Source: Yoonia tamlensis (lineage in GTDB: Bacteria; Pseudomonadota; Alphaproteobacteria; Rhodobacterales; Rhodobacteraceae). Taken from it: a stretch of DNA of 64,000 bases. A program made the position numbers and the translations under genes. The notes beneath the pieces were generated by a model. That model worked only from the letters and a program-made list of their open reading frames with translations, was not told where the DNA came from and searched no databases. Where the stretch lies: NCBI RefSeq assembly GCF_900115105.1, contig NZ_FOYP01000001.1:2258097-2322096 (forward strand). The letters are read 5' to 3'. This document shows positions 1 through 64,000 of the stretch, piece after piece; the first letter of the stretch is position 1, and the number at the start of each line of letters is the position of its first letter.

Positions 1-1
1 G

Positions 2-577
<576 letters not shown>

Positions 578-593
578 AACCGACCGGGGATGA

Positions 594-1529
594 TTGCCCT
601 TGGCTAAGGACAAGAACAGCGAAGACTTTATCACCCCCCTCCGCAGATTGCTGGTGGGGGTGATTTTGCTTGTGTTGCTTGGCCTGTTTCTGGTCTGGCG
701 CATCGACAGCCCGCGCGTAGAACGGTTTCGCGCTGCGGCGATCGACCGGTTTGTGCCGTCGTTTGAATGGGCGATGGCCCCTGTCACCGGTATCGCCCGT
801 TTGATCAGCGATTTCCAAAGCTATCAACAGCTTGCCGATCAAAATCAGGACCTGCGCCGCGAATTGCAGCAGATGAAAGCCTGGAAAGAGGCGGCGCTAC
901 AGCTTGAACAGGAAAACGCCAAACTGCTGGATCTCAACAACGTCAGCATCGACCCGCAGCTGACCTTCGTGACCGGTGTTGTCGTCACCGACAGCGGATC
1001 GCCATTCCGGCAATCAGTGCTGGTCAATGTCGGTGCACGTGACGGAATCATCGACGGCTGGCCCACGATGGACGGGATCGGACTGGTCGGGCGCATTGCC
1101 GGTGTCGGTCAGGAAACCAGCCGCGTCATGCTGCTGACAGATACTTCCAGCCGCATTCCTGTCATCATCCAGCCATCGGGGCAAAAGGCGATTCTGGCCG
1201 GAGACAACACATTGAATCCGCCGCTGGATTTTCTTGAAGACACCGGACTGGTACGTCCGGGCGACCGCGTCGTTTCATCGTCGGACGGGGGGGTATTTCC
1301 TGCTGATCTTTTGGTCGGGCAGGTCGCGCTTGGCACCGATCAGCGGCTGCGCGTCCGCCTTGCTGCGGATTACCAGCGGCTCGAGTTTTTGCGCGTGCTG
1401 CGCGCGCGCCCGCACGAGGTTATCGAAGACCCCGGTGGATTGTTGACACCCGGGGCCGAATTCTTTGGGCCTGCGGCCCTGCCGGCAACCCTGCCGCCAT
1501 TACCAGAAGACGACCTGAACGATGGCTAG
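594..1529 (+). CDS. mreC: Rod shape-determining protein MreC
   Basis: Bitopic membrane protein that links MreB filaments to periplasmic PBP2. It has one N-terminal membrane segment (about residues 20-37), a coiled coil (about 65-105, rich in Q/E/L) and a periplasmic beta-barrel domain ending in a proline-rich tail. The start is a TTG: either 594, or 600, which gives LAKDKNSED and better spacing from the GGGG ahead of it at 586-589. An upstream ATG at 590 runs into a stop after five codons. The 3' end overlaps mreD by 8 bases, which suggests translational coupling. Length is normal for the family. Confidence 0.94.
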   Translation: MPLAKDKNSEDFITPLRRLLVGVILLVLLGLFLVWRIDSPRVERFRAAAIDRFVPSFEWAMAPVTGIARLISDFQSYQQLADQNQDLRRELQQMKAWKEAALQLEQENAKLLDLNNVSIDPQLTFVTGVVVTDSGSPFRQSVLVNVGARDGIIDGWPTMDGIGLVGRIAGVGQETSRVMLLTDTSSRIPVIIQPSGQKAILAGDNTLNPPLDFLEDTGLVRPGDRVVSSSDGGVFPADLLVGQVALGTDQRLRVRLAADYQRLEFLRVLRARPHEVIEDPGGLLTPGAEFFGPAALPATLPPLPEDDLNDG

Positions 1530-2109
1530 CCGCACCGGCCCACAGATATGGGTGAAATGCGTCACGTTTGCGGTGATCATCCTTGTCATCATGGTTGTGC
1601 AACTGGTCCCGCAAAGCATGGAGCCGCGCATCTTGACGATCGCGGTCCCGTTTGACTGGTTTACGCCATGGCACCTGCGCATGGTTCCGCCCGATTTTTG
1701 TCTGGCGGTGATGTTGGCTTGGGTTGTGCGGCGGCCGAAATTTGCCCCCGTCTGGATCATTGCCGGCATTTTCCTGCTGGCCGACCTTGTCTTCCAGCGC
1801 CCTCCCGGACTTTGGGCGGCGATGGTTGTCTGGCTTTCCGAAGAACTGCGCAAGCGGCACCGCGAATTTCGCGCAATGCCGTTCTTGGGTGAATGGGGCA
1901 GCGTGGCACTTGCGATGTTCGCGCTGTTTGCGACCTATCGGCTGGCGCTGGCGGTCTTTGCGCTGGATGTGGCACCCTTGGGGATGGTCGTACTTCAACT
2001 GATTTTGACAATTGCGGCCTATCCATTTGTGGTTGTTTTCATGCATTATGTTTTTGGCATTTCCCGCGTGGCACCCGGTGAAACCGGCAGCAGAGGGCAA
2101 CGCGTATGA
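1522..2109 (+). CDS. mreD: Rod shape-determining protein MreD
   Basis: Small multi-pass inner-membrane partner of MreC in the elongasome. The 195-residue product is strongly hydrophobic, with about five membrane segments beginning at residue 12 (VIILVIMVVQLV), as expected for MreD. The identification rests on position and topology as much as on sequence, because MreD is poorly conserved. The gene overlaps mreC by 8 bases and shares an ATGA stop/start overlap with the PBP2 gene downstream. Confidence 0.9.
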   Translation: MASRTGPQIWVKCVTFAVIILVIMVVQLVPQSMEPRILTIAVPFDWFTPWHLRMVPPDFCLAVMLAWVVRRPKFAPVWIIAGIFLLADLVFQRPPGLWAAMVVWLSEELRKRHREFRAMPFLGEWGSVALAMFALFATYRLALAVFALDVAPLGMVVLQLILTIAAYPFVVVFMHYVFGISRVAPGETGSRGQRV

Positions 2110-4046
2110 AACGACCACCCAAGGATATTATCGCAAGCAGTCGCACTATCAGCAGGCGCGCCTTGGTCGTTGGTGCGTCGCAAATCGCGATTATGGCGGT
2201 GCTGGGCTGGCGCATGCGGTCGATGCAGGTCGAACATGCCGATGAATTCCGCCTGCTTGCCGAAGAAAACCGGATTAATATCCGCCTGCTGCCGCCATCG
2301 CGCGGGCTGGTGTTTGATCGCAACGGCATCGCGATTGCCGACAACGAACAAAACTACCGTGTGGTGATGGTCCGCGAGGATGCAGGCGACGTCGGAGAGG
2401 TCCTTGCCCGCCTGACCGAGATCGTCGACATCGCCCCCGATGATCTGGCGCGGGCGATGGAAGAAATGCAGCGCCGCTCGCCATTTGTGCCTGTGACCAT
2501 TGCAGAACGGCTGACATGGGAAGATGTCGCCAAAATCAACCTGAACACCCCCGCCCTGCCCGGCATTTCCGCCGAAGTCGGCCAAAGCCGCGTGTACCCT
2601 TGGGGCGCGGATCTTGCGCATGTGGTTGGCTATGTCGGTCCGGTCAGCGACTACGACCTGAGCCGCATTGACGATCAGGACCCGCTGTTGCAAATCCCGA
2701 AATTCCAGATCGGCAAGACGGGCGCCGAGAACAAGCTCGAACACACGTTGCGCGGCAGCGCCGGCCACCGCCGGATCGAAGTAAATGCCGTGGGCCGCGT
2801 GATGCGCGAATTGGACCGGCAGGAAGGCGACGCAGGAAAAGACGTGCAGCTGACCATCGACAACCGTCTGCAAACCTACGCCCAGGCAAGGTTGGACGGG
2901 GAATCAGCAGGGGTTGTTGTGATCGACCTTGAAAACGGTGATCTGCGCGCGATTGCGTCTGCCCCGTCGTTTGACCCCAATCTTTTTGTGCGCGGCATCT
3001 CGGTGACCGATTGGACCGGCCTGAACGAAGACAAATATCGCCCGCTATCGGCCAAAGCGGTCCAAGGCACCTATCCGCCCGGATCGACATTCAAGATGGT
3101 AACGGCGCTGGCCGCGATGGAAGACGGCGTACTGGCTGCGGATGAAACGGTTTATTGCCCCGGCTACACGGATGTTTATGGCATCCGGTTCCACTGTTGG
3201 AAAAACGGCGGACACGGGAATATTGATCTGCATGACAGCCTGAAACAAAGTTGCGACTGCTACTACTATGAAATCGCCCAGCGCGTAGGCATCGACAAGA
3301 TGGCTGCCATGGCGCGCAAGCTTGGTCTTGGTATCCGCCATGATCTGCCGCTTTCGGCGGTGGCCTCGGGATTGGCACCCGACAAGGAATGGAAATCATC
3401 CGTGCGCGGCGAAGACTGGCGGATCGGGGACACTGTCAACGCGTCGATCGGGCAAGGTTACGTGCTTGCCTCGCCGTTGCAACTGGCGGTGATGACGGCG
3501 CGCATCGCAACGGGGCATGAAATCACGCCGCGGCTCGTGCGCTTGATTGACGGGGTTGAACAGCCGTCCGGTCGCGGTGAAAGCCTCGGGTTGAACGAAA
3601 ACACCCTGCGCCGTGTACGGGCGGCCATGGTGGATGTCTGCAACAATCGACGCGGCACGGCTTACGGGACGCGCATTTTGACGCAAGGCTATGAAATGGC
3701 AGGAAAAAGCGGCACCAGTCAGGTGCGCCGCATCACCGCCGAAGAACGTGCCGCAGGTGTGACCCGCAACGAAGACCTGCCGTGGGAACGCCGCGACCAC
3801 GCCCTGTTTGTCAGCTATGCACCGATTGAAAACCCGCGCTATGCTGTGGCTGTCATTGTGGAACATGGCGGCGGCGGTTCAAGTGCCGCGGCCCCTATCG
3901 CGCGCGATGTCATCTTGCAGGCCCAATATGGCGGCGCGCCACCGCTGGACGCCTATCCGGCCAACCAGCGCAGCGCAATCGAACAGCAACAGCGCCGCAT
4001 CGAAGCACGCATTCCGATGGGCGCAAAGGCCCAGAGCCGCGCATGA
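2106..4046 (+). CDS. mrdA: Penicillin-binding protein 2 (elongasome transpeptidase MrdA)
   Basis: Monofunctional class B DD-transpeptidase that crosslinks peptidoglycan during lateral wall growth, acting with RodA. It has an N-terminal membrane anchor (about residues 18-36), a dimerisation/pedestal domain, and a transpeptidase domain carrying the three active-site motifs: STFK at 327-330 (nucleophile Ser327), an SCD triplet near 382, and KSGT at 534-537. The 646-residue length is normal. ATGA overlaps with both mreD and rodA indicate one tightly coupled operon. The fit to PBP2 rather than FtsI follows from the mre/rodA neighbourhood. Confidence 0.96.
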   Translation: MKRPPKDIIASSRTISRRALVVGASQIAIMAVLGWRMRSMQVEHADEFRLLAEENRINIRLLPPSRGLVFDRNGIAIADNEQNYRVVMVREDAGDVGEVLARLTEIVDIAPDDLARAMEEMQRRSPFVPVTIAERLTWEDVAKINLNTPALPGISAEVGQSRVYPWGADLAHVVGYVGPVSDYDLSRIDDQDPLLQIPKFQIGKTGAENKLEHTLRGSAGHRRIEVNAVGRVMRELDRQEGDAGKDVQLTIDNRLQTYAQARLDGESAGVVVIDLENGDLRAIASAPSFDPNLFVRGISVTDWTGLNEDKYRPLSAKAVQGTYPPGSTFKMVTALAAMEDGVLAADETVYCPGYTDVYGIRFHCWKNGGHGNIDLHDSLKQSCDCYYYEIAQRVGIDKMAAMARKLGLGIRHDLPLSAVASGLAPDKEWKSSVRGEDWRIGDTVNASIGQGYVLASPLQLAVMTARIATGHEITPRLVRLIDGVEQPSGRGESLGLNENTLRRVRAAMVDVCNNRRGTAYGTRILTQGYEMAGKSGTSQVRRITAEERAAGVTRNEDLPWERRDHALFVSYAPIENPRYAVAVIVEHGGGGSSAAAPIARDVILQAQYGGAPPLDAYPANQRSAIEQQQRRIEARIPMGAKAQSRA

Positions 4047-5182
4047 GCTATCTTGCCCATAACACCCAGCACGTGCCCACGGGCCTGCGCAAGATCTGGT
4101 ACATCAACTGGCCCCTTGTCATGCTGCTTTCGGCCGTGGCGAGCGCCGGATTCCTGATGCTTTATTCCGTTGCAGGTGGATCGGTGACGCCGTGGATGGA
4201 GCCGCAGATCAAACGGTTCGGGCTTGGCATGGTGCTTATGTTTATCGTGGCCATGGTCCCGATCTGGTTTTGGCGCAACATGGCCTTTGTTGCCTATGCA
4301 GGGTCGCTAGTCCTGCTACTCGGGGTCGAATTCTTTGGCGAGGTCCGCATGGGTGCCCAGCGCTGGATTGATTTGAAATTCATGGTGTTGCAGCCGTCGG
4401 AGCTCACGAAAATTACCGTGGTGATGTTTATTGCGGCCTATTACGACTGGCTGCCGCTTGAAAAGACATCGCGCCCGCTGTGGGTGGCTTTGCCGGTGAT
4501 CTTTATTCTTGTGCCGACGATGCTTGTGCTCAAACAGCCCGATCTTGGCACCGCGTTGCTGCTTTTAGTTGGTGGGGCCACTGTGATGTTTTTGGCGGGG
4601 GTGCATTGGGCCTATTTCGCGACCGTGGTCAGTGCCGGCATTGGCGGTGTAGTTGCCGTGTTCGAAAGCCGCGGCACATCGTGGCAGTTGCTAAAGGATT
4701 ATCAATACCGCCGGATTGACACGTTTATTGACCCCTCCAACGATCCGCTGGGTGCGGGTTATCATATCACGCAGGCCAAGATCGCGCTGGGATCGGGCGG
4801 ATGGACGGGCCGCGGGTTTATGCAAGGCACGCAGTCGCGGCTGAATTTTCTGCCCGAGAAACACACCGACTTTATCTTTACCACGTTGGCCGAAGAATTC
4901 GGTTTTGTCGGCGCCTCCACCCTACTGCTGCTTTACCTGCTGATTGTCGTGTTTTGCATTGCTTCTGCTTTGGGGAACCGCGACCGATTTGCGGCCCTTG
5001 TGACTTTGGGCATTGCGATGACGTTTTTCCTTTTCTTCGCGGTGAACATGTCGATGGTCATGGGGCTTGCGCCCGTGGTCGGCGTGCCGCTACCGCTGGT
5101 CAGCTATGGCGGTTCTGCCATGCTGGTTCTTCTGGTTGCCTTTGGACTTGTCCAAAGCGCCCATGTCCATAGGCCCCGCTAA
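4043..5182 (+). CDS. rodA: Peptidoglycan polymerase RodA (SEDS family)
   Basis: SEDS-family glycosyltransferase that polymerises lipid II together with PBP2. The 379-residue product has about ten membrane segments and family hallmarks such as GAQRWID (about residue 110), the KQPDLGTALL motif (about 164-173) and the C-terminal PLPLVSYGGSAM segment. It overlaps the PBP2 gene by ATGA. Its own stop overlaps the start of the next gene (TAATG at 5180-5184), so the hydroxyacid dehydrogenase downstream is translationally coupled to the cell-shape operon. Confidence 0.96.
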   Translation: MSYLAHNTQHVPTGLRKIWYINWPLVMLLSAVASAGFLMLYSVAGGSVTPWMEPQIKRFGLGMVLMFIVAMVPIWFWRNMAFVAYAGSLVLLLGVEFFGEVRMGAQRWIDLKFMVLQPSELTKITVVMFIAAYYDWLPLEKTSRPLWVALPVIFILVPTMLVLKQPDLGTALLLLVGGATVMFLAGVHWAYFATVVSAGIGGVVAVFESRGTSWQLLKDYQYRRIDTFIDPSNDPLGAGYHITQAKIALGSGGWTGRGFMQGTQSRLNFLPEKHTDFIFTTLAEEFGFVGASTLLLLYLLIVVFCIASALGNRDRFAALVTLGIAMTFFLFFAVNMSMVMGLAPVVGVPLPLVSYGGSAMLVLLVAFGLVQSAHVHRPR

Positions 5183-6114
5183 TGATCAACATCCTTTTTG
5201 CCGCCGGCGATGACGCTTGGGCGCAATACAAAGCCCCTTTGCGGCGCGCATTTGAGGCAGCCGAAGTCGCCGCCGATTTGCACCGCGATCATGCGGCTAT
5301 TGATACTGATTACATCATCCTCGGGCCCGGTGGCCCTGTGTCTGATTTTACGCCCTACACCCGCTGCAAGGCAGTGTTGAACCTTTGGGCCGGCGTCGAA
5401 AAGATCATCAAGAATGAAACTTTGACCCAACCGCTGTGCCGCATGGTCGACCCGAGCCTGACAGATGCAATGGTCGAATGGGTGGTAGGCCACACGCTGC
5501 GCCACCATCTTGGCATGGATGCGCATATCCGCGGGCAGGACGGCATCTGGCGCGATGATATGTATCCGCCGATTGCGGCAGATCGTCCGGTGACGATATT
5601 GGGGATGGGCGCGCTTGGCGCGGCCTGTGGTCAAGCCCTGCATCAGTTGGGGTTTCCGGTAACCGGCTGGAGCAGATCACCCAAAAACATCCCCAATATC
5701 CGTTGTTTGCACGGCGATGAAGGGCTGAACGATGCGTTGAGCGACGCGCAAATCCTGATCCTTTTGCTGCCCCTGACGGTGCAGACTGAAAACACGATGA
5801 ATGCGGCACGGCTGGCCCTGCTTGCGCAGGGGGCTTTTATCATTAACCCCGGTCGCGGCCCGCTGATTGATGATGCGGCGCTGCTGGCGGGTCTTGATGC
5901 GGGGCAGATCGCCCATGCAACGCTGGATGTGTTTCGCGTTGAACCGCTGCCGCAGGACCATGCGTTCTGGGCGCACCCGCAAATCACCGTCACGCCGCAT
6001 ATCGCCGCCACCACCCGCCCTGGTACCGCCGCACAGGTGATTGCGCAAAATATTTCGGGCCATGAAACCGGCGCGCCCTTGCAGCATCTTGTTGATCGCG
6101 GGCGTGGCTACTGA
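5182..6114 (+). CDS. GhrA-like D-2-hydroxyacid dehydrogenase (glyoxylate/hydroxypyruvate reductase A)
   Basis: Predicted NAD(P)H-dependent reductase of 2-oxoacids such as glyoxylate or hydroxypyruvate. The Rossmann motif GMGALG is at about residues 140-145. The catalytic Arg lies in NPGRGPLID (about 224), the Glu in DVFRVEPLP (about 254) and the His in TPHIAATT (about 273). The 310-residue length matches the GhrA subgroup, which lacks the long N-terminal domain of SerA. It starts on the rodA stop codon (TAATG), so it is the last gene of the mre operon, although no link to cell shape is known to me. Two hairpins follow immediately. Substrate is inferred. Confidence 0.88.
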   Translation: MINILFAAGDDAWAQYKAPLRRAFEAAEVAADLHRDHAAIDTDYIILGPGGPVSDFTPYTRCKAVLNLWAGVEKIIKNETLTQPLCRMVDPSLTDAMVEWVVGHTLRHHLGMDAHIRGQDGIWRDDMYPPIAADRPVTILGMGALGAACGQALHQLGFPVTGWSRSPKNIPNIRCLHGDEGLNDALSDAQILILLLPLTVQTENTMNAARLALLAQGAFIINPGRGPLIDDAALLAGLDAGQIAHATLDVFRVEPLPQDHAFWAHPQITVTPHIAATTRPGTAAQVIAQNISGHETGAPLQHLVDRGRGY

Positions 6115-6115
6115 C

Positions 6116-6163
6116 CCAAATCCTTACAAAGGATTTGGCCCCAGACTTTGTTCAAAGTCTGGG
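6116..6163 (+). terminator. Tandem hairpins after the mre-rodA-dehydrogenase operon
   Basis: Two adjacent perfect stem-loops: a 10-bp stem at 6116-6125/6129-6138 with an ACA loop, then an 11-bp stem at 6140-6150/6153-6163 with a two-base loop. They lie between converging genes (dehydrogenase rightward, sseB-like leftward). No long T-run follows, so the structure could act as a bidirectional terminator or mRNA end protector rather than a classic rho-independent terminator. Confidence 0.6.
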
Positions 6164-6165
6164 CG

Positions 6166-6942
6166 TTAGCGCAGTTTTGGCGGTTTGGCGGGGTCCATGC
6201 CGGGCGCGCCGGAGACATGGGGCTTTTCGGGTTCGGGCAGGTCAAAACGCAATCCGACTTTGGCCAGATGCGCAGCCAAAGGATCAGCGGCGCGCACGAA
6301 CATCACATCCATCACCCCCGCTTCGATCCCCGAAAACGTCAGCACTTCGCTTGCCGCATTGGCCAGCGCCTGTTCCGCGCCCGGCACGGCATCGATAAAG
6401 GCAAGCACATGCCCCGTCGCCCCGCCTTCATAGGTTGCCGCCGCAAGATAGGCGGATTTTGCAAGCCCTGCGGCAATGGCAAGTTTACGGTCCAACCCCA
6501 GAACCACGGCTTCGGGCAGCCCGCCGGGCGCGTTGATCTCGGTCAGTCTTGCTTCGGTTTCGTCAGGCGCATGTGACAGGGTTTGCACCAGCCAGTCCAC
6601 CGCTTCGGCGGGGATCAGCATCGCCGAGGGTGCCACCTCGAGGTTCAGCGCAAGCCCGATCCCCTGCCCTGCCAGCATCTGCGCCAGCCCCCGACCGGGA
6701 ATGCCCGCATAGGGCGCGGCCCTGCCCACAAATTCCGCAAGGCGTTCTTCGCGGTCGAACACAAGCGCAAAGCGTTGGTCTTCTATTTCAAATAGTTCCG
6801 GCGCGATCTGGTCGCCTTCGGCTTCGGCACCCAAAAGCATGAACAATTCCGTATCCGCCAGATGTTCATAGAACCGCAACCGTGCGGTGTCATCTTCGGG
6901 GGCCGCTTCCATCGCCGCATGGGCCGTATCAAGATCCGTCAT
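6166..6942 (-). CDS. SseB family protein
   Basis: A 258-residue cytoplasmic protein with an SseB-like N-terminal domain (about residues 20-125, LRFYEHLADTELFMLL onward) and an SseB C-terminal domain (about 130-240). The biochemical role of the family is unclear; in enterobacteria SseB has been linked to serine/sulfur enzyme tolerance. The ATG at 6942 is chosen over an in-frame TTG at 6945 because a GAGG Shine-Dalgarno lies 8 bases upstream. The gene overlaps the end of the upstream glycosylase gene by 14 bases, so the two form an operon. Confidence 0.87.
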   Translation of the reverse strand: MTDLDTAHAAMEAAPEDDTARLRFYEHLADTELFMLLGAEAEGDQIAPELFEIEDQRFALVFDREERLAEFVGRAAPYAGIPGRGLAQMLAGQGIGLALNLEVAPSAMLIPAEAVDWLVQTLSHAPDETEARLTEINAPGGLPEAVVLGLDRKLAIAAGLAKSAYLAAATYEGGATGHVLAFIDAVPGAEQALANAASEVLTFSGIEAGVMDVMFVRAADPLAAHLAKVGLRFDLPEPEKPHVSGAPGMDPAKPPKLR

Positions 6943-7525
6943 CAAGTACCTCTTTCACGCGGGCCTGCAACGCGGGCAGTAGCTGCGTTTCAAACCATTC
7001 GTTTTTCTTGAGCCAACCGGTATTGCGCCACGACGGATGAGGCAAGGGAAACACGCGCGGTGCATGGTCGCGCCATCGGGCAACTGTGGCGGTCACGCTG
7101 TCATGCGAATTGAGATGCCAGCGCTGCGCATACCCCCCGATCACCAGCGTCAGGGGCACATCACCGATCTGCGCCATGACCCTGTCATGCCAGGTTTGCG
7201 CACAGATAGGGGGCGGCGGCAGGTCCGACCCTGCCGCGTTGTAGCCCGGAAAGCAGAACGCCATTGGCACAATCGCAATTTTTTCGCGGTCGTAAAACCG
7301 GTCCTTACCGACCTCCAGCCACGCCCGCAGCCGGTCTCCGGATTTATCCCAGAATGGCTTGCCCGTTTCATGGACCCGCAATCCGGGCGCCTGCCCAAGG
7401 ATCAAAATACGCGGGCGCTGCCCGAACCAGACGACCGGACGTGGCCGGTGCGCGGTCTTTGTCGCTGCAAACCGGTCGGCGCATAAAACACAGGCAGAGA
7501 TTTCTTGTCCAAGCTTCAAAATCAC
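6929..7525 (-). CDS. Uracil-DNA glycosylase superfamily protein
   Basis: Predicted base-excision repair enzyme. The UDG fold signature ILGQAPGLRVHE occurs at about residues 42-53 and the distal motif LPHPSWRN near 163-170, with the catalytic-type HPS triplet. Of the four Cys typical of iron-sulfur family 4 UDGs, the N-terminal CVLCADR pair is visible (about 12-18), and two further Cys occur mid-protein. At 198 residues it belongs to the short family-4/5-like or UDGX-like group common in Rhodobacterales. The start is GTG at 7525. It lies upstream of and overlaps the sseB-like gene; NhaA is divergent. Confidence 0.85.
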   Translation of the reverse strand: MILKLGQEISACVLCADRFAATKTAHRPRPVVWFGQRPRILILGQAPGLRVHETGKPFWDKSGDRLRAWLEVGKDRFYDREKIAIVPMAFCFPGYNAAGSDLPPPPICAQTWHDRVMAQIGDVPLTLVIGGYAQRWHLNSHDSVTATVARWRDHAPRVFPLPHPSWRNTGWLKKNEWFETQLLPALQARVKEVLDDGS

Positions 7526-7618
7526 ACGTTCCCGACACGCGGTGGCCGTACATTTGCCGGGCGCTTGATGCCAACTCCGCTTTGCGGTAATTGCGGGCTA
7601 AGTAAACTGGGGAACAGC

Positions 7619-8902
7619 ATGTATCGCGTTTGGAACTTTCTAACCAATTATTCACTTTTGTTGATCATCGGGGCGAGCATCGCTCTGGTCTGGGCCAATA
7701 TCGATGCGACAAGCTACCACCATTTTGTCCATTTTGAAATTCTTCACGATTCATGGGTTGGTCACGCGCATTATGATGCCAACGGGGCGGTCGAATATCG
7801 CACTTTGACGCTGCATTATCTTGTCAACGACGTGCTGATGGCTTTTTTCTTTGCGATTGCCGCAAAAGAAGTCTGGGAGGCCGTAATCCTCAAGAATGGC
7901 AGCCTGCGCGGCAAAAAGGCGGCGACACCGTTGTTTGCGACGCTGGGCGGTATGATCGGCCCGATCGCAGTCTACCTCGGGCTTGCTCTTTTGCTTGGCT
8001 CCGAGACCTATGATGCCGTTGCAAATGGCTGGGCCATTCCAACCGCCACCGACATTGCGTTCAGCTACCTTGTTGGGCGCCTCGTATTCGGCGCGGGCCA
8101 CCCTGCGGTCCGGTTCCTGTTGCTATTGGCGATTGCCGATGACGCGGCCGGTCTGATCATCCTTGCGATTTTCTACCCGTCGGGCGAACTGGCCCCCGAA
8201 TGGCTGCTGTTGTCGTTGTTCGCGGCGATTGCTGTGTTCTACTTTTTCAACCGCCTGCCACGTCAGTTGGACCGCGGCAAGGAAATGCGCCCCAATTCCA
8301 CATGGGTGCGCAACAAGCTGTCATTCTGGCCATATCTGATTGCCGCTTGCGCCAGCTGGTACGGGTTCCAACAAGCAGGCATTCACCCCGCACTTGGTCT
8401 TTTGCCAATTGTGCCAACGATCCCGCACGCTGATCGCGCATTTGGTATCTTTGCCGAGGCCGAACAGTACCTGACCGACCTTTTGAACCATATCGAACAC
8501 ATTCTCAAACACCCGGTCGAGGTCGTCTTGTTCTTTTTTGGTCTGCTTAACGCGGGCGTTGAATTCTCGTCGATCGGGTCACCGACGTGGCTTGTCCTTG
8601 CGGGTCTGCTGATTGGTAAACCTGTTGGCATCTTGCTGTTCGGCTGGTTTGCGGCGCGTCCGCTCGGACTTGGGCTGCCTGAAGGTATGCGCATCATCGA
8701 CCTTGTTGTGATCGGCTGCGTTGCCGCGATCGGCTTTACGGTCTCGTTGTTTATCGCCGCCGTTGCATTTGATAGCGCGGTCATGCTTGGCGACGTGCCT
8801 GTTCAGGATGCGGCGAAAATGGGTGCGCTGTTCAGCTTCTTTGCGGCCGTCATTTCACTGATCGCAGGCAAGCTGACAAAGGTGCAAAAACAGCACGGCT
8901 GA
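7619..8902 (+). CDS. nhaA: Na+/H+ antiporter NhaA
   Basis: Inner-membrane antiporter exchanging Na+ (or Li+) for H+, relevant to pH and salt homeostasis in a marine bacterium. The ATG at 7619 (MYRVWNFLTNYS) starts directly before the first hydrophobic segment. The longer in-frame start at 7505 would add 38 non-hydrophobic residues and overlap the divergent glycosylase gene. The product is 427 residues with about 11-12 membrane segments and the paired aspartates of the ion-binding site in IADDAAGL (about residues 178-185). The C-terminal half carries the expected FFGLLNAGVEF and glycine-rich helices. Confidence 0.9.
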   Translation: MYRVWNFLTNYSLLLIIGASIALVWANIDATSYHHFVHFEILHDSWVGHAHYDANGAVEYRTLTLHYLVNDVLMAFFFAIAAKEVWEAVILKNGSLRGKKAATPLFATLGGMIGPIAVYLGLALLLGSETYDAVANGWAIPTATDIAFSYLVGRLVFGAGHPAVRFLLLLAIADDAAGLIILAIFYPSGELAPEWLLLSLFAAIAVFYFFNRLPRQLDRGKEMRPNSTWVRNKLSFWPYLIAACASWYGFQQAGIHPALGLLPIVPTIPHADRAFGIFAEAEQYLTDLLNHIEHILKHPVEVVLFFFGLLNAGVEFSSIGSPTWLVLAGLLIGKPVGILLFGWFAARPLGLGLPEGMRIIDLVVIGCVAAIGFTVSLFIAAVAFDSAVMLGDVPVQDAAKMGALFSFFAAVISLIAGKLTKVQKQHG

Positions 8903-8939
8903 TGTCCGGCACAGATCGTGCTGTATTTTCCGGCCAATT

Positions 8940-8998
8940 TGACGATACTGCGTCAAAAGGCGTTGATCGTGACCCGGTATTAACCTTTATCGGTCACG
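8940..8998. promoter_or_regulatory. Two dyads upstream of the capsule-export operon
   Basis: Intergenic region before the KpsT-like gene contains TGACG-N6-CGTCA (8940-8955) and CGTGACC-N17-GGTCACG (8968-8974 and 8992-8998), both with perfect arms. Their location 35-90 bases before the start codon at 9033 is compatible with operators or a promoter-overlapping site. The regulator is unknown. Confidence 0.35.
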
Positions 8999-9032
8999 GT
9001 CGACCCGACCCTTGGGGTGCTGTAGGAATCAG

Positions 9033-9680
9033 ATGCTCGAATTTGCACAGGTAAGTAAATCGTTTTGGACAGGAACGCAGCGCAAGGTGATCCTTGACCG
9101 CGCTTCGTTTCGCGTCGAATTGGGGCACTCGCTGGGGATTCTGGCGCCCAATGGCACGGGCAAGACAACACTGATCAATATGATGGCCGGCCTTGAAAAG
9201 CCTGATGAAGGGCGGATCACCCGCAACTGCCGCATTTCGTTCCCCTTGGGCTTTATGGGCGGCGTGTCCAACAGCCTGTCGGCAAAAGAAAATTGTCGCT
9301 ATATCGCGCGTCTCTACGGGCTGGATCCCGACTATGTCGAAGCCTATTGTCGCTGGCTTTGCGGGCTGGAAGAATATTTTGACATGCCCGTGGGTGTCTA
9401 TTCTAGCGGGATGAAGTCTCGGTTTTCTTTCGCGCTGATGCTCGCACTTGATTTCGATATCTATCTTATCGACGAAGGTATGCCTGGAACTGCAGACGCC
9501 GAATTCAACCGCAAAGCGGGGGAAATTCTGCGCGAACGGCTTGAAACCACCACGATGATCATTGTGTCGCATCAGGCGGCCACATTGGAACGCTTTGTGC
9601 GCTCGGCGGCTGTTTTGAAAAACGGGCAGCTTTACGTATTTGACACTTTGGAAGAGGCAAGGGCCGTATATGAGTACTAA
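9033..9680 (+). CDS. Capsular polysaccharide export ATPase, KpsT/CtrD-like ABC protein
   Basis: Nucleotide-binding subunit of a group 2 capsule ABC exporter. The 215-residue length equals that of KpsT. Walker A is APNGTGKT with Lys44 (the first Gly is replaced by Ala), the ABC signature is YSSGMKSR (about residues 124-131) and Walker B is YLIDEG. An ATG at 9033 preceded by AGGA fits better than TTG at 9012. The gene overlaps the KpsE-like gene by 11 bases. The permease KpsM is not in this window and must be encoded elsewhere. Confidence 0.87.
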   Translation: MLEFAQVSKSFWTGTQRKVILDRASFRVELGHSLGILAPNGTGKTTLINMMAGLEKPDEGRITRNCRISFPLGFMGGVSNSLSAKENCRYIARLYGLDPDYVEAYCRWLCGLEEYFDMPVGVYSSGMKSRFSFALMLALDFDIYLIDEGMPGTADAEFNRKAGEILRERLETTTMIIVSHQAATLERFVRSAAVLKNGQLYVFDTLEEARAVYEY

Positions 9681-11217
9681 TCCAAAGGTCAAAAGATTTC
9701 GCATCCGCCGCGGAGATGACGCCGCGCCGCAAGCGGACACACCAGCGCCAGACACAAATGCCGCGCCTGATGAAATTGACGCGCAAATTAACGCAATCAG
9801 CAACGAAGGGCTTAGCGCGCGCCAGTTGCGCATGGCGCGACGCGTTGCCCAAAAACACGGGCTGACTTTCACCTCTGAATTTGATGCAATCCGGCAATTG
9901 CGGGCCGCTGGTATTGATCCGTTCCAGCAAAAATCCGTGCTGGAACTGGTCATGCCCGATGGCCACAAAAACGCAGGGCAAGAGGGGCAAATCCAGCTGC
10001 CGCAAAAGGTAAGCGGCCGCAATACGCAGGTGGATGCGCAATCGGGGCTCAAGATGAACCCGACACATGCGGCCGAAATTCGCCAAATCCAACTGGACAT
10101 CGCACGCAGGCGGCGGCGCAAGATCGTGCTTTTGTTCACACGGCTCGCGTTTTTCGTGTTCCTGCCGACATTCATGATGGGCTGGTATTTCTACACACTC
10201 GCGACCCCGATGTACGCGACAAAATCTGAAATCGTGATCCAGCAGGCGCAATCGGCTTCGGCAGCTCCGGGTGGCCTTTCGACCCTGTTTCAGGGGACAT
10301 CAATGGCAACGCAACAAGACAGTATCGCCGTGCAATCCTATCTGGCCTCGCGCGAGGCGATGCTGCGGCTGGACGCCGACCACGGTTTCAAAGCGCATTA
10401 CACAGATTCCCGCATTGATTCTATCCAGCGGCTGGCTGCGGATGCGACGAATGAAGAAACCTTTAAACTTTATTCCGATCATGTGCGCATCAGCTATGAC
10501 CCGACCGAGGGGATCATCAAGATGGAGGTGATCGCAGCCGATCCCGAAACCAGCTTTATTTTCTCGACGGCGTTGATCGCCTATGCGGAAGAACAGGTCG
10601 ATCAGCTTACAGGCCGTCTGCGCACGGATCAGATGAAGGGCGCGCTGCAATCCTATGAAGACGCCGAAATCCGCCGTGCAGAGGCGCTTGCGACATGGTT
10701 GAACTTGCAAGAAACAATGCAGCAGATTGATGCGGGCAGTGAATCCGGTGCACGGATGGGGCAGATCAACGCGCTCGAAAGCGAACGCCAGCAGCTGTCA
10801 CTTGTGTTGCAGTCGCGGCTTAATGTGGAACGGCCCAGCCAGATCCAGGTGCAGGCGCTGCGCGATCAAATCGCGAATATCGACGCGCTGATCGCCGAAC
10901 TACGCCAAGAGCTGACAGGCTCTGACGGGGATGGGGCATCGCTTGCGGCGCGCAACACCGAGCTGCGCGTTGCCGAAGAAAACTACAATTTCCAGACAGC
11001 AATGGTGCAACAGGCGCTGACCCAGATGGAAACCGCCCGGATCGAGGCCAACCGCCAGGTCCGCTATTTGTCCCAAAGTGTGAACCCCGTGATCCCCGAT
11101 CAGGCAGCCTATCCGCGCGCATTTGAAAACACGCTGCTGTCCCTGCTGATTTTTTCGGGCATCTACCTTCTTATTTCAATCACCGTTTCTATCCTTCGCG
11201 AACAGGTAAGCTCTTGA
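9670..11217 (+). CDS. Capsule polysaccharide export inner-membrane protein, KpsE/CtrB-like
   Basis: Polysaccharide co-polymerase-type protein that bridges the ABC exporter to the outer-membrane channel. It has a membrane segment at about residues 155-178 (LLFTRLAFFVFLPTFMMG), a long periplasmic coiled-coil region (about 300-470, repeated Q/E/R heptads) and a second membrane segment near the C terminus (about 485-507). The roughly 150-residue N-terminal cytoplasmic extension, rich in Ala, Asp and Gln, is longer than in KpsE (about 382 residues total). Start is ATG 9670, inside the end of the ATPase gene. Confidence 0.84.
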   Translation: MSTNPKVKRFRIRRGDDAAPQADTPAPDTNAAPDEIDAQINAISNEGLSARQLRMARRVAQKHGLTFTSEFDAIRQLRAAGIDPFQQKSVLELVMPDGHKNAGQEGQIQLPQKVSGRNTQVDAQSGLKMNPTHAAEIRQIQLDIARRRRRKIVLLFTRLAFFVFLPTFMMGWYFYTLATPMYATKSEIVIQQAQSASAAPGGLSTLFQGTSMATQQDSIAVQSYLASREAMLRLDADHGFKAHYTDSRIDSIQRLAADATNEETFKLYSDHVRISYDPTEGIIKMEVIAADPETSFIFSTALIAYAEEQVDQLTGRLRTDQMKGALQSYEDAEIRRAEALATWLNLQETMQQIDAGSESGARMGQINALESERQQLSLVLQSRLNVERPSQIQVQALRDQIANIDALIAELRQELTGSDGDGASLAARNTELRVAEENYNFQTAMVQQALTQMETARIEANRQVRYLSQSVNPVIPDQAAYPRAFENTLLSLLIFSGIYLLISITVSILREQVSS

Positions 11218-12050
11218 TGCATAATGTCGAAATTGGTCCGCTTAACGTCAGCAATGACGCCCCGTTGTTGCTGATTGCCGGCCCTTGCCAGCTTGAAAGC
11301 ACCGACCACGCCCAGATGATCGCGGGTCACATGGCCGAAGTCTGCGCCCGCCACGGCGCGCAGTTTGTGTTCAAAGGCAGCTATGACAAAGCAAATCGCA
11401 CATCGCTGAACGGCGTGCGCGGGCTGGGCATGGATGAGGGCCTGAAGGTCATGCAATCCGTCAAAGACAGCATCGGCTGTCCGGTGCTCACCGATATTCA
11501 CGCGCCCGAACATTGCGCGACTGTCGCGCAAGTCTGCGACGTTATGCAGATCCCCGCGTTCTTGTGCCGCCAGACCGATCTTTTGCTTGCTGCTGGCGAA
11601 ACCGGTGCGGTGATCAATGTCAAAAAAGGGCAGTTCCTTGCGCCGTGGGATATGCCCAACGTCGTGTCCAAGATCGAAAGCACCGGCAACAAACGTATCC
11701 TGCTGACCGAACGCGGGTCGTCATTTGGCTATAACACATTGGTTGCCGATATGCGGTCGCTGCCGACAATGGCGCGCAGCGGCTACCCCGTGGTCATGGA
11801 CGCGACACATTCGGTGCAACAACCCGGCGGCATGGGCGGATCATCGGGCGGGCAACGCGAATTTGCGCCTGTAATGGCGCGCGCGGCGGTGTCGCTTGGT
11901 ATCGCGGCGGTATTCATCGAAACCCATGAAGACCCTGACAACGCCCCCTCTGACGGCCCGAACATGATTGCGCTTGAAAACATGGATGCGCTTGTCAAAA
12001 GCCTGATGGGTTTTGACGCGCTTGCCAAGGCGGACCCGCTGCGGGTCTAA
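11217..12050 (+). CDS. kdsA: 3-deoxy-8-phosphooctulonate synthase (Kdo8P synthase)
   Basis: Condenses phosphoenolpyruvate with arabinose 5-phosphate to give Kdo 8-phosphate, the committed step to Kdo for lipid A and for the poly-Kdo linker of group 2 capsules. Family motifs are visible: IAGPCQLES at the N terminus, FKGSYDKANRTS (about residues 45-56), and DATHSVQQPGG (about 197-207). The 277-residue length is typical. The start ATG overlaps the previous stop (TGATG at 11215-11219), tying it to the capsule-export genes rather than to lipid A genes. Confidence 0.95.
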   Translation: MHNVEIGPLNVSNDAPLLLIAGPCQLESTDHAQMIAGHMAEVCARHGAQFVFKGSYDKANRTSLNGVRGLGMDEGLKVMQSVKDSIGCPVLTDIHAPEHCATVAQVCDVMQIPAFLCRQTDLLLAAGETGAVINVKKGQFLAPWDMPNVVSKIESTGNKRILLTERGSSFGYNTLVADMRSLPTMARSGYPVVMDATHSVQQPGGMGGSSGGQREFAPVMARAAVSLGIAAVFIETHEDPDNAPSDGPNMIALENMDALVKSLMGFDALAKADPLRV

Positions 12051-12116
12051 ATTGGGGGTTTTCCCCCGCGCGCCATCTTCTTAGGATTGTCCAAACTCTT
12101 TCATTGGATGATTGCC

Positions 12117-13391
12117 ATGCGTTTTCTTATTTGTCTTGTACTTGCGCTCACCTTTGCGGCCCCCGCCACCGCCCAAAGCACGGCGGGCCTGACAGCCGAA
12201 TACGCACAACAAGACGCCGATATCGCCGTGCGGATGCGCGAAATTCTGACCGAGCTGGGCAATTACGACGATGTGACGGTGCAGGTCAACGACGGGGTGG
12301 TCACGCTGCGCGGCACGGCAACCTCTGTCGCGGAAGTCGGCGCGCTTGAACCGCTCGCGACAGGGATTGCAGGCGTAGTCGCGGTCAAAAACCAGGTCAC
12401 CGAAACCGCCGATATCGGCCGCCGGCTGGATCCCGCGATTGAACGGTTCCGGTCGCGGATCGACCAGTTCATCGTCTTTTTCCCGCTTGCGCTGATTGCG
12501 GCCATCGTTTTTTCTATCGTCGTCTTCATCGGTTTCGCGATTGCGCGGATGCGCCAGCCTTGGGAACGGCTTGCGCCAAATCTGTTTATTGCGGAACTGT
12601 TCCGCCAGCTTTTGCGCATTGCATTTGTAATTTTCGGCATCGTGATCGCGCTGGATATCGTTAACGCCACTGCACTTTTGTCGACGATCCTGGGCGCTGC
12701 AGGGATCATCGGTCTGGCGCTTGGTTTTGCGGTGCGCGACACGGTTGAAAACTTTATCGCATCTGTCATGCTGTCGATCCGACAGCCGTTCCGGCCCAAT
12801 GACACGGTTGAAATCAACGGCGACCAAGGCAAGGTCATCCGGCTGACAAGCCGCGCGACGATCCTTTTGTCGTTTGATGGCAATCACATCCGGATTCCCA
12901 ATGCGACCGTGTTTAAAAGCAGAATCATCAACTTTAGCCAAAACGCCGAACGCCGGTTCAAATTTTCGGTGATGGTTGACCGCGACGCCGATCTTGGTGC
13001 AACGCGCAGCCTCGTCGCCGATACCGTTCAGGCCCTGCCCTTTACGCTTAGCGAACCTGCCGCTGACACATGGATCGAAGCGCTGCACTCTGCAGGCGTC
13101 GAATTGATTGTCACAGGCTGGGTTGATCAAAATGAAAGCTCGCTCGTGCGCGCCAAAGGCGAAGCCCTGCGTCAGGTCAAACTGGCGCTAAATGCGGCCG
13201 GCATCGCGATTCCCGATGCAACACAAGCAATCCAGATGATCAGCGACCCCGCGCCGCATAGCGCCAAAGAAAGCACAAGCGTCCAAACGGTTGCCGCCGT
13301 TAGCGACGCTGCATTGACGCGTATTGTCGACGCGGAACGCGACCTTGACAGCTCGGAAGACTTGCTGCGTCCGGAAGGTTTAAAAGAATAG
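12117..13391 (+). CDS. BON-domain mechanosensitive ion channel (MscS family)
   Basis: Predicted small-conductance mechanosensitive channel that releases solutes on hypo-osmotic shock. A Sec signal peptide (MRFLICLVLALTFAAPATAQ) argues for the ATG at 12117; TTG 12087 and ATG 12108 are possible alternatives. A BON domain follows (about residues 30-95), then three membrane segments, with the pore-lining helix GAAGIIGLALGFAVRD and the MscS beta domain (RQPFRPNDTVEI). It is about 424 residues long. The gene stands alone between kdsA and tRNA-Gln. Confidence 0.9.
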   Translation: MRFLICLVLALTFAAPATAQSTAGLTAEYAQQDADIAVRMREILTELGNYDDVTVQVNDGVVTLRGTATSVAEVGALEPLATGIAGVVAVKNQVTETADIGRRLDPAIERFRSRIDQFIVFFPLALIAAIVFSIVVFIGFAIARMRQPWERLAPNLFIAELFRQLLRIAFVIFGIVIALDIVNATALLSTILGAAGIIGLALGFAVRDTVENFIASVMLSIRQPFRPNDTVEINGDQGKVIRLTSRATILLSFDGNHIRIPNATVFKSRIINFSQNAERRFKFSVMVDRDADLGATRSLVADTVQALPFTLSEPAADTWIEALHSAGVELIVTGWVDQNESSLVRAKGEALRQVKLALNAAGIAIPDATQAIQMISDPAPHSAKESTSVQTVAAVSDAALTRIVDAERDLDSSEDLLRPEGLKE

Positions 13392-13453
13392 CATTTTTTG
13401 TGAAAACGGGGCTTGAACCCTGCATCCCTTCGCAGTATTCACCGCTTCGCTGA

Positions 13454-13528
13454 TGGGGTGTAGCCAAGTGGTAAGGCAACGCTTTTTGGTAGCGTGTACC
13501 GTAGGTTCGAATCCTACCACCCCAGCCA
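13454..13528 (+). tRNA. tRNA-Gln (TTG anticodon)
   Basis: A complete cloverleaf: 7-bp acceptor stem TGGGGTG/CACCCCA, D arm with AGTGGTAAGGC, anticodon arm ACGCT-TTTTGGT-AGCGT (anticodon TTG at 34-36), T arm GTAGG-TTCGAAT-CCTAC, discriminator G and encoded CCA. It marks the left boundary of the accessory region. A near copy lies at 41414. Confidence 0.95.
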
Positions 13529-13601
13529 GCGTATTCTGAACATCGTTAGACGAACGCTTCATGGCAGCAGCGCACCGCAAGTGCCCCAAACGCTGCCCCA
13601 G

Positions 13602-13781
13602 TTACGGTGCCTTGCGCAGGATCAGCTCCCAGCCGGGTTCGCCATAGACGCCGCTCAGCGGCCCTGTGAGTGAGTAGCCAATGACGCAATCCTCAAAGAC
13701 TTCATCGACTTCGAACAGATGCTCCGGCCAGTCGTCCGACGCCCGAATGACCACAATGTCGCCCTCCTGCAGGTCAATCAT
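13602..13781 (-). CDS. Small hypothetical protein, probable prophage remnant
   Basis: A 59-residue acidic cytoplasmic protein (MIDLQEGDIVVIRAS...) that I do not recognise as a named family. The ATG at 13781 has GGAGG seven bases upstream, which supports translation. It overlaps the preceding small gene by 8 bases, phage-style packing. The last residues (LILRKAP) recur as LILRKAQ-stop in a remnant next to the second tRNA-Gln copy at 41542, so the gene belongs to an element that targeted this tRNA. Confidence 0.5.
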   Translation of the reverse strand: MIDLQEGDIVVIRASDDWPEHLFEVDEVFEDCVIGYSLTGPLSGVYGEPGWELILRKAP

Positions 13782-13932
13782 CTGGGCGCCTCCAGGCAGC
13801 CAGGATAGCGAGGGTGGCGAGCAGGGTGATGACAGGGTGCGAACGCCCGCCAAGCCATACGAGCGTGGCCAGCACGGCCTTGGGTGGCGGTGATGAAAGA
13901 AAGCCCGCTACTAGGGCTGATAAGATACGCAT
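13774..13932 (-). CDS. Small membrane protein, probable prophage remnant
   Basis: A 52-residue hydrophobic protein (MRILSALVAGFL...) with one or two possible membrane segments. The ATG at 13932 is preceded by AAAGGAGG at 8-base spacing, an unusually strong ribosome site. Its stop overlaps the start of the 59-residue gene. The same ribosome site and first codons (MRIL-PLVG-stop) recur in broken form at 34641-34675. Function unknown; a holin- or spanin-like role is only a guess. Confidence 0.45.
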   Translation of the reverse strand: MRILSALVAGFLSSPPPKAVLATLVWLGGRSHPVITLLATLAILAAWRRPDD

Positions 13933-14002
13933 GAGTAACCCTCCTTTGATTGGTATCATTTTAGATACGGAAGGTTGCGCGGTTTTGGTGGGGGGCTGGG
14001 GG
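13905..14002. repeat. Copy A of a duplicated prophage-leader segment
   Basis: The stretch from ACTAGGGCTGATAAGATACG through the ribosome site and into GCGCGGTTTTGGTGG matches 34641-34715 with scattered substitutions and a deletion. It covers the start and leader of the 52-residue gene. This shows that a similar element was inserted at least twice within the island. Confidence 0.5.
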
Positions 14003-14060
14003 GTGTTTACGGCCCGTTGCCGACATTGAGCTGCATTGTAGAACTTCGCCAAAGGGGCCT

Positions 14061-15002
14061 CTATACCCAAGCTCTATTCGCAAATAAGAAACGCTGATCT
14101 TTCTTCATGTAAGTCCAAGCAACAAAACGACTTGTTTTTTGCCCCTGAGCCATTTGGACGACTTTAAAATCAGCAACCCTAGCTTTTTCTAAAATTCGGC
14201 AGAGTGGTTGGAGATTGTCTTTTTTCGAAACCAACGAGGTAAACCACAGACACTGGTCGGCGAACTCCATGCTCTGCTCAACCATGCGGGCGATAAACTT
14301 TATCTCGCCACCCGGACACCAAAGTTCAGCGTTTTGACCGCCAAAATTGAGCTTTTTTGAATGCCCTTTTCCAAGGTTCGCCCACTTGCGTTGGGTGCCT
14401 TTATTCGCTTGTTCCATGGACGAATGAAAAGGCGGGTTGCACATGGTTGCGTGAAAAGTATCGTTTGCTTCGATCACGCCTCTAAAGATATTCTCAGGTT
14501 TATTTTGTCGCCTAAGGGTGATTTTCAACTTGTTAAATTCACAAATTTGCCTTGCCGATTTCAGAGCACCCGCATCGATATCGACGCCAGTGAAGTTCCA
14601 GCCGTATTCGCTCTGGCCCGTCAGGGGGTAAACTAGGCTCGCACCGGTGCCGATGTCTAACATTTTGATTTGACGCCCACGCGGGATGTCTTGATTATTG
14701 CTGTCGGCGAGCAAGTCCGCGAGATAGTGGATGTAGTCGACACGACCGGGAATTGGTGGGCATAGATAGCCGGCAGGGATATCCCAAAAATCAATATTGT
14801 AATGCGTCTTTAATAGTGCCCGATTAAGCATACGGACAGCGCTCGCATTTTGAAAATCAATCGTTGTCTGACCGCGTGGATTGCTGATCGTGAAAGCTTC
14901 AAGTTCAGGCGTCTGCGCCACTAAACGCAAAAAGTCGTAGCCTTCTGAGTGTTGATTACGAGAGTGCAGCTGCGCTTTGGTGGACATGGTAGATGCCTTC
15001 AT
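14061..15002 (-). CDS. rlmF: 23S rRNA (adenine(1618)-N6)-methyltransferase RlmF
   Basis: SAM-dependent methyltransferase that modifies A1618 of 23S rRNA. The SAM-binding segment DIGTGAS is at residues 116-122 and the N6-adenine catalytic motif NPPFH at 189-193. The 313-residue length matches the family (E. coli YbiN). The start could also be the second Met (14987). Base composition is clearly more AT-rich than the flanking core genes and the gene sits inside the tRNA-bounded island, so recent transfer, perhaps from a gammaproteobacterium, is likely. Confidence 0.9.
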   Translation of the reverse strand: MKASTMSTKAQLHSRNQHSEGYDFLRLVAQTPELEAFTISNPRGQTTIDFQNASAVRMLNRALLKTHYNIDFWDIPAGYLCPPIPGRVDYIHYLADLLADSNNQDIPRGRQIKMLDIGTGASLVYPLTGQSEYGWNFTGVDIDAGALKSARQICEFNKLKITLRRQNKPENIFRGVIEANDTFHATMCNPPFHSSMEQANKGTQRKWANLGKGHSKKLNFGGQNAELWCPGGEIKFIARMVEQSMEFADQCLWFTSLVSKKDNLQPLCRILEKARVADFKVVQMAQGQKTSRFVAWTYMKKDQRFLFANRAWV

Positions 15003-15348
15003 GAAAGTTGTTGGACTTCGCTCGCCAGACGGTTAGTTGGTTTTAGATCCTCATGTACAAATAGTAAAATTAGGAGCAAGGCAGATCCTCAGCTGACGCG
15101 ATGGCCCGACCGTTCCTTCCGCGTGCAGCATCCTTCATTTTGGGCTCGAAACTGACTTTCTCTAACGCGCAGTATTGCGCTGATCCAATAGGTGCGTCCG
15201 TCAATCACGGCCCAAACCGGACATTCACGCGCCGAAGCGCTTCTGCTATGTATCGTATCAAATCAGACTTTCCTTACGCTGTCATATTTGACGCACAAAG
15301 CGCCATCGCGATGATAAAGGTTTCGTGTCATAAGCGATGGAGGACATC
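15003..15348. other. Intergenic region without a recognisable gene
   Basis: No convincing coding sequence is seen. An open frame at 15101-15352 lacks a ribosome site and resembles no family. The AT-rich part next to rlmF may hold its promoter. Confidence 0.4.
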
Positions 15349-15516
15349 ATGATAGAGATACAGCGTAAGCGCCGCGAACTAATTGAACTACCGATAGTGG
15401 GACAGGAATTCGTTGCCCGTCCGGGAGAGACAACGGTAGGATCAATTTTGATTCAAGAAGTACGTTTAGATTCTCGGGGAGATGAGGAGACCGTACACAT
15501 ATTGGGTTTTGGGTAA
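15349..15516 (+). CDS. Small hypothetical protein
   Basis: A 55-residue open frame (MIEIQRKRRELIEL...VHILGFG) with ATG at 15349 and a GGAGG ribosome site six bases upstream. The composition (alternating charged and beta-branched residues) looks protein-like. No family is recognised. It lies 38 bases before the membrane-associated hypothetical gene and may be co-transcribed with it. Confidence 0.45.
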   Translation: MIEIQRKRRELIELPIVGQEFVARPGETTVGSILIQEVRLDSRGDEETVHILGFG

Positions 15517-15554
15517 CGTCGCCCATCGCTAAGGGACGGCTCTGGGCACAATAC

Positions 15555-16142
15555 GTGGACGGCCAGAAGCCGTCATTGGCTCAGATCATTGTCGCTGCAG
15601 TGCAACTTCCAGTTCTAAGAAAAGGCAGAAAATTGATTAGTCCCGAAATCATCGACGTTATCGATCGCTTTCAAAACGTACTTGTTGGTGCTGTTGGATT
15701 CCTAGGCGTCATTTGGACGTTGCGAGCCAATGCAAAACACTCGAATGAAGAGTATCGGAGACATTTGGACAGTCGGCGAATGACCTTGCGGCGTATTTTG
15801 GCGGCTGAATTTCGCAACTACGCGCGCGCGCTCAAGGCCAACCTCGAAGCGAAGGGTCCAGTTGGCGATCATCTATCAGTTGGGAAAATTCATAAGCTCT
15901 TTTCGGAAGATCTGGCTGGTGAACTTGGGTTGCTAGAATTGGGTGAAGTTGACGTCGTTGTTAATGCTTTGATCAGCTTGGAGGGCATGGAACAGTATTT
16001 AGGACATATTTCGACGGGCCAAACGGACAAGAGATTTCTTATTCCAGCCGTCGCGATGGATGATTTTCGTATGATCACCTCAACCACTGCTGATGCGCTC
16101 AACTATGCGATTGAAGCCCTAGAGCATTCAGGGGAGGCGTAA
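15555..16142 (+). CDS. Hypothetical protein with one membrane segment
   Basis: A 195-residue product with a hydrophobic segment at about residues 40-56 (FQNVLVGAVGFLGVIWTL) followed by a charged, helical C-terminal half. I recognise no catalytic motif. The start is uncertain: GTG 15555 has no clear ribosome site and no ATG precedes the membrane segment. It lies in the island next to the putative restriction enzyme. It could be a host or phage accessory protein; function unknown. Confidence 0.5.
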   Translation: MDGQKPSLAQIIVAAVQLPVLRKGRKLISPEIIDVIDRFQNVLVGAVGFLGVIWTLRANAKHSNEEYRRHLDSRRMTLRRILAAEFRNYARALKANLEAKGPVGDHLSVGKIHKLFSEDLAGELGLLELGEVDVVVNALISLEGMEQYLGHISTGQTDKRFLIPAVAMDDFRMITSTTADALNYAIEALEHSGEA

Positions 16143-16255
16143 CGGCCCATTCCGGCCCTTCGGCTTCGGCCCCTTGCCGCATCGCAGCTTCACCAGACCG
16201 GCCATTCGTCCATCTTGCAGCATTTTCGGGCCCAGAGGTCGGCAGAGCGGACACT

Positions 16256-17137
16256 TCAGACGCCTGATGCTCTGTGCAGATCTGCCAAAGATATGGTCTT
16301 CACACTTTTTGAAATTCTTCGAAACCGGTGTTCGTTCCCGCTACTAAAGTCGGGAATGACCTCAAAAACGCCGACGAAGCGATATAGTGTTTGGTTCAGA
16401 GCATTTCGCGAGCGCGCCATCACAATACGCCGGTCCCAACGCTCAGAATACGTTTCTTCCGGGTTCTTGTTGATCTCTGTAATTATGCACCCGCCTTCAG
16501 ACAGGGAGTTCCACCATCTTTTCTGCTCATAGAGCCTCGGAAACCAAACCATACACGCGCCGGTTAGTTCAATTTCGTCAACGACCTCAGCCGGAAGATT
16601 CCACACACCGCGTTGAAAATGACCTTTGGTGTATCCAAAACATCTCAGAGCATCTTTTTGATATCTAAAGACGGAGTGGGGGCCAATCGTAATGTAGCCT
16701 CGAGCAATATGGGCTTCAGGTTTGTATCGCCCCTCGTAGTCCCAAGCGTCAAAGTCGCTGACCTCGGATTTTCGCCGACGTATAAGATCTATGAACTCCT
16801 CAATACTGGCATTTACCTGTTCAATTGAAACGCCGCTGGTGGAGATCCTAACTTCTGTAAGCCCCGACGCCTCTGCTATATCAAAACGGCGGAGGGCATC
16901 GTTAATAAGTGCATTGTCACCGTCATGGTGAGCTTCATCAATCTCGAGGTAAAGGTCGAACTGCGGGAAAAAGATGTCCGCCAAATAGTATTTATCACCT
17001 TTTCGTATGCATTGTTGGCATACAAACTCAACTTCTGGATCATTCAGTCTGTGAAAAAGGCGGTTTATAACGTAATGCTCCCATCGCTTGCTCGAAAGCT
17101 TTGACAGCGACCTCAAGATGTAATCTGATTTACTCAA
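16256..17137 (-). CDS. Probable modification-dependent (type IV) restriction endonuclease, AbaSI/PvuRts1I-like
   Basis: A 293-residue protein with an N-terminal Vsr-like nuclease domain and a C-terminal SRA-like domain. The nuclease signature is YLADIFFPQ...LYLEIDEAHH (residues 51-71), giving candidate metal ligands Asp54, Glu65, Asp67 and His70-71. The C-terminal part (about 145-265) includes WWNSLSEGG and RRIVMARSRN...YRFVGVFE, the layout of SRA-like readers in AbaSI-type enzymes. Family members are known to cut DNA with glucosylated or plain 5-hydroxymethylcytosine, a phage modification. The assignment is by motif and domain order only. Confidence 0.7.
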   Translation of the reverse strand: MSKSDYILRSLSKLSSKRWEHYVINRLFHRLNDPEVEFVCQQCIRKGDKYYLADIFFPQFDLYLEIDEAHHDGDNALINDALRRFDIAEASGLTEVRISTSGVSIEQVNASIEEFIDLIRRRKSEVSDFDAWDYEGRYKPEAHIARGYITIGPHSVFRYQKDALRCFGYTKGHFQRGVWNLPAEVVDEIELTGACMVWFPRLYEQKRWWNSLSEGGCIITEINKNPEETYSERWDRRIVMARSRNALNQTLYRFVGVFEVIPDFSSGNEHRFRRISKSVKTISLADLHRASGV

Positions 17138-17515
17138 TGGATCTTCTCACTCTTCTTCCCGCGTTCACACGATCTACCCTCCCGTTGCAGGATTCGAGAA
17201 GCATTATTAGTGAACGCTTAGGGCTCATTGCCGTCATTAAACCGATCGAAGCATAGTCAAAAAATGGCGTTTGTTCCACTACACGGACGGCCCAAAGGCG
17301 ACTTCCAGTAAGCGTGACGAATGCTGCGATTGCGGCCCACAAAGCAGCCATACTTTTTGAACCGATTCGCTCATCAAGAACTTACGCAGTGACCTAAGAG
17401 TTGAGGAAAGCAGGGTCCGGATACGACAATACACGGTGCAAGATATTAAGACTTTGACCTGCGCCCCAAGTTCCCTCCAGCTTTTCGCGGAGTCCTTGGG
17501 TTTAATTCTGTGACC

Positions 17516-18355
17516 TTAGGCGGCCATCTTGTCCATCACCTTTCTCTGCAAGAATTCCATCGGCGTCAGGTTTCCTAGTGCTGAATGTGGTCTGCGCCAG
17601 TTGTAATCCTCTTTCCATTCTTCCAGCGTTTCGCGTGCATCAGCTAATGTGCCAAACAGCGTTTCATTGAGGCATTCATCACGTAGCTTGCCGTTGAAGC
17701 TTTCGATGAAGCCGTTCTGCTGAGGCTTTCCTGGCGCGATGTAGTGCCAATCAATGCCCGTATCCTGAACCCACTTCAGGATCGCCATGCTGGTGAGCTC
17801 GGTGCCGTTATCCGACACAATCGTTTTTGGCATACCACGTTCAGCGATAATGCGATCCAGTTCTCGAACAACACGATGCCCTGACAGCGATGTGTCCGCG
17901 ACCAGTGCCAAGTTCTCGCGACTGTAGTCATCAACAACTGCCAGAATGCGAAAGCGGCGACCGTCTGTTAGCGCATCAGACACGAAATCCAAGCTCCAAC
18001 GCTGGTTTGGTTCATCAGGTAACACCATCGGCTTCCGAGTGCCCAAAGCACGCTTTCTGCCGCCTCTGCGGCGCACCTGAAGCTTCTCTTCGGTATAAAT
18101 GCGCCTCACCTTCTTGTGGTTCACCACAAAACCCTCTCGCGCGATCATCACGTGAACACGGCGGCAACCAAACCGTCGCCTTTCCCTCGAAACCCGCTTG
18201 ATGGCATCGCTTAGCTCAACATCATCGCCACGGCGCGACAGATACCTCACCGATGACCGACCAACTTGAAGCACATCACACGCCCGTCGCTGGCTGACCT
18301 GATGAACGTCCATCAGATGCGCCACCGCTTTCCGCTTCCCAACGGGCGTCACCAT
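17516..18355 (-). CDS. IS3-family transposase OrfB (DDE integrase catalytic subunit)
   Basis: Catalytic part of the IS3 transposase, normally made as an OrfAB fusion. The HTH_21-like region is at about residues 45-100, followed by the rve integrase core with the DDE triad at Asp123 (SLDFVSD), Asp182 (VSDNGTE) and Glu218 ([13 protein letters not shown]), spaced D-35-E as in the family. The 279-residue length is complete. Its ATG overlaps the orfA stop region by 7 bases at the slippery A-run. Confidence 0.95.
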
Positions 18356-18612
18356 TTTTTTGAGTTGATGTCTCGCAGCATCGCGTTGTCCAGCAACTGC
18401 TCAGCCAGCAACTTCTTCAGCTTACCGTTCTCATCCTCCAACGCACGCAGACGCTTTGCATCTGAGGGTTCCATCCCGCCATACTTCGATTTGTATTTGT
18501 AGAATGTCGCAGAACTGATCCCGTGCCGCCGACATACATCTGCGGTCTTCTCACCAGATTCCTGCTCTTTGATCATTGCGATGATCTGTTCGTCCGTAAA
18601 TCGTGCCTTCAT
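18349..18612 (-). CDS. IS3-family transposase OrfA (helix-turn-helix)
   Basis: An 87-residue DNA-binding subunit with the HTH_8-type pattern [16 protein letters not shown] and [16 protein letters not shown], then a leucine-zipper-like tail ([18 protein letters not shown]). The 3' end reads TCA AAA AAA TGG TGA, which provides the programmed -1 frameshift site into orfB. Complete. Confidence 0.94.
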
Positions 18613-18675
18613 TTGTCCGTCCTTGTGTCGGGCGGACTCTACACAAAACTGGTGAAGATTCAGGGGCTCAGGTCA

Positions 18676-18947
18676 CAGGAAAAGCGATATCTGTGCCATC
18701 ACCTTCTCCGGTCGCCCCCGATATCGGACATCAGGCAACGTCGCTTAAACGTCAAATTATCCAAACAGAGATTAACGCGCTCGACGGTGGAGATATTCGC
18801 GTTGCTGCAGCAAACCTACTCTCCGATGAAGAGAAGAAGGATTTCGACCGCTTCATCAAAGAGCAAGTCATGCTCACGGCAGCCGTAAAAAACGCCATGG
18901 ATAACGCAACATCAAAAGAAATGGAGCGGAAATTTTTCAGCGACTAG
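18676..18947 (+). pseudogene. 3' fragment of an unidentified gene next to the IS element
   Basis: Open frame running out of the IS right end and ending at 18947. The translation (TSLKRQIIQTEINALDGG...KEMERKFFSD) is helical and charged and looks like genuine coding sequence. No 5' part is found on the other side of the IS. An internal GTG at 18693 could act as a start. It may be the upstream part of a degraded integrase, because a following frame reads like a phage integrase N-terminal domain. Confidence 0.35.
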
Positions 18948-18948
18948 C

Positions 18949-19110
18949 AAAATCGCAATCGAGTTCTGGGGAGATATTCCGCTCTCCACGATAACTGGCG
19001 ATAAGGTGAAGCACCTTATGTGGTTCATCCAGCCAAGTTACGGTTCAGTTCACTGTCATTTGCAAAAGATGCAATATGATGTTTTCTCTGGGGGTATTCT
19101 GTAACCGACT
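18949..19110 (+). pseudogene. Degenerate tyrosine-integrase-like fragment
   Basis: In a frame shifted from the previous fragment the sequence reads IEFWGDIPLSTITGDKVKHL, which resembles the SAM-like N-terminal core-binding domain of phage tyrosine recombinases (F-GD-PLS-IT-D-V). The frame ends after about 50 codons without a catalytic domain. If right, it is a scar of an element inserted near tRNA-Gln. Weak evidence from a single motif. Confidence 0.3.
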
Positions 19111-19541
19111 GACGCCTTTTTTCACGGGTGTCGCGGCGGGTGTAATTGAAACGGCAATTTCCCTGCGCAGGTCGGAAGATTTTCTTTCTTACACAACAAT
19201 GCAGCCAGCCACACCCTTGGGCTGTGAGCAAAGCTGCATTATATAAACAAACGCGCGAAAACGCTTTACCTACAAGACTTGCTCAACACCACTACAACCA
19301 CACAGTTTCACTGCTCAGATAATTCGCTGCGCCGCATCCACTTACCACCACTATCTGAGCACAATATTGCCACCATCATGCGTGATTTCCTAAAACTACG
19401 TTAAAGAAGTTTGTCCTGAGTTGCGCTTTTGAAATTGCCCATGCCCAATCGACAGAAGAGCGGGTTTCGGAGAGATTTTGGGAACCTGTCATTAACGTGA
19501 TTGCAAAGTAAAAATGTGGAAGTTCTTGGGAGAAAAGTTGA

Positions 19542-21041
19542 ATGAGTTCGAAGATTATAAGTTCCAGCATTGGAACAAGAGCGCGGGCAATAGCGACATG
19601 TGCCGCGTTGATGTAGATTGGTGTTACGCAAGCAACAAGCGCGATTGCACAAACAACACTAGAATATGACGGCAGCGGTGCTGACAGCACTCGCACGTCC
19701 AGGGGTGTGAACGAGGGGGTTGCAGGCCAGTTCACAGTATCAGCAGCGATGCAACTCACGCAATTTGGCGTCGGCTTGGATCTTGTGGCGGATGGGAATG
19801 TAAACTTTGTCGTCTTTGAAGACGCGACGCTCATCTATCAATCCGGCAGCGTTGCTTCTATCGACATCGGATATCACGAAGCGCTTAGCCCTGCGCTTTC
19901 TTTGACATTGGTTCCCGGAAACAATTATTTTATTGGGGTAACAACTGATGTGGGCACTGAAATCGGGTGTTGTGGAACGGGCGGCACGCAGGGCGTAGTC
20001 ACAAGTATCGCAGCCAACTCGAATCCATCAGGCTTTTTGAACCCAACGCGAGGGGCGACCCATGGTGCACATATTGATATCAACCTTTACAGCGGAAACG
20101 TTATTACGCCCAGCACCGACCCAACCGTCGAACAAATTCAGACCGAAATCAGCAACCTCATGCAAGAGCGCGCGCGCCATCTGATAGCAGCGCAACCAGA
20201 TTTGATTGGCTTCTTGTCTGGCAGCGCAACGGGTGCTTTCAACGTCAATGCCACATCCGGTAACGGCACGTTTGAACTTGCCACATCTGGCGGGCGCCCA
20301 ATTTGGGCGCGTGTGCGCGGTGATTGGTCGGAAAACGGAGACATCGCTAACAGCTATTTCTTTGGTGTCGCGGGCGCCCATTACGCCGTCAATCCTGATC
20401 TGCTTATCGGTGGGATGCTTCAGTTTGATACAATCAAACAAGAAAACGGCGAGAACACCACCCAAGGCGATGGGTATCTTGTAGGGCCATATATTGTCGC
20501 AAAATTGCCTGACCATCCACTTTACTTTGAAGGCCGCTATTTGGTTGGCCGGACCGAGAACACAGTGACGATTGGTGATGCCGATGCACAAGCTTTTGAT
20601 ACTGACCGCACGCTGGCCAGTCTTAAGGTTGCGGGGCAGTTAGAATATGATGATCTGACGTTCACGCCAAGCCTTACGGCCACGCACCTTGAAGACACCC
20701 AAGGGGCGTTTACTGATAACGCCGACCAAGACATCCCAGAGCAAAGCATTACCGTTCAAAATGTGGCCCTTGGTCTGGATGTTGCAAAAGCCTTTGTGCT
20801 GGAAAACGGCGCGTTAACGTTGACGGGTGGCATTGCAGGAAGTTGGTCCAAGACTGAAGGCACAGGATTTGCGGAAACACTAACACCAAATTTTGAAGGC
20901 AAACGTGCAAGCGTCCATCTTGGCAGTACATTTGCCATGCACAACGGCATGATATTCAGCGCGCAAGCCAACTACGATGGCATTGGAACTGATGATTTTG
21001 AAAGTTTCGGGTTGGAGCTCGGATTCGAAATGGTGTTCTAA
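19542..21041 (+). pseudogene. Autotransporter beta-barrel protein with an in-frame amber codon in its signal peptide
   Basis: Outer-membrane autotransporter-like protein. From ATG 19542 (ribosome site GGGAGAAAAG) the frame gives a signal peptide (MSSKIISSSIGTRARAI..., then C-A-A-L-M) broken by TAG at 19614-19616. The same frame then continues IGVTQATSAIAQ, a plausible cleavage site. The remaining 444 codons from GTG 19707 to 21041 are fully open. The C-terminal 270 residues show alternating beta strands and end in aromatic Phe (LELGFEMVF), as expected for BamA recognition. As written, a normal product would lack a signal peptide; suppression, a sequencing error or true decay are the options. 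Confidence 0.75.
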
Positions 21042-21064
21042 TCCGAACGCTAGAACCTACACAA

Positions 21065-21094
21065 AAAGGCGGCGCCAAGGCGTCGCCTTTTTTT
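21065..21094 (+). terminator. Rho-independent terminator after the autotransporter gene
   Basis: A 12-bp GC-rich stem (AAAGGCGGCGCC with GGCGTCGCCTTT, one G-U pair), AA loop, followed by a run of seven T. It lies 24 bases after the autotransporter stop codon. Confidence 0.9.
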
Positions 21095-21362
21095 GCACAG
21101 CTACAGTTGATCTGACAAATTGCTGAACCAAGCAATTAAACCTCAGGGTGCAGGAACCGCCGAAGTAAACAAGGCCAACAAACATATGGGGTTTACAATC
21201 GATCCATTATCACCGCGTGACAAGCTGGTGCGTTCGCAGTGAAAGTCGGCAATGACTGGCTGCATCGCGGTATGCCCGACGACGGGCCAATGGCCGCAAT
21301 GGGCCGAAGGCTGAAGTCGACGGGTATAGGTCCTGCAGTGTTTCTGCAGGACCAGTGAATGA

Positions 21363-22187
21363 TCAATCCCAAGCTGGGGCAAGTGTCTCTGGGCTTACCA
21401 ACCGCCCCTCGGCAGTACCAAGGGCATCAATTCGGGCGATCTCTTCGGCGCTCAACATGATTTCCGTTGCACGCAGATTGCTGGCAAGCCGGTTTATATT
21501 GGCGGTCCGCGGCAACGCGATGCTCATTGGGCGCGTCAGAATCCAGGCCAGGGCAATCTGGGCCGAACTTGCGTCATGCGCGGCGGCAATCTCGCGCAAC
21601 GTGGCGTTCCCCATGACATTACCTTGCGCCAGCGGCGAATAGGCTTCAACTGGAATGCCTTTGCTGGCGAGGTGAGCGATCATCCGTGTTTGGTCGATCA
21701 GTGGGTGCAGTTCGATCTGGTTGGCGGCCAGTGGCGTGTTCAGCGCAGCCTGTGCTTGGTTGACCATATCCATGGTGAAATTCGACACGCCCCCATGGCG
21801 AACTTTGCCCGCAGCAATCAGATCATTTAGCGCGCCAATGGTGTCGGCAATCGGCACATCTTTTGAGGGCCAGTGCAGCAAAAGCAGGTCTACATAATCC
21901 GTCCCCAATCGTTTCAAAGACAATTCGGTGGCAGCGGTGAAGGCTTCTGGCGAGAAGTGCTCGGGCAGGATTTTTGTAGTGAGGAACACATCACCGCGGC
22001 GGACATCGGCGCGACGCAAACCTTCGCCGACTTGCGCTTCGTTTTCATAGGCCTGCGCCGTATCAATATGGCGGAACCCTTCGGAAAGGGCCGCGGCCAC
22101 CATATCGGCTACGGTATCTTGCTCAAGTTGAAAGGTGCCGAACCCCATGGATGGAATTTGGGCAGGGCCGATCAGGGTGATACTCAT
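21363..22187 (-). CDS. Aldo/keto reductase (2,5-diketo-gluconate reductase-like)
   Basis: NADPH-dependent carbonyl reductase. The AKR tetrad is visible as Asp and Tyr in HIDTAQAYENE (about residues 42-52), Lys in TTKILPEH (about 72) and His in LLLHWPS (about 105). The cofactor-binding IALPRT motif is at about 225-230. The 274-residue length is typical. It overlaps the upstream LLM oxidoreductase gene by ATGA, so the two are one leftward operon. Substrate unknown. Confidence 0.9.
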   Translation of the reverse strand: MSITLIGPAQIPSMGFGTFQLEQDTVADMVAAALSEGFRHIDTAQAYENEAQVGEGLRRADVRRGDVFLTTKILPEHFSPEAFTAATELSLKRLGTDYVDLLLLHWPSKDVPIADTIGALNDLIAAGKVRHGGVSNFTMDMVNQAQAALNTPLAANQIELHPLIDQTRMIAHLASKGIPVEAYSPLAQGNVMGNATLREIAAAHDASSAQIALAWILTRPMSIALPRTANINRLASNLRATEIMLSAEEIARIDALGTAEGRLVSPETLAPAWD

Positions 22188-23155
22188 TGTGCTATCTCCA
22201 TTGTGTTTTCTTGTGCAAACTCAGGTATGACGTGCTCGGCCAACTCGGCCAGAACGTCTTCGATTTCGCGTTGTGATTGGCGCAGGTTAAAGGCGATATG
22301 GGCGACCCCTGCAGCGTGCAGCGATTGAACATGTGAAATGAGCGCATTGCGACCGATACGGCCCCCGAACTGGATTGGCCGAGAGGGCGCATCGGGATCA
22401 GGGTCAAGGTCCAAATGCATGGCGGTCAGGACCGGCGCAGAGGGAAGGCCAGCATCTGTGCGCGCCTGACGCCATATTGAGAGGCGGCGCTCGGCCTGAT
22501 CAGGAGGGCCGGGATAGGTGAACCAGCCGTCCAATGTGCGGGCGATCCATTGCAGGCTTTGCTGGCCCATTCCGGCCATGACCATCGGGATACCTTCCGG
22601 CACATAGGGGCGCACGGTGACCGGACCTTGCGGTCCTTGCAGCGCATCCCCTGACCAGAGGTTGCGCATCTGGTCGACGCGATCGCGCAGGGCGGCTCCG
22701 CGGACCTCATAGTCGAGACCCATAAGAGGGTATTCCACCGGACGATCCCCCGACGCGATGCCAAGGATCAACCGCCCACCCGACAGATGGTGCAAGCTGG
22801 CGGTCATCTTGGCCAGCAGGATTGGATCGCGCAACGGCAGGACGATACCCGCAGTGCCAAGCGCAATGCGCCGCGTGCGGCCGGCAAGAAAGCCGAGATA
22901 GGGAAACGGGTCAAACACCTGCCCTGCATCCCCGAAGCTTGGATCGTGAACCGGTACGTCCCGCAGCCAGACCCCATCGAAGCCAAGGCTCTCGGCCAAT
23001 TCCACGCCCTTGGCGGGGTTTGAAATGTCCGGCACACCAAAGGGGCGACCCTCGATACGGGCACGGCGTTGACCGGCTTCAGACCAGTCGCGGTCCAGCG
23101 GCAATTCAATGCCAAAAGTCATGCGGTCTTTGTAAATCAGATTTAGGGCAGACAT
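22184..23155 (-). CDS. LLM-class flavin-dependent oxidoreductase (luciferase-like), copy 1
   Basis: FMN-dependent monooxygenase or dehydrogenase of the bacterial luciferase superfamily. It has a TIM-barrel with GVWLRDVPVHDPSFGDAG (about residues 60-77) and SGGRLILGIASGDRP (about 123-137), which line the flavin site in this family. At 323 residues it is paralogous to 30457-31425, sharing the same RDVP and SGDRP blocks. It forms an operon with the aldo/keto reductase. The MFS gene 63 bases upstream has the same direction, so all three may be co-transcribed. Confidence 0.9.
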   Translation of the reverse strand: MSALNLIYKDRMTFGIELPLDRDWSEAGQRRARIEGRPFGVPDISNPAKGVELAESLGFDGVWLRDVPVHDPSFGDAGQVFDPFPYLGFLAGRTRRIALGTAGIVLPLRDPILLAKMTASLHHLSGGRLILGIASGDRPVEYPLMGLDYEVRGAALRDRVDQMRNLWSGDALQGPQGPVTVRPYVPEGIPMVMAGMGQQSLQWIARTLDGWFTYPGPPDQAERRLSIWRQARTDAGLPSAPVLTAMHLDLDPDPDAPSRPIQFGGRIGRNALISHVQSLHAAGVAHIAFNLRQSQREIEDVLAELAEHVIPEFAQENTMEIAQ

Positions 23156-23218
23156 GATACGAACCTCCTGTTCATTGGTCTGCCCCGCCGCACGTTAGAT
23201 ACGGCGGGGCAAATGAGG

Positions 23219-24400
23219 TTATTCAGCAGCAACAGTTTGGGGTGCTGTTGCGTTCAAGCGACCAGACAGGCGCACCAGAACGATCCCGACAACCACCACA
23301 CCAGCGGCGATGTAAGGCGCAGCGGCAAGGCCGATGCTTTCCACCACAAGTCCACCAGCCCATGCGCCGCCGGCAATGCCGAGGTTGAACGCACCGATGT
23401 TCAAACCGGACGCCACATCAACCGCGCCGGGCGAGACTTCGCGGGCGATTTGCACGACGTAAGACTGCAGCGGCGGCACGTTGGCGAAGGCAAAACCACC
23501 CCAGAAGGCCGCAACCGCAACGGCTGCAATCGGGCTGGTTAGGAACGCGCCGAGTGCGACGAGTGATATGGCAAGGCCAGCAAAGATCACGGTCAAGGAC
23601 GGCACTGCACCGATACGGTCGGCCAGCTTGCCGCCTGCGATGTTCCCCACGGCGACAGATGCACCGTAAAGCAGCAGCACAAGGCTGACCGCGCCTGCGG
23701 ACAGACCCGTGACTTCGTTCAGCATCGGCGCAAGGAAGGTAAAGGCGATGAAGTTGCCGCCATACCCCACAGCCGTGATCAGATAGACCAGCAACAGACG
23801 AGGTGAGGTCAGCACCTGTAACTGTGCCTTGATCCCCGCTGACGCAGCCTTGGTCAGATTGGCAGGCACCAGCACGGCAGAAGCGATAAAGCCGATTACA
23901 CCCAGCACGACAACGCCAAGGAAGGTCGACTGCCAGCCAAAGTTCAGGCCGATGAACGTCCCCAAAGGCACACCCGTCACAAGCGCGACGGTCAGGCCAA
24001 GGAACACCAGTGCGATGGCAGAGCTTTCCTTTTCGGGCTCCACCAGATCGGTGGCAATGGTCGAGGCGATGGCAAAGAACACGCCGTGAGCGAGACCAGT
24101 AATAAAGCGCGCAGCGACAAGGCTGCCGTAGTCCGGCGCGAAGGCGGCATAAGCATTGCCGAGCGTGAACAGCGCCAGCAAGAGCAGCAACAGCGTCTTA
24201 CGAGGCACCCGGTCAGCCATGGCCGTCAGCACCGGCGCACCGATGGTCACGCCAAGCGCATAGAGGCTGACCAAGAGGCCAGCGGAAGGGATGGAAACGC
24301 CAAGATCGGCGGCGATGGTGGGCAACAGACCGACGATAACGAACTCGGTCGTTCCGACGGCGAAAGCGCTGATGGTCAGCGCCCAAAGGGCAAGTGGCAT
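23219..24400 (-). CDS. MFS transporter, DHA1 drug-efflux type
   Basis: Twelve-helix inner-membrane proton-coupled exporter. From ATG 24400 (GGAGAA ribosome site) the protein starts MPLALWALTISAFAVGTTEF, the typical AraJ/YdhP-like N terminus. The motif A-like DRVPRKT is at about residues 66-72. It is 393 residues long. An upstream start at 24469 would add a non-hydrophobic extension into the promoter region. The LysR gene diverges 111 bases away, the classic arrangement for a regulator and the transporter it controls. Confidence 0.9.
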   Translation of the reverse strand: MPLALWALTISAFAVGTTEFVIVGLLPTIAADLGVSIPSAGLLVSLYALGVTIGAPVLTAMADRVPRKTLLLLLLALFTLGNAYAAFAPDYGSLVAARFITGLAHGVFFAIASTIATDLVEPEKESSAIALVFLGLTVALVTGVPLGTFIGLNFGWQSTFLGVVVLGVIGFIASAVLVPANLTKAASAGIKAQLQVLTSPRLLLVYLITAVGYGGNFIAFTFLAPMLNEVTGLSAGAVSLVLLLYGASVAVGNIAGGKLADRIGAVPSLTVIFAGLAISLVALGAFLTSPIAAVAVAAFWGGFAFANVPPLQSYVVQIAREVSPGAVDVASGLNIGAFNLGIAGGAWAGGLVVESIGLAAAPYIAAGVVVVGIVLVRLSGRLNATAPQTVAAE

Positions 24401-24440
24401 CGGTTTTCTCCAATAAATTTGATGTCGACGCCGTATATGC

Positions 24441-24465
24441 CTGTCGTTATCTATTGCGAGAACAG
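24441..24465. promoter_or_regulatory. Possible LysR-type operator between MFS and lysR genes
   Basis: The divergent intergenic spacer contains CTGT-N17-ACAG, a short dyad centred between the two starts. The location fits a LysR-type recognition site, but the arms are only four bases. Confidence 0.25.
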
Positions 24466-24511
24466 ACAAGTTTGGAATGGATCATTGCAAAAACTGCACG
24501 AATTGCTGCGC

Positions 24512-25381
24512 ATGGGGGATTTGGCTGCCTTCGTCGGGATCGTCGATGATGGGGGCTTTGCTGAATCTGCACGGCGCAGAGGGGTGTCGGCCTCTACGCT
24601 CAGCCGGTCAGTCACGCGGTTGGAAGAGCAGTTAAAAGTCACGCTGCTGCGTCGGACCACGCGGTCCATCGAGATCACCCCCGAGGGTGCAGCCGTTCTG
24701 GCGGAAGCGCGCGAGATTTTGGACCGCAGCGAAGCCCTGCAAGAGATAGCTACCAGCGGACAGGCCCCCGCCGGACCACTGCGTGTAAACGCACCGGTCC
24801 CTTACGTCCTGCATGTCCTCGCCCCACGGTTGGCCGAGTTTCACGCAAAGTATCCGGACATCCAGCTTTCGATCGACATGACAGACTCGTTGGTGGATCT
24901 GATCGGCAGTCACGCGGATGTTGCCATACGGCTCGGACGGCTGCCTGATAGCGACATGTTGCACCGCTACTTGGGGCGCACGGCTTGGAAATTGGTGGCT
25001 ACACCGGACTATCTGGATCGCAAAGGATGGCCAAAAACACCGGCCGACCTCTCACAGCTGGAGCAAGTGCGGTTCGCGGCGCCAGATCATATCAACACAT
25101 TGGGTTTCACTGCTATGTCCACCCCTGTGACGGTGCCCCCCGCCCTGACCGCGGGCAATGGAGAGGCCGTGCGCCAAATGGTATTAGGCGGTCTGGGTAT
25201 CGCGCGTTTTTCCGATTTCATGATCGCAGACGATATCCGGGCCGGGCGTTTGATTGAGCTGTTTTCTGGCCAGCTTGATGCGGACCCGCTGAATATCTCC
25301 GCGCTCTACCTTACCCGCGTGTCGGGGTTGCGACGGTTGGGTGTTTTTTTGGATTGGTTGGCGACCATTAGCGACGGCTGA
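24512..25381 (+). CDS. LysR family transcriptional regulator
   Basis: Regulator with an N-terminal winged HTH (MGDLAAFVGIVDDGGFAESARRRGVSASTLSRSVTRLEEQL, first 40 residues) and a LysR substrate-binding domain to the C terminus. The ATG at 24512 gives 289 residues, typical of the family; longer in-frame starts only add unrelated sequence and overlap the MFS promoter. It diverges from the MFS-LLM-AKR genes, so it probably controls them in response to a small ligand. Confidence 0.88.
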   Translation: MGDLAAFVGIVDDGGFAESARRRGVSASTLSRSVTRLEEQLKVTLLRRTTRSIEITPEGAAVLAEAREILDRSEALQEIATSGQAPAGPLRVNAPVPYVLHVLAPRLAEFHAKYPDIQLSIDMTDSLVDLIGSHADVAIRLGRLPDSDMLHRYLGRTAWKLVATPDYLDRKGWPKTPADLSQLEQVRFAAPDHINTLGFTAMSTPVTVPPALTAGNGEAVRQMVLGGLGIARFSDFMIADDIRAGRLIELFSGQLDADPLNISALYLTRVSGLRRLGVFLDWLATISDG

Positions 25382-25688
25382 GTTATTCACACCCGCTTTC
25401 AGTATGCATAACGATTACGAGCAAAGCCTGGCCGCAAAAAGTTATTCTCAGTCAGTCTTATATCGGCATATTTTTAGATGTCCGCTTCTTGGACGCCGCG
25501 ATGCAGCAGCGCGGTGCCGTACGAACGGCTGGAAAGGGCCGTTCGTGTCGGTAGTGACACACTCACGACGCGGGAATGCTACGACCGATCTAATGTCGGC
25601 AACGAGCCCATACTGTTCGTTCGTCACCGCGCAGCGAATGTCTGCTATTGCTCTCGCATGGCAATGGTTAGGATGTTCCCTAAGTCTT
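25382..25688. other. Non-coding stretch with a dispersed intergenic repeat
   Basis: No gene is seen. The segment contains GC-rich mirrored pieces (CGAACGGCT...GGGCCGTTCG near 25521-25548) and a GCAGCGAATGTCTGCTATTG unit at 25631-25650 of the dispersed repeat also found at 27656, 28384, 29240 and 33421. Confidence 0.4.
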
Positions 25689-25734
25689 ATTGACAACATT
25701 CAGTCTGCAGTGTTACTTAGGTATATGTCTAAGT
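25689..25734 (+). promoter_or_regulatory. Promoter and ArsR-type operator overlapping the start codon
   Basis: A good -35 (TTGACA, 25689-25694) is followed 17 bases later by a weak -10 (TTACTT). A perfect 6-bp palindrome ACTTAG-N8-CTAAGT (25715-25734) covers the -10 to the ATG at 25725. The position suits autorepression by the ArsR-family product. Confidence 0.55.
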
Positions 25735-26066
25735 ATGACCCCAACCTCGACCAGTGCTTTTCCGCTCTTGGAGATCCGACGCGGCGCTTGATCCTTCAAC
25801 GTCTTGCAAGAGGCGAAGCAAGTGTCAGCGAATTGGCTGCGCCGCACGACATGGCGTTGCCGTCATTCATGGAACATCTGAAAAAGTTGGAAGTGGCGGG
25901 CCTCGTCACATCAAAAAAGCAGGGGCGAACGCGAACCTGCGAACTAGCACCCGACGCTTTTGCTCCAGCCAAAAAATGGCTGAGCGAACAAAGCGAGATT
26001 TGGGAAGGGCGACTGGACCGCTTTGATGACTACGTGAAGAACCTCATGCAGGAACGCCAAAAATGA
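25725..26066 (+). CDS. ArsR/SmtB-family winged-helix transcriptional regulator
   Basis: A 113-residue regulator with the ArsR helix-turn-helix (FSALGDPTRRLILQRLARGEASVSELA, about residues 10-36; recognition helix SFMEHLKKLEVAGLV). No metal-binding Cys cluster is seen, so it belongs to the non-metal group usually paired with AHSA1 proteins. It overlaps the following gene by ATGA. A palindrome over its own start codon suggests autoregulation. Confidence 0.9.
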   Translation: MSKYDPNLDQCFSALGDPTRRLILQRLARGEASVSELAAPHDMALPSFMEHLKKLEVAGLVTSKKQGRTRTCELAPDAFAPAKKWLSEQSEIWEGRLDRFDDYVKNLMQERQK

Positions 26067-26530
26067 AACTTGATCCGAAAACCGATCTGACCTTCACCCG
26101 CAAGATCAATGCACCAAAAGAGCTGCTTTGGGAGTGTTGGACGACGCCGAAGCACATCAAAAATTTCTTTGTGCCCAAACCGCATAGCATCGACGCTTGC
26201 GAAATCGACCTGCGCGTCGGTGGTAAGTTCAACACGACGATGAATGTCGAAGGCAATCTCATGGAGAATGAGGGTGTCATTCTGGAAGTCATTGACGGCG
26301 AGCGCCTTGTTTTCACGGACACTTACAGCGAAGGCTGGAAGCCTGCCGCTGATCCGTTCATGACGGCGATTGTCGAATTCGCAGATGATGGGAAGGGTGG
26401 CACTATCTACACCGCGACCGCTCGTCACCGCTCGCCCGAAGCACGCCAGAGGCACGAAGACATGGGCTTTTATGATGGCTGGGGCACAGTCGCTGCGCAG
26501 CTCGAAGAATATGCCCAGTCTCTCAAATGA
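26063..26530 (+). CDS. SRPBCC (AHSA1-like) domain protein
   Basis: A 155-residue START/Bet v1-like ligand-binding protein. Typical AHSA1 features are FTRKINAPKELLWECWTTP near the N terminus, a mid-protein GGKFNTTM block and the terminal helix FYDGWGTVAAQLEEYAQSL. The family binds hydrophobic small molecules; the ligand is unknown. ArsR-AHSA1 pairs with overlapping ATGA are common, and two VOC genes follow in the same direction. Confidence 0.87.
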   Translation: MKLDPKTDLTFTRKINAPKELLWECWTTPKHIKNFFVPKPHSIDACEIDLRVGGKFNTTMNVEGNLMENEGVILEVIDGERLVFTDTYSEGWKPAADPFMTAIVEFADDGKGGTIYTATARHRSPEARQRHEDMGFYDGWGTVAAQLEEYAQSLK

Positions 26531-26624
26531 CCGACAGCGGACATCGCATCTATGACAGCATTGGCCGCTAAACCAGTTACTCTAACAGCAGCCCTGTAGT
26601 CGGCTGCACGGAAAGGACACTACA

Positions 26625-27044
26625 ATGCCAAAGATGATTTTCGTAAATCTGCCGGTTACCGATTTGCAAAAGGCAATGGCATTCTATCAAGCTATCGGGT
26701 TTGAGAACAATCCGCAATTTACCGATGATACAGCGGCTTGTATGGTTTGGAGCGAGGCAATCTTTGTTATGTTGTTGACCCATGACAAATGGCGCACTTT
26801 CACCAAGCGCCCAATCCCGCCTGCAACCTCAAGCGAAGTGCTATTAGCGATTTCTTTCGACGATATAGCCTCCGTTGATACAATACTGGACGCGGCAGCA
26901 GCATTTGACGGCACACCAGATATCAACGCCAAACAGGATTACGGATGGATGTATAGCCGCAGCTTTGCCGATCCGGACGGGCATGTATGGGAATGCATGT
27001 GGATGGATATGGCCGCGGCCAGCGAACAGGAGGTGATATCATGA
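26625..27044 (+). CDS. VOC family protein (glyoxalase/bleomycin-resistance fold)
   Basis: A 139-residue single-module VOC protein (FVNLPVTDLQKAMAFYQAIGF at the N terminus; DPDGHVWECMWMD at the C terminus with the metal-ligand Glu). VOC proteins act as lactoylglutathione lyase-like enzymes or bind drugs; the specific function cannot be read. A GGAAAGGA ribosome site precedes the ATG. It overlaps the next gene by ATGA. Confidence 0.87.
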   Translation: MPKMIFVNLPVTDLQKAMAFYQAIGFENNPQFTDDTAACMVWSEAIFVMLLTHDKWRTFTKRPIPPATSSEVLLAISFDDIASVDTILDAAAAFDGTPDINAKQDYGWMYSRSFADPDGHVWECMWMDMAAASEQEVIS

Positions 27045-27523
27045 CTACCGCCAAGAACACTATTTGCATTTGGTATGACAAAGACGCCGAAGCTGCCGCA
27101 AGGTTTTACACCACTGTTTTTCCTGACAGCGAAGTCACGGCGGTGTCTTTCGCGCCTACCGACTATCCGTCAGGTAAGGCCGGTGACGTTTTGACCGTTC
27201 AATTCAGGGTCGCGGGAGTAGCCTGTATCGGCCTGAACGGCGGGCCAGCATTCAAACAGGATGAGGCGTTTTCGTTTCAGATAGCCACGGACGATCAGGA
27301 CGAAACTGACAGTTACTGGAATGCAATCGTCGACAACGACGGGCAAGCAAGTGCCTGTGGCTGGTGCAAGGACAGATGGGGTGTCTCTTGGCAAATCATA
27401 CCTCGTGTGCTGATCGATGCCTTGGCCGCCGGCGGGGACCCGGCACAACGTGCGTTTGAGGCGATGATGCAGATGGGCAAAATTGACGTGGCCAAAATCG
27501 AAGAAGCTTTACGGAACCAGTAG
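27041..27523 (+). CDS. VOC family protein, PhnB/YjdN-like
   Basis: A 160-residue protein of the PhnB-like (3-demethylubiquinone methyltransferase-like) VOC subgroup. It begins with ICIWYDKDAEAAARFYTTVFPDSEV and has the typical WCKDRWGVSWQIIPRVL block at about residues 108-124. The ATG at 27041 has an AGGAGG ribosome site; a longer frame from 26987 lies inside the previous gene. It forms part of the ArsR-AHSA1-VOC-VOC run. Confidence 0.87.
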   Translation: MTTAKNTICIWYDKDAEAAARFYTTVFPDSEVTAVSFAPTDYPSGKAGDVLTVQFRVAGVACIGLNGGPAFKQDEAFSFQIATDDQDETDSYWNAIVDNDGQASACGWCKDRWGVSWQIIPRVLIDALAAGGDPAQRAFEAMMQMGKIDVAKIEEALRNQ

Positions 27524-27887
27524 CCCCAGCACTTCCATCAAGATGGACCGCTTCGCCTAAAAGAATCTACTGTAAGCAGACTTTGGCGCGAATGGGGCGA
27601 ACCGCAGCAACGTCCGAAGTGCGGTCATCTAGCTGGCACCAAATGCTGCACGCTGCGCGAATGTCCGCAATGCGGGCTGCGACCGCAGCATTCAGATGTT
27701 GTGACCAACGGCAGCAATGGGCCGTCCATGACGACGCCACTTGAGCAGCGATGATGCTGCGAAGCGGTGAACGGCAGTTCAGAGCCCTGAATGACCAAAT
27801 AGCTATGCTTGAAACTGGGCACTCAATGGCACGAGTTCCTCTACCGTTTGAAGTTGTTCATCTTGATACCGAGTGTAATGTCTACTC
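27524..27887. other. Non-coding stretch with degenerate repeats
   Basis: No gene is supported. It contains a GCGCGAATGTCCGCAATG unit (27656-27673) of the dispersed island repeat and a GGGCCGTCC piece at 27710. It may be decayed coding sequence. Confidence 0.4.
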
Positions 27888-28313
27888 ATGGAAAAGAAAT
27901 ATCATGGGAGATGTCTTTGCGGCGAGGTCACATATGTTGCAGTGGGGCCGCCAGTCGTCGTTGCACAATGCCATTGTGAAGAATGCCGCCGACTGAGCGG
28001 AACAGGCCACACTGTGGGAGCCATGTTCAGTTCGGATGCCGTTTTCCTTAGCGGAAAACTAAGTCAGTTCAGTTATTTGTCTGACAACCGCTCACAGGTT
28101 ACGAAAGCTTTTTGTGCCGATTGTGGTAGCCCCATTTACGGGAAGAACACACGAATACCTAATCATCTGACACTGAGCCTTGGCACGATGGATGATGCCG
28201 AAGGGCTGGACATTGAAGTCGTGATATTTGAGCGCGACAAGCAACATTGGGATCAGCTTGGGAAGGATGTTATCTCTTTTGCGACACAGCCTGACTGGAA
28301 ACCTGAAGGCTGA
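27888..28313 (+). CDS. GFA family protein (CENP-V/GFA zinc domain)
   Basis: A 141-residue protein with the Zn-binding pattern of glutathione-dependent formaldehyde-activating enzyme-like proteins: CLCGEV (residues 9-14), CHCEECRRLSG (28-38) and CADCGSP (about 76-82). It lacks the long C-terminal part of true Gfa, so a detoxification role is only inferred. It stands alone between repeats. Confidence 0.88.
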   Translation: MEKKYHGRCLCGEVTYVAVGPPVVVAQCHCEECRRLSGTGHTVGAMFSSDAVFLSGKLSQFSYLSDNRSQVTKAFCADCGSPIYGKNTRIPNHLTLSLGTMDDAEGLDIEVVIFERDKQHWDQLGKDVISFATQPDWKPEG

Positions 28314-28478
28314 GCGGCGTTTTGCGAAGTGCTATTTCTGACGTCCGCTGACTGTGAGTTCGCTTGTGATGATATTTTGCAGCCGCAGCGAATGGCTAGT
28401 TCGACGGGCCGCACCGCATCATCTAATATCTTCGGTGGACGGCGGCTTTGGGCCGTCCCTTACGAACGGCCCGAAGGT

Positions 28479-29111
28479 TTAGATTTCAATAGCCTCCGAA
28501 ATTGCCAAGGCGTCATCAAGCTCAACACCAAGATATCGCACTGTGCTGTCCATCTTGGTGTGACCCAGCAACAATTGAACGGCACGCAGATTGCCTGTCT
28601 TCTTGTAAATCTGTGTAACCTTCGTCCGTCGCATTGAATGCGTGCCAGAAGCTGTAACTTCCAAACCGATGGACCCAACCCAGTCCCGCACGATCCGTGC
28701 ATATTGACGCGTTGAGATGTGCAGGCGCCCGTGGAAACGTCCAGGCCAGAGAAATTCGGACCCGACCATCAGGGGGGCTTCCATCCACTTTGCGACCGAT
28801 GCCTGCGTGCCTTCCGAAATTTCAAACCGAACCGGTTTTTGGGTTTTGCTTTGCAGTACGGATGCACGCGCTTTGATCTGCCCTGACGCCATTCCATCTG
28901 CGACTTTCATCCGGACGAGATCACAGCCGCGCAATTTACTGTCGATAGCCAGATTGAACGGGGCAAGGTCTCGATGGTTTTCCGTCAACTCGAGCCGCAC
29001 GCGTATTGCCCAGACATGCTTGGGCTTCAGTGGGAGCTTTTGACCGACTATACGTCCTTTGTTCCAAGCGGGTCGAAGCGCACGAATGGCCGGTAAGTTC
29101 GGTGTTTGCAT
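28479..29111 (-). CDS. Tyrosine-type site-specific recombinase/integrase (short)
   Basis: A 210-residue catalytic-domain recombinase. The active-site residues are visible: Arg61 in KLRGCDLV, a Lys near 89-92 in the beta-hairpin, His158 and Arg161 in THSMRRT, His184 in LLLGHTK and the nucleophile Tyr193 in VRYLG. It has only a short N-terminal region instead of a full core-binding domain, as in a group of stand-alone short proteobacterial integrases. It may have mobilised part of this island. Confidence 0.88.
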   Translation of the reverse strand: MQTPNLPAIRALRPAWNKGRIVGQKLPLKPKHVWAIRVRLELTENHRDLAPFNLAIDSKLRGCDLVRMKVADGMASGQIKARASVLQSKTQKPVRFEISEGTQASVAKWMEAPLMVGSEFLWPGRFHGRLHISTRQYARIVRDWVGSIGLEVTASGTHSMRRTKVTQIYKKTGNLRAVQLLLGHTKMDSTVRYLGVELDDALAISEAIEI

Positions 29112-29433
29112 GATGGATCCTCCGATCCGCCATATCCTCCCATAGCGAAAACCAGACGTTGACGTCGCACTATATCATATGGATGTGCAAATGCAGCTAA
29201 GGTCCGAAAGGAGCCCACATCTACGTTTTTCTGTGTCGCGGCGAATGCCTGCTTTCGGACCGAAGCAATAAAGAAATCGGAAAAATTAAGTGAGGTGAAG
29301 TTGAAAGGACTATGTAGTGGGAGTGCTTTGTCGAATTCCTGAGTGAATACATACAGGTGTAGCTGACGAAAAAGGTTGTGACGGCGAAAGCAGAGGGCAA
29401 AGCTAAGCGATACTTTGACGATAAGAGCGTTAA
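29112..29433. other. Non-coding stretch
   Basis: No gene is seen. It holds an AT-rich stretch and a GCGGCGAATGCCTGCTTTCGG unit (29239-29259) of the dispersed repeat. Confidence 0.35.
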
Positions 29434-30351
29434 CTATGCTTGTTCAGATCCTTCCCAAATCGGTGATTTGGACAAGCGATCGAGCAAAAAATCCATGAAA
29501 ACGCGCACCTTTGCGGAAAGAACATTTGTCTTGGGATACACAAGCCAAATCGCTGTTCGGGTGGCCATTTCAAACTCTGGCAGAACCCGAACAAGGCTGC
29601 CGTTCGCGATTTCGCTGTAAACGCTCCAACACGAGTTGATAGAAATTCCGGCCCCTGCGAGTGTTGCAATTTTCTGGCTTAATCCGTCATCTAGGATCAG
29701 ACGGCTGCATGCTGCACGCGGATCAAACACGGCGGTCTGGCCGTCCTGCCCGATAAGCGGACGGGCGGCTTGTTCGCGAAAGGCGATCAGATGATGTGCT
29801 GCGAGGTCATCGGGATGCGTGGGCGCGCCGTGCTTTTCTAGATACGCTGGGGATGCGCAAAGAATGCGTTTATCATCGGCAAGCTTGCGCCCCTTTAGGT
29901 TTGAATCTGTCAATTCAGAATTGCGTAACGCCAAATCAAAGCTCCCCTCGATGAGGTCGAATTGAACGTCAGACAGGCGCAGATCAAGCGTCACATCGGG
30001 ATGAGCCGCGAGGAAATCTGGCAGGATTGGTACAACATGAAGCTGGGCAAACGTGCTTGGCGCAGTAAACCGCAAAGTGCCTGTCGCGGTTGGTTTACCG
30101 TTACCAAGGGCTGCCAACCCCGCGTCTGTCTGCTGCAAAATTTCGCGCGCAAAGGGGAGAAACTCCGCCCCCTCAAGCGACAGCGCCACTTTGCGGGTGG
30201 AGCGTCGTAACAGATCTGCACCAACCTCATTCTCAAGCTTTGCCAGGCGGGCGCTGGCGACTGCAGGCGCAAGGCCCAGTTCACGACCTGCGGCACTGAT
30301 GTTCAGCTTTTCAGCCGCGAGAACAAAGAGCCGAAGCCCGTCGGTATCCAT
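29434..30351 (-). CDS. LysR family transcriptional regulator
   Basis: A 305-residue regulator from ATG 30351 (MDTDGLRLFVLAAEKLNISAAGRELG), with a winged HTH (residues 1-60; recognition helix APAVASARLAKLENE) and a substrate-binding domain of the CrgA-like subgroup. A longer start at 30396 would run into the divergent promoter region. It is divergent from the LLM-SDR-MDR genes and probably controls them. Confidence 0.9.
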   Translation of the reverse strand: MDTDGLRLFVLAAEKLNISAAGRELGLAPAVASARLAKLENEVGADLLRRSTRKVALSLEGAEFLPFAREILQQTDAGLAALGNGKPTATGTLRFTAPSTFAQLHVVPILPDFLAAHPDVTLDLRLSDVQFDLIEGSFDLALRNSELTDSNLKGRKLADDKRILCASPAYLEKHGAPTHPDDLAAHHLIAFREQAARPLIGQDGQTAVFDPRAACSRLILDDGLSQKIATLAGAGISINSCWSVYSEIANGSLVRVLPEFEMATRTAIWLVYPKTNVLSAKVRVFMDFLLDRLSKSPIWEGSEQA

Positions 30352-30456
30352 CACATTATATCCCATTTCCGAATTCTGAATTGAAATTTGAGGCATTTAT
30401 ACACTTTTATAAACGTGTATGCCAGTCTGGGAAACGTCAGGAAAACGAGACTGCAC

Positions 30457-31425
30457 ATGAACGACGCCGCCCTTAATGCTGGGTTCCCCAAGTTGAACCG
30501 CGCATATAACACTGTCTTCAAACCCAATCGTCTAGGCATTGGGTTGGTCGTGCCGATTGCGAATTATGCTCAATCCGAGGTGCCTGACATGTCAGGGCAT
30601 ATCGAGCGCGCGCAGCTTGCCGAGGCGCTTGGGTTTTCGGCGCTATGGCTGCGCGACGTGCCGTTTAATGTGCCCAGTTTTGGGGATGCTGGGCAGATGT
30701 ATGATCCGTTTGTCTATCTGGGCGCACTGGCCGCGACGACGCGCACCATCGCACTTGGGATCGCCAGCGTTGTGCTGCCCTTGCGCCACCCTGCACATGT
30801 TGCGAAAGCGGCGACAACGACTGATACGCTGTCTGGTGGGCGGCTTTTGCTAGGCGTTGCTTCGGGGGATCGGCCTGACGAATACCCAGCGTTGAACATG
30901 ACCTACCCAGATCGCGGCGAACGGTTTCGCGAGAGTGTTGACTATATCAACGCTGCTTCACGAGACTACCCGCAGTTTCAAAATGGCGCGGGCGTTTTGA
31001 CGGGTGGCATTGATATGCTGCCAAAGCCGACCGCAGATCACATCCCGCTGCTAATCACGGGTGGTAGCCAACAGTCGCCCGAATGGGTGGCGCAGAATGG
31101 CGATGGATGGATGACCTATCCGCGCGAAGCGCACACCCAAGGACGCGTTGTCGCACAGTATCGCCAGCAGATATCAAGCACAGGCGGAATGGACAAACCT
31201 GTAATGCAGTCACTTTATGTTGACGTTTTAGGTGACGCTAACGCACCAGCAAAACCTATCCATCTCGGATTTCAATCGGGTACGCGGTTTCTGCGCAGCT
31301 ATCTCGCCGAAATCCAATCGCTCGGAATCAACCATGTCGCGCTGAACCTACGGTTCAATGGCGCGGATATCGAAACCACGTTAAAGCGGTTGGCAGATGA
31401 TATTCTGCCCGACTTTGCACAGTAA
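30457..31425 (+). CDS. LLM-class flavin-dependent oxidoreductase (luciferase-like), copy 2
   Basis: A 322-residue TIM-barrel flavoprotein, paralogous to the 22184-23155 gene (shared blocks LWLRDVP, PSFGDAGQ, LSGGRLLLG and SGDRP-EYP). The ATG at 30457 aligns with the paralogue; the earlier ATG at 30388 adds 23 residues lacking in it. It is the first gene of a rightward LLM-SDR run divergent from lysR. Substrate unknown; the family oxidises or reduces aldehydes, alkanesulfonates and similar small molecules. Confidence 0.9.
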   Translation: MNDAALNAGFPKLNRAYNTVFKPNRLGIGLVVPIANYAQSEVPDMSGHIERAQLAEALGFSALWLRDVPFNVPSFGDAGQMYDPFVYLGALAATTRTIALGIASVVLPLRHPAHVAKAATTTDTLSGGRLLLGVASGDRPDEYPALNMTYPDRGERFRESVDYINAASRDYPQFQNGAGVLTGGIDMLPKPTADHIPLLITGGSQQSPEWVAQNGDGWMTYPREAHTQGRVVAQYRQQISSTGGMDKPVMQSLYVDVLGDANAPAKPIHLGFQSGTRFLRSYLAEIQSLGINHVALNLRFNGADIETTLKRLADDILPDFAQ

Positions 31426-31437
31426 AGGAAAATTGAA

Positions 31438-32226
31438 ATGACCAAGACAATATTGATCACAGGTGCGACCGACGGCATCGGCCTTTTGACCGCGAAAATG
31501 CTGGCGGCACAGGGCCACTTGATCCTGATGCACGGACGCAATGCCGACAAACTGGCGGCAGCGGCGAAAGAGGTTGGCGGAAAATCCGAGACCTACCTCG
31601 CTGATCTGACGCGGCTTGGGGAGGTCACTGCGATGGCCGATGAAATCTTGGAACGCCACAAAACCCTTGATGTGCTGATCAACAACGCAGGTATTTTCAA
31701 AACCGCTGAAACGCGCACGCCCGACGGTTTGGATATCCGTTTTATGGTGAACAGCTTTGCGCCATATGTCCTGACCAATCGGCTGTTGCCGATCATCCCG
31801 AAATCGGGCCGCGTCGTGAACCTTTCTTCCGCCGCACAAGCACCCGTTGATCTGGCTGCAATGGCTGGCAAGGGCCATTTGGGGGACGGGACTGCCTATG
31901 CACAAAGCAAGCTCGCGATTACTGTTTGGAGCCGTGAAATGGCGCGCGCATTGCCCGATGGTCCTGTGATCGTCGCGGTGAATCCTGGATCGTTACTGGC
32001 TTCTAAAATGGTAAAGGAAGGGTATGGAATCGCAGGCAACGACCTTGCCATCGGTGCAGACATCCTTTGCGAAGCCTCCCTTGATGCATCGTTCGCAGAC
32101 GCATCAGGCAAATATTTCGACAATGACGCAGGACAATTCGCAAACCCCCATGCCGCGGCCCTCGACGTTGATCACTCCTCGTCAATTATGCAGGAAATGA
32201 CCCGCATCATCGCCTCAATTGCATAG
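31438..32226 (+). CDS. Short-chain dehydrogenase/reductase
   Basis: A 262-residue Rossmann oxidoreductase: cofactor motif TGATDGIG (about residues 8-15), NNAG near 82, catalytic Ser in NLSSAAQAPV and YAQSK (Tyr/Lys of the YxxxK motif, about 155-159). It starts 12 bases after the LLM gene (AAGGAAAAT ribosome site), so it is in the same operon. Substrate cannot be read. Confidence 0.9.
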   Translation: MTKTILITGATDGIGLLTAKMLAAQGHLILMHGRNADKLAAAAKEVGGKSETYLADLTRLGEVTAMADEILERHKTLDVLINNAGIFKTAETRTPDGLDIRFMVNSFAPYVLTNRLLPIIPKSGRVVNLSSAAQAPVDLAAMAGKGHLGDGTAYAQSKLAITVWSREMARALPDGPVIVAVNPGSLLASKMVKEGYGIAGNDLAIGADILCEASLDASFADASGKYFDNDAGQFANPHAAALDVDHSSSIMQEMTRIIASIA

Positions 32227-32320
32227 AAAAACCGAATACTGAATTCCAAACTCTCTCATTTATATAGAAAGAAGATGGGAATAGATCGGGGGGTATCATT
32301 CATCCTTTGGAGTATCCCCG

Positions 32321-33307
32321 ATGAAAGCCATGATCCTGAACACCTACGGCGAAACCGCAGCATTCGAGGCAGCAGACCTGCCAACGCCAACCGCAAAAGC
32401 GGGCCACGTTGTCATCAAGGTTGCCGCAACAAGCGTGAACACCGTCGACACGATGATCCGTATTATGGGCAGCGACTTGCCGTTGTCCCCTGCATTGCCT
32501 GCCGTTTTGGGTATGGATTTCGCGGGCACGATTACCCAGCTTGGCGACGGCGTCACAGGCTTTGCGATTGGCGACGAGGTTTACGGTTGCGCAGGCGGCT
32601 TGGCCGATCTGCAAGGCGCACTGGCCGAATTCATGGTGGTCGACACGCAGTTGATCGCGCTGAAGCCAAAGTCGATTTCAATGCGTAAAGCGGCAGCATT
32701 ACCACTCGTTGCGATCACCGCCTACGAGGGCTTGGTGCGTGCTGGCGTTAAGTCCGGTCAAAAGGTTCTTGTGCAGGGCGGCGCTGGTGGCGTGGGTCAC
32801 GTAGCGGTTCAGCTCGCAAAGCATTTTGGTGCTGATGTTTATGCGACAATCAGTGGTGAAAAGACAGCGCAGATCATCAAAGGTTACGGTGCTGTGCCAA
32901 TCAACTACCGCAGTGAAACTGTCGAAGACTACGTTGCAGCACATACAAACGGCGCTGGTTTTGACGTTGTTTATGACACTGTTGGCGGGGCGAATATGGC
33001 CAATTCCTTTGCGGCAGCAGCCTTGAACGCGCAGGTCGTCACAACAAGCTCCATGCTTGAAGTCGACCTATCGACGGCACACTTCAAAGGCCTGTCGTTG
33101 CATGTTGTGTTCATGCTGATCCCGATGCTGCACAATTACAAACGCGACGTGCATGGCGATATCCTTGCGAAACTCGCAGCCATCATAGACGCGGGCGATT
33201 TAAAGCCGCTTCTTGATGACCAAGCGTTTGGTTTTGCAGAAGTTGGCAACGCATACGCGCATCTTTCCAGCGGCAAAGCAGTTGGTAAAGTCGTCGTTGA
33301 TGTCTAG
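32321..33307 (+). CDS. MDR-superfamily oxidoreductase (zinc-free, quinone-reductase-like)
   Basis: A 328-residue NADPH-dependent medium-chain reductase. An N-terminal GroES-like domain (about residues 25-130) is followed by a Rossmann domain with GGAGGVGHVAVQLA (about 151-164). The Cys/His ligands of catalytic zinc are missing, as in quinone or enoyl reductases. It follows the SDR gene by 94 bases in the same direction. Confidence 0.89.
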   Translation: MKAMILNTYGETAAFEAADLPTPTAKAGHVVIKVAATSVNTVDTMIRIMGSDLPLSPALPAVLGMDFAGTITQLGDGVTGFAIGDEVYGCAGGLADLQGALAEFMVVDTQLIALKPKSISMRKAAALPLVAITAYEGLVRAGVKSGQKVLVQGGAGGVGHVAVQLAKHFGADVYATISGEKTAQIIKGYGAVPINYRSETVEDYVAAHTNGAGFDVVYDTVGGANMANSFAAAALNAQVVTTSSMLEVDLSTAHFKGLSLHVVFMLIPMLHNYKRDVHGDILAKLAAIIDAGDLKPLLDDQAFGFAEVGNAYAHLSSGKAVGKVVVDV

Positions 33308-34092
33308 TTCTATGGCAATGATCAAGCATTAAGAAAACAGGCGCGGCGGAGCTCCAATTTCCCCGCGCCTTCCCAAATGTACCCCCTTTTGACACCGAGA
33401 AAGCAGTCATCAGAACCAGCGCAGCGAAATGGCGCTTTGTCTTCCAAAGCAGTCATCCACTGTGGCAAAAATTCTGCAACTTGCACCATTGGCCGCTTTT
33501 GGGAAGCTGCAACGGAGCAGTTGATAGCGACGCCGATGTCAGCTGGGCTATCAGCATCAATTGCAAAGCCACAGTAACGCTATTCGCCGCGATCTTAACC
33601 ATCACCCAAGCCCTCGATTGCGGCACGCCTTTGCATCAGGCTGTGAAACATTGACCGCCACCCCGCCCATGTGCAACACAACTGCATCACGCAGTGAAGT
33701 GTTGCGAAATTTTTCACTGCAAAACAATGGGTTACAAAGTCTGCTGGGAATGCCACCACCCCAGCCAGCTCATATCTCACTGATATATCATGATAATTTG
33801 CCTTTGAATTACTCCGTTATTTCAGAGGGGAATGGATGTGGCTTGTCGGTTCGAGACACTTATTGCGGCGTATATGCGGGCTCTTAGGTCGCTCGTCTCT
33901 CAGCGTAGGGTTTGGCGGGTGCTTTATTGACCGCATTGCATCAAAGCGTCACGCAATTCTCAGACCGGTTTGCTGTTCTTGCATGTGATGGCTGTGCCGC
34001 ACGGCGCTGCACGGTGGCGGCGGCCGTTCCGAGAGCAGATCAATTGCCATGAGGCCGCTTAATACTGGTCTAAATGGGTTGTTGAGACCTGC
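33308..34092. other. Gene-free scar region inside the island
   Basis: About 785 bases with no supportable gene. It includes a GCAGCGAAATGGCGCTTTG repeat unit (33421-33439), an att-like core at 33748-33768 and the palindromic TGATATATCA near 33781-33790. It is probably decayed mobile-element sequence. Confidence 0.5.
33748..33768 (+). repeat. att-like core matching the 3' end of tRNA-Gln
   Basis: Of 21 bases from GAATGCCACC to CCCAGCCAG, 19 match the 3' end of the tRNA-Gln at 13454 (T-arm through CCA). It lies 325 bases from a truncated serine recombinase. This is consistent with an internal attachment-site scar. Confidence 0.5.
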
Positions 34093-34554
34093 TTATAGGC
34101 TGCCAAGAAGGGTGCGTTGCGCATTCCAGTCGGCGGGGACACCATTGGTTTTGAGCCACTCCGATGTAATAGCAACAGGCTGCATACCGCTGGTGATCTT
34201 GGCCAGGAGATCCGGTGCCAGAAAAGCCAGCGTGATCATCGCCTTGAAGTGACGCTTGCTGATGCCAGCCTGCGTCGTAACCTGATTGATGGTCGCGCCA
34301 CCGACAATTTGCTGATACCAGCGGCGCGCGCCGTTGACGTTGCGCAGCAGTGTCGCATCAAGTTGCGCCGTCTCTGCGCCGATAATCATGCGCGTTTCAA
34401 CGCCGCGCCGTTTGAGCGTCAGCGTCTCTGCCCACGCAAGCGCATCCGGTGTTAACTGACGTGGCTGAGGCACCAGAGCAGTGCTGAGTTCCGCGGCGGG
34501 CGCATCTGCAAGCAGCGAGGCGACAAATTGCGAGTCCGTAATGCGCTTGCGCAT
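34093..34554 (-). pseudogene. Serine site-specific recombinase, C-terminal remnant
   Basis: A 153-residue open frame matching the C-terminal tail of large serine recombinases of alphaproteobacteria: GARRWYQQIVGG, the HTH ATINQVTTQAGISKRHFKAM, LAFLAPDLLAKITSG and a final PADWNAQRTLLGSL. The N-terminal catalytic domain is absent and a stop lies 12 codons upstream. It is a dead remnant of an element integrated near the att-like core at 33748. Confidence 0.7.
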
Positions 34555-34640
34555 CGGGTAAGTGACCTGCTCTCCAATTTTCCTCTATCCGTCGGACAGT
34601 CCTTGGGTTTGGTGGCGGGTGCAGACAGAAATTACCCCAC

Positions 34641-34715
34641 TAGGGGCGTTAAGATGCGCATGAGTACCCCCCCTTGATTGGCATCACTTTAATTGCGCGG
34701 TTTTCGGTGGCGGGA
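34641..34715. repeat. Copy B of the duplicated prophage-leader segment
   Basis: This matches 13905-14002: the same ACTAGGG-motif, ribosome site and first codons (MRIL-PLVG), then a stop, then GCGCGGTTTT-GGTGG. The small membrane-protein gene is thus present here only as a broken start. Confidence 0.5.
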
Positions 34716-34792
34716 GCGAAGCAAACCCTGCGCGGATCTTCGAGGCGGCGTAGCGGCATGAATCCGCGGCCGATCAACTAACCTGGCCAACG

Positions 34793-35191
34793 TTATCCAA
34801 TTGAACGCGTGATCATTACACCTGCCCAAGCAGCGAATCCTGTCAATGCGCCGCCCCAGATGGTGTCGACGACGACTTGTTCAATCGACCAATCGCGTAG
34901 CGTTGCGTAATTCGTGAACTCATAGGTACCGTAAGCAAAAAGCCCTAAGGCAATGCCACCGATCAGGGCTGCCATCGGATCACCTGCGCGCAGTGCGGGG
35001 ACTGATACAAACCACAAAACGCCAGCGATGTATCCCAAATAAAAGACGGCGGCTGGCCCCACGCGAAAAGGGTCTGCAAAAAGATGGGCGACGTGACGCT
35101 CGAACACAGGTTTGACAATCAGGCGCAGGCCAAGTGCGTCAGCTACAAAGAATATTACCGCAGTGCAAACGTAGAGAAACAGGATGTTCAT
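34793..35191 (-). CDS. DUF2177 family membrane protein
   Basis: A 132-residue inner-membrane protein with four membrane segments (begins MNILFLYVCTAVIFFVADAL; ends near VVVDTIWGGALTGFAAW, a typical DUF2177 terminus). ATG 35191 overlaps the stop of the TspO-like gene (ATGA). It is the last gene of the six-gene operon that starts at the FAD oxidoreductase. Function unknown. Confidence 0.87.
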   Translation of the reverse strand: MNILFLYVCTAVIFFVADALGLRLIVKPVFERHVAHLFADPFRVGPAAVFYLGYIAGVLWFVSVPALRAGDPMAALIGGIALGLFAYGTYEFTNYATLRDWSIEQVVVDTIWGGALTGFAAWAGVMITRSIG

Positions 35192-35904
35192 GTACTTGGT
35201 CTTTCTGTGAATGAAAATTTGGTACGAAGCGCCAACGCCGCGATGCCAAAGGTGGCCAGTGCGATCACCGGCCAATTTGTGTTGGATGAGTTTTGAACGA
35301 TGACACCGACCAATGCCCAAATGACCGCTGCGGGGTAACCCCACTCGCGCGGTCGGGCTGATTGCACGGCAAGCGCAACAGCCAATACGCCTATAAGACA
35401 GATGATAGCTGCGGCTTGCGCTGAAAAGACCCCATACCCCCCAAGCAAAACGCCGATTGCCACTCCGGAGGCTGCGGTCAGCCAACCAGCGTAAAGCGCG
35501 ACGGGCCGCACTTGCAACCACGGTTGGAGATTGCCTGCGCGCAACACGGCAAGGATTGCTAGCGCGGCCATCGCCACAATCATGATCGTGGCCAAAATTG
35601 GTGCTGAATTTGCGGCGGCAATCCAGAATGTGCCGATAATCAAGCTGCCCGCCAAAGGCATGCGCATGGCGTTCCATCCCGGATCATTGGGTGCCCGCCA
35701 AAGCCCGTATCCCGCGCCGAGGACAAGCCAAAAATAGATAATTCCCCAGATCGAAAACGCGTAGCTGGCAGGCTGAACGGGAGGGTCGATTTGAGGGATT
35801 GGAAACTGAAACGGGGTAAAACCGTTGAAGCCGACGCTGGCCAAAGGTGACAGGACGAATGTCAGCGTGAAAAACAACACTACCAAAGCAAGTTTATTTC
35901 TCAT
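35188..35904 (-). CDS. TspO/MBR-like tryptophan-rich membrane protein
   Basis: A 238-residue membrane protein with about seven segments. The block PPVQPASYAFSIWGIIYFW (about residues 40-58) is the signature of the extended TspO/MBR-like group. In Rhodobacter, TspO is a known outer-membrane sensor that tunes photopigment genes; this longer relative may differ. ATG 35904 overlaps the SDR stop (ATGA); the longer start at 35940 is rejected. Confidence 0.8.
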   Translation of the reverse strand: MRNKLALVVLFFTLTFVLSPLASVGFNGFTPFQFPIPQIDPPVQPASYAFSIWGIIYFWLVLGAGYGLWRAPNDPGWNAMRMPLAGSLIIGTFWIAAANSAPILATIMIVAMAALAILAVLRAGNLQPWLQVRPVALYAGWLTAASGVAIGVLLGGYGVFSAQAAAIICLIGVLAVALAVQSARPREWGYPAAVIWALVGVIVQNSSNTNWPVIALATFGIAALALRTKFSFTERPST

Positions 35905-36638
35905 TGGGTTAACCTTTTGGTGAGAGGCAATGCCGCCCAATAAGGAAGGGCGCTAAGCAACTTTAAGCTCCATGTAAGACGCCGGGGGAAATGCACTTCA
36001 AAATGCTTTGCCTCTAGCCCCTTGATGATCGCGTTTGCTGCACTTTGCGGCGTAACGATTGCGGGCATATGGAACGTGTTGCGTTGTGTCAGTCTTGTGT
36101 CGACAAAACCGGGATTGATAAGCCGGACATCAACGCGACCCGAAAGTTCGGCACGTAGCGATTCCGCTAGATTGATGACCCCAGCTTTGGTCGCCGAATA
36201 GATCTGACCCTGAGGTAACCCAATATAACCAGCCACAGACCCGCATAGTGCAAGCTGCCCACCTGTTCGCAACAGCGCTGGGGCGACTTGTGCGATGTGG
36301 AAGCTGCCAGTCAGATTGGTGGTCACGATCTGTGCCGCCATACCGGGATCAAGGTCTGCGACCTTGCCCGGATCATAGATGGCCGCTAGATGCACGATAC
36401 GATCTATATGGCCGATTTTACCGACTTCGTCAGCAGCAGCGTCAATGCTTGCTCGATCTGACACATCGACCGCGATCGGAATGTGCTCTTCTCCAAGCTC
36501 TGCCGCGAGGTCTTTCAGCCTATCTAGCGAACGCGCGGACAATATCAGACGCGCGCCGCGCCGCGCCCATTCGCGGGCCAAAGCCGCGCCGATGCCATCG
36601 CTGGCACCGATGATCCAGATGGTTTCACGTTCAGGCAT
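35901..36638 (-). CDS. Short-chain dehydrogenase/reductase
   Basis: A 245-residue SDR: cofactor motif GASDGIG (about residues 10-16), HLAAIYD (NNAG equivalent), catalytic Ser in CGSVAGY and YSATK (Tyr/Lys, about 145-149). ATG 36638 overlaps the CFA synthase gene by 8 bases. Conserved position next to CFA-family genes in Rhodobacterales sigma-E operons suggests a role in modifying membrane lipids, but the substrate is unknown. Confidence 0.9.
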   Translation of the reverse strand: MPERETIWIIGASDGIGAALAREWARRGARLILSARSLDRLKDLAAELGEEHIPIAVDVSDRASIDAAADEVGKIGHIDRIVHLAAIYDPGKVADLDPGMAAQIVTTNLTGSFHIAQVAPALLRTGGQLALCGSVAGYIGLPQGQIYSATKAGVINLAESLRAELSGRVDVRLINPGFVDTRLTQRNTFHMPAIVTPQSAANAIIKGLEAKHFEVHFPRRLTWSLKLLSALPYWAALPLTKRLTQ

Positions 36639-37788
36639 GGGCCAGCTCCACTTGCACGACATCTGTCTGTTCGACTGCAAATGATCCGGCGCAAATGCCG
36701 AGATAGAACTGCCAATTACGGAGGAATTCTTCGCCGTAGCCCAGCTTGTTCACTTTTGACGTCTGGGCCGCTAGTCGATCGCTCCACTGAGCACAGGTGC
36801 GGGCGTAATCTTGGCCAAATCTATGGTTTCCCGTGACGATCAGACCCGCACGCCTTGCTTGATCAGCAATCACCGCATCCGACAGCAACATACCACCAGG
36901 GAAGGTATATTGCCGAATATAGTCGGCGCTACGCCGATAGGTATCGAAATAGTCATCGGGAACGGTGATCGCTTGAATAACGGCGCGCCCACCTTCGGAA
37001 AGTCGGGCTTTGAGCGTCGCAAAATAAGTCGGCCAGTAGCTCTCTCCGACAGCTTCAATCATTTCGATCGAGACGATACTGTCATATTTTCCAGTACTCT
37101 TACGGTAATCTTGCAACCGTATTTCCGCGCGACCATCAAGCCGCGCATCAGCATAACCTTTTTGACTTGGTGAGATCGTCAGTCCAGTGACGTGGCGACC
37201 AGTTTCGGCCGCTCGGTCGGCAAAACCGCCCCAGCCGCAACCAATTTCGAGAATACGTTCGGCATCCCCAATTCGGTTCAGCACCCGGTCGTATTTGCGC
37301 GTTTGCGCGCGGCCGAGATCGTTATCATCCGGCGCAAACATCGCTGACGAGTAGGTCATGCTTTCGTCCAGCCAAAGCTGATAGAATTCATTGCCCACAT
37401 CGTAATGCGCGCGAATATTGCGCGACGCACCCTTAAGGGAGTTGGTACGCAGCAAGCGGTTGACCACACGAAATTTCAAACTTGCCCAGAACCCCGCATA
37501 GGCATAGCCGCGAAACTCTTCGAGGTTCTTTAGTGCAACAGCTGTTATATTTTCGATAGAAGACGTGTCCCAGAGCCCCGCGACATATGTTTCACCCAGC
37601 CCGATATCGCCTCGCGATGCGATGGATGTAACGACGGACCAATCGTTTATTTGCATGTCAGCGACAGGGCTGCCTTGGCCAAAATTGTATATCTCGCCTT
37701 CTGGCGTGCGCAGTTGCAAGCTGCCAGACTTCATTTGTGCGCAGGTCTGCAAGAAATCTTGTTTTACGCGATTTGTTAGGAACAGCAT
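36631..37788 (-). CDS. Cyclopropane-fatty-acyl-phospholipid synthase family methyltransferase
   Basis: SAM-dependent methyltransferase acting on unsaturated acyl chains of phospholipids. The acyl-site segment AHYDVGNEFYQLWLD is at residues 127-141, SAM motif EIGCGWGGFA at 181-190, and the C-terminal WQFYLGICAGSF is typical. Length is 385 residues. It starts on the DUF1365 stop (TAATG). Relatives in photo-oxidative regulons add methyl groups that lead to cyclopropane or furan fatty acids; which product is made here cannot be told from sequence. Confidence 0.92.
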   Translation of the reverse strand: MLFLTNRVKQDFLQTCAQMKSGSLQLRTPEGEIYNFGQGSPVADMQINDWSVVTSIASRGDIGLGETYVAGLWDTSSIENITAVALKNLEEFRGYAYAGFWASLKFRVVNRLLRTNSLKGASRNIRAHYDVGNEFYQLWLDESMTYSSAMFAPDDNDLGRAQTRKYDRVLNRIGDAERILEIGCGWGGFADRAAETGRHVTGLTISPSQKGYADARLDGRAEIRLQDYRKSTGKYDSIVSIEMIEAVGESYWPTYFATLKARLSEGGRAVIQAITVPDDYFDTYRRSADYIRQYTFPGGMLLSDAVIADQARRAGLIVTGNHRFGQDYARTCAQWSDRLAAQTSKVNKLGYGEEFLRNWQFYLGICAGSFAVEQTDVVQVELAHA

Positions 37789-38543
37789 TATGTCACCTCG
37801 GTCTTGGGGGGTGTTGGTCGGGTGCGGTATTTTGCGCCCTTTAGTTTCAGACGCAGTGCTTGCCAGTGTATCAGAATTGTCGTGCGCATGGCGCCTAAGG
37901 GACGGCGGATGGCAGCTATGACAATACCCTTGCTTGTTAACGGGGTACGTCTACCCGTGAGGGTGGCGACCACGCCGCGATCGGCGTTGCAATGCAGGAT
38001 CCGGATAGCGATCCGATCAGGCTGGATATCAAAGGTGAATTCATAAGTGCCCTTGACCTCTTGAAACGGGGACACATGCAGGGATTTCGGTGTGGTTATC
38101 CGGTGCGTTTTTGTGATGGGCGCAAATCCGTCTAGGTGACACATATAGGAGTGGCGATCGCCAAATGGTGTCGACACCTCTGCGATCACTGCGACAAGGT
38201 CATCGGCTTGCATTGCCAACCAAAAACTAACTGGATTGAACACATACCCGAACATGCGCGGTTGTGTCAGTAGTAGGAGCTGGACGTCGGAGCGCCCCAA
38301 CCCGCGTGACGCGAGTACATCACGCGCCCAATCGGCCCCACGACCATCACGAAGCGGCCCTCCGTGGTCGCGGTCTTGCACAGAAGCGAGATTGAATTGG
38401 TTGCGCGAAAACAACCACGGACCTCTCGCACCGTTTTCAGGGTCAATCAGTACATAGTCGACGCCATAGCGAAACGCATGCTTGATACTGCCGCGTCGGG
38501 CGTGGGTTGTCTCGCCCCTAATATGTTCTGGTCGTCTTATCAT
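37788..38543 (-). CDS. DUF1365 domain-containing protein
   Basis: A 251-residue protein of the DUF1365 family, with the typical opening HARRGSIKHAFRYGVDYVLID and the block MFGYVFNPVSFWLA (about residues 87-100). The biochemical role is unknown. It is nearly always found between an FAD oxidoreductase and a CFA synthase, so it probably acts on the same lipids. ATG 38543 overlaps the oxidoreductase stop (ATGA). Confidence 0.9.
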   Translation of the reverse strand: MIRRPEHIRGETTHARRGSIKHAFRYGVDYVLIDPENGARGPWLFSRNQFNLASVQDRDHGGPLRDGRGADWARDVLASRGLGRSDVQLLLLTQPRMFGYVFNPVSFWLAMQADDLVAVIAEVSTPFGDRHSYMCHLDGFAPITKTHRITTPKSLHVSPFQEVKGTYEFTFDIQPDRIAIRILHCNADRGVVATLTGRRTPLTSKGIVIAAIRRPLGAMRTTILIHWQALRLKLKGAKYRTRPTPPKTEVT

Positions 38544-39820
38544 GCGATTTGTCGATCCATCATTCGCGCGATCCGGGCCGCACTTGCAAAGCCGTCCTCG
38601 TGAAATCCATGCCGCGTGTAAGCCCCAGCATACCACGTGTTGTTTTGACCCTGCATTTCCGTCAGTTGACGCTGTGCAGATAAGGCAGCTGTATCAAACA
38701 CAGGATGCCGAAAGGTCTTTTGATCATAGATAAAGTCATCCGCTACGGGTTCTGATGGGTTTAAAGAAACGAAAAGCGGGTCGCTTGCTGGGATGTTCTG
38801 CAGACGGTTCATCCAATAAGTTACGCCGATGGCGGGCTCTGGCCGTGTGGTGTCGGCTTTGTAAACCCAGCTCGACCAAACAGCGCGACGCATAGGCATC
38901 TGTCCCACATCTCGGTGAAGGATCATTTGGTTGTCTTGAAACCGAATTGCCGACAACGCCGATCGTTCCTGCGCTGTCGGACGTTCAAGAAGGCGAAGCG
39001 CCTGATCGGAATGGCAAGCAAAGATCACTTGATCGAAAGGCTCAAGCGGGCCCGCGGCACTGTGGACAATGCTTTTGCTGCCAGTGCGGCCAACGCTGTG
39101 CACTGCAGTATTTGACCGCAATGCAACACCACGACCGCGCAGGCAATGTTCTAGGCGCCGGATGTATTCAATGGAACCTCCGTCGACGGTCCACCATTGG
39201 TGCTGTCCCGAAGCGCTCAGCAAAGCATGGTTGCGAAAGAATTGCACCAATGCCCGGGCTGGAAAAGCGCGAATTTCGCTGGGTGGCGTTGACCAGATCG
39301 CGCCGCAGAGCGGCAACAGATAATACTTCTGAAACCAGTCGCCCAACTTCAGATCCTTCATAAGATCACCGATTGTGGCGCTTTCGTCCGTTGCCAGCGC
39401 TTCGGCCCGGTCATTGAACCGCAGGATGTCCCGAACCATGCGCGCAAACTGCGGCCGCAACAGGTTACGTTTTTGCGCCGTCATAGCGGCTAGGCTGCGC
39501 AACCCGTATTCTAGCTCGCCCCCATTGATGGAGGCACCAAAGCTCATGTCACTCTTGGTGACCGGAACATCGAGATCCTGAAACATCCGGGTCAAGTGCG
39601 GGTAGTTTGCATAGTTGAATACGATGAAACCGGTATCTACCGGTTGATCACCATTGAGGCCGGCCATAACCGTGCGCGCGTGGCCGCCCAAGCGTGGTTC
39701 TGCCTCAAATACCGTCACAGCATGTTGCGGCGAGAACAAATAAGCCGCCGCAAGGCCAGAAATACCGCCACCGATGATGGCAATACGCTGTGGACGGGTC
39801 GGCACGGTATCCAAAGACAT
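38540..39820 (-). CDS. FAD-dependent amine-oxidase-like oxidoreductase
   Basis: A 426-residue flavoprotein with the dinucleotide-binding IAIIGGGISGLAAAY (about residues 13-27), the second-site EAEPRLGGHART (about 38-49) and a C-terminal FAD block AGAYTRHGFHEDG (about 403-415). This family precedes DUF1365 and CFA genes in many proteobacteria. ATG 39820 has a GGAG ribosome site. It is the first gene of the sigma-E-type leftward operon, starting about 30 bases from a predicted ECF -10. Confidence 0.9.
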   Translation of the reverse strand: MSLDTVPTRPQRIAIIGGGISGLAAAYLFSPQHAVTVFEAEPRLGGHARTVMAGLNGDQPVDTGFIVFNYANYPHLTRMFQDLDVPVTKSDMSFGASINGGELEYGLRSLAAMTAQKRNLLRPQFARMVRDILRFNDRAEALATDESATIGDLMKDLKLGDWFQKYYLLPLCGAIWSTPPSEIRAFPARALVQFFRNHALLSASGQHQWWTVDGGSIEYIRRLEHCLRGRGVALRSNTAVHSVGRTGSKSIVHSAAGPLEPFDQVIFACHSDQALRLLERPTAQERSALSAIRFQDNQMILHRDVGQMPMRRAVWSSWVYKADTTRPEPAIGVTYWMNRLQNIPASDPLFVSLNPSEPVADDFIYDQKTFRHPVFDTAALSAQRQLTEMQGQNNTWYAGAYTRHGFHEDGFASAARIARMMDRQIA

Positions 39821-39846
39821 TGAAACTCCAATTTGATGTTTAGATA

Positions 39847-39875
39847 GGTTACGCGCGTTCAAAGCATTTGGATCA
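39847..39875 (-). promoter_or_regulatory. ECF sigma-E-type promoter for the six-gene lipid operon
   Basis: Minus strand: -35 TGATCC (39875-39870), 17-base spacer, -10 GTAA (39852-39849). It matches the RpoE (ChrR-type, group ECF11) consensus TGATCC-N17/18-GTAA known from Rhodobacter. It lies 30 bases before the ATG at 39820. Confidence 0.75.
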
Positions 39876-39880
39876 AAAAA

Positions 39881-39907
39881 TGATCCGAATTCTCATCGGC
39901 CCCGTAA
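39881..39907 (+). promoter_or_regulatory. ECF sigma-E-type promoter for rpoE-chrR
   Basis: Plus strand: -35 TGATCC (39881-39886), 17-base spacer, -10 GTAA (39904-39907). The two -35 boxes form the palindrome GGATCA-N5-TGATCC at 39870-39886, so the divergent promoters are mirror images and autoregulation is implied. Confidence 0.75.
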
Positions 39908-39989
39908 TGAGGGTATGTTGACAGAATGCATCAATCTTGATCCAACTGACCGGCGCCATTCGGTAGCGCCGCGAAAGGATCGCTCTCAG

Positions 39990-40547
39990 GTGAAGCAATC
40001 ATCCCCCCAGATATCTCCTCTGACGGTCGCGATGCTGGCTGTTCGCAATAATAGAGACCGCAACGCTTTTGCCCAGTTATTTGACCATTTTGCGCCCCGC
40101 CTAAAGGGCTTCATCATGCGATCTGGCACCAGTTCGGGGCAGGCCGAAGAGATTGTACAAGATGTAATGCTGACCTTATGGCGTAAAGCAGATCAGTTTG
40201 ATCCTGAACGGGCACAGGTTTCGGCATGGGTCTACCAAATCGCACGAAATCGCCAAATCGACGTCATTCGCAAAGAAAACAGACCGGTTCCAGAAGAACT
40301 GAGCCAAGACACCGACCAAGAACCCGACGCCAGTCAGGTATTGGCGATTGAGCAGGAGGCCGGTCAATTGAAGGATGCAATCGCCCGCCTAAAGCCCGAC
40401 CAACGCGAAATCATTGAAAAAGCCTATTTGGGCGAATTGACACATCAACAAATCAGTACGCAGACCGGCTTGCCGCTCGGCACAATCAAGTCTCGCATAC
40501 GGCTGGGACTTGAACGGTTGCGCCACGAGTTGAAGGAACTAAGATAA
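39990..40547 (+). CDS. rpoE: RNA polymerase ECF sigma factor, RpoE (ChrR-partnered, ECF11-like)
   Basis: Group 4 sigma factor with region 2 (NAFAQLFDHFAPRLKGFIM...WVYQIARNRQIDVIR) and region 4 (LKPDQREIIEKAYLGELTHQQIS...GTIKSRIRLGLERLR). Followed by a ChrR anti-sigma gene, it matches the singlet-oxygen response system of Rhodobacter. GTG 39990 (AAAGGA ahead) is chosen because the predicted promoter would make the first in-frame ATG (39915) leaderless; ATG 39915 would give 210 residues instead of 185. The gene ends one base before chrR. Confidence 0.9.
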   Translation: MKQSSPQISPLTVAMLAVRNNRDRNAFAQLFDHFAPRLKGFIMRSGTSSGQAEEIVQDVMLTLWRKADQFDPERAQVSAWVYQIARNRQIDVIRKENRPVPEELSQDTDQEPDASQVLAIEQEAGQLKDAIARLKPDQREIIEKAYLGELTHQQISTQTGLPLGTIKSRIRLGLERLRHELKELR

Positions 40548-40548
40548 A

Positions 40549-41184
40549 ATGTCCGCCATCACCCACCATACACCCGATGCCTTGCTGGCCGCATATGCTG
40601 CGGGGACCCTGCCGCAGCCATTTGCGTTGGTTGTGGCCGCGCATATTTCGATGTGTCTGGAATGTCGCGCAGCCTATGAATCGCACCATGCAGCAGGCGG
40701 CGCAATATTAGAGATGACCCCGACCGAGGACGTTTCAGTTCATTTAAAATCCAACGTCCTAGACTTGTTGGATGAACCAGTGAAACGCGAGCCAAGTTAT
40801 CAACGTTCCGGGGTCTTTCCTGGTCCGATAATGGAAGCGCTCAAAGGCAAGCAGCCGCGCTGGAAATCTCTCGGAATGGGGGTCCGCCAAAGCATTTTGT
40901 CAGATAGGCATGATGGCTCAGTTCGGCTGCTTTATATTCCGCCTGGGCTCTCCGTACCGGATCACAGCCACAACGGTTTGGAACTGACGTTGGTTCTACA
41001 GGGCAGCTTCAGCGATGACACTGGGCAGTTCACCGTAGGTGATCTCGAGGTTGCGGATCAAGCATTGGAGCACACGCCGGTTGCTGACGCTGGTGCACCT
41101 TGTATTTGCCTTGCGGCCACGGACGCCCCATTGCGGTTCAATTCACTCGTACCGCGCCTACTCCAACCTTTGTTTCGAATTTGA
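40549..41184 (+). CDS. chrR: ChrR-type anti-sigma factor (zinc anti-sigma and cupin domains)
   Basis: Zinc-binding anti-sigma that holds RpoE inactive until singlet oxygen or organic hydroperoxides trigger its turnover. The N-terminal ZAS motif is His32-x3-Cys36-x2-Cys39 (AAHISMCLEC). The C-terminal cupin-like domain has His139, His141, Glu145 and His175 (PDHSHNGLE...EHTP), the same ligand set as Rhodobacter sphaeroides ChrR. The 211-residue length agrees. It starts right after the rpoE stop codon. Confidence 0.93.
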   Translation: MSAITHHTPDALLAAYAAGTLPQPFALVVAAHISMCLECRAAYESHHAAGGAILEMTPTEDVSVHLKSNVLDLLDEPVKREPSYQRSGVFPGPIMEALKGKQPRWKSLGMGVRQSILSDRHDGSVRLLYIPPGLSVPDHSHNGLELTLVLQGSFSDDTGQFTVGDLEVADQALEHTPVADAGAPCICLAATDAPLRFNSLVPRLLQPLFRI

Positions 41185-41360
41185 TGCAGCCAATGCGAGC
41201 ATAAGGAATTAGGAGAGGTCAACGTATTTGCGTAATATCCGCATACGTCCTTCTTTAGAGCAACCGCCCCAGTTTGATTGTTGAGTTGAGGTTTTTGATA
41301 GGGCTCAGCGGCTTTGATGGTTTGGAACGTTCCTAGCCGGAAACTGCGTCGCCCCAACCG

Positions 41361-41387
41361 CTGCCCCAAGTGACCTGTTTGGGGCAG
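41361..41387. repeat. 9-bp inverted repeat before the second tRNA-Gln copy
   Basis: CTGCCCCAA (41361-41369) pairs with TTGGGGCAG (41379-41387) across a 9-base loop. It may be a stem-loop or a recombinase-binding inverted repeat of the attachment region; half of it recurs as GTGCCCCAAACGCTGCCCC next to the first tRNA copy. Confidence 0.4.
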
Positions 41388-41413
41388 GACTGAACCCTGC
41401 ACCCCTTCGCTGA

Positions 41414-41489
41414 TGGGGTGTAGCCAAGTGGTAAGGCAACGCTTTTTGGTAGCGTGTACTGTAGGTTCGAATCCTACAACCCCAGCAAG
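41414..41489 (+). tRNA. Second tRNA-Gln (TTG) copy, possibly degenerate
   Basis: This is identical to the 13454 gene except at three positions. One substitution breaks the last acceptor pair (G7 faces A66), and the 3' end reads GCAA instead of GCCA, so CCA is not fully encoded. Anticodon TTG and both other arms are intact. The upstream TTCGCTGATGGGGTG context is also shared. It is either a second functional gene or the scar of a site-specific insertion. Confidence 0.7.
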
Positions 41490-41541
41490 CCTTTAAGGAA
41501 CATTGTTAGACCAACGTCATCGGGCCACGCCGCTGCTCCGG

Positions 41542-41583
41542 TCACTGAGCCTTGCGCAGGATCATATCCTGACCCGCTTGAAT
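41542..41583 (-). pseudogene. 3' scrap of the small prophage gene next to tRNA copy 2
   Basis: Minus-strand reading gives IQAGQDMILRKAQ-stop, which lines up with the last residues of the 59-residue gene at 13602 (GEPGWELILRKAP-stop), at a similar distance from the tRNA. Only the tail remains. Confidence 0.35.
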
Positions 41584-41639
41584 GTTTGCTTCAGCCATCT
41601 GCCTTTTGCGCAAATGCCTGCTGGATTGTGATCGGGGCA

Positions 41640-42545
41640 TCAATAGCCCAGCATCCACAACACCAGCGGAATTGTGGCGATGGCAGCGATGGTTTGGGAC
41701 GTGACGATACCTGCCATTAGCGTCCCGTCGCCGTTTAGTTGCCGCGTCAAGACATAGGAAGTCGGCGCTGTAGGGATCGCTGAAAAAACGATCAAGACAA
41801 GCACCTCGACCCCGTTTAGACCCATGGTGCGCGCAACGAACACGGAAAGCAGCGGCATAAGCAAAAGCCGCAGCGCAGCTGTTACCGCGAGCGTTAGGCC
41901 GTCGCGGCGCAAGGAAGCGGGCTGCAGTGCGGCGCCTACGCAGAGCAGGCCAAGCGGCAGGCTGGCTTGTGCCAGAAGATCAAGAAAGCGCCCAATACCA
42001 AAAGGCAGGCCCCATCCGGTAAGCGCCAGCGCAATACCCGCCAGACACGCCAGTATCAGCGGGTTGCGCGCCATGGTGCGTAGCATCGCAGACGCAGGGC
42101 GGCCCTGACCTGCCTCGGTCAGGGACATGATCGACAAGACATTGACCAAGGGCACCGCGATGGCAAGATAAACCGCTGCGCGTTCAATCCCAACGGGGCC
42201 GGCTATGGTGGCAATGATCGCAAGCCCCAGATAGGTATTAAAGCGCACCGTGCCTTGCAACACGGGGCCAAAACGGGCCGCGGGCATGGGGCGAAAGCGG
42301 CGGATCAGGGACAGCGCGAGCGCGGCGACCAGAATAATTGCAACTGCCACACCGCCCAGCCGCAGCACCAGCGGGTCGCGGATCGGGGCATCGGCAAGGC
42401 TGCTGACAAGAAGCGCCGGAAACAATAGAAAGTAGTTGATCCGCTCGGCCGCGGGCCAGAAACCGGCATCGGGAAAGCCTCTTTGGACTAGGATATAACC
42501 AAGACAGATGAGCGCAAAGAGCGGCCAGATAGTGACAAATAGCAA
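41640..42545 (-). CDS. AEC family transporter (auxin efflux carrier-like)
   Basis: A ten-helix secondary carrier, about 301 residues, probably exporting or importing an organic anion such as malonate. It begins LLFVTIWPLFALICLGYIL and has the conserved middle PALLVSSLA and the C-terminal SAIPTAPTSYVLTRQLNGD (about 255-273). TTG 42545 with AAGGA eight bases upstream fits best; an ATG at 42638 would add 31 polar residues. Confidence 0.88.
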   Translation of the reverse strand: MLFVTIWPLFALICLGYILVQRGFPDAGFWPAAERINYFLLFPALLVSSLADAPIRDPLVLRLGGVAVAIILVAALALSLIRRFRPMPAARFGPVLQGTVRFNTYLGLAIIATIAGPVGIERAAVYLAIAVPLVNVLSIMSLTEAGQGRPASAMLRTMARNPLILACLAGIALALTGWGLPFGIGRFLDLLAQASLPLGLLCVGAALQPASLRRDGLTLAVTAALRLLLMPLLSVFVARTMGLNGVEVLVLIVFSAIPTAPTSYVLTRQLNGDGTLMAGIVTSQTIAAIATIPLVLWMLGY

Positions 42546-42763
42546 TGCGGTAATCCTTTGGCTCTGGGCTGCACAGACACAAGGCCGCGCATGAGGTGAT
42601 GCGCCAATCGTTAAAGACCGAAGCGCAGGGCGGGGCAAGCGGCGTGCCCTAATATTTGGCGGCGGAATCCTTGATGGGTCTTACCCGTCATAGCGTCCGG
42701 ATCACCATTATCGCCTAATGCCGTCATTTGCACCAACGCCGGCGCAGGCTGGTTTTGCAGTCC

Positions 42764-45448
42764 TTAACTGTCTGTGGGTTCTTCATTTGCGCGCTCGGCA
42801 GCCCACCGGTTAAGCCACGCCAATCCGGCAAGAGCCAAGCCAAGGAACAACAACGAGAACACGCGGATAAGTCCGCCAAGACCGCCAATATCCACCATAA
42901 ATACCTTGGCGACGGCCAGACCGATCACAACCAAGCCCGCTTTGCGCAACATCACGCTTGAACGTGCCAGCGACTGATAAAAAAGGACTGCACCAACGAC
43001 CAGAATCGCAACGGTATAACTGTAAAGTTCGGGCTGCCCGATGTCTGGCAACAGCATGCCTTCGGCACCACGCCAGAAATGCCTGATCGTCAAACCAAGC
43101 CAGCAGCTTGCGAGCGCCAGCGCCACAGCAACAAAGCCCAACCGCAGAGTGCGATGCGTATTATAAAGCCAGCGCGCCCCGAGCAGCAGCGTCGCGGCAG
43201 GCAAGAGATATGCAGGGATTAACGTGTTCAAAAGGCTTGGCCCGACAACCGCGTTCCGGAACGCATATAACAACGGATTAAGAAGCGTCACCGAAAGCAC
43301 GATCTGTGTGGCGGCCATCAGCAAGAAAATCACCGCCGCAATCTTGCGCAGCGCAGCAAGCGAACCGCCAATTTCCAATCGCCGCAATTGCGCCATGCCA
43401 AGCGCGATCCAGATGGTGGCCCCGATACCAACGGTCCAATGGCTTGCTGTCGCCGTTTGGCCACTTAGACCTTCTATGATCCGGTAAAGCAGCAACGACA
43501 GCAAAATGCCCGACGACGAAAACACCGCGCTTTCGAGCAGGACTTCCGATCTTGGTCGCTTTGCGGATCTTGCAAGCACCCATGAGGCTGCGAATGCGAT
43601 GACTGCGCCAGCGTGTGAGAGGAGCATTTCTGGCAAGGGCGCGTTGATCGCCCAGTCGATGCCGGGGTCAATGACCAGCCGGTACCCAACCGCAGTAATT
43701 CCCGCCAGAATATAAAGCCCCATAAGCGGAAGATTGAACTGCCTATCAAGCCATGCCGCAGCAACGATTGTCACAGCAATCGCAATCGTGAGCGCGGCAG
43801 ATGTAAACAAGATGACCACGCCAAACGCGATGCAAGCCAAGGCCGACAAAACCGCAAATGATGCGCGCAGCCTGTTGTCTGGCCCGTCAGCACGGGCGAA
43901 ACGTTCCGCCATCACCGCCATTAGCGCCCCGATTGCCATAGCATGCAGCGCCCAAACATAGGCGCCAATGGTCGCTGCTGGGTTCCAGCAGACTTCGATC
44001 ACGATGGCCAATGTCGGGGCGAACACTGCGGCCCCGAGCGCCACGAAATCCCGTGCCGGCCCGCCACGCAATGACCGCCACGCGGCCAGGGCCGATATCA
44101 CCAGACCGATCGCGACGATCACGCTTGCCATCAACGGCAGGCTTGCGCCGGGTTCTTGCGCTGCTATCGCGGTGGTTCTCCAGATACCTGCGCAACTGGC
44201 GACAATGGCAATCAAAGCCGCCGCCGGAATTGCCGCAAGATCGGTAATCGCCGTGGCATTTCGCGCCCAGACAAGAATGCCAAGCAGCATCAAAGTTAAC
44301 ATGACAACGGCGACCCAGAATAGATCGGGACGGGCGGTTTCAAACGCCGTCAGCGATATCAAACCGCTTGCCGCGACCACGGCCCCACCGGCAAGGCGCG
44401 TCGGGAATTCGGGCCAGCTGTCACCCTTTGCATGCGCAAATAGCGCGAGGCTTAGCGGCGTGCCTGCGTGATCTGGCACAAGCCGCCTGACAGGTATCGC
44501 AATCGCTGCAAACATCAGGGTTGCACAATAGATCACAAAATACGGTTGCAACTGCCACCCTGATCCAAGCATCAAAAGCAGACCTGCCCCGTAACCCAAT
44601 GACAGTGCCATGATTGATACCCACGCCCAGCGCCGGATCGTGTCGATCCCCAGTCCGGCGACAACCACAATCGTAAAGTAGACAAGCAACCAAGATGGGT
44701 TATCCGATGACCCGCCAACGACAAACGGCGCCACTATCGCCCCGATCACGCCAACCGCCGCAAGAAGCGGGCCGTAAAACCACCCCAATATCAACGCAAG
44801 CAGACCAACCAGCGCCATGCCCACCAGCGCGATCTCTGGTCCGATGAACCCGTAGAGCAAACGCGCGGAAAGCACGGTCGCAAACAGCGTCACAATCCCC
44901 GCGCCCGAGAAGGTCGAGGGCAGGTAAGCCGTCGTGCTGCCTTCGTCATCGCCGTAACGCCGGCGGACATATTCCCCCGCACCGACCAAAACACCACCAA
45001 AGACCAGCGCCGCCATTATGCGCAGACCCGGCGGCAAGAGCCCCTGCTCAACCCCGTAAAGGACAAGAAAAATACCAGCAAGTGCGAGCGAAACTGCGGA
45101 AACGGCATAAAACCAATTCTGCATGATCCATTTGATCAGCAAACCGACATTTTTGCTGTGCAATGCAACTGCCTTTGGCGGGCCGATGTCGTCTATGGCG
45201 GGTTCCGGCACAGGATCCGGCACCTTTGGTGTGGCTGCCACAGGCGGTTTTTGGGCCGTCTCGGCTCGAACTGGCGTGCTTTGCTTGGGAACTATGGGCG
45301 TTGCGGGCAGCTTTGCGGCGTTTTTCGCAATATGTTCTTCAAGGGCGTCAACGCGCCCCTTGAGATTGGCATTGGAAATCAAAAGATAAATAACCGCGAT
45401 CGGGATAGCGGCGACCAGCAGAACGACGAGAATTAGAAAAGCTTCCAC
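42764..45448 (-). CDS. DUF2339 domain-containing multi-pass membrane protein
   Basis: A very large inner-membrane protein (about 894 residues, more than 20 predicted segments). An N-terminal helix and coiled coil (NANLKGRVDALEEHI) and a proline-rich linker precede the DUF2339 core, which begins around WFYAVSAVSLALAGIFLVLYGVEQGLLPPGLR. Function unknown. The start is unsure: GTG 45448 (VEAFLILVV) is preferred because it opens directly onto the first helix; ATG 45505 would add 19 polar residues. Confidence 0.87.
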   Translation of the reverse strand: MEAFLILVVLLVAAIPIAVIYLLISNANLKGRVDALEEHIAKNAAKLPATPIVPKQSTPVRAETAQKPPVAATPKVPDPVPEPAIDDIGPPKAVALHSKNVGLLIKWIMQNWFYAVSAVSLALAGIFLVLYGVEQGLLPPGLRIMAALVFGGVLVGAGEYVRRRYGDDEGSTTAYLPSTFSGAGIVTLFATVLSARLLYGFIGPEIALVGMALVGLLALILGWFYGPLLAAVGVIGAIVAPFVVGGSSDNPSWLLVYFTIVVVAGLGIDTIRRWAWVSIMALSLGYGAGLLLMLGSGWQLQPYFVIYCATLMFAAIAIPVRRLVPDHAGTPLSLALFAHAKGDSWPEFPTRLAGGAVVAASGLISLTAFETARPDLFWVAVVMLTLMLLGILVWARNATAITDLAAIPAAALIAIVASCAGIWRTTAIAAQEPGASLPLMASVIVAIGLVISALAAWRSLRGGPARDFVALGAAVFAPTLAIVIEVCWNPAATIGAYVWALHAMAIGALMAVMAERFARADGPDNRLRASFAVLSALACIAFGVVILFTSAALTIAIAVTIVAAAWLDRQFNLPLMGLYILAGITAVGYRLVIDPGIDWAINAPLPEMLLSHAGAVIAFAASWVLARSAKRPRSEVLLESAVFSSSGILLSLLLYRIIEGLSGQTATASHWTVGIGATIWIALGMAQLRRLEIGGSLAALRKIAAVIFLLMAATQIVLSVTLLNPLLYAFRNAVVGPSLLNTLIPAYLLPAATLLLGARWLYNTHRTLRLGFVAVALALASCWLGLTIRHFWRGAEGMLLPDIGQPELYSYTVAILVVGAVLFYQSLARSSVMLRKAGLVVIGLAVAKVFMVDIGGLGGLIRVFSLLFLGLALAGLAWLNRWAAERANEEPTDS

Positions 45449-45505
45449 AGCAACGGATCCAATCGGGTTTGTTACATGCCCACCGCTATCACAGATGCAC
45501 ATCAA

Positions 45506-45837
45506 TTCAAGATCAACCCTTGGGTGAAGTTTGTATTGAGTTGTGTCGGAATTCGGGATGCTGAAGACCTAAACGCACGTGCTTGGGGCGCCAACCCACG
45601 GGTCAGGCCTGACGGAACATTGAAATCTAGCCTGACATGCATGGTACGCACGCCAAGTATTTACGCCGTATTATCACTTGCCGGTTAAAAGATCAGACGA
45701 TACATTCTATAGACTGAAACACATCAGTATCTGCCATATTATTAAAAAGTAGATTAAAGTTTGGGTTCCGTTAGGATGTGTCTCGGCGGCGCACGAAGCT
45801 TTATTGAGTTAGCCAACGATCCGAACGGAGCAGAGTC
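45506..45837. other. Intergenic region, probable divergent promoters
   Basis: No gene is convincing. The right half (45700-45780) is AT-rich and may hold the promoter of the Hint-domain gene; no match to a known box is seen. Confidence 0.35.
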
Positions 45838-46935
45838 ATGACAACAGTAACGTTTTACGCCAGAGGCGATAGCGCGACGGCAAACAACGCGTCGCTCAAC
45901 ATTACAAACACATCGCAGCTACCAACGACCACACTGGTATTTGACAGTGGTGCGAACGGCGATGTCCTTCTAGATTACGTTGCGCCTGCAGGCGCGGGAC
46001 AGCTGAATGGTTACGACCCTGATACAACAGTATCAATTAACGGTGGCCCTGCTCTCCAGTTCCGTGTTGAACAAACAGGCTACTTGCCCCTTAACAACGG
46101 CAAGGTGCCCGACGTTGCGGAAGGCAAGGAAGTCGTCGTGATTTCTGTCGGATCCGGCGGTACTTACCAGCGGTATTTCTTTCTGACAGACGGCTCTGGC
46201 ACCCTTACCTTGATGAACAGTTTTGGTAACGGTGCGGTTCCTTTGGACCTTACTGATACGTCACCCGATGATCCGGTTGAAGTATGCTTTTGCGAAGGCA
46301 CCAGCATTCTGACGAAATCCGGCTATCGAAATACTGAAACTCTCAAGGCGGGCGATATGGTCCTGAATGACGCAGGCCAGGAAGTGCCGATCCTGTGGAT
46401 TGGCCGCTCTGTCGTTACGCGTGATACGATGTCTCGCGACCCGAATCGCCGGCCTGTGCGCATCCCTGCAAATGCGATTGCCGAAAATGTGCCGTCATCG
46501 GATCTTTTTGTTTCAGCCCAGCACCGTATCGTCCTCGAAGGCAGCTGGTGCGACCTTTTGTTCAGCGAAGAACGTATTTTGACACCTGCAAAGCACCTTG
46601 TCGGGGCAATCGCGGAATGGGTCGACCCTGACGCAGATGTCGCATATTTCCACATTCTGTTCGATGATCATGAAATTCTGGTTTCGAATGGCGCGCCAAC
46701 AGAAAGCTTTCAGCCTGCGCTGCGCGCGTTCAACGGTATTTCTGCCGAAATGCGTGCGTCATTGTCTGCTGTGGTTGAACCACAACGCCTTAAAGAACTG
46801 TTCATGCGCCCCGATGCAATGCGCAGCTTGAACGCCAGTGAGGCGCTCACGCTGATCGGCGCCCTATTCGCCAAGCCCGAAAGCATGTCACAAACACAAG
46901 GCGTTTATCCACTTCAGGCCGTGAACAGCCGATAG
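45838..46935 (+). CDS. Hint-domain (Hedgehog/intein-type) protein
   Basis: A 365-residue protein with an N-terminal beta-rich region (1-145) and a Hint domain from about residue 150. The splice-type nucleophile is Cys150 (VC-FCEGTSILT), followed by LKAGDMVL and the block-B-like SAQHRIVL with His229. Hint domains in alphaproteobacterial secreted proteins cleave or rearrange their own chain; here no C-terminal partner domain is seen. There is no classical signal peptide, as in type I secreted relatives, but no RTX repeats are visible. Confidence 0.85.
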   Translation: MTTVTFYARGDSATANNASLNITNTSQLPTTTLVFDSGANGDVLLDYVAPAGAGQLNGYDPDTTVSINGGPALQFRVEQTGYLPLNNGKVPDVAEGKEVVVISVGSGGTYQRYFFLTDGSGTLTLMNSFGNGAVPLDLTDTSPDDPVEVCFCEGTSILTKSGYRNTETLKAGDMVLNDAGQEVPILWIGRSVVTRDTMSRDPNRRPVRIPANAIAENVPSSDLFVSAQHRIVLEGSWCDLLFSEERILTPAKHLVGAIAEWVDPDADVAYFHILFDDHEILVSNGAPTESFQPALRAFNGISAEMRASLSAVVEPQRLKELFMRPDAMRSLNASEALTLIGALFAKPESMSQTQGVYPLQAVNSR

Positions 46936-47242
46936 AAACAAAGCACGGCGGATGGCATCCGCGCATCTGTGTTTGTGTATGACCGCCTGTTTTGGGTATG
47001 GGCGAGAATGTTGTGGGGAACCGGCTGGAAACCGCGGGTTTACCCGCGAACTTGTCATTTTGTGGCGCATGCTAAACGGCAACCAGTTTTCGGGCACATC
47101 GATCTAGCCCCCGATCCATATCCAAATATTAAACCGTAAACATTGTTCTGTCTTTATTGCCACGGGCTTACGAAAGTGACACCTTACAATAGCTTCCAGG
47201 TAACACTGCGCAGTTCTATTATGCATTCGACGTATTGGGGTA
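46936..47242. other. Intergenic region with a small hairpin
   Basis: It contains CGCGGG-TTTA-CCCGCG (47033-47048), a 6-bp stem without a T-run. A 52-codon open frame at 46951 has several Cys but no ribosome site. No gene is supported. Confidence 0.35.
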
Positions 47243-48253
47243 ATGATGATCACTGTACTCGTTAGTGAAATTAACCGCTCCCCGATGCGCAGGCTACTCA
47301 AGACGGCAGGCCATGCGTTACCCAAGATCCGCGTCTTGACTTATACGCAAGTGTTTCGTCGCTTTTTTGTGCCCGCGGGCTGCGTCATTTTCACTGATTT
47401 TGATTTGCTCTCAGATTTCGAGCTGGATGCAGCTTGTGCGATTGCTGCGTCGGTTGAAAATCGCGGTGCACCCAGTCGCGTCTTGAACGACCCGCGTAAA
47501 GCAAAGGAGCGTTTCGCGCTTCTGTCACACCTGTTCGAAACGGGCCAAAATACGGTTGAAGTAACGCGACTGCAAAGCGACCAACGTCCAACCCGCTACC
47601 CGCTTTTCATACGGTTTGAAAACGGCTGTTTGCGCCCAGACTTTGAAATGATTTCCTCAGCCAGTGAACTCGACGCTGCAATTATTGACCTTACAAACTC
47701 GGGCCGAACTCTGCGGGGTCGTATGACGGCAAGTTTCGAAACCGCAACTGACGCTGATGGGCTTTATCGCAAGTACGGGGCGTTTCGGATCGGCGATTAC
47801 ATCGTGCCACAGCATATATTGCGGTCAGACAAATGGATCGTAAAATCCAGAATTTCGTCGGCGGACGATGCCTTTGTTGCCGAAGAACTGGCCTTTGTAA
47901 GGGACAACCCACATCGCGCGGCATTAATGAAAATTTTCAAGGCAGCTAATATCGAATTTGGGCGCATTGATTACACCGTGCGCGATGGTGAAATTGTAGT
48001 TTTTGAAATCAATATGAACCCCACGTTTCCACGCTTTAGAGGTGGCAAAAGCAATCGGGCGGAACGGCGAAAATACATCCTTGAAGGATTGGTCGCCGGA
48101 TTTGAATCACTCGATGTACGTACAGATAAAGAACCGATACATTTTACGCCGATCAATTATGCCGAACGTTATTTAGTTTTGCGACGTGAAGACATATTCG
48201 CAAGATTAACCCGATTATGGCACCGCGCAAGACGAGGTAAAGCAAATGAATGA
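47243..48253 (+). CDS. ATP-grasp-like protein
   Basis: A 336-residue protein with an ATP-grasp-like C-terminal half: IEFGRIDYTVRDGEIVVFEINMNP (about residues 238-261) gives the acidic E-x-N metal-binding residues, and WIVKSRISSADD gives a likely ATP-contact Lys. The N-terminal half resembles the PreATP-grasp region (VIFTDFDLLSDFE). The family joins carboxylates to amines or similar; the substrate is unknown. Its 3' end overlaps the methyltransferase gene by 8 bases. Confidence 0.68.
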   Translation: MMITVLVSEINRSPMRRLLKTAGHALPKIRVLTYTQVFRRFFVPAGCVIFTDFDLLSDFELDAACAIAASVENRGAPSRVLNDPRKAKERFALLSHLFETGQNTVEVTRLQSDQRPTRYPLFIRFENGCLRPDFEMISSASELDAAIIDLTNSGRTLRGRMTASFETATDADGLYRKYGAFRIGDYIVPQHILRSDKWIVKSRISSADDAFVAEELAFVRDNPHRAALMKIFKAANIEFGRIDYTVRDGEIVVFEINMNPTFPRFRGGKSNRAERRKYILEGLVAGFESLDVRTDKEPIHFTPINYAERYLVLRREDIFARLTRLWHRARRGKANE

Positions 48254-49076
48254 CACACGCCCCGGCATGCAAGCCCTCCCGAAAACAAGCGCATTGGCCC
48301 TATCCATTGCGCCCGCAACTTGTAGCCCTGATTGCCATTCGTATCATGCGATTTGGGGTTTCATGCGCCTGTTCGGCAACCTTCCAGCGGTCGCGAATGA
48401 CCATGCGTTCATGCTATCTGCCATCGACACGGCAATTGAAGCAGGCGCAAGGAAAGTCCTTGTGTCCGGCTCAGCAGATCATGGCGTTTTGGCTTATGTC
48501 ATTGCTGCTTTCGACAATGCAGGTGTGCGCCCCGACATTACGGTTATCGACCAGTGCGGGACCCCTTTGGCTGTCTGCTCAGCCTATGCCCGCGAACATG
48601 GTCATACGATCAAAACACATGCATGTGATGCGCTAACCTATTTTGGTGGGCCATTCGACTTGATCGTCGCGCATAATTTCTTGAATTTCTTTTCGCCCGA
48701 TGCGCGTGTCACGCTTGTCCGAAACTGGGCGGCACTTCTGGTGGAAAACGGGTGCATGATAAACCTGAGCGCGGTTAAAGAAAACGTGCCGGAGCGGGTG
48801 CTCAGGTTTCCGCCTGAAAAAGCCGAAGAACTGGCCGAACGCATGTGTGATGCGCGACGCGCGAGCGCGCACTCAGGGCTCATCTCGGAAGAGGAGATGC
48901 GCCACCTTGTTCACGACTACTGTGCACGCCGCAATAGCTGGGCAATTCCAGATATTGAATCGCTAACCGCACCTTTCCTAAACAACGGGTTCGTCTTTGA
49001 TACGCCTCCGCGTGTAGACCAATTAGCTTCGCGGCCCGGACGTAAGAGGGTCGGGATTATCGCGCGACGCGCCTGA
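48246..49076 (+). CDS. Class I SAM-dependent methyltransferase
   Basis: A 276-residue Rossmann methyltransferase: SAM motif I region KVLVSGSADHGVLAYV (about residues 70-85), acidic motif II end ITVIDQCGTP, and the motif IV-like PFDLIVAHNFLNFFSP (about 136-151). Overlap with the ATP-grasp gene means the two act together. Possible roles are modification of a peptide, glycan or small metabolite. Confidence 0.78.
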   Translation: MNDTRPGMQALPKTSALALSIAPATCSPDCHSYHAIWGFMRLFGNLPAVANDHAFMLSAIDTAIEAGARKVLVSGSADHGVLAYVIAAFDNAGVRPDITVIDQCGTPLAVCSAYAREHGHTIKTHACDALTYFGGPFDLIVAHNFLNFFSPDARVTLVRNWAALLVENGCMINLSAVKENVPERVLRFPPEKAEELAERMCDARRASAHSGLISEEEMRHLVHDYCARRNSWAIPDIESLTAPFLNNGFVFDTPPRVDQLASRPGRKRVGIIARRA

Positions 49077-49079
49077 AAA

Positions 49080-49511
49080 TCACCGCAACAAATGCCCTGC
49101 GTATAAGCGGATTTGTAGAAGCTCTTGAAAGACGCCGATAACGATGATCGGGACCGCAGCGGCGCAAATAGCCGCAGTGATTATGCGGTACTTCCCCTGC
49201 CGCACGACCAGAACCTGAACAAAGACGCTCAGTGCTCCGCCAATCGCGAAACCAAGCATGGTGACCAAAAATGCAGCCAACGCCAACCAAGAAAATTGCG
49301 CAATATCGCCTTTGCCGAAGTTCGCCGCACTGGGCCGCGGCGCGCGTGCCCGCGCGTTTTGGACAACCAACACGACGCACAGGACAAGGCCGATACCACA
49401 CGCCAACCCCGGCGCCAATGCGACCTCCCACCTGTAACGCAGAATTTCAGCGAGGCAGATCGCAAAGATGAAACCAAGTATTGCTGGCAAAACCAACCCG
49501 CTATGACGCAT
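49080..49511 (-). CDS. tctB: Tripartite tricarboxylate transporter small membrane subunit TctB
   Basis: A 143-residue protein with four membrane segments, matching the TctB family in topology and size. It overlaps tctA by 11 bases. Together with TctA and the TctC binding protein it imports a tri- or dicarboxylate using an ion gradient. It converges with the methyltransferase gene, only 3 bases apart. Confidence 0.87.
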   Translation of the reverse strand: MRHSGLVLPAILGFIFAICLAEILRYRWEVALAPGLACGIGLVLCVVLVVQNARARAPRPSAANFGKGDIAQFSWLALAAFLVTMLGFAIGGALSVFVQVLVVRQGKYRIITAAICAAAVPIIVIGVFQELLQIRLYAGHLLR

Positions 49512-50997
49512 CTATATGATCCTTCGCGATCTTGGCGTGCGCCATAAGACGGCGCGACATGCGATGCATAGAAAAAAGCAGCGTTGCGATCATCAGCAAT
49601 GAAACCGGTCGAAGCAGAAATTCCGGCCCCCAAATGCTCAGAGACTTCACAAGCGATGTCTCGGCTTCTGGCCCTAGGATCAGGCCAATGACGAAGGGCG
49701 CACGTGGCCAGTCAAGAACCAAGAAGGCGTATCCGATCGCCGACATCGCAATCATCACAACAAAGAAACGCCAGTCGTTTGAAGCAATATAGATGCTCGC
49801 CATCGCAAGAAGGTAGACATATGGCACAAGTAGATGAACAGGCACACGTGCGAGCCGCTGAAGCACACCCGACAATGCAACGAGAGTTACAGCAGCAAGT
49901 ATGTTGGACAATGCAAGCGCCCAGACCATAGCCCAGATCAAGCCGTTGTTTTGTTCTACAAAGCTCAACCCGGGTGAAACTCCTAGGGGGACCAGCGCAA
50001 TCAGGAAAATCGCCATGCCCGAACTACCGGGAATACCCAAGAATAAAGTGGGCACAAGGGACCCACCTTCTTTTGAATTATTTGCGGCCTCCGGACCAAT
50101 CACCCCTTCGACAGCACCTTTGCCAAATTTTTCAGGATGGTCAGAGCTTTGTGCGGCATGCCCATAGCAAAGCCAGGCCGCGACGTCACCACCAAGGCCC
50201 GGAATGATACCCACGATTACGCCCATCACAGAGGTGCGCAGCGTCAGCCAGCGGTGTTTGACAATATCCGCTGCCCCCAGCGCGATCTGCCGAAAGACAT
50301 CCGCCCTCGGCAATATCTCGGTTTGAGATATCTGCGCTTTTCGCCCGACCCTGAGCATTTCGGGGATCGCAAACATCGACAGCACTGCGGTTACCAAGTT
50401 TATGCCGCCATAAAACACATCCAGATCAAAAGTGAGCCGCTCTACGCCGTAGGTTGTTTCCTTTCCGACAAAGGCAATTGTTAAGCCAAGACAGCCAACG
50501 ATCACCCCTTTCACAAGGCCACTGCCGCTTAACAGCGCGCAAAACCCAAGCCCGAAAAGCGTTAACAGAAATATTTCGGGATAGCTGATCTGTTTCATCA
50601 AGCTCAGCGCGAATGGTACGATAAGCGCAAGACAGATAGTGCCAACGACACCGCCAATACCAGATGCAATTGCAGCCGCAGTAATTGCACGCGTGCCATC
50701 ACCATTTTTGGTCATGCTATGACCGTCAAGGACGACAGCGGTGCTTGGACCTGTGCCCGGAATGCCTAGCAAAATGGTGGGCGCTGCAGCGCCGGTATGC
50801 ACGACGGCATGCAGACTGATAAGAAACACACAGCCAGCGAGCGTATCCAGCCCGATGAGAAACGGCATGACGGAAATCAACGCAATCTTTCCGCCAAGAC
50901 CCGGTATGGCACCAAACACCATACCGATTGGAACAGCCACCACCATAAGCACAAGTGCCAGTGGCGACGAAAATAGGGCAATCAAGCCATCAAGCAT
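49501..50997 (-). CDS. tctA: Tripartite tricarboxylate transporter large permease TctA
   Basis: A 498-residue permease with about 11-12 segments. The TctA signature is clear: GMVFGAIPGLGG near residues 25-36, the paired IPGTGPSTAV (about 79-88) and the later VGIIPGLGGDVAAWLCYG (about 262-279), then LFLGIPGSSGMAIFLIAL. It starts 8 bases after tctC. Confidence 0.95.
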   Translation of the reverse strand: MLDGLIALFSSPLALVLMVVAVPIGMVFGAIPGLGGKIALISVMPFLIGLDTLAGCVFLISLHAVVHTGAAAPTILLGIPGTGPSTAVVLDGHSMTKNGDGTRAITAAAIASGIGGVVGTICLALIVPFALSLMKQISYPEIFLLTLFGLGFCALLSGSGLVKGVIVGCLGLTIAFVGKETTYGVERLTFDLDVFYGGINLVTAVLSMFAIPEMLRVGRKAQISQTEILPRADVFRQIALGAADIVKHRWLTLRTSVMGVIVGIIPGLGGDVAAWLCYGHAAQSSDHPEKFGKGAVEGVIGPEAANNSKEGGSLVPTLFLGIPGSSGMAIFLIALVPLGVSPGLSFVEQNNGLIWAMVWALALSNILAAVTLVALSGVLQRLARVPVHLLVPYVYLLAMASIYIASNDWRFFVVMIAMSAIGYAFLVLDWPRAPFVIGLILGPEAETSLVKSLSIWGPEFLLRPVSLLMIATLLFSMHRMSRRLMAHAKIAKDHIDAS

Positions 50998-51005
50998 CTT
51001 TGTGG

Positions 51006-52100
51006 CTAATTTTGTTCAATAACTTCAACAACCAACTCGCGAATGCGGGGATCACCATTCAGAATATCACGTGCCAGTTGGCCCGCTTCTTCGCCCGAGA
51101 GATAATCGATCGGCATGCCTTGCTGCGCAGCCCTTTCGAGCAGCTCGGGATCAGCGATTGCAGCGGCATAAGCCGCGCGTAGTTTCGCCACCAGTGCAGG
51201 GTCCATATGTGGTGATGCCACTGTGATGCGGCCAAGGGCACTAAGCGCGGTGATGAGGTCGGTTGCTAGAATTTCGTCACCGGTCTGTGCGATATCGGTT
51301 GCTTTGGGGGTATCTTGCAATAGGGGCGATACCGGGTCGCCAAATACGAGAATAGGGATGCCGGACCCTGCCTCTACGGCTCTGATTGCGCTACCTTCGG
51401 ACATCAGTTCGCCTTGTGATTCACCTTTCAGCAAAGCCGCGAGCGATTCAGACCCGCGAAAGCCGGGAACGATTTTCAGTTCAAGATCAAATGCGTTGTT
51501 TAACAACCCGGTTTGAATGTGACCGGAATTTCCAAAGCTACCTGTTGTAAAGATGACGCCGGCTTCGGCATCGCGCAGGTCCTGAAAGGTTTCAAATCCT
51601 GAATCAGCACTGACGATAACAAACCGTGCCTCTGACGAAGCTTTGCCAATCCAGTTAAAATCGGCAAGGTTGAAATCGATATCCTCGTTGCCAGCCATCT
51701 CATCAAGGATAAGCCCGGTGTTGAACAGCATTACTGTTGCGTCATCAGCGTCCAGTTCAGACAATTCGCGTAGAGCATCAAGACCACCGACAGCGCTGCG
51801 GATTTCGGGAATGACGTTTGCATCGCCTAGCTGACGCTCCATAAACTCGGCAAGCAGACGCCCGTAACGGTCATACCCGCCGCCGACCCCAGCGCCGATC
51901 CAATAGTTGAGCGTATTAATCTCGACAGTGTCGTCTTGGGCGACGACAGCGCCAGTTGCGCCAAAACTGATGATTGCTGCGATAGCGACAGTTTTTCTTG
52001 TGGCATGATAGGCCGCGGCGGTGTTTTTCTTCAGGTTGGAACAGAGCGCTGCAGACTTTTCCGATATCTGGTTTGATACATCGTAAATGCTAGGCTTCAT
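51006..52100 (-). CDS. tctC: Tripartite tricarboxylate transporter substrate-binding protein TctC (Bug family)
   Basis: A 364-residue periplasmic receptor. The signal peptide has a long n-region, with the hydrophobic core at about residues 36-53 (TVAIAAIISFGATGAVVA) and cleavage near AQDD. The mature part has the Bug fold (LNYWIGAGVGGGYDRYGRLLAEFM...), with the binding-site loop at about residues 180-188 (TTGSFGNSG). It is the first gene of tctCAB; the ligand is unknown. Confidence 0.9.
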   Translation of the reverse strand: MKPSIYDVSNQISEKSAALCSNLKKNTAAAYHATRKTVAIAAIISFGATGAVVAQDDTVEINTLNYWIGAGVGGGYDRYGRLLAEFMERQLGDANVIPEIRSAVGGLDALRELSELDADDATVMLFNTGLILDEMAGNEDIDFNLADFNWIGKASSEARFVIVSADSGFETFQDLRDAEAGVIFTTGSFGNSGHIQTGLLNNAFDLELKIVPGFRGSESLAALLKGESQGELMSEGSAIRAVEAGSGIPILVFGDPVSPLLQDTPKATDIAQTGDEILATDLITALSALGRITVASPHMDPALVAKLRAAYAAAIADPELLERAAQQGMPIDYLSGEEAGQLARDILNGDPRIRELVVEVIEQN

Positions 52101-52364
52101 TTGGCGAATTCCCTACTTAAGTTGGCGACTGGATGACCTTTTATGACGAACGTGCAACCGGTTAACCTGAGCATAACCGTTCCGGATTGTTTCGCAAACG
52201 CGAAGTTTTCTGGGTACATATCTACATTACGTTTTGGCGTTCTGTCGCGCTGAATGCCATCTTTCGCAAATACAGCACTAAATGCAGCGCCCCGGCTTGA
52301 CCAAATCGCGGTGGATCAAAAGCTGCCGCTAGCGACATGTCAGACGTGGGTATTTAGTTCCCGT

Positions 52365-53282
52365 TTATCGGTGCGGACTGTCCGTTATTGCCGCAACGCG
52401 TTTGCCCAGCATCACGTTGCCAGCAATATAAAGCGCAAGATCGCCTGCGGTTGTGATGACCCGCAAGATCAAGGCCGCAATCAATAGTTCATCGCCCGCA
52501 GCCGCCTGCGCAAGCAATCCAACAAGCAGCGCCTCGCGCACGGCAATGCCGCCCGGTGCTGCGGGTGTCAGAAAACCAACCAACCATGCGAAAATGGCCG
52601 CGGGGATCGCCACGGCCACAAAGCTGCCGGACACGACAAACAGAACCACCGCAAAGATCGTGCCCTGAAACACCATAAAGCCGACCCCCCGAGACAAAAC
52701 ACGCAAGGCGGCCATGCGCCACGATCTTTGAATGCGCCAGGACACCAGCGCCGCAATACCGGCAGCCATAGCCAGAAAAAGTGGCGCCAATGTCTCTAGC
52801 TGCGCATGCACCTGCCCCGCGCCACCCACAAAAGGCACGACAAGACAGGCCGCAATGACCGCGCATAATGGCAGGCTGGCAAGTTCGATCACCGATGCCG
52901 TTGCAAGGGGTCGGTGATCGAGACCGAAATCCTTGAGAAAAATGTGTCGGCTGACAAGATGCACAATATTGCCGGGGATATATTTGGCGATTTGGGTTTT
53001 TGTATAGGACAACAATAGCGGCGCAACAGGCGGCGATGGCTGAACCAGCGTTTGCACGATCGTTGCCCAGTTGAATGCCAATAGCCCCAATGCGGCGCAA
53101 TAGACCGCCACAAGCAGGGCCAGCATCAAGACCTGAGACACGGATGGCTGCCAGTTGCCGAGCGCGCCGCGCTGTTCAAAAAGCGCCCAGCCCACAAATA
53201 CAAATGCCAGCATCGTAACAAGTTGCCCGATCCGCCGCGCGACCTGTTTAAGCGTTTGCGACCTGTCAGACATGGCGCCCAT
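52365..53282 (-). CDS. Flippase-like membrane protein (LPG synthase TM region-like, UPF0104)
   Basis: A 305-residue inner-membrane protein with about eight segments. Hallmarks are the YIPGNIVHLVSRH segment (about residues 98-110) and FLTPAAPGGIAVREALLVGLL (about 238-258). Members are associated with glycan or lipid transport. Last gene of the GT2 - membrane protein - methyltransferase - flippase operon; its first 17 bases overlap the methyltransferase gene. ATG 53273 is an alternative start. Confidence 0.85.
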   Translation of the reverse strand: MGAMSDRSQTLKQVARRIGQLVTMLAFVFVGWALFEQRGALGNWQPSVSQVLMLALLVAVYCAALGLLAFNWATIVQTLVQPSPPVAPLLLSYTKTQIAKYIPGNIVHLVSRHIFLKDFGLDHRPLATASVIELASLPLCAVIAACLVVPFVGGAGQVHAQLETLAPLFLAMAAGIAALVSWRIQRSWRMAALRVLSRGVGFMVFQGTIFAVVLFVVSGSFVAVAIPAAIFAWLVGFLTPAAPGGIAVREALLVGLLAQAAAGDELLIAALILRVITTAGDLALYIAGNVMLGKRVAAITDSPHR

Positions 53283-54006
53283 CGGCCAAAGCGCGGCGCA
53301 ATAGCGTTGTCTTGTCAGGGTAAGGGAGCGATGGCGTCATGCCGCCAAAATGCTCTGCGACTAGGCCGCTGTTACGGATCGCCTGATCATAGCGCGCCCG
53401 CTTTGTATTATCAAAAACGATCATGCCGCCTTGTGCCAGACAGCTTTGCGCAACTTGCAAACAGGCAGGGCGCGCACGCCCGTCGATGACAATGAGGTCG
53501 TAAGTCTGGCCGGTCCGGCTGATTGCGTGGACATAGCTTTCAAAGCTCTGGCCGGCATAACTCTCTTTTTGGGAATGATAGAGAGGGTTCTCGCTTAAGG
53601 ATGGGTCGGGCTGCACGCAATCGAGCCGGATATTCGGATAGGTCGCGATCCGGCTTTGCATAAGGTCATACCAGCCTTTGTCATGCTCTGTGCTGTGGAC
53701 AATGCCCGCGCGCCGCGCCAGCCAGATGGTACTGGCTCCGCTGCCAAATTCGAAAACCGACGCGTTCGGGCGCGACGCGAGAAACTGATCAACCTTGTCA
53801 ATCGCACGGTACGTCCACCACGGCACATCCAGCGCAATCATCTGATCGACATCGTAGATCGCGAACAACGCACGAATCCAGTGCGCAACGCGCCGGTCTT
53901 GGCGACGTTCCAGCCAACCAAGAAGACCGATACGCTGGGCGACAACGCCCAGAACGCGGATCGTTTTCACATAGGCCTGTTTGGCCTTTAACTTTATCAT
54001 TGCCAT
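53266..54006 (-). CDS. Class I SAM-dependent methyltransferase
   Basis: A 246-residue methyltransferase with VFEFGSGASTIWLAR (about residues 84-98) as SAM motif I, acidic HSTEHDKGWY as motif II, and YDLIVIDGRAR (about 168-178) followed by GGMIVFDNT. This layout is close to methyltransferases in polysaccharide clusters. It starts 3 bases after the GT-C-like gene, so it is co-translated with it. Confidence 0.82.
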   Translation of the reverse strand: MAMIKLKAKQAYVKTIRVLGVVAQRIGLLGWLERRQDRRVAHWIRALFAIYDVDQMIALDVPWWTYRAIDKVDQFLASRPNASVFEFGSGASTIWLARRAGIVHSTEHDKGWYDLMQSRIATYPNIRLDCVQPDPSLSENPLYHSQKESYAGQSFESYVHAISRTGQTYDLIVIDGRARPACLQVAQSCLAQGGMIVFDNTKRARYDQAIRNSGLVAEHFGGMTPSLPYPDKTTLLRRALADGRHV

Positions 54007-54009
54007 TTT

Positions 54010-55530
54010 TTAGCTTTCGTCGCGTTCTTCAAAAACGCTTTCCGGATCGACGCACAACTGCTCAAGTCGTGCGGGTGAAAACGCTTTTTCAGCCAGTTCC
54101 GCAAGACATCTGTCGCGCCCCCAAGATTCATAGGTTTGACCGGGAGATTGCTGGTAGCTTTTCCGAAGCGGGATCGTGACAAGTGCCGAAGTAAGTACAC
54201 CGCACAAGGCCAAGATAAAACCAATCAAAAAAACACGCCTGTTATGTTCAATTACCTCTGCAAACCGCGCGATCAACCCGGGCAATCCGAGAAGGCACAA
54301 AGCCATCATAAATGGCCAGACATCTGTCTTGTACCGCAAAGCAACGGTTGGGTAGCTAAGCATCAAAACCGCGGCTACGCCCGTAGTCATCAAGAGCGGC
54401 AAGGCGCGCGCACCGCCAGAAATCCTTGGCCGCCCGTAGCCGAACCCAACCAGCGCAAGCACCACCCATACTGTCCACAACGACAGCATGCCAAACCGTG
54501 GACTTTCGATATAGCCATGACCCGATATATGTTCAGTGGCTCGGCGGTGCAGAGCTGCGATTTCCGGACTGACAATTGGCGTATCAAGGACATAAATAAG
54601 CGCATTTGGCACGATGCGCCATGGATGAAACCGCCCATGTTCAACAAAGACGACGCCACGCCCGTCCGTTGCATAGTCGCTGCCGAAAAAGACAGGTGCA
54701 TATTGAACCTGACTGTTTTCTTCGGGGCTCTCGATTTGGCCGTGCGCGGCCGTTGCGGACCCAAATCGCACCTTGTTCAGATGCAAAAACGACAGCCCCA
54801 TAATGCCAAGGATTGCGAGACTAAGCATTGCAGGAACAATTGCACGGCGCTTTTCATCCCATATAGAAAATGCAAGCATCAGCAAAACACCGGCATAAAG
54901 GCCCACTGCCAGATGCGGCCGCGCATGGAGCAACACACCTGCCATGAGTGCCGCAGGAACCACGGCAGAGCGCCACGCCATGCCAAATAATGCGCAGCGC
55001 CACATAAGGTAGACCGCAACAGCCATAGCCGCATACGCAATACCCATCGGCTCGTGATATAGTACCGGATTGTTGCTCAGCAGAAAACCAGGGCTACAAA
55101 TCCAGATCGCCAGACCACCAACAGCAACCCAGGATACCGGTATCTGGGCAAAATATTTGCGCACCACCTGAAAAATCGCCAGATGATAGAAACCCGTGCC
55201 GATGGTCGCCCATAGCCATATCGAAAACGCAGCAGTCGGAAATTCGTTGAGCGCAACAAACGGATGCAGCAGGACGCGCGTCAATAACGGCGCAATCCCG
55301 TGGTAAAGATACCCTGTGCCATCGGCCCGATAGTGCCCTTCAAGGAGTAACATACGCAGCGGAAGGTCAAATCGCCCTTCGAGCAAGCGATAGAAATAGG
55401 CGTTGTATATCTCTGTTCCAAAATACGGATAGGAATTGGGCATGATGAAGCCAAAGACCAGCATGCCATAAAGCAAGGAGCCTAGCGCCGCACAAAGCAA
55501 AGATAAAAGAAGGGCCTTATCCTTGATCAT
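54010..55530 (-). CDS. Large multi-pass membrane protein, possible GT-C glycosyltransferase
   Basis: A 506-residue protein with about 11 membrane segments. No exact catalytic motif is proven, but the periplasmic first loop has acidic and aromatic residues (YFGTEIYNAYFYRLLEGRFD) as in GT-C enzymes that use polyprenyl-phosphate sugars. It overlaps the GT2 gene by ATGA, and GT2/GT-C pairs are known to make and use a lipid-linked sugar. Function inferred from context. Confidence 0.6.
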   Translation of the reverse strand: MIKDKALLLSLLCAALGSLLYGMLVFGFIMPNSYPYFGTEIYNAYFYRLLEGRFDLPLRMLLLEGHYRADGTGYLYHGIAPLLTRVLLHPFVALNEFPTAAFSIWLWATIGTGFYHLAIFQVVRKYFAQIPVSWVAVGGLAIWICSPGFLLSNNPVLYHEPMGIAYAAMAVAVYLMWRCALFGMAWRSAVVPAALMAGVLLHARPHLAVGLYAGVLLMLAFSIWDEKRRAIVPAMLSLAILGIMGLSFLHLNKVRFGSATAAHGQIESPEENSQVQYAPVFFGSDYATDGRGVVFVEHGRFHPWRIVPNALIYVLDTPIVSPEIAALHRRATEHISGHGYIESPRFGMLSLWTVWVVLALVGFGYGRPRISGGARALPLLMTTGVAAVLMLSYPTVALRYKTDVWPFMMALCLLGLPGLIARFAEVIEHNRRVFLIGFILALCGVLTSALVTIPLRKSYQQSPGQTYESWGRDRCLAELAEKAFSPARLEQLCVDPESVFEERDES

Positions 55531-56528
55531 GGCTGCCCGCTTTCGGTTTTCGCGATTGGCGCTTCAATTGGTTTTGGATTTTCGTCAGATGTGGCCATTT
55601 CGATATCGCGGATACGGCGCAATATCTGCTCAAGCAGGCGGCGGTTGGTCGCAATTGTGTCGCTGAGCAATGCAAGGATGATCGTGATATAGCCGGCCAG
55701 CAAGAACACGCCGCCCAAAACAAGCGACTGGATATTCCCGTCGCCGTTGCCCGTCACGTAAAAGAACAGGAACCGCAACACGGGCAATACCCCGATCAGG
55801 ATCATGACGCCGCCAATGCTCATGAATGCATTCAGCGGACGGTACATCACATAACTGCGTAACATTGTTGCCGCCTGTTTGCCGATGAAAGACCACATTG
55901 AACGAAACAGCCGCGAGGGTCTGTTGGTCGGGTTCGTATTGATCACAACCGAAGTGATATGAAATCCTTGTTGGCCTGCGTGGATCAGGGTTTCGGTCGT
56001 ATAGCTGAAACGGGTCATCACGTTGATGCTCATGGCGGCCTCGCGCGAATAGGCCCGGAAACCCGACACCGCATCAGAGATATCGACCTGCGCAAGATTG
56101 CTGACCACCGCGCTGCCGACCTTTTGGAGCAAGCGCTTGAGCGGCGAAAAAGTTTTGTTTTGGGCCGGCTGGCGGTCGCCCAGAACGATATCGGCCTGCC
56201 TGTCTACAATGGGTTTGACCAGATCTGCGATGCTCGCACTGTCATATTGATGGTCTCCATCGGTGTTCACAATAATATCGGCCCCCATGCGCAGCGCGTG
56301 TTCAATCCCTACCTGAAAACTATGCGCAAGCCCGCGGTTCGTGGTGTTGCGCAGGATGTGGGTCGCGCCCATCTGGTTCGCAATTTCGACCGTCCGGTCT
56401 GTCGATCCGTCATCGATGATCTGCGTTTCGATCGTGGTAATGCCCGCGATCTGCTTTGGAATACCCGCCAGCACCTGCGCGAGGTTTTCTTCCTCGTTCA
56501 GGCAAGGAATCTGCACAATCAACTTCAT
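55527..56528 (-). CDS. GT2 polyprenyl-phosphate glycosyltransferase (DPM1-like with C-terminal helices)
   Basis: A 333-residue inner-membrane enzyme: GT-A domain with PCLNEEENL (residues 8-16), IDDGSTDRT (38-46) and NTDGDHQYD (88-96, DxD-type metal site), then two C-terminal membrane helices (about 235-255 and 266-290). It probably transfers a sugar to a polyprenyl phosphate. First gene of the leftward operon. Confidence 0.9.
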   Translation of the reverse strand: MKLIVQIPCLNEEENLAQVLAGIPKQIAGITTIETQIIDDGSTDRTVEIANQMGATHILRNTTNRGLAHSFQVGIEHALRMGADIIVNTDGDHQYDSASIADLVKPIVDRQADIVLGDRQPAQNKTFSPLKRLLQKVGSAVVSNLAQVDISDAVSGFRAYSREAAMSINVMTRFSYTTETLIHAGQQGFHITSVVINTNPTNRPSRLFRSMWSFIGKQAATMLRSYVMYRPLNAFMSIGGVMILIGVLPVLRFLFFYVTGNGDGNIQSLVLGGVFLLAGYITIILALLSDTIATNRRLLEQILRRIRDIEMATSDENPKPIEAPIAKTESGQP

Positions 56529-56652
56529 ATAGTTAACCTTTTCGGGGCTTCGATATTCGGGTTTGTCTAAAAATACGACAGTAGTTCAAAAGAACCGCAA
56601 TTCACAATATGGCGCGGGAATTATGTCTGACTAGGCGCCGCACAGCTTAATC

Positions 56653-56668
56653 AGATTATTTTTGTCAG
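56653..56668. promoter_or_regulatory. Iron-box-like motif upstream of the DUF2271/PepSY genes
   Basis: AGATTATTTTTGTCAG; 15 of its bases (GATTATTTTTGTCAG) recur exactly upstream of the siderophore-interacting protein gene (62911-62925). It lies about 210 bases before the DUF2271 start. It may bind an iron regulator such as RirA or Irr. Confidence 0.5.
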
Positions 56669-56874
56669 GTACCGCAAATACCCCTTTACCTTACAAAAAG
56701 ACTCGCCTATTCAACCGCCAGCCAGCGAGACGCGCAGCACCGCAAGGTGCGGGACGCCCTGAATGCCAAGCTATTCCCACAATTGAAAAATTAACGGAGG
56801 CAGCTTTGCACCCCTTTTCAAAACTTTTACCGGTCACCGGACCGATCACCCAGGTATTTCGCCAAAAAGAAACG

Positions 56875-57345
56875 ATGCGTGCGCGCGCGCTGGCACTTGC
56901 CTTGGGCCTGTCATCAGCCCCGTTTTCGGCCGCTGCCGAAGAGGCAACTTTCCTTGTCCAGCTCGAAAACTACGCAGGCGAAAACGCCTATTTCGCGCTT
57001 TATCTGATCGATCCTGATGACCGTTTTGTGCGCACGCTGTGGGTTTCGGGCGATGAGGCACGCTGGTATCCCGACCAGCCGCGCTGGTGGAAATATGTCG
57101 GCCGCGCCCAAGAGGATCTGCTGCCTGTCACGGGGGCATCGACAGCGGCGGGTGACCGCGCTGTCATTCGTATCGCGCTCGAACCCGAGGTGCTGGACGC
57201 GGGCTATCAGATCCGAGTTGATACCTCTGTCGAGGACCAGCAGAATTTCCCGAACGATATCCAAATCCCTCTCGAAAGCACGGCGCACGGCGAAAAAATC
57301 GAAGGCACCGGATACGTCCGTTACATCCGCTACGCCTGGGAATAG
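56875..57345 (+). CDS. DUF2271 domain-containing periplasmic protein
   Basis: A 156-residue exported protein: signal peptide MRARALALALGLSSAPFSAA, then the DUF2271 domain (FLVQLENYAGENAYFALYLID..., ending GTGYVRYIRYAWE). DUF2271 proteins are found beside PepSY and ApbE genes in envelope redox clusters. ATG 56875 is chosen because earlier in-frame starts (56662) give an unrelated extension ahead of the signal peptide. The next gene starts 5 bases later. Confidence 0.85.
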   Translation: MRARALALALGLSSAPFSAAAEEATFLVQLENYAGENAYFALYLIDPDDRFVRTLWVSGDEARWYPDQPRWWKYVGRAQEDLLPVTGASTAAGDRAVIRIALEPEVLDAGYQIRVDTSVEDQQNFPNDIQIPLESTAHGEKIEGTGYVRYIRYAWE

Positions 57346-57350
57346 CAGCA

Positions 57351-59531
57351 ATGTCGCGCAGTATTCATGCAATCGTCGGGCTTGGCCTGTCGGTGTTGCT
57401 GATGGTTCTGGCCATCAGCGGCGCTGTTCTGGCAACCAAACCCGTCTATGACCAAATCGCCCCGCAGGTCGAAATTGACGGTGTTACGGTCGCGGATATG
57501 TTGCGCGCACTTGCCACAGCGCACCCCGCGATCATCAGTGAACGGATTGTGCGCAAGGATTCCGGACAGTTCCAACTTAGCTTTACGGAAAGAAATCGCC
57601 GAAACACGCGGCTAATCGACCCTAAAACAGGCGAATTTCTACCCGAACACAAAGAACCTGCGATCTACACATTTATGCGCGACCTGCACCGGTCGTTCAC
57701 CTTTGGCGAAGCGGGGCGTGTTCTGGCTGCGATAGGCGGGTTCGGGATGCTTGTGCTGACCATCACCGGAACTTTCCTGCTGTTGCGCAGGCTTGGCGGA
57801 TTGCGCCAGATTTTTGCGCCGGTTCATGGCAGGGGGATGGCGGGTATCCACGCGCTTTTGGGGCGATTGTTGGTCTTGCCGTTGATGGTCACAGCGGCAA
57901 CCGCGCTTTGGCTGTCGGCGGTGTCTTTCGACCTGATATCAAGCGGCGCGGATGTTGCCCCTTCCTATCCTGAAAGCCACGAAGAACTGGCGGCTGTCGC
58001 GCCGTGGGATCTGGAGGGGCTAAAACAGACCGCCCTACACGAGGTCAAAGAGATCGTGTTTCCGATCCCTGAAGACTGGTTCGATGTCTGGGCGATCAAG
58101 ACAACATCGGCATGGGTGTTTTACGACCAGTTCACCGGCGTAGAAATATCGCGCGATCCGGTGCCGGTTGCAGGCAGGCTGCTTGGGTTCATTATGCTTT
58201 TGCACACGGCACAAGGGGTGTGGCCATGGGCGATTGTCTTGTTCGTGTCGTCGCTTGCGGTGCCCTATTTTATTGTCAGCGGCGCGGTTGTCTGGTGGCA
58301 GGGGCGCAAACAGGGCGGCAAACGTATCCGCAATAACGCCGCGCTGAAAGCGGCGGAAATCCTGATCCTTGTCGGCACCGAAGGCCGCAGCACTTGGCGC
58401 TTTGCCAAAGCTTTGCATGTGGCGCTGCACGCAGCAGGCAAGAAGGCGCGGATGGTCACAATGAACGAAATGCCGCGTGATCTTTGCGGTGTTTCATTGA
58501 TCATCGCAATGACTGCGACCTATGGTGACGGTGATGCGCCACAATCCGCAGACAAGTTTCTGACGCGGCTGGCGAAAACCCAAACACATGCCGTTTCCCA
58601 TATGTCGCTGGGCTTTGGGGATAAGGCATTTAGCAGCTATTGCCGTTTTGCCCATCAGGCAAATGATGCTCTTGTGCACAAATTTGGCCCGCCAGTAATG
58701 CCCCTGTGCGAGATCGACAAGCAATCCGAACAATCGTTCCAGACATGGTGCAACCAGCTGTCAGCCTATCTGACCATTGCCCTTGATGTCCGCTATACGG
58801 GTCAGCGCCCCAAGACGCGCACAATCCGTTTGCAAAGCACGCAAACCTTTGGCGCACGCTTGGGCACGACCACCGCGATCTTGCGGTTTGACGCGGACCG
58901 GCTGCCGGACCACCGGCCAGGCGATCTGGTTCAGGTGTTTGCGCCAGCGCTAACCGTACCGCGGCTTTATTCGCTCGGATCGGATGCAAAGGCTGACGGT
59001 TATCTTGAAATTGTGGTGCGCCGCGTTGAAGGCGGGCTTTGTTCGAACTGGCTTTGTGATCTTGAGGCCGGCGCGCAAATCGATGTTGCCATCGTAAGAA
59101 ATGCGCGTTTCCAGATGCCGCGCCGCAAGCCCGTGGTCATGGTTGGCGCGGGAACCGGTATTGCACCGTTTACAGGTATGATCCGCCACAACCGTGCCGG
59201 ACGCCCTGTTGATCTTTACTGGGGCGGGCGACATCCCGACGTTGACGCGCTTTATGTAGGCGATATTTCACATTGGCTCGAGTCAAAGCGGCTGCATACA
59301 TTTGGCCCCGCCTGGTCGCGCAACCATCCCTCTCAATATGTTCAGGATCGGCTGATCGCCGACCGTGGCCAACTTCTCGCTCGGCTTAAATCCGGCGCGA
59401 CGATCATGGTTTGCGGCGGCACGGCGATGGCCGCAGCGATCCGCACCGAAATAGACATCCTGGCCGCCGAAATCGGGCTCTCTGCAGACGAGCTGAAACG
59501 CACGAACCGCTACCTCGAAGATGTTTACTAA
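57351..59531 (+). CDS. PepSY - flavodoxin - FAD/NAD(P) reductase fusion protein
   Basis: A 726-residue inner-membrane electron-transfer protein. Order: membrane segment (about 7-29), PepSY domain with periplasmic loops and three further helices to about 325, a cytoplasmic flavodoxin-like domain (about 338-470; ILILVGTEGRST... and ATYGDGDAPQ), then a sulfite-reductase-like module (about 490-726) with the FAD motif RLYSL and the NAD(P) motif GAGTGIAPF. It probably takes electrons from NAD(P)H through FAD and FMN across the membrane to a periplasmic acceptor. Confidence 0.88.
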   Translation: MSRSIHAIVGLGLSVLLMVLAISGAVLATKPVYDQIAPQVEIDGVTVADMLRALATAHPAIISERIVRKDSGQFQLSFTERNRRNTRLIDPKTGEFLPEHKEPAIYTFMRDLHRSFTFGEAGRVLAAIGGFGMLVLTITGTFLLLRRLGGLRQIFAPVHGRGMAGIHALLGRLLVLPLMVTAATALWLSAVSFDLISSGADVAPSYPESHEELAAVAPWDLEGLKQTALHEVKEIVFPIPEDWFDVWAIKTTSAWVFYDQFTGVEISRDPVPVAGRLLGFIMLLHTAQGVWPWAIVLFVSSLAVPYFIVSGAVVWWQGRKQGGKRIRNNAALKAAEILILVGTEGRSTWRFAKALHVALHAAGKKARMVTMNEMPRDLCGVSLIIAMTATYGDGDAPQSADKFLTRLAKTQTHAVSHMSLGFGDKAFSSYCRFAHQANDALVHKFGPPVMPLCEIDKQSEQSFQTWCNQLSAYLTIALDVRYTGQRPKTRTIRLQSTQTFGARLGTTTAILRFDADRLPDHRPGDLVQVFAPALTVPRLYSLGSDAKADGYLEIVVRRVEGGLCSNWLCDLEAGAQIDVAIVRNARFQMPRRKPVVMVGAGTGIAPFTGMIRHNRAGRPVDLYWGGRHPDVDALYVGDISHWLESKRLHTFGPAWSRNHPSQYVQDRLIADRGQLLARLKSGATIMVCGGTAMAAAIRTEIDILAAEIGLSADELKRTNRYLEDVY

Positions 59532-59575
59532 AGCGGCAATTTGCCGTGCCCACTTAAACGCGAATAGGAAAAAAC

Positions 59576-60958
59576 ATGCACGCAACTTTTAGAACTACAC
59601 TCGCGGCTTTGGCCATGTCGGTCAGCACATTTGCCCTGCCTGCATTTGCAGACAATATCCTGCTGGACGAAAATTTCTGGGAAACCGCTGATCTGGCCGC
59701 CGTCGAAGCCGCCGTCGCGCAAGGCGCCGATGTCAGCGAACTTGGCGCGGGGGACTATAACCCGTTGACGCGCGCGCTGCGCGGTGGTGCCCCGATTGCG
59801 GTGATCGATTTTCTTGTGGCCCAAGGCGCTGATGTAAACCAGCCAAGCCATGACGAACGCCCCGCAATCTTCTGGGCCGCGCGGTACGGTAATCTTGATA
59901 TGGTTGAACATATTGTCGCATTGGGCGGCGACATCAGCGCAAGGGACGACTCTGATCGCAATGCTTTGGTTTATGCGGCCTTTGGCCAGAATGATCGCGC
60001 GGTTTTTGAATATCTTGTTGCCGCCGGTATTGATCCGAACGCGGTCGATTCATCAGGGCGGAATGCAGCGCTTGCGGCGGCCTATCAGAATACCGATCTG
60101 GATACCGTGACCTATCTGTCCGAAATATCCGATCTGTCGGCGCGCACCACCGATGGTTCGGATGCGTTCATGTTGGCCGCTGCGCGCAATACCAATGTCG
60201 ATGTCATCGCAGCGATGCTGGCGCATTCTGCGGACCCGCATGGGGTCACCACAGACGACGGCGAAGATGCCCTGCTTTTGGCGGCAGAGCGCAATGCTGA
60301 AGTTGGCGTTTACCAGTTCCTGCTCGCCAACGGGTTCTCGCTTGATGTCAAAACCAATGCGGGGCGTGATGCGCTTTCTATCGCATCATATCGCAACGCA
60401 AGTGACGTGATCGCGTTCCTTCTGGATGCGGGGCTTGATGCAAATACCCCCGACGCGTCGGGCCGCACAGCGCTCTTCTATGCAGCCGAACGCAACAGCG
60501 CCGAAGTCGTCGCACAGCTTCTTGCGGCCGGCGCATCTGTTGATGTCACCGACGAGCAAGGCAATACACCCCTGCTGATGGCTGCAAATAGCGGCGAATC
60601 CGATGCGGACACAAATGTTGCAGCTTTGCTTGCGGCCGGTGCAGATGCGCGGGCAACCAACGCGGATGGGCTCAATACCTTGGCAGCGGCTGCGGACAAG
60701 GGACTGTCGCTAGACACCATCAAGGCTTTGGTCGAAGCGGGTGCAGATGTGAACGCAATGAATGCGGACAGAATGTCGCCGCTCATGCTGGTTGCGATGA
60801 AAGGCGACGATCCTGCCCTGATCGCGTATTTGCTGAGCGTCGGTGCGGATGTGACCCTTAGCGACGACTTTGGTGACACCGCTGCAGATCTGATCGCCGA
60901 AAATGAAAACCTAGCCGAAACACCGGTCGCAGCATTGCTTGCTGCTGCCGTAAACTAG
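59576..60958 (+). CDS. Secreted ankyrin-repeat protein
   Basis: A 460-residue exported protein: signal peptide MHATFRTTLAALAMSVSTFALPAFA, then a continuous array of about 12 ankyrin-type repeats (units of 32-34 residues ending in patterns such as LLAAGADARATNADGLNTL). It is likely a periplasmic binding scaffold. It lies 44 bases after the reductase fusion and 44 before apbE, in the same direction, so it belongs to the same operon, probably as a partner of the redox proteins. Confidence 0.88.
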   Translation: MHATFRTTLAALAMSVSTFALPAFADNILLDENFWETADLAAVEAAVAQGADVSELGAGDYNPLTRALRGGAPIAVIDFLVAQGADVNQPSHDERPAIFWAARYGNLDMVEHIVALGGDISARDDSDRNALVYAAFGQNDRAVFEYLVAAGIDPNAVDSSGRNAALAAAYQNTDLDTVTYLSEISDLSARTTDGSDAFMLAAARNTNVDVIAAMLAHSADPHGVTTDDGEDALLLAAERNAEVGVYQFLLANGFSLDVKTNAGRDALSIASYRNASDVIAFLLDAGLDANTPDASGRTALFYAAERNSAEVVAQLLAAGASVDVTDEQGNTPLLMAANSGESDADTNVAALLAAGADARATNADGLNTLAAAADKGLSLDTIKALVEAGADVNAMNADRMSPLMLVAMKGDDPALIAYLLSVGADVTLSDDFGDTAADLIAENENLAETPVAALLAAAVN

Positions 60959-61002
60959 CAGGCTCCCCCCGCGCGCTATTACCCGTGCGGGGGGAATTCA
61001 GT

Positions 61003-61965
61003 ATGGTAGATACCCCCGCCCCTATTCACCGCCATCATGGCACAATCATGGGTGGCCCTTGGCAAATTTTGCACAGGCCCGCTGCACAAACGCCCCCAAG
61101 CGACGTTGCCGCCGCCGCGTTCGCCGCGTTGCAAGCCGTTGACAGGCAAATGTCGACATACCGCGCCGATAGTGAACTGATGCTTCTCAATGCGGCACCG
61201 CTGCACACATTCGTCCCGATTTCTGGCGAACTGGCTACGGTCATGCAATGCGCGGACAGGTTGGCCGAACTAAGCAAAGGTGCCTTCAATATCTGTCTTG
61301 GCGAAATGGTCAACGCATGGGGGTTCGGGCCAAATCCCGCGCCCTTGGTGCCTGTCGACAAGCAGCGCACAGCCGAACAAGCGTCTGCGGTCGCGCGGGG
61401 CAACTATACATTGCGCACTGATCCCCCTGCATTGCGCAAAAACGCGCCTTGTGCCTTTGATCTTTGCGCCATTGCCAAGGGATTTGCCGTTGATCAGGCC
61501 GCAAAATCCGTGCGCGGCTTGGGCGTTGACGACTTTCTGATCGAAGCCAGCGGCGAGGTTTATGCATCAGGCGAACAGGCGCACGGCAAACCGTGGCGCG
61601 TGGGCCTCGAACTACCGGTTCCTGGCGACGATCACGTTGTTTTTGACGAGGTAAAGCTAGAAGGGATGGGGGTTGCGACCTCGGGCGGGTATCGCAATTT
61701 GCGCACGATTGACGCGAAAACCTATAGCCACATCGTTGACCCCACAACAGGCGCACCATTGGAAACCACGCTGCTGTCGGTCACGGTCGCAGCGCACACA
61801 TGTATGGAGGCCGACGGGCTGGCAACCGCGCTCTACGTACTAGGCGGCAAAGCCGGTATAGAATTCGCCCATGCGCATAAGATCGCCGCGCTTTTTATGC
61901 TGCGCGAGACCGAAGGATTCCGCGAAGTCAGAACGGATGCGTTTTGGGACCTCGCCAGGTTCTGA
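61003..61965 (+). CDS. apbE: FAD:protein FMN transferase (ApbE family)
   Basis: Transfers FMN from FAD onto a Ser/Thr of a partner protein, outside the cytoplasm. The 320-residue product has the opening HHGTIMGGPWQIL, YRADSELMLLN (about residues 47-57), LCAIAKGFAVDQ (about 156-167), VATSGGYRN (about 223-231) and the C-terminal HIVDPTTGAPLE (about 245-256). No signal peptide is clear from ATG 61003 (GGGGGG ribosome site), nor from GTG 60985, so its location is uncertain. It is the last gene of the DUF2271-PepSY-ankyrin run. Confidence 0.92.
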   Translation: MVDTPAPIHRHHGTIMGGPWQILHRPAAQTPPSDVAAAAFAALQAVDRQMSTYRADSELMLLNAAPLHTFVPISGELATVMQCADRLAELSKGAFNICLGEMVNAWGFGPNPAPLVPVDKQRTAEQASAVARGNYTLRTDPPALRKNAPCAFDLCAIAKGFAVDQAAKSVRGLGVDDFLIEASGEVYASGEQAHGKPWRVGLELPVPGDDHVVFDEVKLEGMGVATSGGYRNLRTIDAKTYSHIVDPTTGAPLETTLLSVTVAAHTCMEADGLATALYVLGGKAGIEFAHAHKIAALFMLRETEGFREVRTDAFWDLARF

Positions 61966-62040
61966 TCCACGGCGGCTAACCCCATCAAGTCCGTATAAAT
62001 CCCGATGCTTTTTGATCCAAAGCACCGGGAAATTGCGGGG

Positions 62041-62829
62041 TTAGTCGCCTTCAGCCCGCTTGACCTGCTGATGTTCGTCTTCGATCAGCCCGATCTTCCA
62101 ATATCCTGATATATAAGCATCATTTTTTGGCACCCCGCGCCGGTTGATGATCTCTGCGCGCAGCTCTTTGATCATCGTGCTTTCACCGGCGATGCAGGTC
62201 TGCACAACACCGGTAAGCTCCGGCAGTTCCTTGATCTTTGCAACGGCCTGTTGTGCGGGTTCATGCGGATCCGGATGCACAATCCACTGCACATCGACAC
62301 CGGCGGGTGCATTGATCGCCTGCTGATCGTCACGCGAAGTCACCGCAAGATAGGCAACCCCGACCGCGTCGCGCGGCATTGCCTCAAGCGTTGCAGCCGC
62401 AACCGGAAGCGCCGACATATCCGCTGCGATAACATAGGTGTCACCGTAATAGTCGGCCAGCTTGACCGGCCCGGGTCCTGCAAATGCCGCGATATCGCCC
62501 GCTACACAACGGCGCGCCCAAGCGCTTGCCGGTCCGGCATCACCGTGATCGACAAAATCAATGTCGATTTCTCCCTGTTCCGGACGCACATAGCGGATCG
62601 TATATGTGCGGACATCCGGCCGTGGCCCCTCTTGCAACTGCCGCGCGAATTCTGCATCCGGCTGCGCGGGTTTCGGCATGAAAATTTTGAAATGCGCCCC
62701 TTCGATCCCCGCCGGAAGTTCCTTAATCCAAGGAGCATGGCACGTGACCCGTATCATATGCGGTGTGATCCATGATTTTTCCGTCACAGACATGATCCGC
62801 GGTAACCGGTTATTGGGTGCTGTCGCCAT
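62041..62829 (-). CDS. Siderophore-interacting protein (SIP; FAD-dependent ferric-siderophore reductase)
   Basis: A 262-residue cytoplasmic reductase that releases iron from siderophores. It has the FAD motif RTYTIRYVRPEQ (about residues 74-85), DFVDHGDAGPASAWA (about 91-105, typical of SIP), and a C-terminal NAD(P)H-binding half ending YISGYWKIG (about 240-248). It converges with apbE, 75 bases apart, extending the local iron and redox theme. Confidence 0.92.
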   Translation of the reverse strand: MATAPNNRLPRIMSVTEKSWITPHMIRVTCHAPWIKELPAGIEGAHFKIFMPKPAQPDAEFARQLQEGPRPDVRTYTIRYVRPEQGEIDIDFVDHGDAGPASAWARRCVAGDIAAFAGPGPVKLADYYGDTYVIAADMSALPVAAATLEAMPRDAVGVAYLAVTSRDDQQAINAPAGVDVQWIVHPDPHEPAQQAVAKIKELPELTGVVQTCIAGESTMIKELRAEIINRRGVPKNDAYISGYWKIGLIEDEHQQVKRAEGD

Positions 62830-62909
62830 GTGTTTTTCCTTTGGTCGCGCATCTGGGTGGCATTGGTTTTGCCCCCTAAAAACGCGGCATTTGCCCCCAA
62901 GTCAATAGC

Positions 62910-62925
62910 TGATTATTTTTGTCAG
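62910..62925. promoter_or_regulatory. Iron-box-like motif upstream of the SIP gene
   Basis: TGATTATTTTTGTCAG, containing TGA-N9-TCA, the shape of the alphaproteobacterial iron-rhodo box. It lies 81 bases before the SIP start codon at 62829. It shares 15 bases with the site at 56654. Confidence 0.55.
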
Positions 62926-63246
62926 TTATTAATCTGCGGAAGCAGCGACTGCGCCGGCGCTGCGCGCGGTCACTCGTTTTGCGATCAGGATTTCGATACC
63001 TCGCCAATACCTCTCCTATAGGGGTCAGCGCGCTGGCGATGCCGTTGCATCTCCCGCAAGCGTGGCCTCTGTCATATGACCGGCTAAGTTCAAGCGCGCA
63101 CCTTAGTCCGCCCACAAAAGCCGCCGAAAACGGTTTTACATTAGATTACTACCACGGGTGGCCACAGACATTTGATGCGCTGTTTTGGTTTGCAGAAAGC
63201 GGCATCCCCCTACCAGAAGGCGTACATCTGACACCCATTTCAGAAA

Positions 63247-63501
63247 ATGAGATTTTCAGCGTTTACGCCATATCACCCAGAATTAACTAAGGTCGCTGAC
63301 CGGATAGCGAAAATGCGCGAGGTGGATCGGCAGCTGTTGGGGTTGTTTGAAAGTCGGGCGGCGATTTCGGATGTTCCGCATGATGAATTTCCAGACTTCA
63401 TGGAACGCCTCGTCGAAGCATTACAACGTTACAACGATTTGCATCCGGTAGACTTGGAGGAACGGATAGGGAAGGCGACCGCGAGGTACCGGCGGGTATA
63501 G
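63247..63501 (+). CDS. Small hypothetical protein
   Basis: An 84-residue, charged, largely helical product (MRFSAFTPYHPELTKVADRIAKMREVDRQLLGLFESRA...). ATG 63247 has a weak purine-rich ribosome site. No family is recognised. Another open frame (62919-63290) overlaps its start, so only one of the two is likely to be real; this one has the more protein-like composition. Confidence 0.4.
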   Translation: MRFSAFTPYHPELTKVADRIAKMREVDRQLLGLFESRAAISDVPHDEFPDFMERLVEALQRYNDLHPVDLEERIGKATARYRRV

Positions 63502-63853
63502 GTTGGGCGACGTGCGGCCCTTTTCTGGAGTTTCAAAGCCTGAACGCAGCTATGGAAAAAGCGGATCATCACTTGAACCATAAAATGAAAGTTGAGGCCC
63601 CTATCGTCGCTGCTGATAGAACGAATTCGCCTCAATATCCTTGATTTCCACGATGGCGTACCCGCCGCTTAAGGTTTCCTTGATTTTGATCCGCCAGCTT
63701 TGCCATTGATCTCTGCAGCGTCACAAAAATAGGCGATATCTGTTGCGGATCTACATCATACCATCCAGCATTCGCGCCGCGGCAATCTCGCGCGCGACCT
63801 GAATTGGTTTGCATGCCATTAATCAAGAGTAGTTGTTAAATTAAGGAGTATTT
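63502..63853. other. Intergenic region upstream of the last gene
   Basis: No supportable gene. The final 30 bases before 63854 are AT-rich with AAGGAG, part of the ribosome site of the next gene. Confidence 0.35.
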
Positions 63854-64000
63854 ATGACACAGTTTACACCAGAAAAGATGAGCATTGCCGCCTGTGCCGC
63901 TTTGCTTATCAGTAGCGCCCCTGCTTACGCTGGCGGCTTGGGCGATATGGTCGCGGAGCCCGCTCCGGTTGCACCACTCATCGCGCCCCTCCAGACGAAC
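63854..64000 (+). CDS. Secreted protein, N-terminal part (runs off the window)
   Basis: ATG 63854 with AAGGAG ribosome site. The 49 visible residues contain a Sec signal peptide (MSIAACAALLISSAPAYAGG, from the second Met, cleavage near AYA-GG) and a proline/valine-rich start of the mature chain (EPAPVAPLIAP). The product cannot be named because the gene is cut by the window end. Confidence 0.65.
   Translation, partial: MTQFTPEKMSIAACAALLISSAPAYAGGLGDMVAEPAPVAPLIAPLQTN

Follow-up and report, generated by a model that had tools for sequence, protein, structure and literature searches.

The spacer between rpoE-chrR and a divergent RSP1091-like operon in Yoonia tamlensis raises the question of how one stress sigma factor can start two operons from a single short control region, and where its own message and protein begin. 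The RpoE-ChrR circuit serves as a model of how cells respond to singlet oxygen. We analyzed a 64,000-nucleotide stretch of the genome (hereafter the window) together with related loci. Taken as a whole, the locus is likely to be a shared ChrR-RpoE control region with mirror-image promoters, probable exclusion between polymerases, and a leaderless rpoE with two translation starts. The last point is new and was absent from the sequence-only reading of this DNA. No description of a leaderless or two-start rpoE in Rhodobacteraceae was found in the titles and abstracts consulted, which lay mostly outside the subscription literature.

The features of the locus are collected in Table 1. The sigma factor contains both regions 2 and 4 (PF04542 and PF08281), and its best PDB match is RpoE of Rhodobacter sphaeroides (2q1z, E 2.3e-59). 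The adjoining gene encodes a ChrR-family anti-sigma factor, which scores above the TIGR02451 cut-off and falls short of the narrower model NF051881 (149 vs 300). Downstream of the lipid genes, the frames at 35188-35940 and 34093-34554 on the reverse strand matched nothing in Pfam or NCBIfam at E 0.001. The window also contains TGATCC-N16-CGTA, the promoter form expected of a ChrR-linked RpoE, which fits the published RpoE site of the R. sphaeroides sRNA Pos19, TGATCC(N15)GCGTA (PMC5036791). As described for R. sphaeroides, the same divergent pair of operons, rpoE-chrR and RSP1091-1087, is preceded on both sides by RpoE-dependent promoters, and RSP1091 and RSP1090 are required for ChrR degradation under singlet oxygen, so that ChrR turnover closes a positive feedback loop (PMC3818230). 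Given the identity of RpoE and ChrR, this precedent, the match to the Pos19 site, and one RpoE-type promoter in front of each operon, the proposal of the sequence-only reading that one RpoE drives both operons is well supported; it is already known in R. sphaeroides and is not new.

Table 1. Features of the rpoE locus, with positions in the window
Feature	Position	Strand	Basis or remark
Short-chain dehydrogenase	35901-36680	-	PF00106; start uncertain
Cyclopropane-fatty-acid-synthase-like methyltransferase	36631-37788	-	PF02353
DUF1365 protein, RSP1090-like by position	37788-38636	-	PF07103; start codon uncertain, overlaps preceding gene
FAD amine-oxidase-like protein, RSP1091-like by position and family	38540-39820	-	PF01593
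GGAG Shine-Dalgarno of divergent gene	39826-39829	-	predicted transcript start near 39841
RpoE-type promoter of divergent RSP1091-like operon	39849-39875	-	sequence; relatives' promoters
GGATCA-AAAAA-TGATCC palindrome, two abutting -35 boxes	39870-39886		sequence; tight-class gap composition
RpoE-type promoter of rpoE-chrR, TGATCC-N17-GTAA	39881-39907	+	sequence; relatives' promoters
rpoE, long frame, 210 aa	39915-40547	+	sigma-70 regions 2 and 4; PDB match
ATG, 11 nt after -10 G; putative leaderless start codon of long RpoE and predicted transcript start	39915-39917	+	relatives' offset
AAAGGA, Shine-Dalgarno-like, 10 nt before internal GTG	39974-39979	+	sequence; relatives
Internal GTG, codon 26 of long frame, predicted start of short RpoE	39990-39992	+	conservation of Shine-Dalgarno and NTG
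rpoE, short form, 185 aa	39990-40547	+	predicted from internal GTG
chrR, anti-sigma factor, ChrR family	40549-41184	+	TIGR02451, 202.2 bits vs cut-off 124.5; Cupin_7

TGATCC-N17-GTAA is present in the spacer on each strand, letter for letter as had been noted from the sequence. The whole site, TTAC-N17-GGATCA-AAAAA-TGATCC-N17-GTAA, occupies 39849-39907, inside the interval 39847-39909 first assigned to it, and is composed of TTAC (39849-39852), 17 nt, GGATCA (39870-39875), AAAAA (39876-39880), TGATCC (39881-39886), 17 nt, and GTAA (39904-39907). The 5-base gap and the palindrome were borne out as well: the two -35 boxes form a perfect 6-bp inverted repeat with arms about one helical turn apart (11 bp center to center). 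Pattern searches of the genome (3.19 Mb) returned 17 sites of the form TGATCC-N16-18-GTAA and 52 palindromes of the form GGATCA-N0-30-TGATCC, and the full double promoter, TACG-N16-GGATCA-N0-30-TGATCC-N16-CGTA, was single copy. Reversed patterns gave two, zero, and zero matches, respectively, a weak control because reversal creates CTAG, a tetranucleotide that is generally scarce in bacteria. With base composition ignored, about 0.0008 full double promoters would be expected per genome by chance (52 x (1/256)^2). The same pattern (gap N0-30) was found in 70 of 394 Rhodobacteraceae genomes, at 71 sites, which is far above chance. The mirror double promoter is thus confirmed as a genuine feature. 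One of these genomes (G206) carries two full double promoters about 5.5 kb apart on contig C33, with gaps of 20 and 22, and the other 69 carry one each.

We examined 216 related loci. Five without the 5' end of rpoE (L089, L095, L100, L103, and L110) and two without a promoter (L150 and L184, the latter at a contig end) were left out, and an RpoE promoter was found on the rpoE side in 209 of the 211 loci that hold the 5' end. Genome G100 has two RpoE-like matches, of which L150 is the one without a detectable RpoE promoter. The 209 promoter-bearing loci gave 187 distinct promoter-to-start stretches; 60 stretches were hand-chosen, roughly from the top of the best matches listed. The counts include possible near-duplicate genomes with slightly different letters, so that some kin may be counted twice, and they are uncorrected for kinship.

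Among 81 loci (80 from named genomes plus the window), a divergent RSP1091-like gene was present directly upstream in 31, each with a mirror promoter; the -35 gap is 4 bp in 20 of these, 5 in seven, 6 in two, and 17 and 23 bp in one each. By the criteria used, the mirror promoter was absent from all 50 loci without the divergent gene. In the larger set, the divergent gene accompanies 114 of the 187 distinct loci; the gap is 3-8 bp in 54 of them (tight) and 10-93 bp in another 54 (wide), and six have no clear mirror promoter. Of the 73 loci without a divergent gene, 65 show no mirror promoter and eight a candidate at 15-136 bp. Tight packing is therefore one of two modes in Rhodobacteraceae. 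The exact double promoters of the 70 genomes have gaps from 3 to 30, the latter being the longest that the pattern allowed, and no peaks of helical phasing were seen by eye among the wide gaps of this list. Read on the rpoE strand, the gaps of the 54 tight loci are mostly A-tracts (193 A, 50 T, and 12 G or C in all). The 15 best matches to R. sphaeroides RpoE in the sample (L119-L133) have a mirror candidate at 32-87 bp in 13 cases; of the other two, one has a mismatched candidate at 20 bp and one has none.

In a tree of the divergent protein, for which two of the 114 loci gave no protein, at least 11 changes between the tight and wide states were counted among 105 labeled rows; L193, a long branch, was left out of a second tree. 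In 47 of 54 tight loci vs 5 of 51 wide loci, the gap is within 1 of that of the nearest neighbor, and from this, selection on the tight gap at one point looked clear. Gap changes numbered 19 on 12.8 branch units in the tight class (gap mostly 4-5 bp) and 43 on 17.6 in the wide class (tens of bp). We do not claim such selection, since a tight gap is a much smaller mutational target and its low variance may be an effect of that size.

Two further arrangements were seen on the way. In four of 30 loci returned by the double-promoter search of the family (L089, L095, L103, and L110), the amine-oxidase-like and DUF1365 genes are divergent instead of co-directional, with mirror RpoE promoters (gaps of 16-30) between them. 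Upstream of rpoE in L046, the palindrome GGATCAAAAATGATCC is kept; a divergent amine-oxidase-like gene was undetected there and no reverse -10 was seen by eye, and the palindrome looks like a decayed mirror promoter.

Can two polymerases use the double site at once? With -35 boxes 11 bp apart center to center, the two sites for sigma region 4 are expected to face roughly the same side of the helix. About 73 bp separate the predicted transcription starts. Added together, the upstream footprints of two polymerases exceed this distance, and two holoenzymes should therefore clash. From the geometry, mutual exclusion of two polymerases, which the sequence-only reading had raised as a possibility, is plausible. 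Exclusion between opposing polymerases has been described at bidirectional promoters of Escherichia coli, which likewise use symmetric sequence for divergent transcripts (PMC12825309). There, the two promoters share -10 elements, and starts are most often 18 bp apart, with 10 and 23 also common (PMC12825309). Neither a shared -10 nor starts about 18 bp apart were found in the window; instead, the -35 boxes abut, the -10 elements are separate, and one ECF sigma factor serves both sides. Competition in E. coli was reported only under strong one-way activation, the basal activity of the five bidirectional promoters tested being too low for it, and separate divergent promoters are described as exempt from direct binding-site clashes (PMC12825309). 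The site in the window formally belongs to this separate class. By analogy with the E. coli promoters, exclusion in the window would be expected to count only at high levels of RpoE.

These considerations also lend weight to a possible but on balance doubtful alternative, namely that the site is an ordinary pair of close divergent RpoE promoters that fire independently, without exclusion and without a special function of the 5-bp gap. Such a pair would agree with the low basal competition and the exemption of separate promoters in E. coli (PMC12825309), with the low variance of the tight gap if this reflects a small target, and with the wide and varying gaps of 54 of the 114 divergent loci. 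From these wide-gap loci it follows that close packing is not required for the circuit, and many of them should let both polymerases fit. The separation of the starts nevertheless argues for exclusion in the tight class: given the footprint sizes of polymerases, full co-occupancy within about 73 bp is hard to imagine. The presence of tight (3-8 bp) and wide (10-93 bp) pairs in one family provides a ready-made test of polymerase exclusion. A perfect inverted repeat with arms about one helical turn apart could also be the operator of a dimeric repressor or activator instead of two -35 boxes, a reading that we reject as very improbable because the rpoE-side promoter stands alone in all 50 loci without the divergent gene and wide-gap loci part the two arms by up to 93 bp, each arm keeping its -10 spacing.

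Where does the rpoE message begin? On the rpoE side, an ATG lies at +11 from the -10 G in 180 of the 187 distinct loci; 184 have one at +11 to +13, irrespective of class (tight 53/54, wide 53/54, all others 78/79). The divergent side, served by the same sigma factor, has an ATG at +11 in 1 of 108 loci, at +11 to +13 in five, and at +31 to +33 in 54. The base preceding +11 is T or C in 183 of the 187 loci, as at a start site. At the divergent promoter of the 54 tight loci, the same offsets are A-rich (70, 68, and 72 percent). Shine-Dalgarno-like letters were found within 7 nt before the rpoE ATG in just 32 of 187 loci, so that an AUG start without an upstream Shine-Dalgarno motif, the mark of a leaderless gene, is the prevailing arrangement. 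The divergent side of the tight class has such a motif within 33 nt after the -10 in 52 of 54 loci, and for the divergent operon in the window, an ordinary leader of about 20 nt that includes a Shine-Dalgarno site is predicted. Because of the fixed +11 spacing, we predict that the rpoE transcript starts at the A of an in-frame ATG and is leaderless.

The seven loci without an ATG at +11 were looked at again individually. Three have an in-frame, open ATG at +12 (L195, L202, and L206), one has an out-of-frame ATG at +13 (L119), and one, with a 16-nt spacer, has an in-frame GTG at +11 and an ATG at +14 (L166). L075 had been assigned a chance second promoter match, and with a different -35 its +11 ATG is present. 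L208 has ATA and no near start. A housekeeping -35, TTGACA, over codons 2-3 (ATG-TTG-ACA) was also considered and dropped, as no matching -10 was seen by eye.

The stretch that follows the upstream ATG has the marks of coding sequence. In 179 of 180 loci, the ATG shares the reading frame of the sigma domain (L082 is out of frame as aligned), and stops between it and the internal start occur in one locus (L122), vs 150 and 124 in the other two frames. Across 60 near pairs, from 70 rows of equal extension length, differences at the three codon positions numbered 221, 229, and 339, the third being the highest. The open in-frame stretch and this third-position bias therefore indicate that the extension behaves as translated sequence. 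It is poorly conserved, and residues 1-25 have pLDDT below 50 in a structure model, in which the N-terminal tail of long RpoE is apparently disordered.

A class-level search was used to look beyond the family; 66 of 190 genomes matched and 30 loci were returned, 27 of them (L231-L257) in alphaproteobacterial families other than Rhodobacteraceae. A promoter with a 17-nt spacer was found in 17 of these 27 loci, and in 10 of the 17 an ATG or GTG that is in frame and open lies at +11 to +13 (ATG at +12 in five, ATG at +13 in two, GTG at +11 in two, and ATG at +11 in one). L242 was tallied under TTG at +9 and also has an ATG at +12, and counting the latter gives 11 of 17. One locus has only a TTG at +8, and five have no near start. 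In the loci that have such a start codon, it tracks the expected transcript start with 1-2 nt of play, as leaderless use predicts, a suggestive if not uniform pattern.

Besides the upstream ATG, rpoE has a second candidate start within the frame. In 105 of 178 loci (40/52 tight, 23/49 wide, and 42/77 others), an NTG led by a Shine-Dalgarno motif falls within codons -14 to -10, some 12 codons short of region 2; such a start was undetected in the other 73, including 26 of the 49 in the wide-gap class. Between codon 6 and the beginning of region 2, a Shine-Dalgarno-led NTG was found in 124 of 178 loci vs 30 of 178 for NTC, a control with unmatched codon usage. Of the 139 loci with a conserved NTG shortly after region 2 begins, only nine have a Shine-Dalgarno in front of it. 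At codon -12, GTG accounts for 82 of 84 valine codons vs 379 of 748 (51 percent) in the core (binomial p 6e-22, kinship uncorrected). Taken together, the upstream ATG and the conserved Shine-Dalgarno-led internal start lead to the prediction of two RpoE forms, a long one from a leaderless start and a short one. On the letters alone, the gene has the layout of a two-isoform sigma factor, with two in-frame starts and the upstream one tied to an autoregulated promoter.

Either start could instead be the only one, and both possibilities seem unlikely to a similar degree. If translation began solely at the internal GTG, the upstream ATG would be fixed merely by a base preference of the initiation region. 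The internal start does lie close to the beginning of the R. sphaeroides PDB chain (residue 15 of 2q1z aligns to residue 38 of the window, which puts residue 1 two codons before the GTG), and it is Shine-Dalgarno-led in the majority of loci counted above. Such a preference, however, should be shared by the divergent promoter of the same sigma factor, where an ATG at +11 is found once in 108 loci, and an untranslated leader would hardly stay free of in-frame stops from one start to the other in 179 of 180 loci vs 30 and 56 of 180 for the other frames. If the leaderless ATG were the sole start, the GTG would be merely a valine codon, in keeping with the 73 of 178 loci in which no Shine-Dalgarno and NTG could be detected; yet the eight valine-rich core positions have GTG shares of 0.11 to 0.77, far from the 82 of 84 seen here, and Shine-Dalgarno motifs precede the internal GTG.

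In the mechanism that we propose, the locus would serve as a control region common to the ChrR-RpoE stress operon and a partner operon of RSP1091/RSP1090-like and lipid genes. Once ChrR is degraded, free RpoE would bring RNA polymerase to either of the mirror-image promoters. Two polymerase complexes could probably not occupy the abutting -35 boxes simultaneously, and because of this, each initiation at abundant RpoE would pick one operon; at low RpoE, no interference would be expected. The rpoE transcript would begin at the ATG and yield RpoE with an extra disordered N-terminal tail of about 25 residues, and the internal Shine-Dalgarno and GTG on the same message would yield a short RpoE roughly equal to the R. 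sphaeroides PDB chain. The transcript start, leaderless translation, the two isoforms, and polymerase exclusion are the parts of this scheme that we infer. If the message is leaderless and encodes the longer protein, the sigma factor made under stress would be partly a different molecule, and the translation of a stress regulator would be independent of Shine-Dalgarno recognition when it is most needed.

A broader and more tentative proposal, about which we are slightly more doubtful than convinced, is that RpoE is a two-isoform sigma factor by design throughout Rhodobacteraceae. The long and short forms may differ in stability or in binding to ChrR or polymerase, and the isoforms would thereby set the length of the response; with a promoter that starts on the start codon, induction would yield a leaderless message for long RpoE. 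In lineages with abutting promoters, this self-amplifying leaderless rpoE arm would compete at one site against the operon that encodes, as its first two products, the proteins triggering the destruction of ChrR.

Related arrangements are known in part. SigR of Streptomyces belongs to a distant sigma group, and its long form comes from an autoregulated promoter. It is likewise an ECF stress sigma factor with two forms, SigR and SigR', and an unstable isoform amplifies the response (PMC4921905). Unlike in SigR, the long start in the window coincides with the predicted transcript start. For the R. sphaeroides rpoE-chrR locus, the available text of the report describes no leaderless or two-start rpoE (PMC3818230). 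In the same species and family, the acuR-acuI-dddL transcript begins exactly at the AUG of the regulator gene, and at least one leaderless message is thus translated in R. sphaeroides (PMC3017554); this system differs in that the regulator is a TetR-type repressor, and no second internal start is described in the portion of the report available (PMC3017554).

Five extra promoter-like sites were also examined in the Y. tamlensis genome. Four of them have no identified frame downstream. The fifth, a TGATCC-N17-GTAA site at C7:1195191 (L224), is located some 220 nt upstream of a frame with the DNA photolyase domain (PF00875); the photolyase gene phrA is a known RpoE target.
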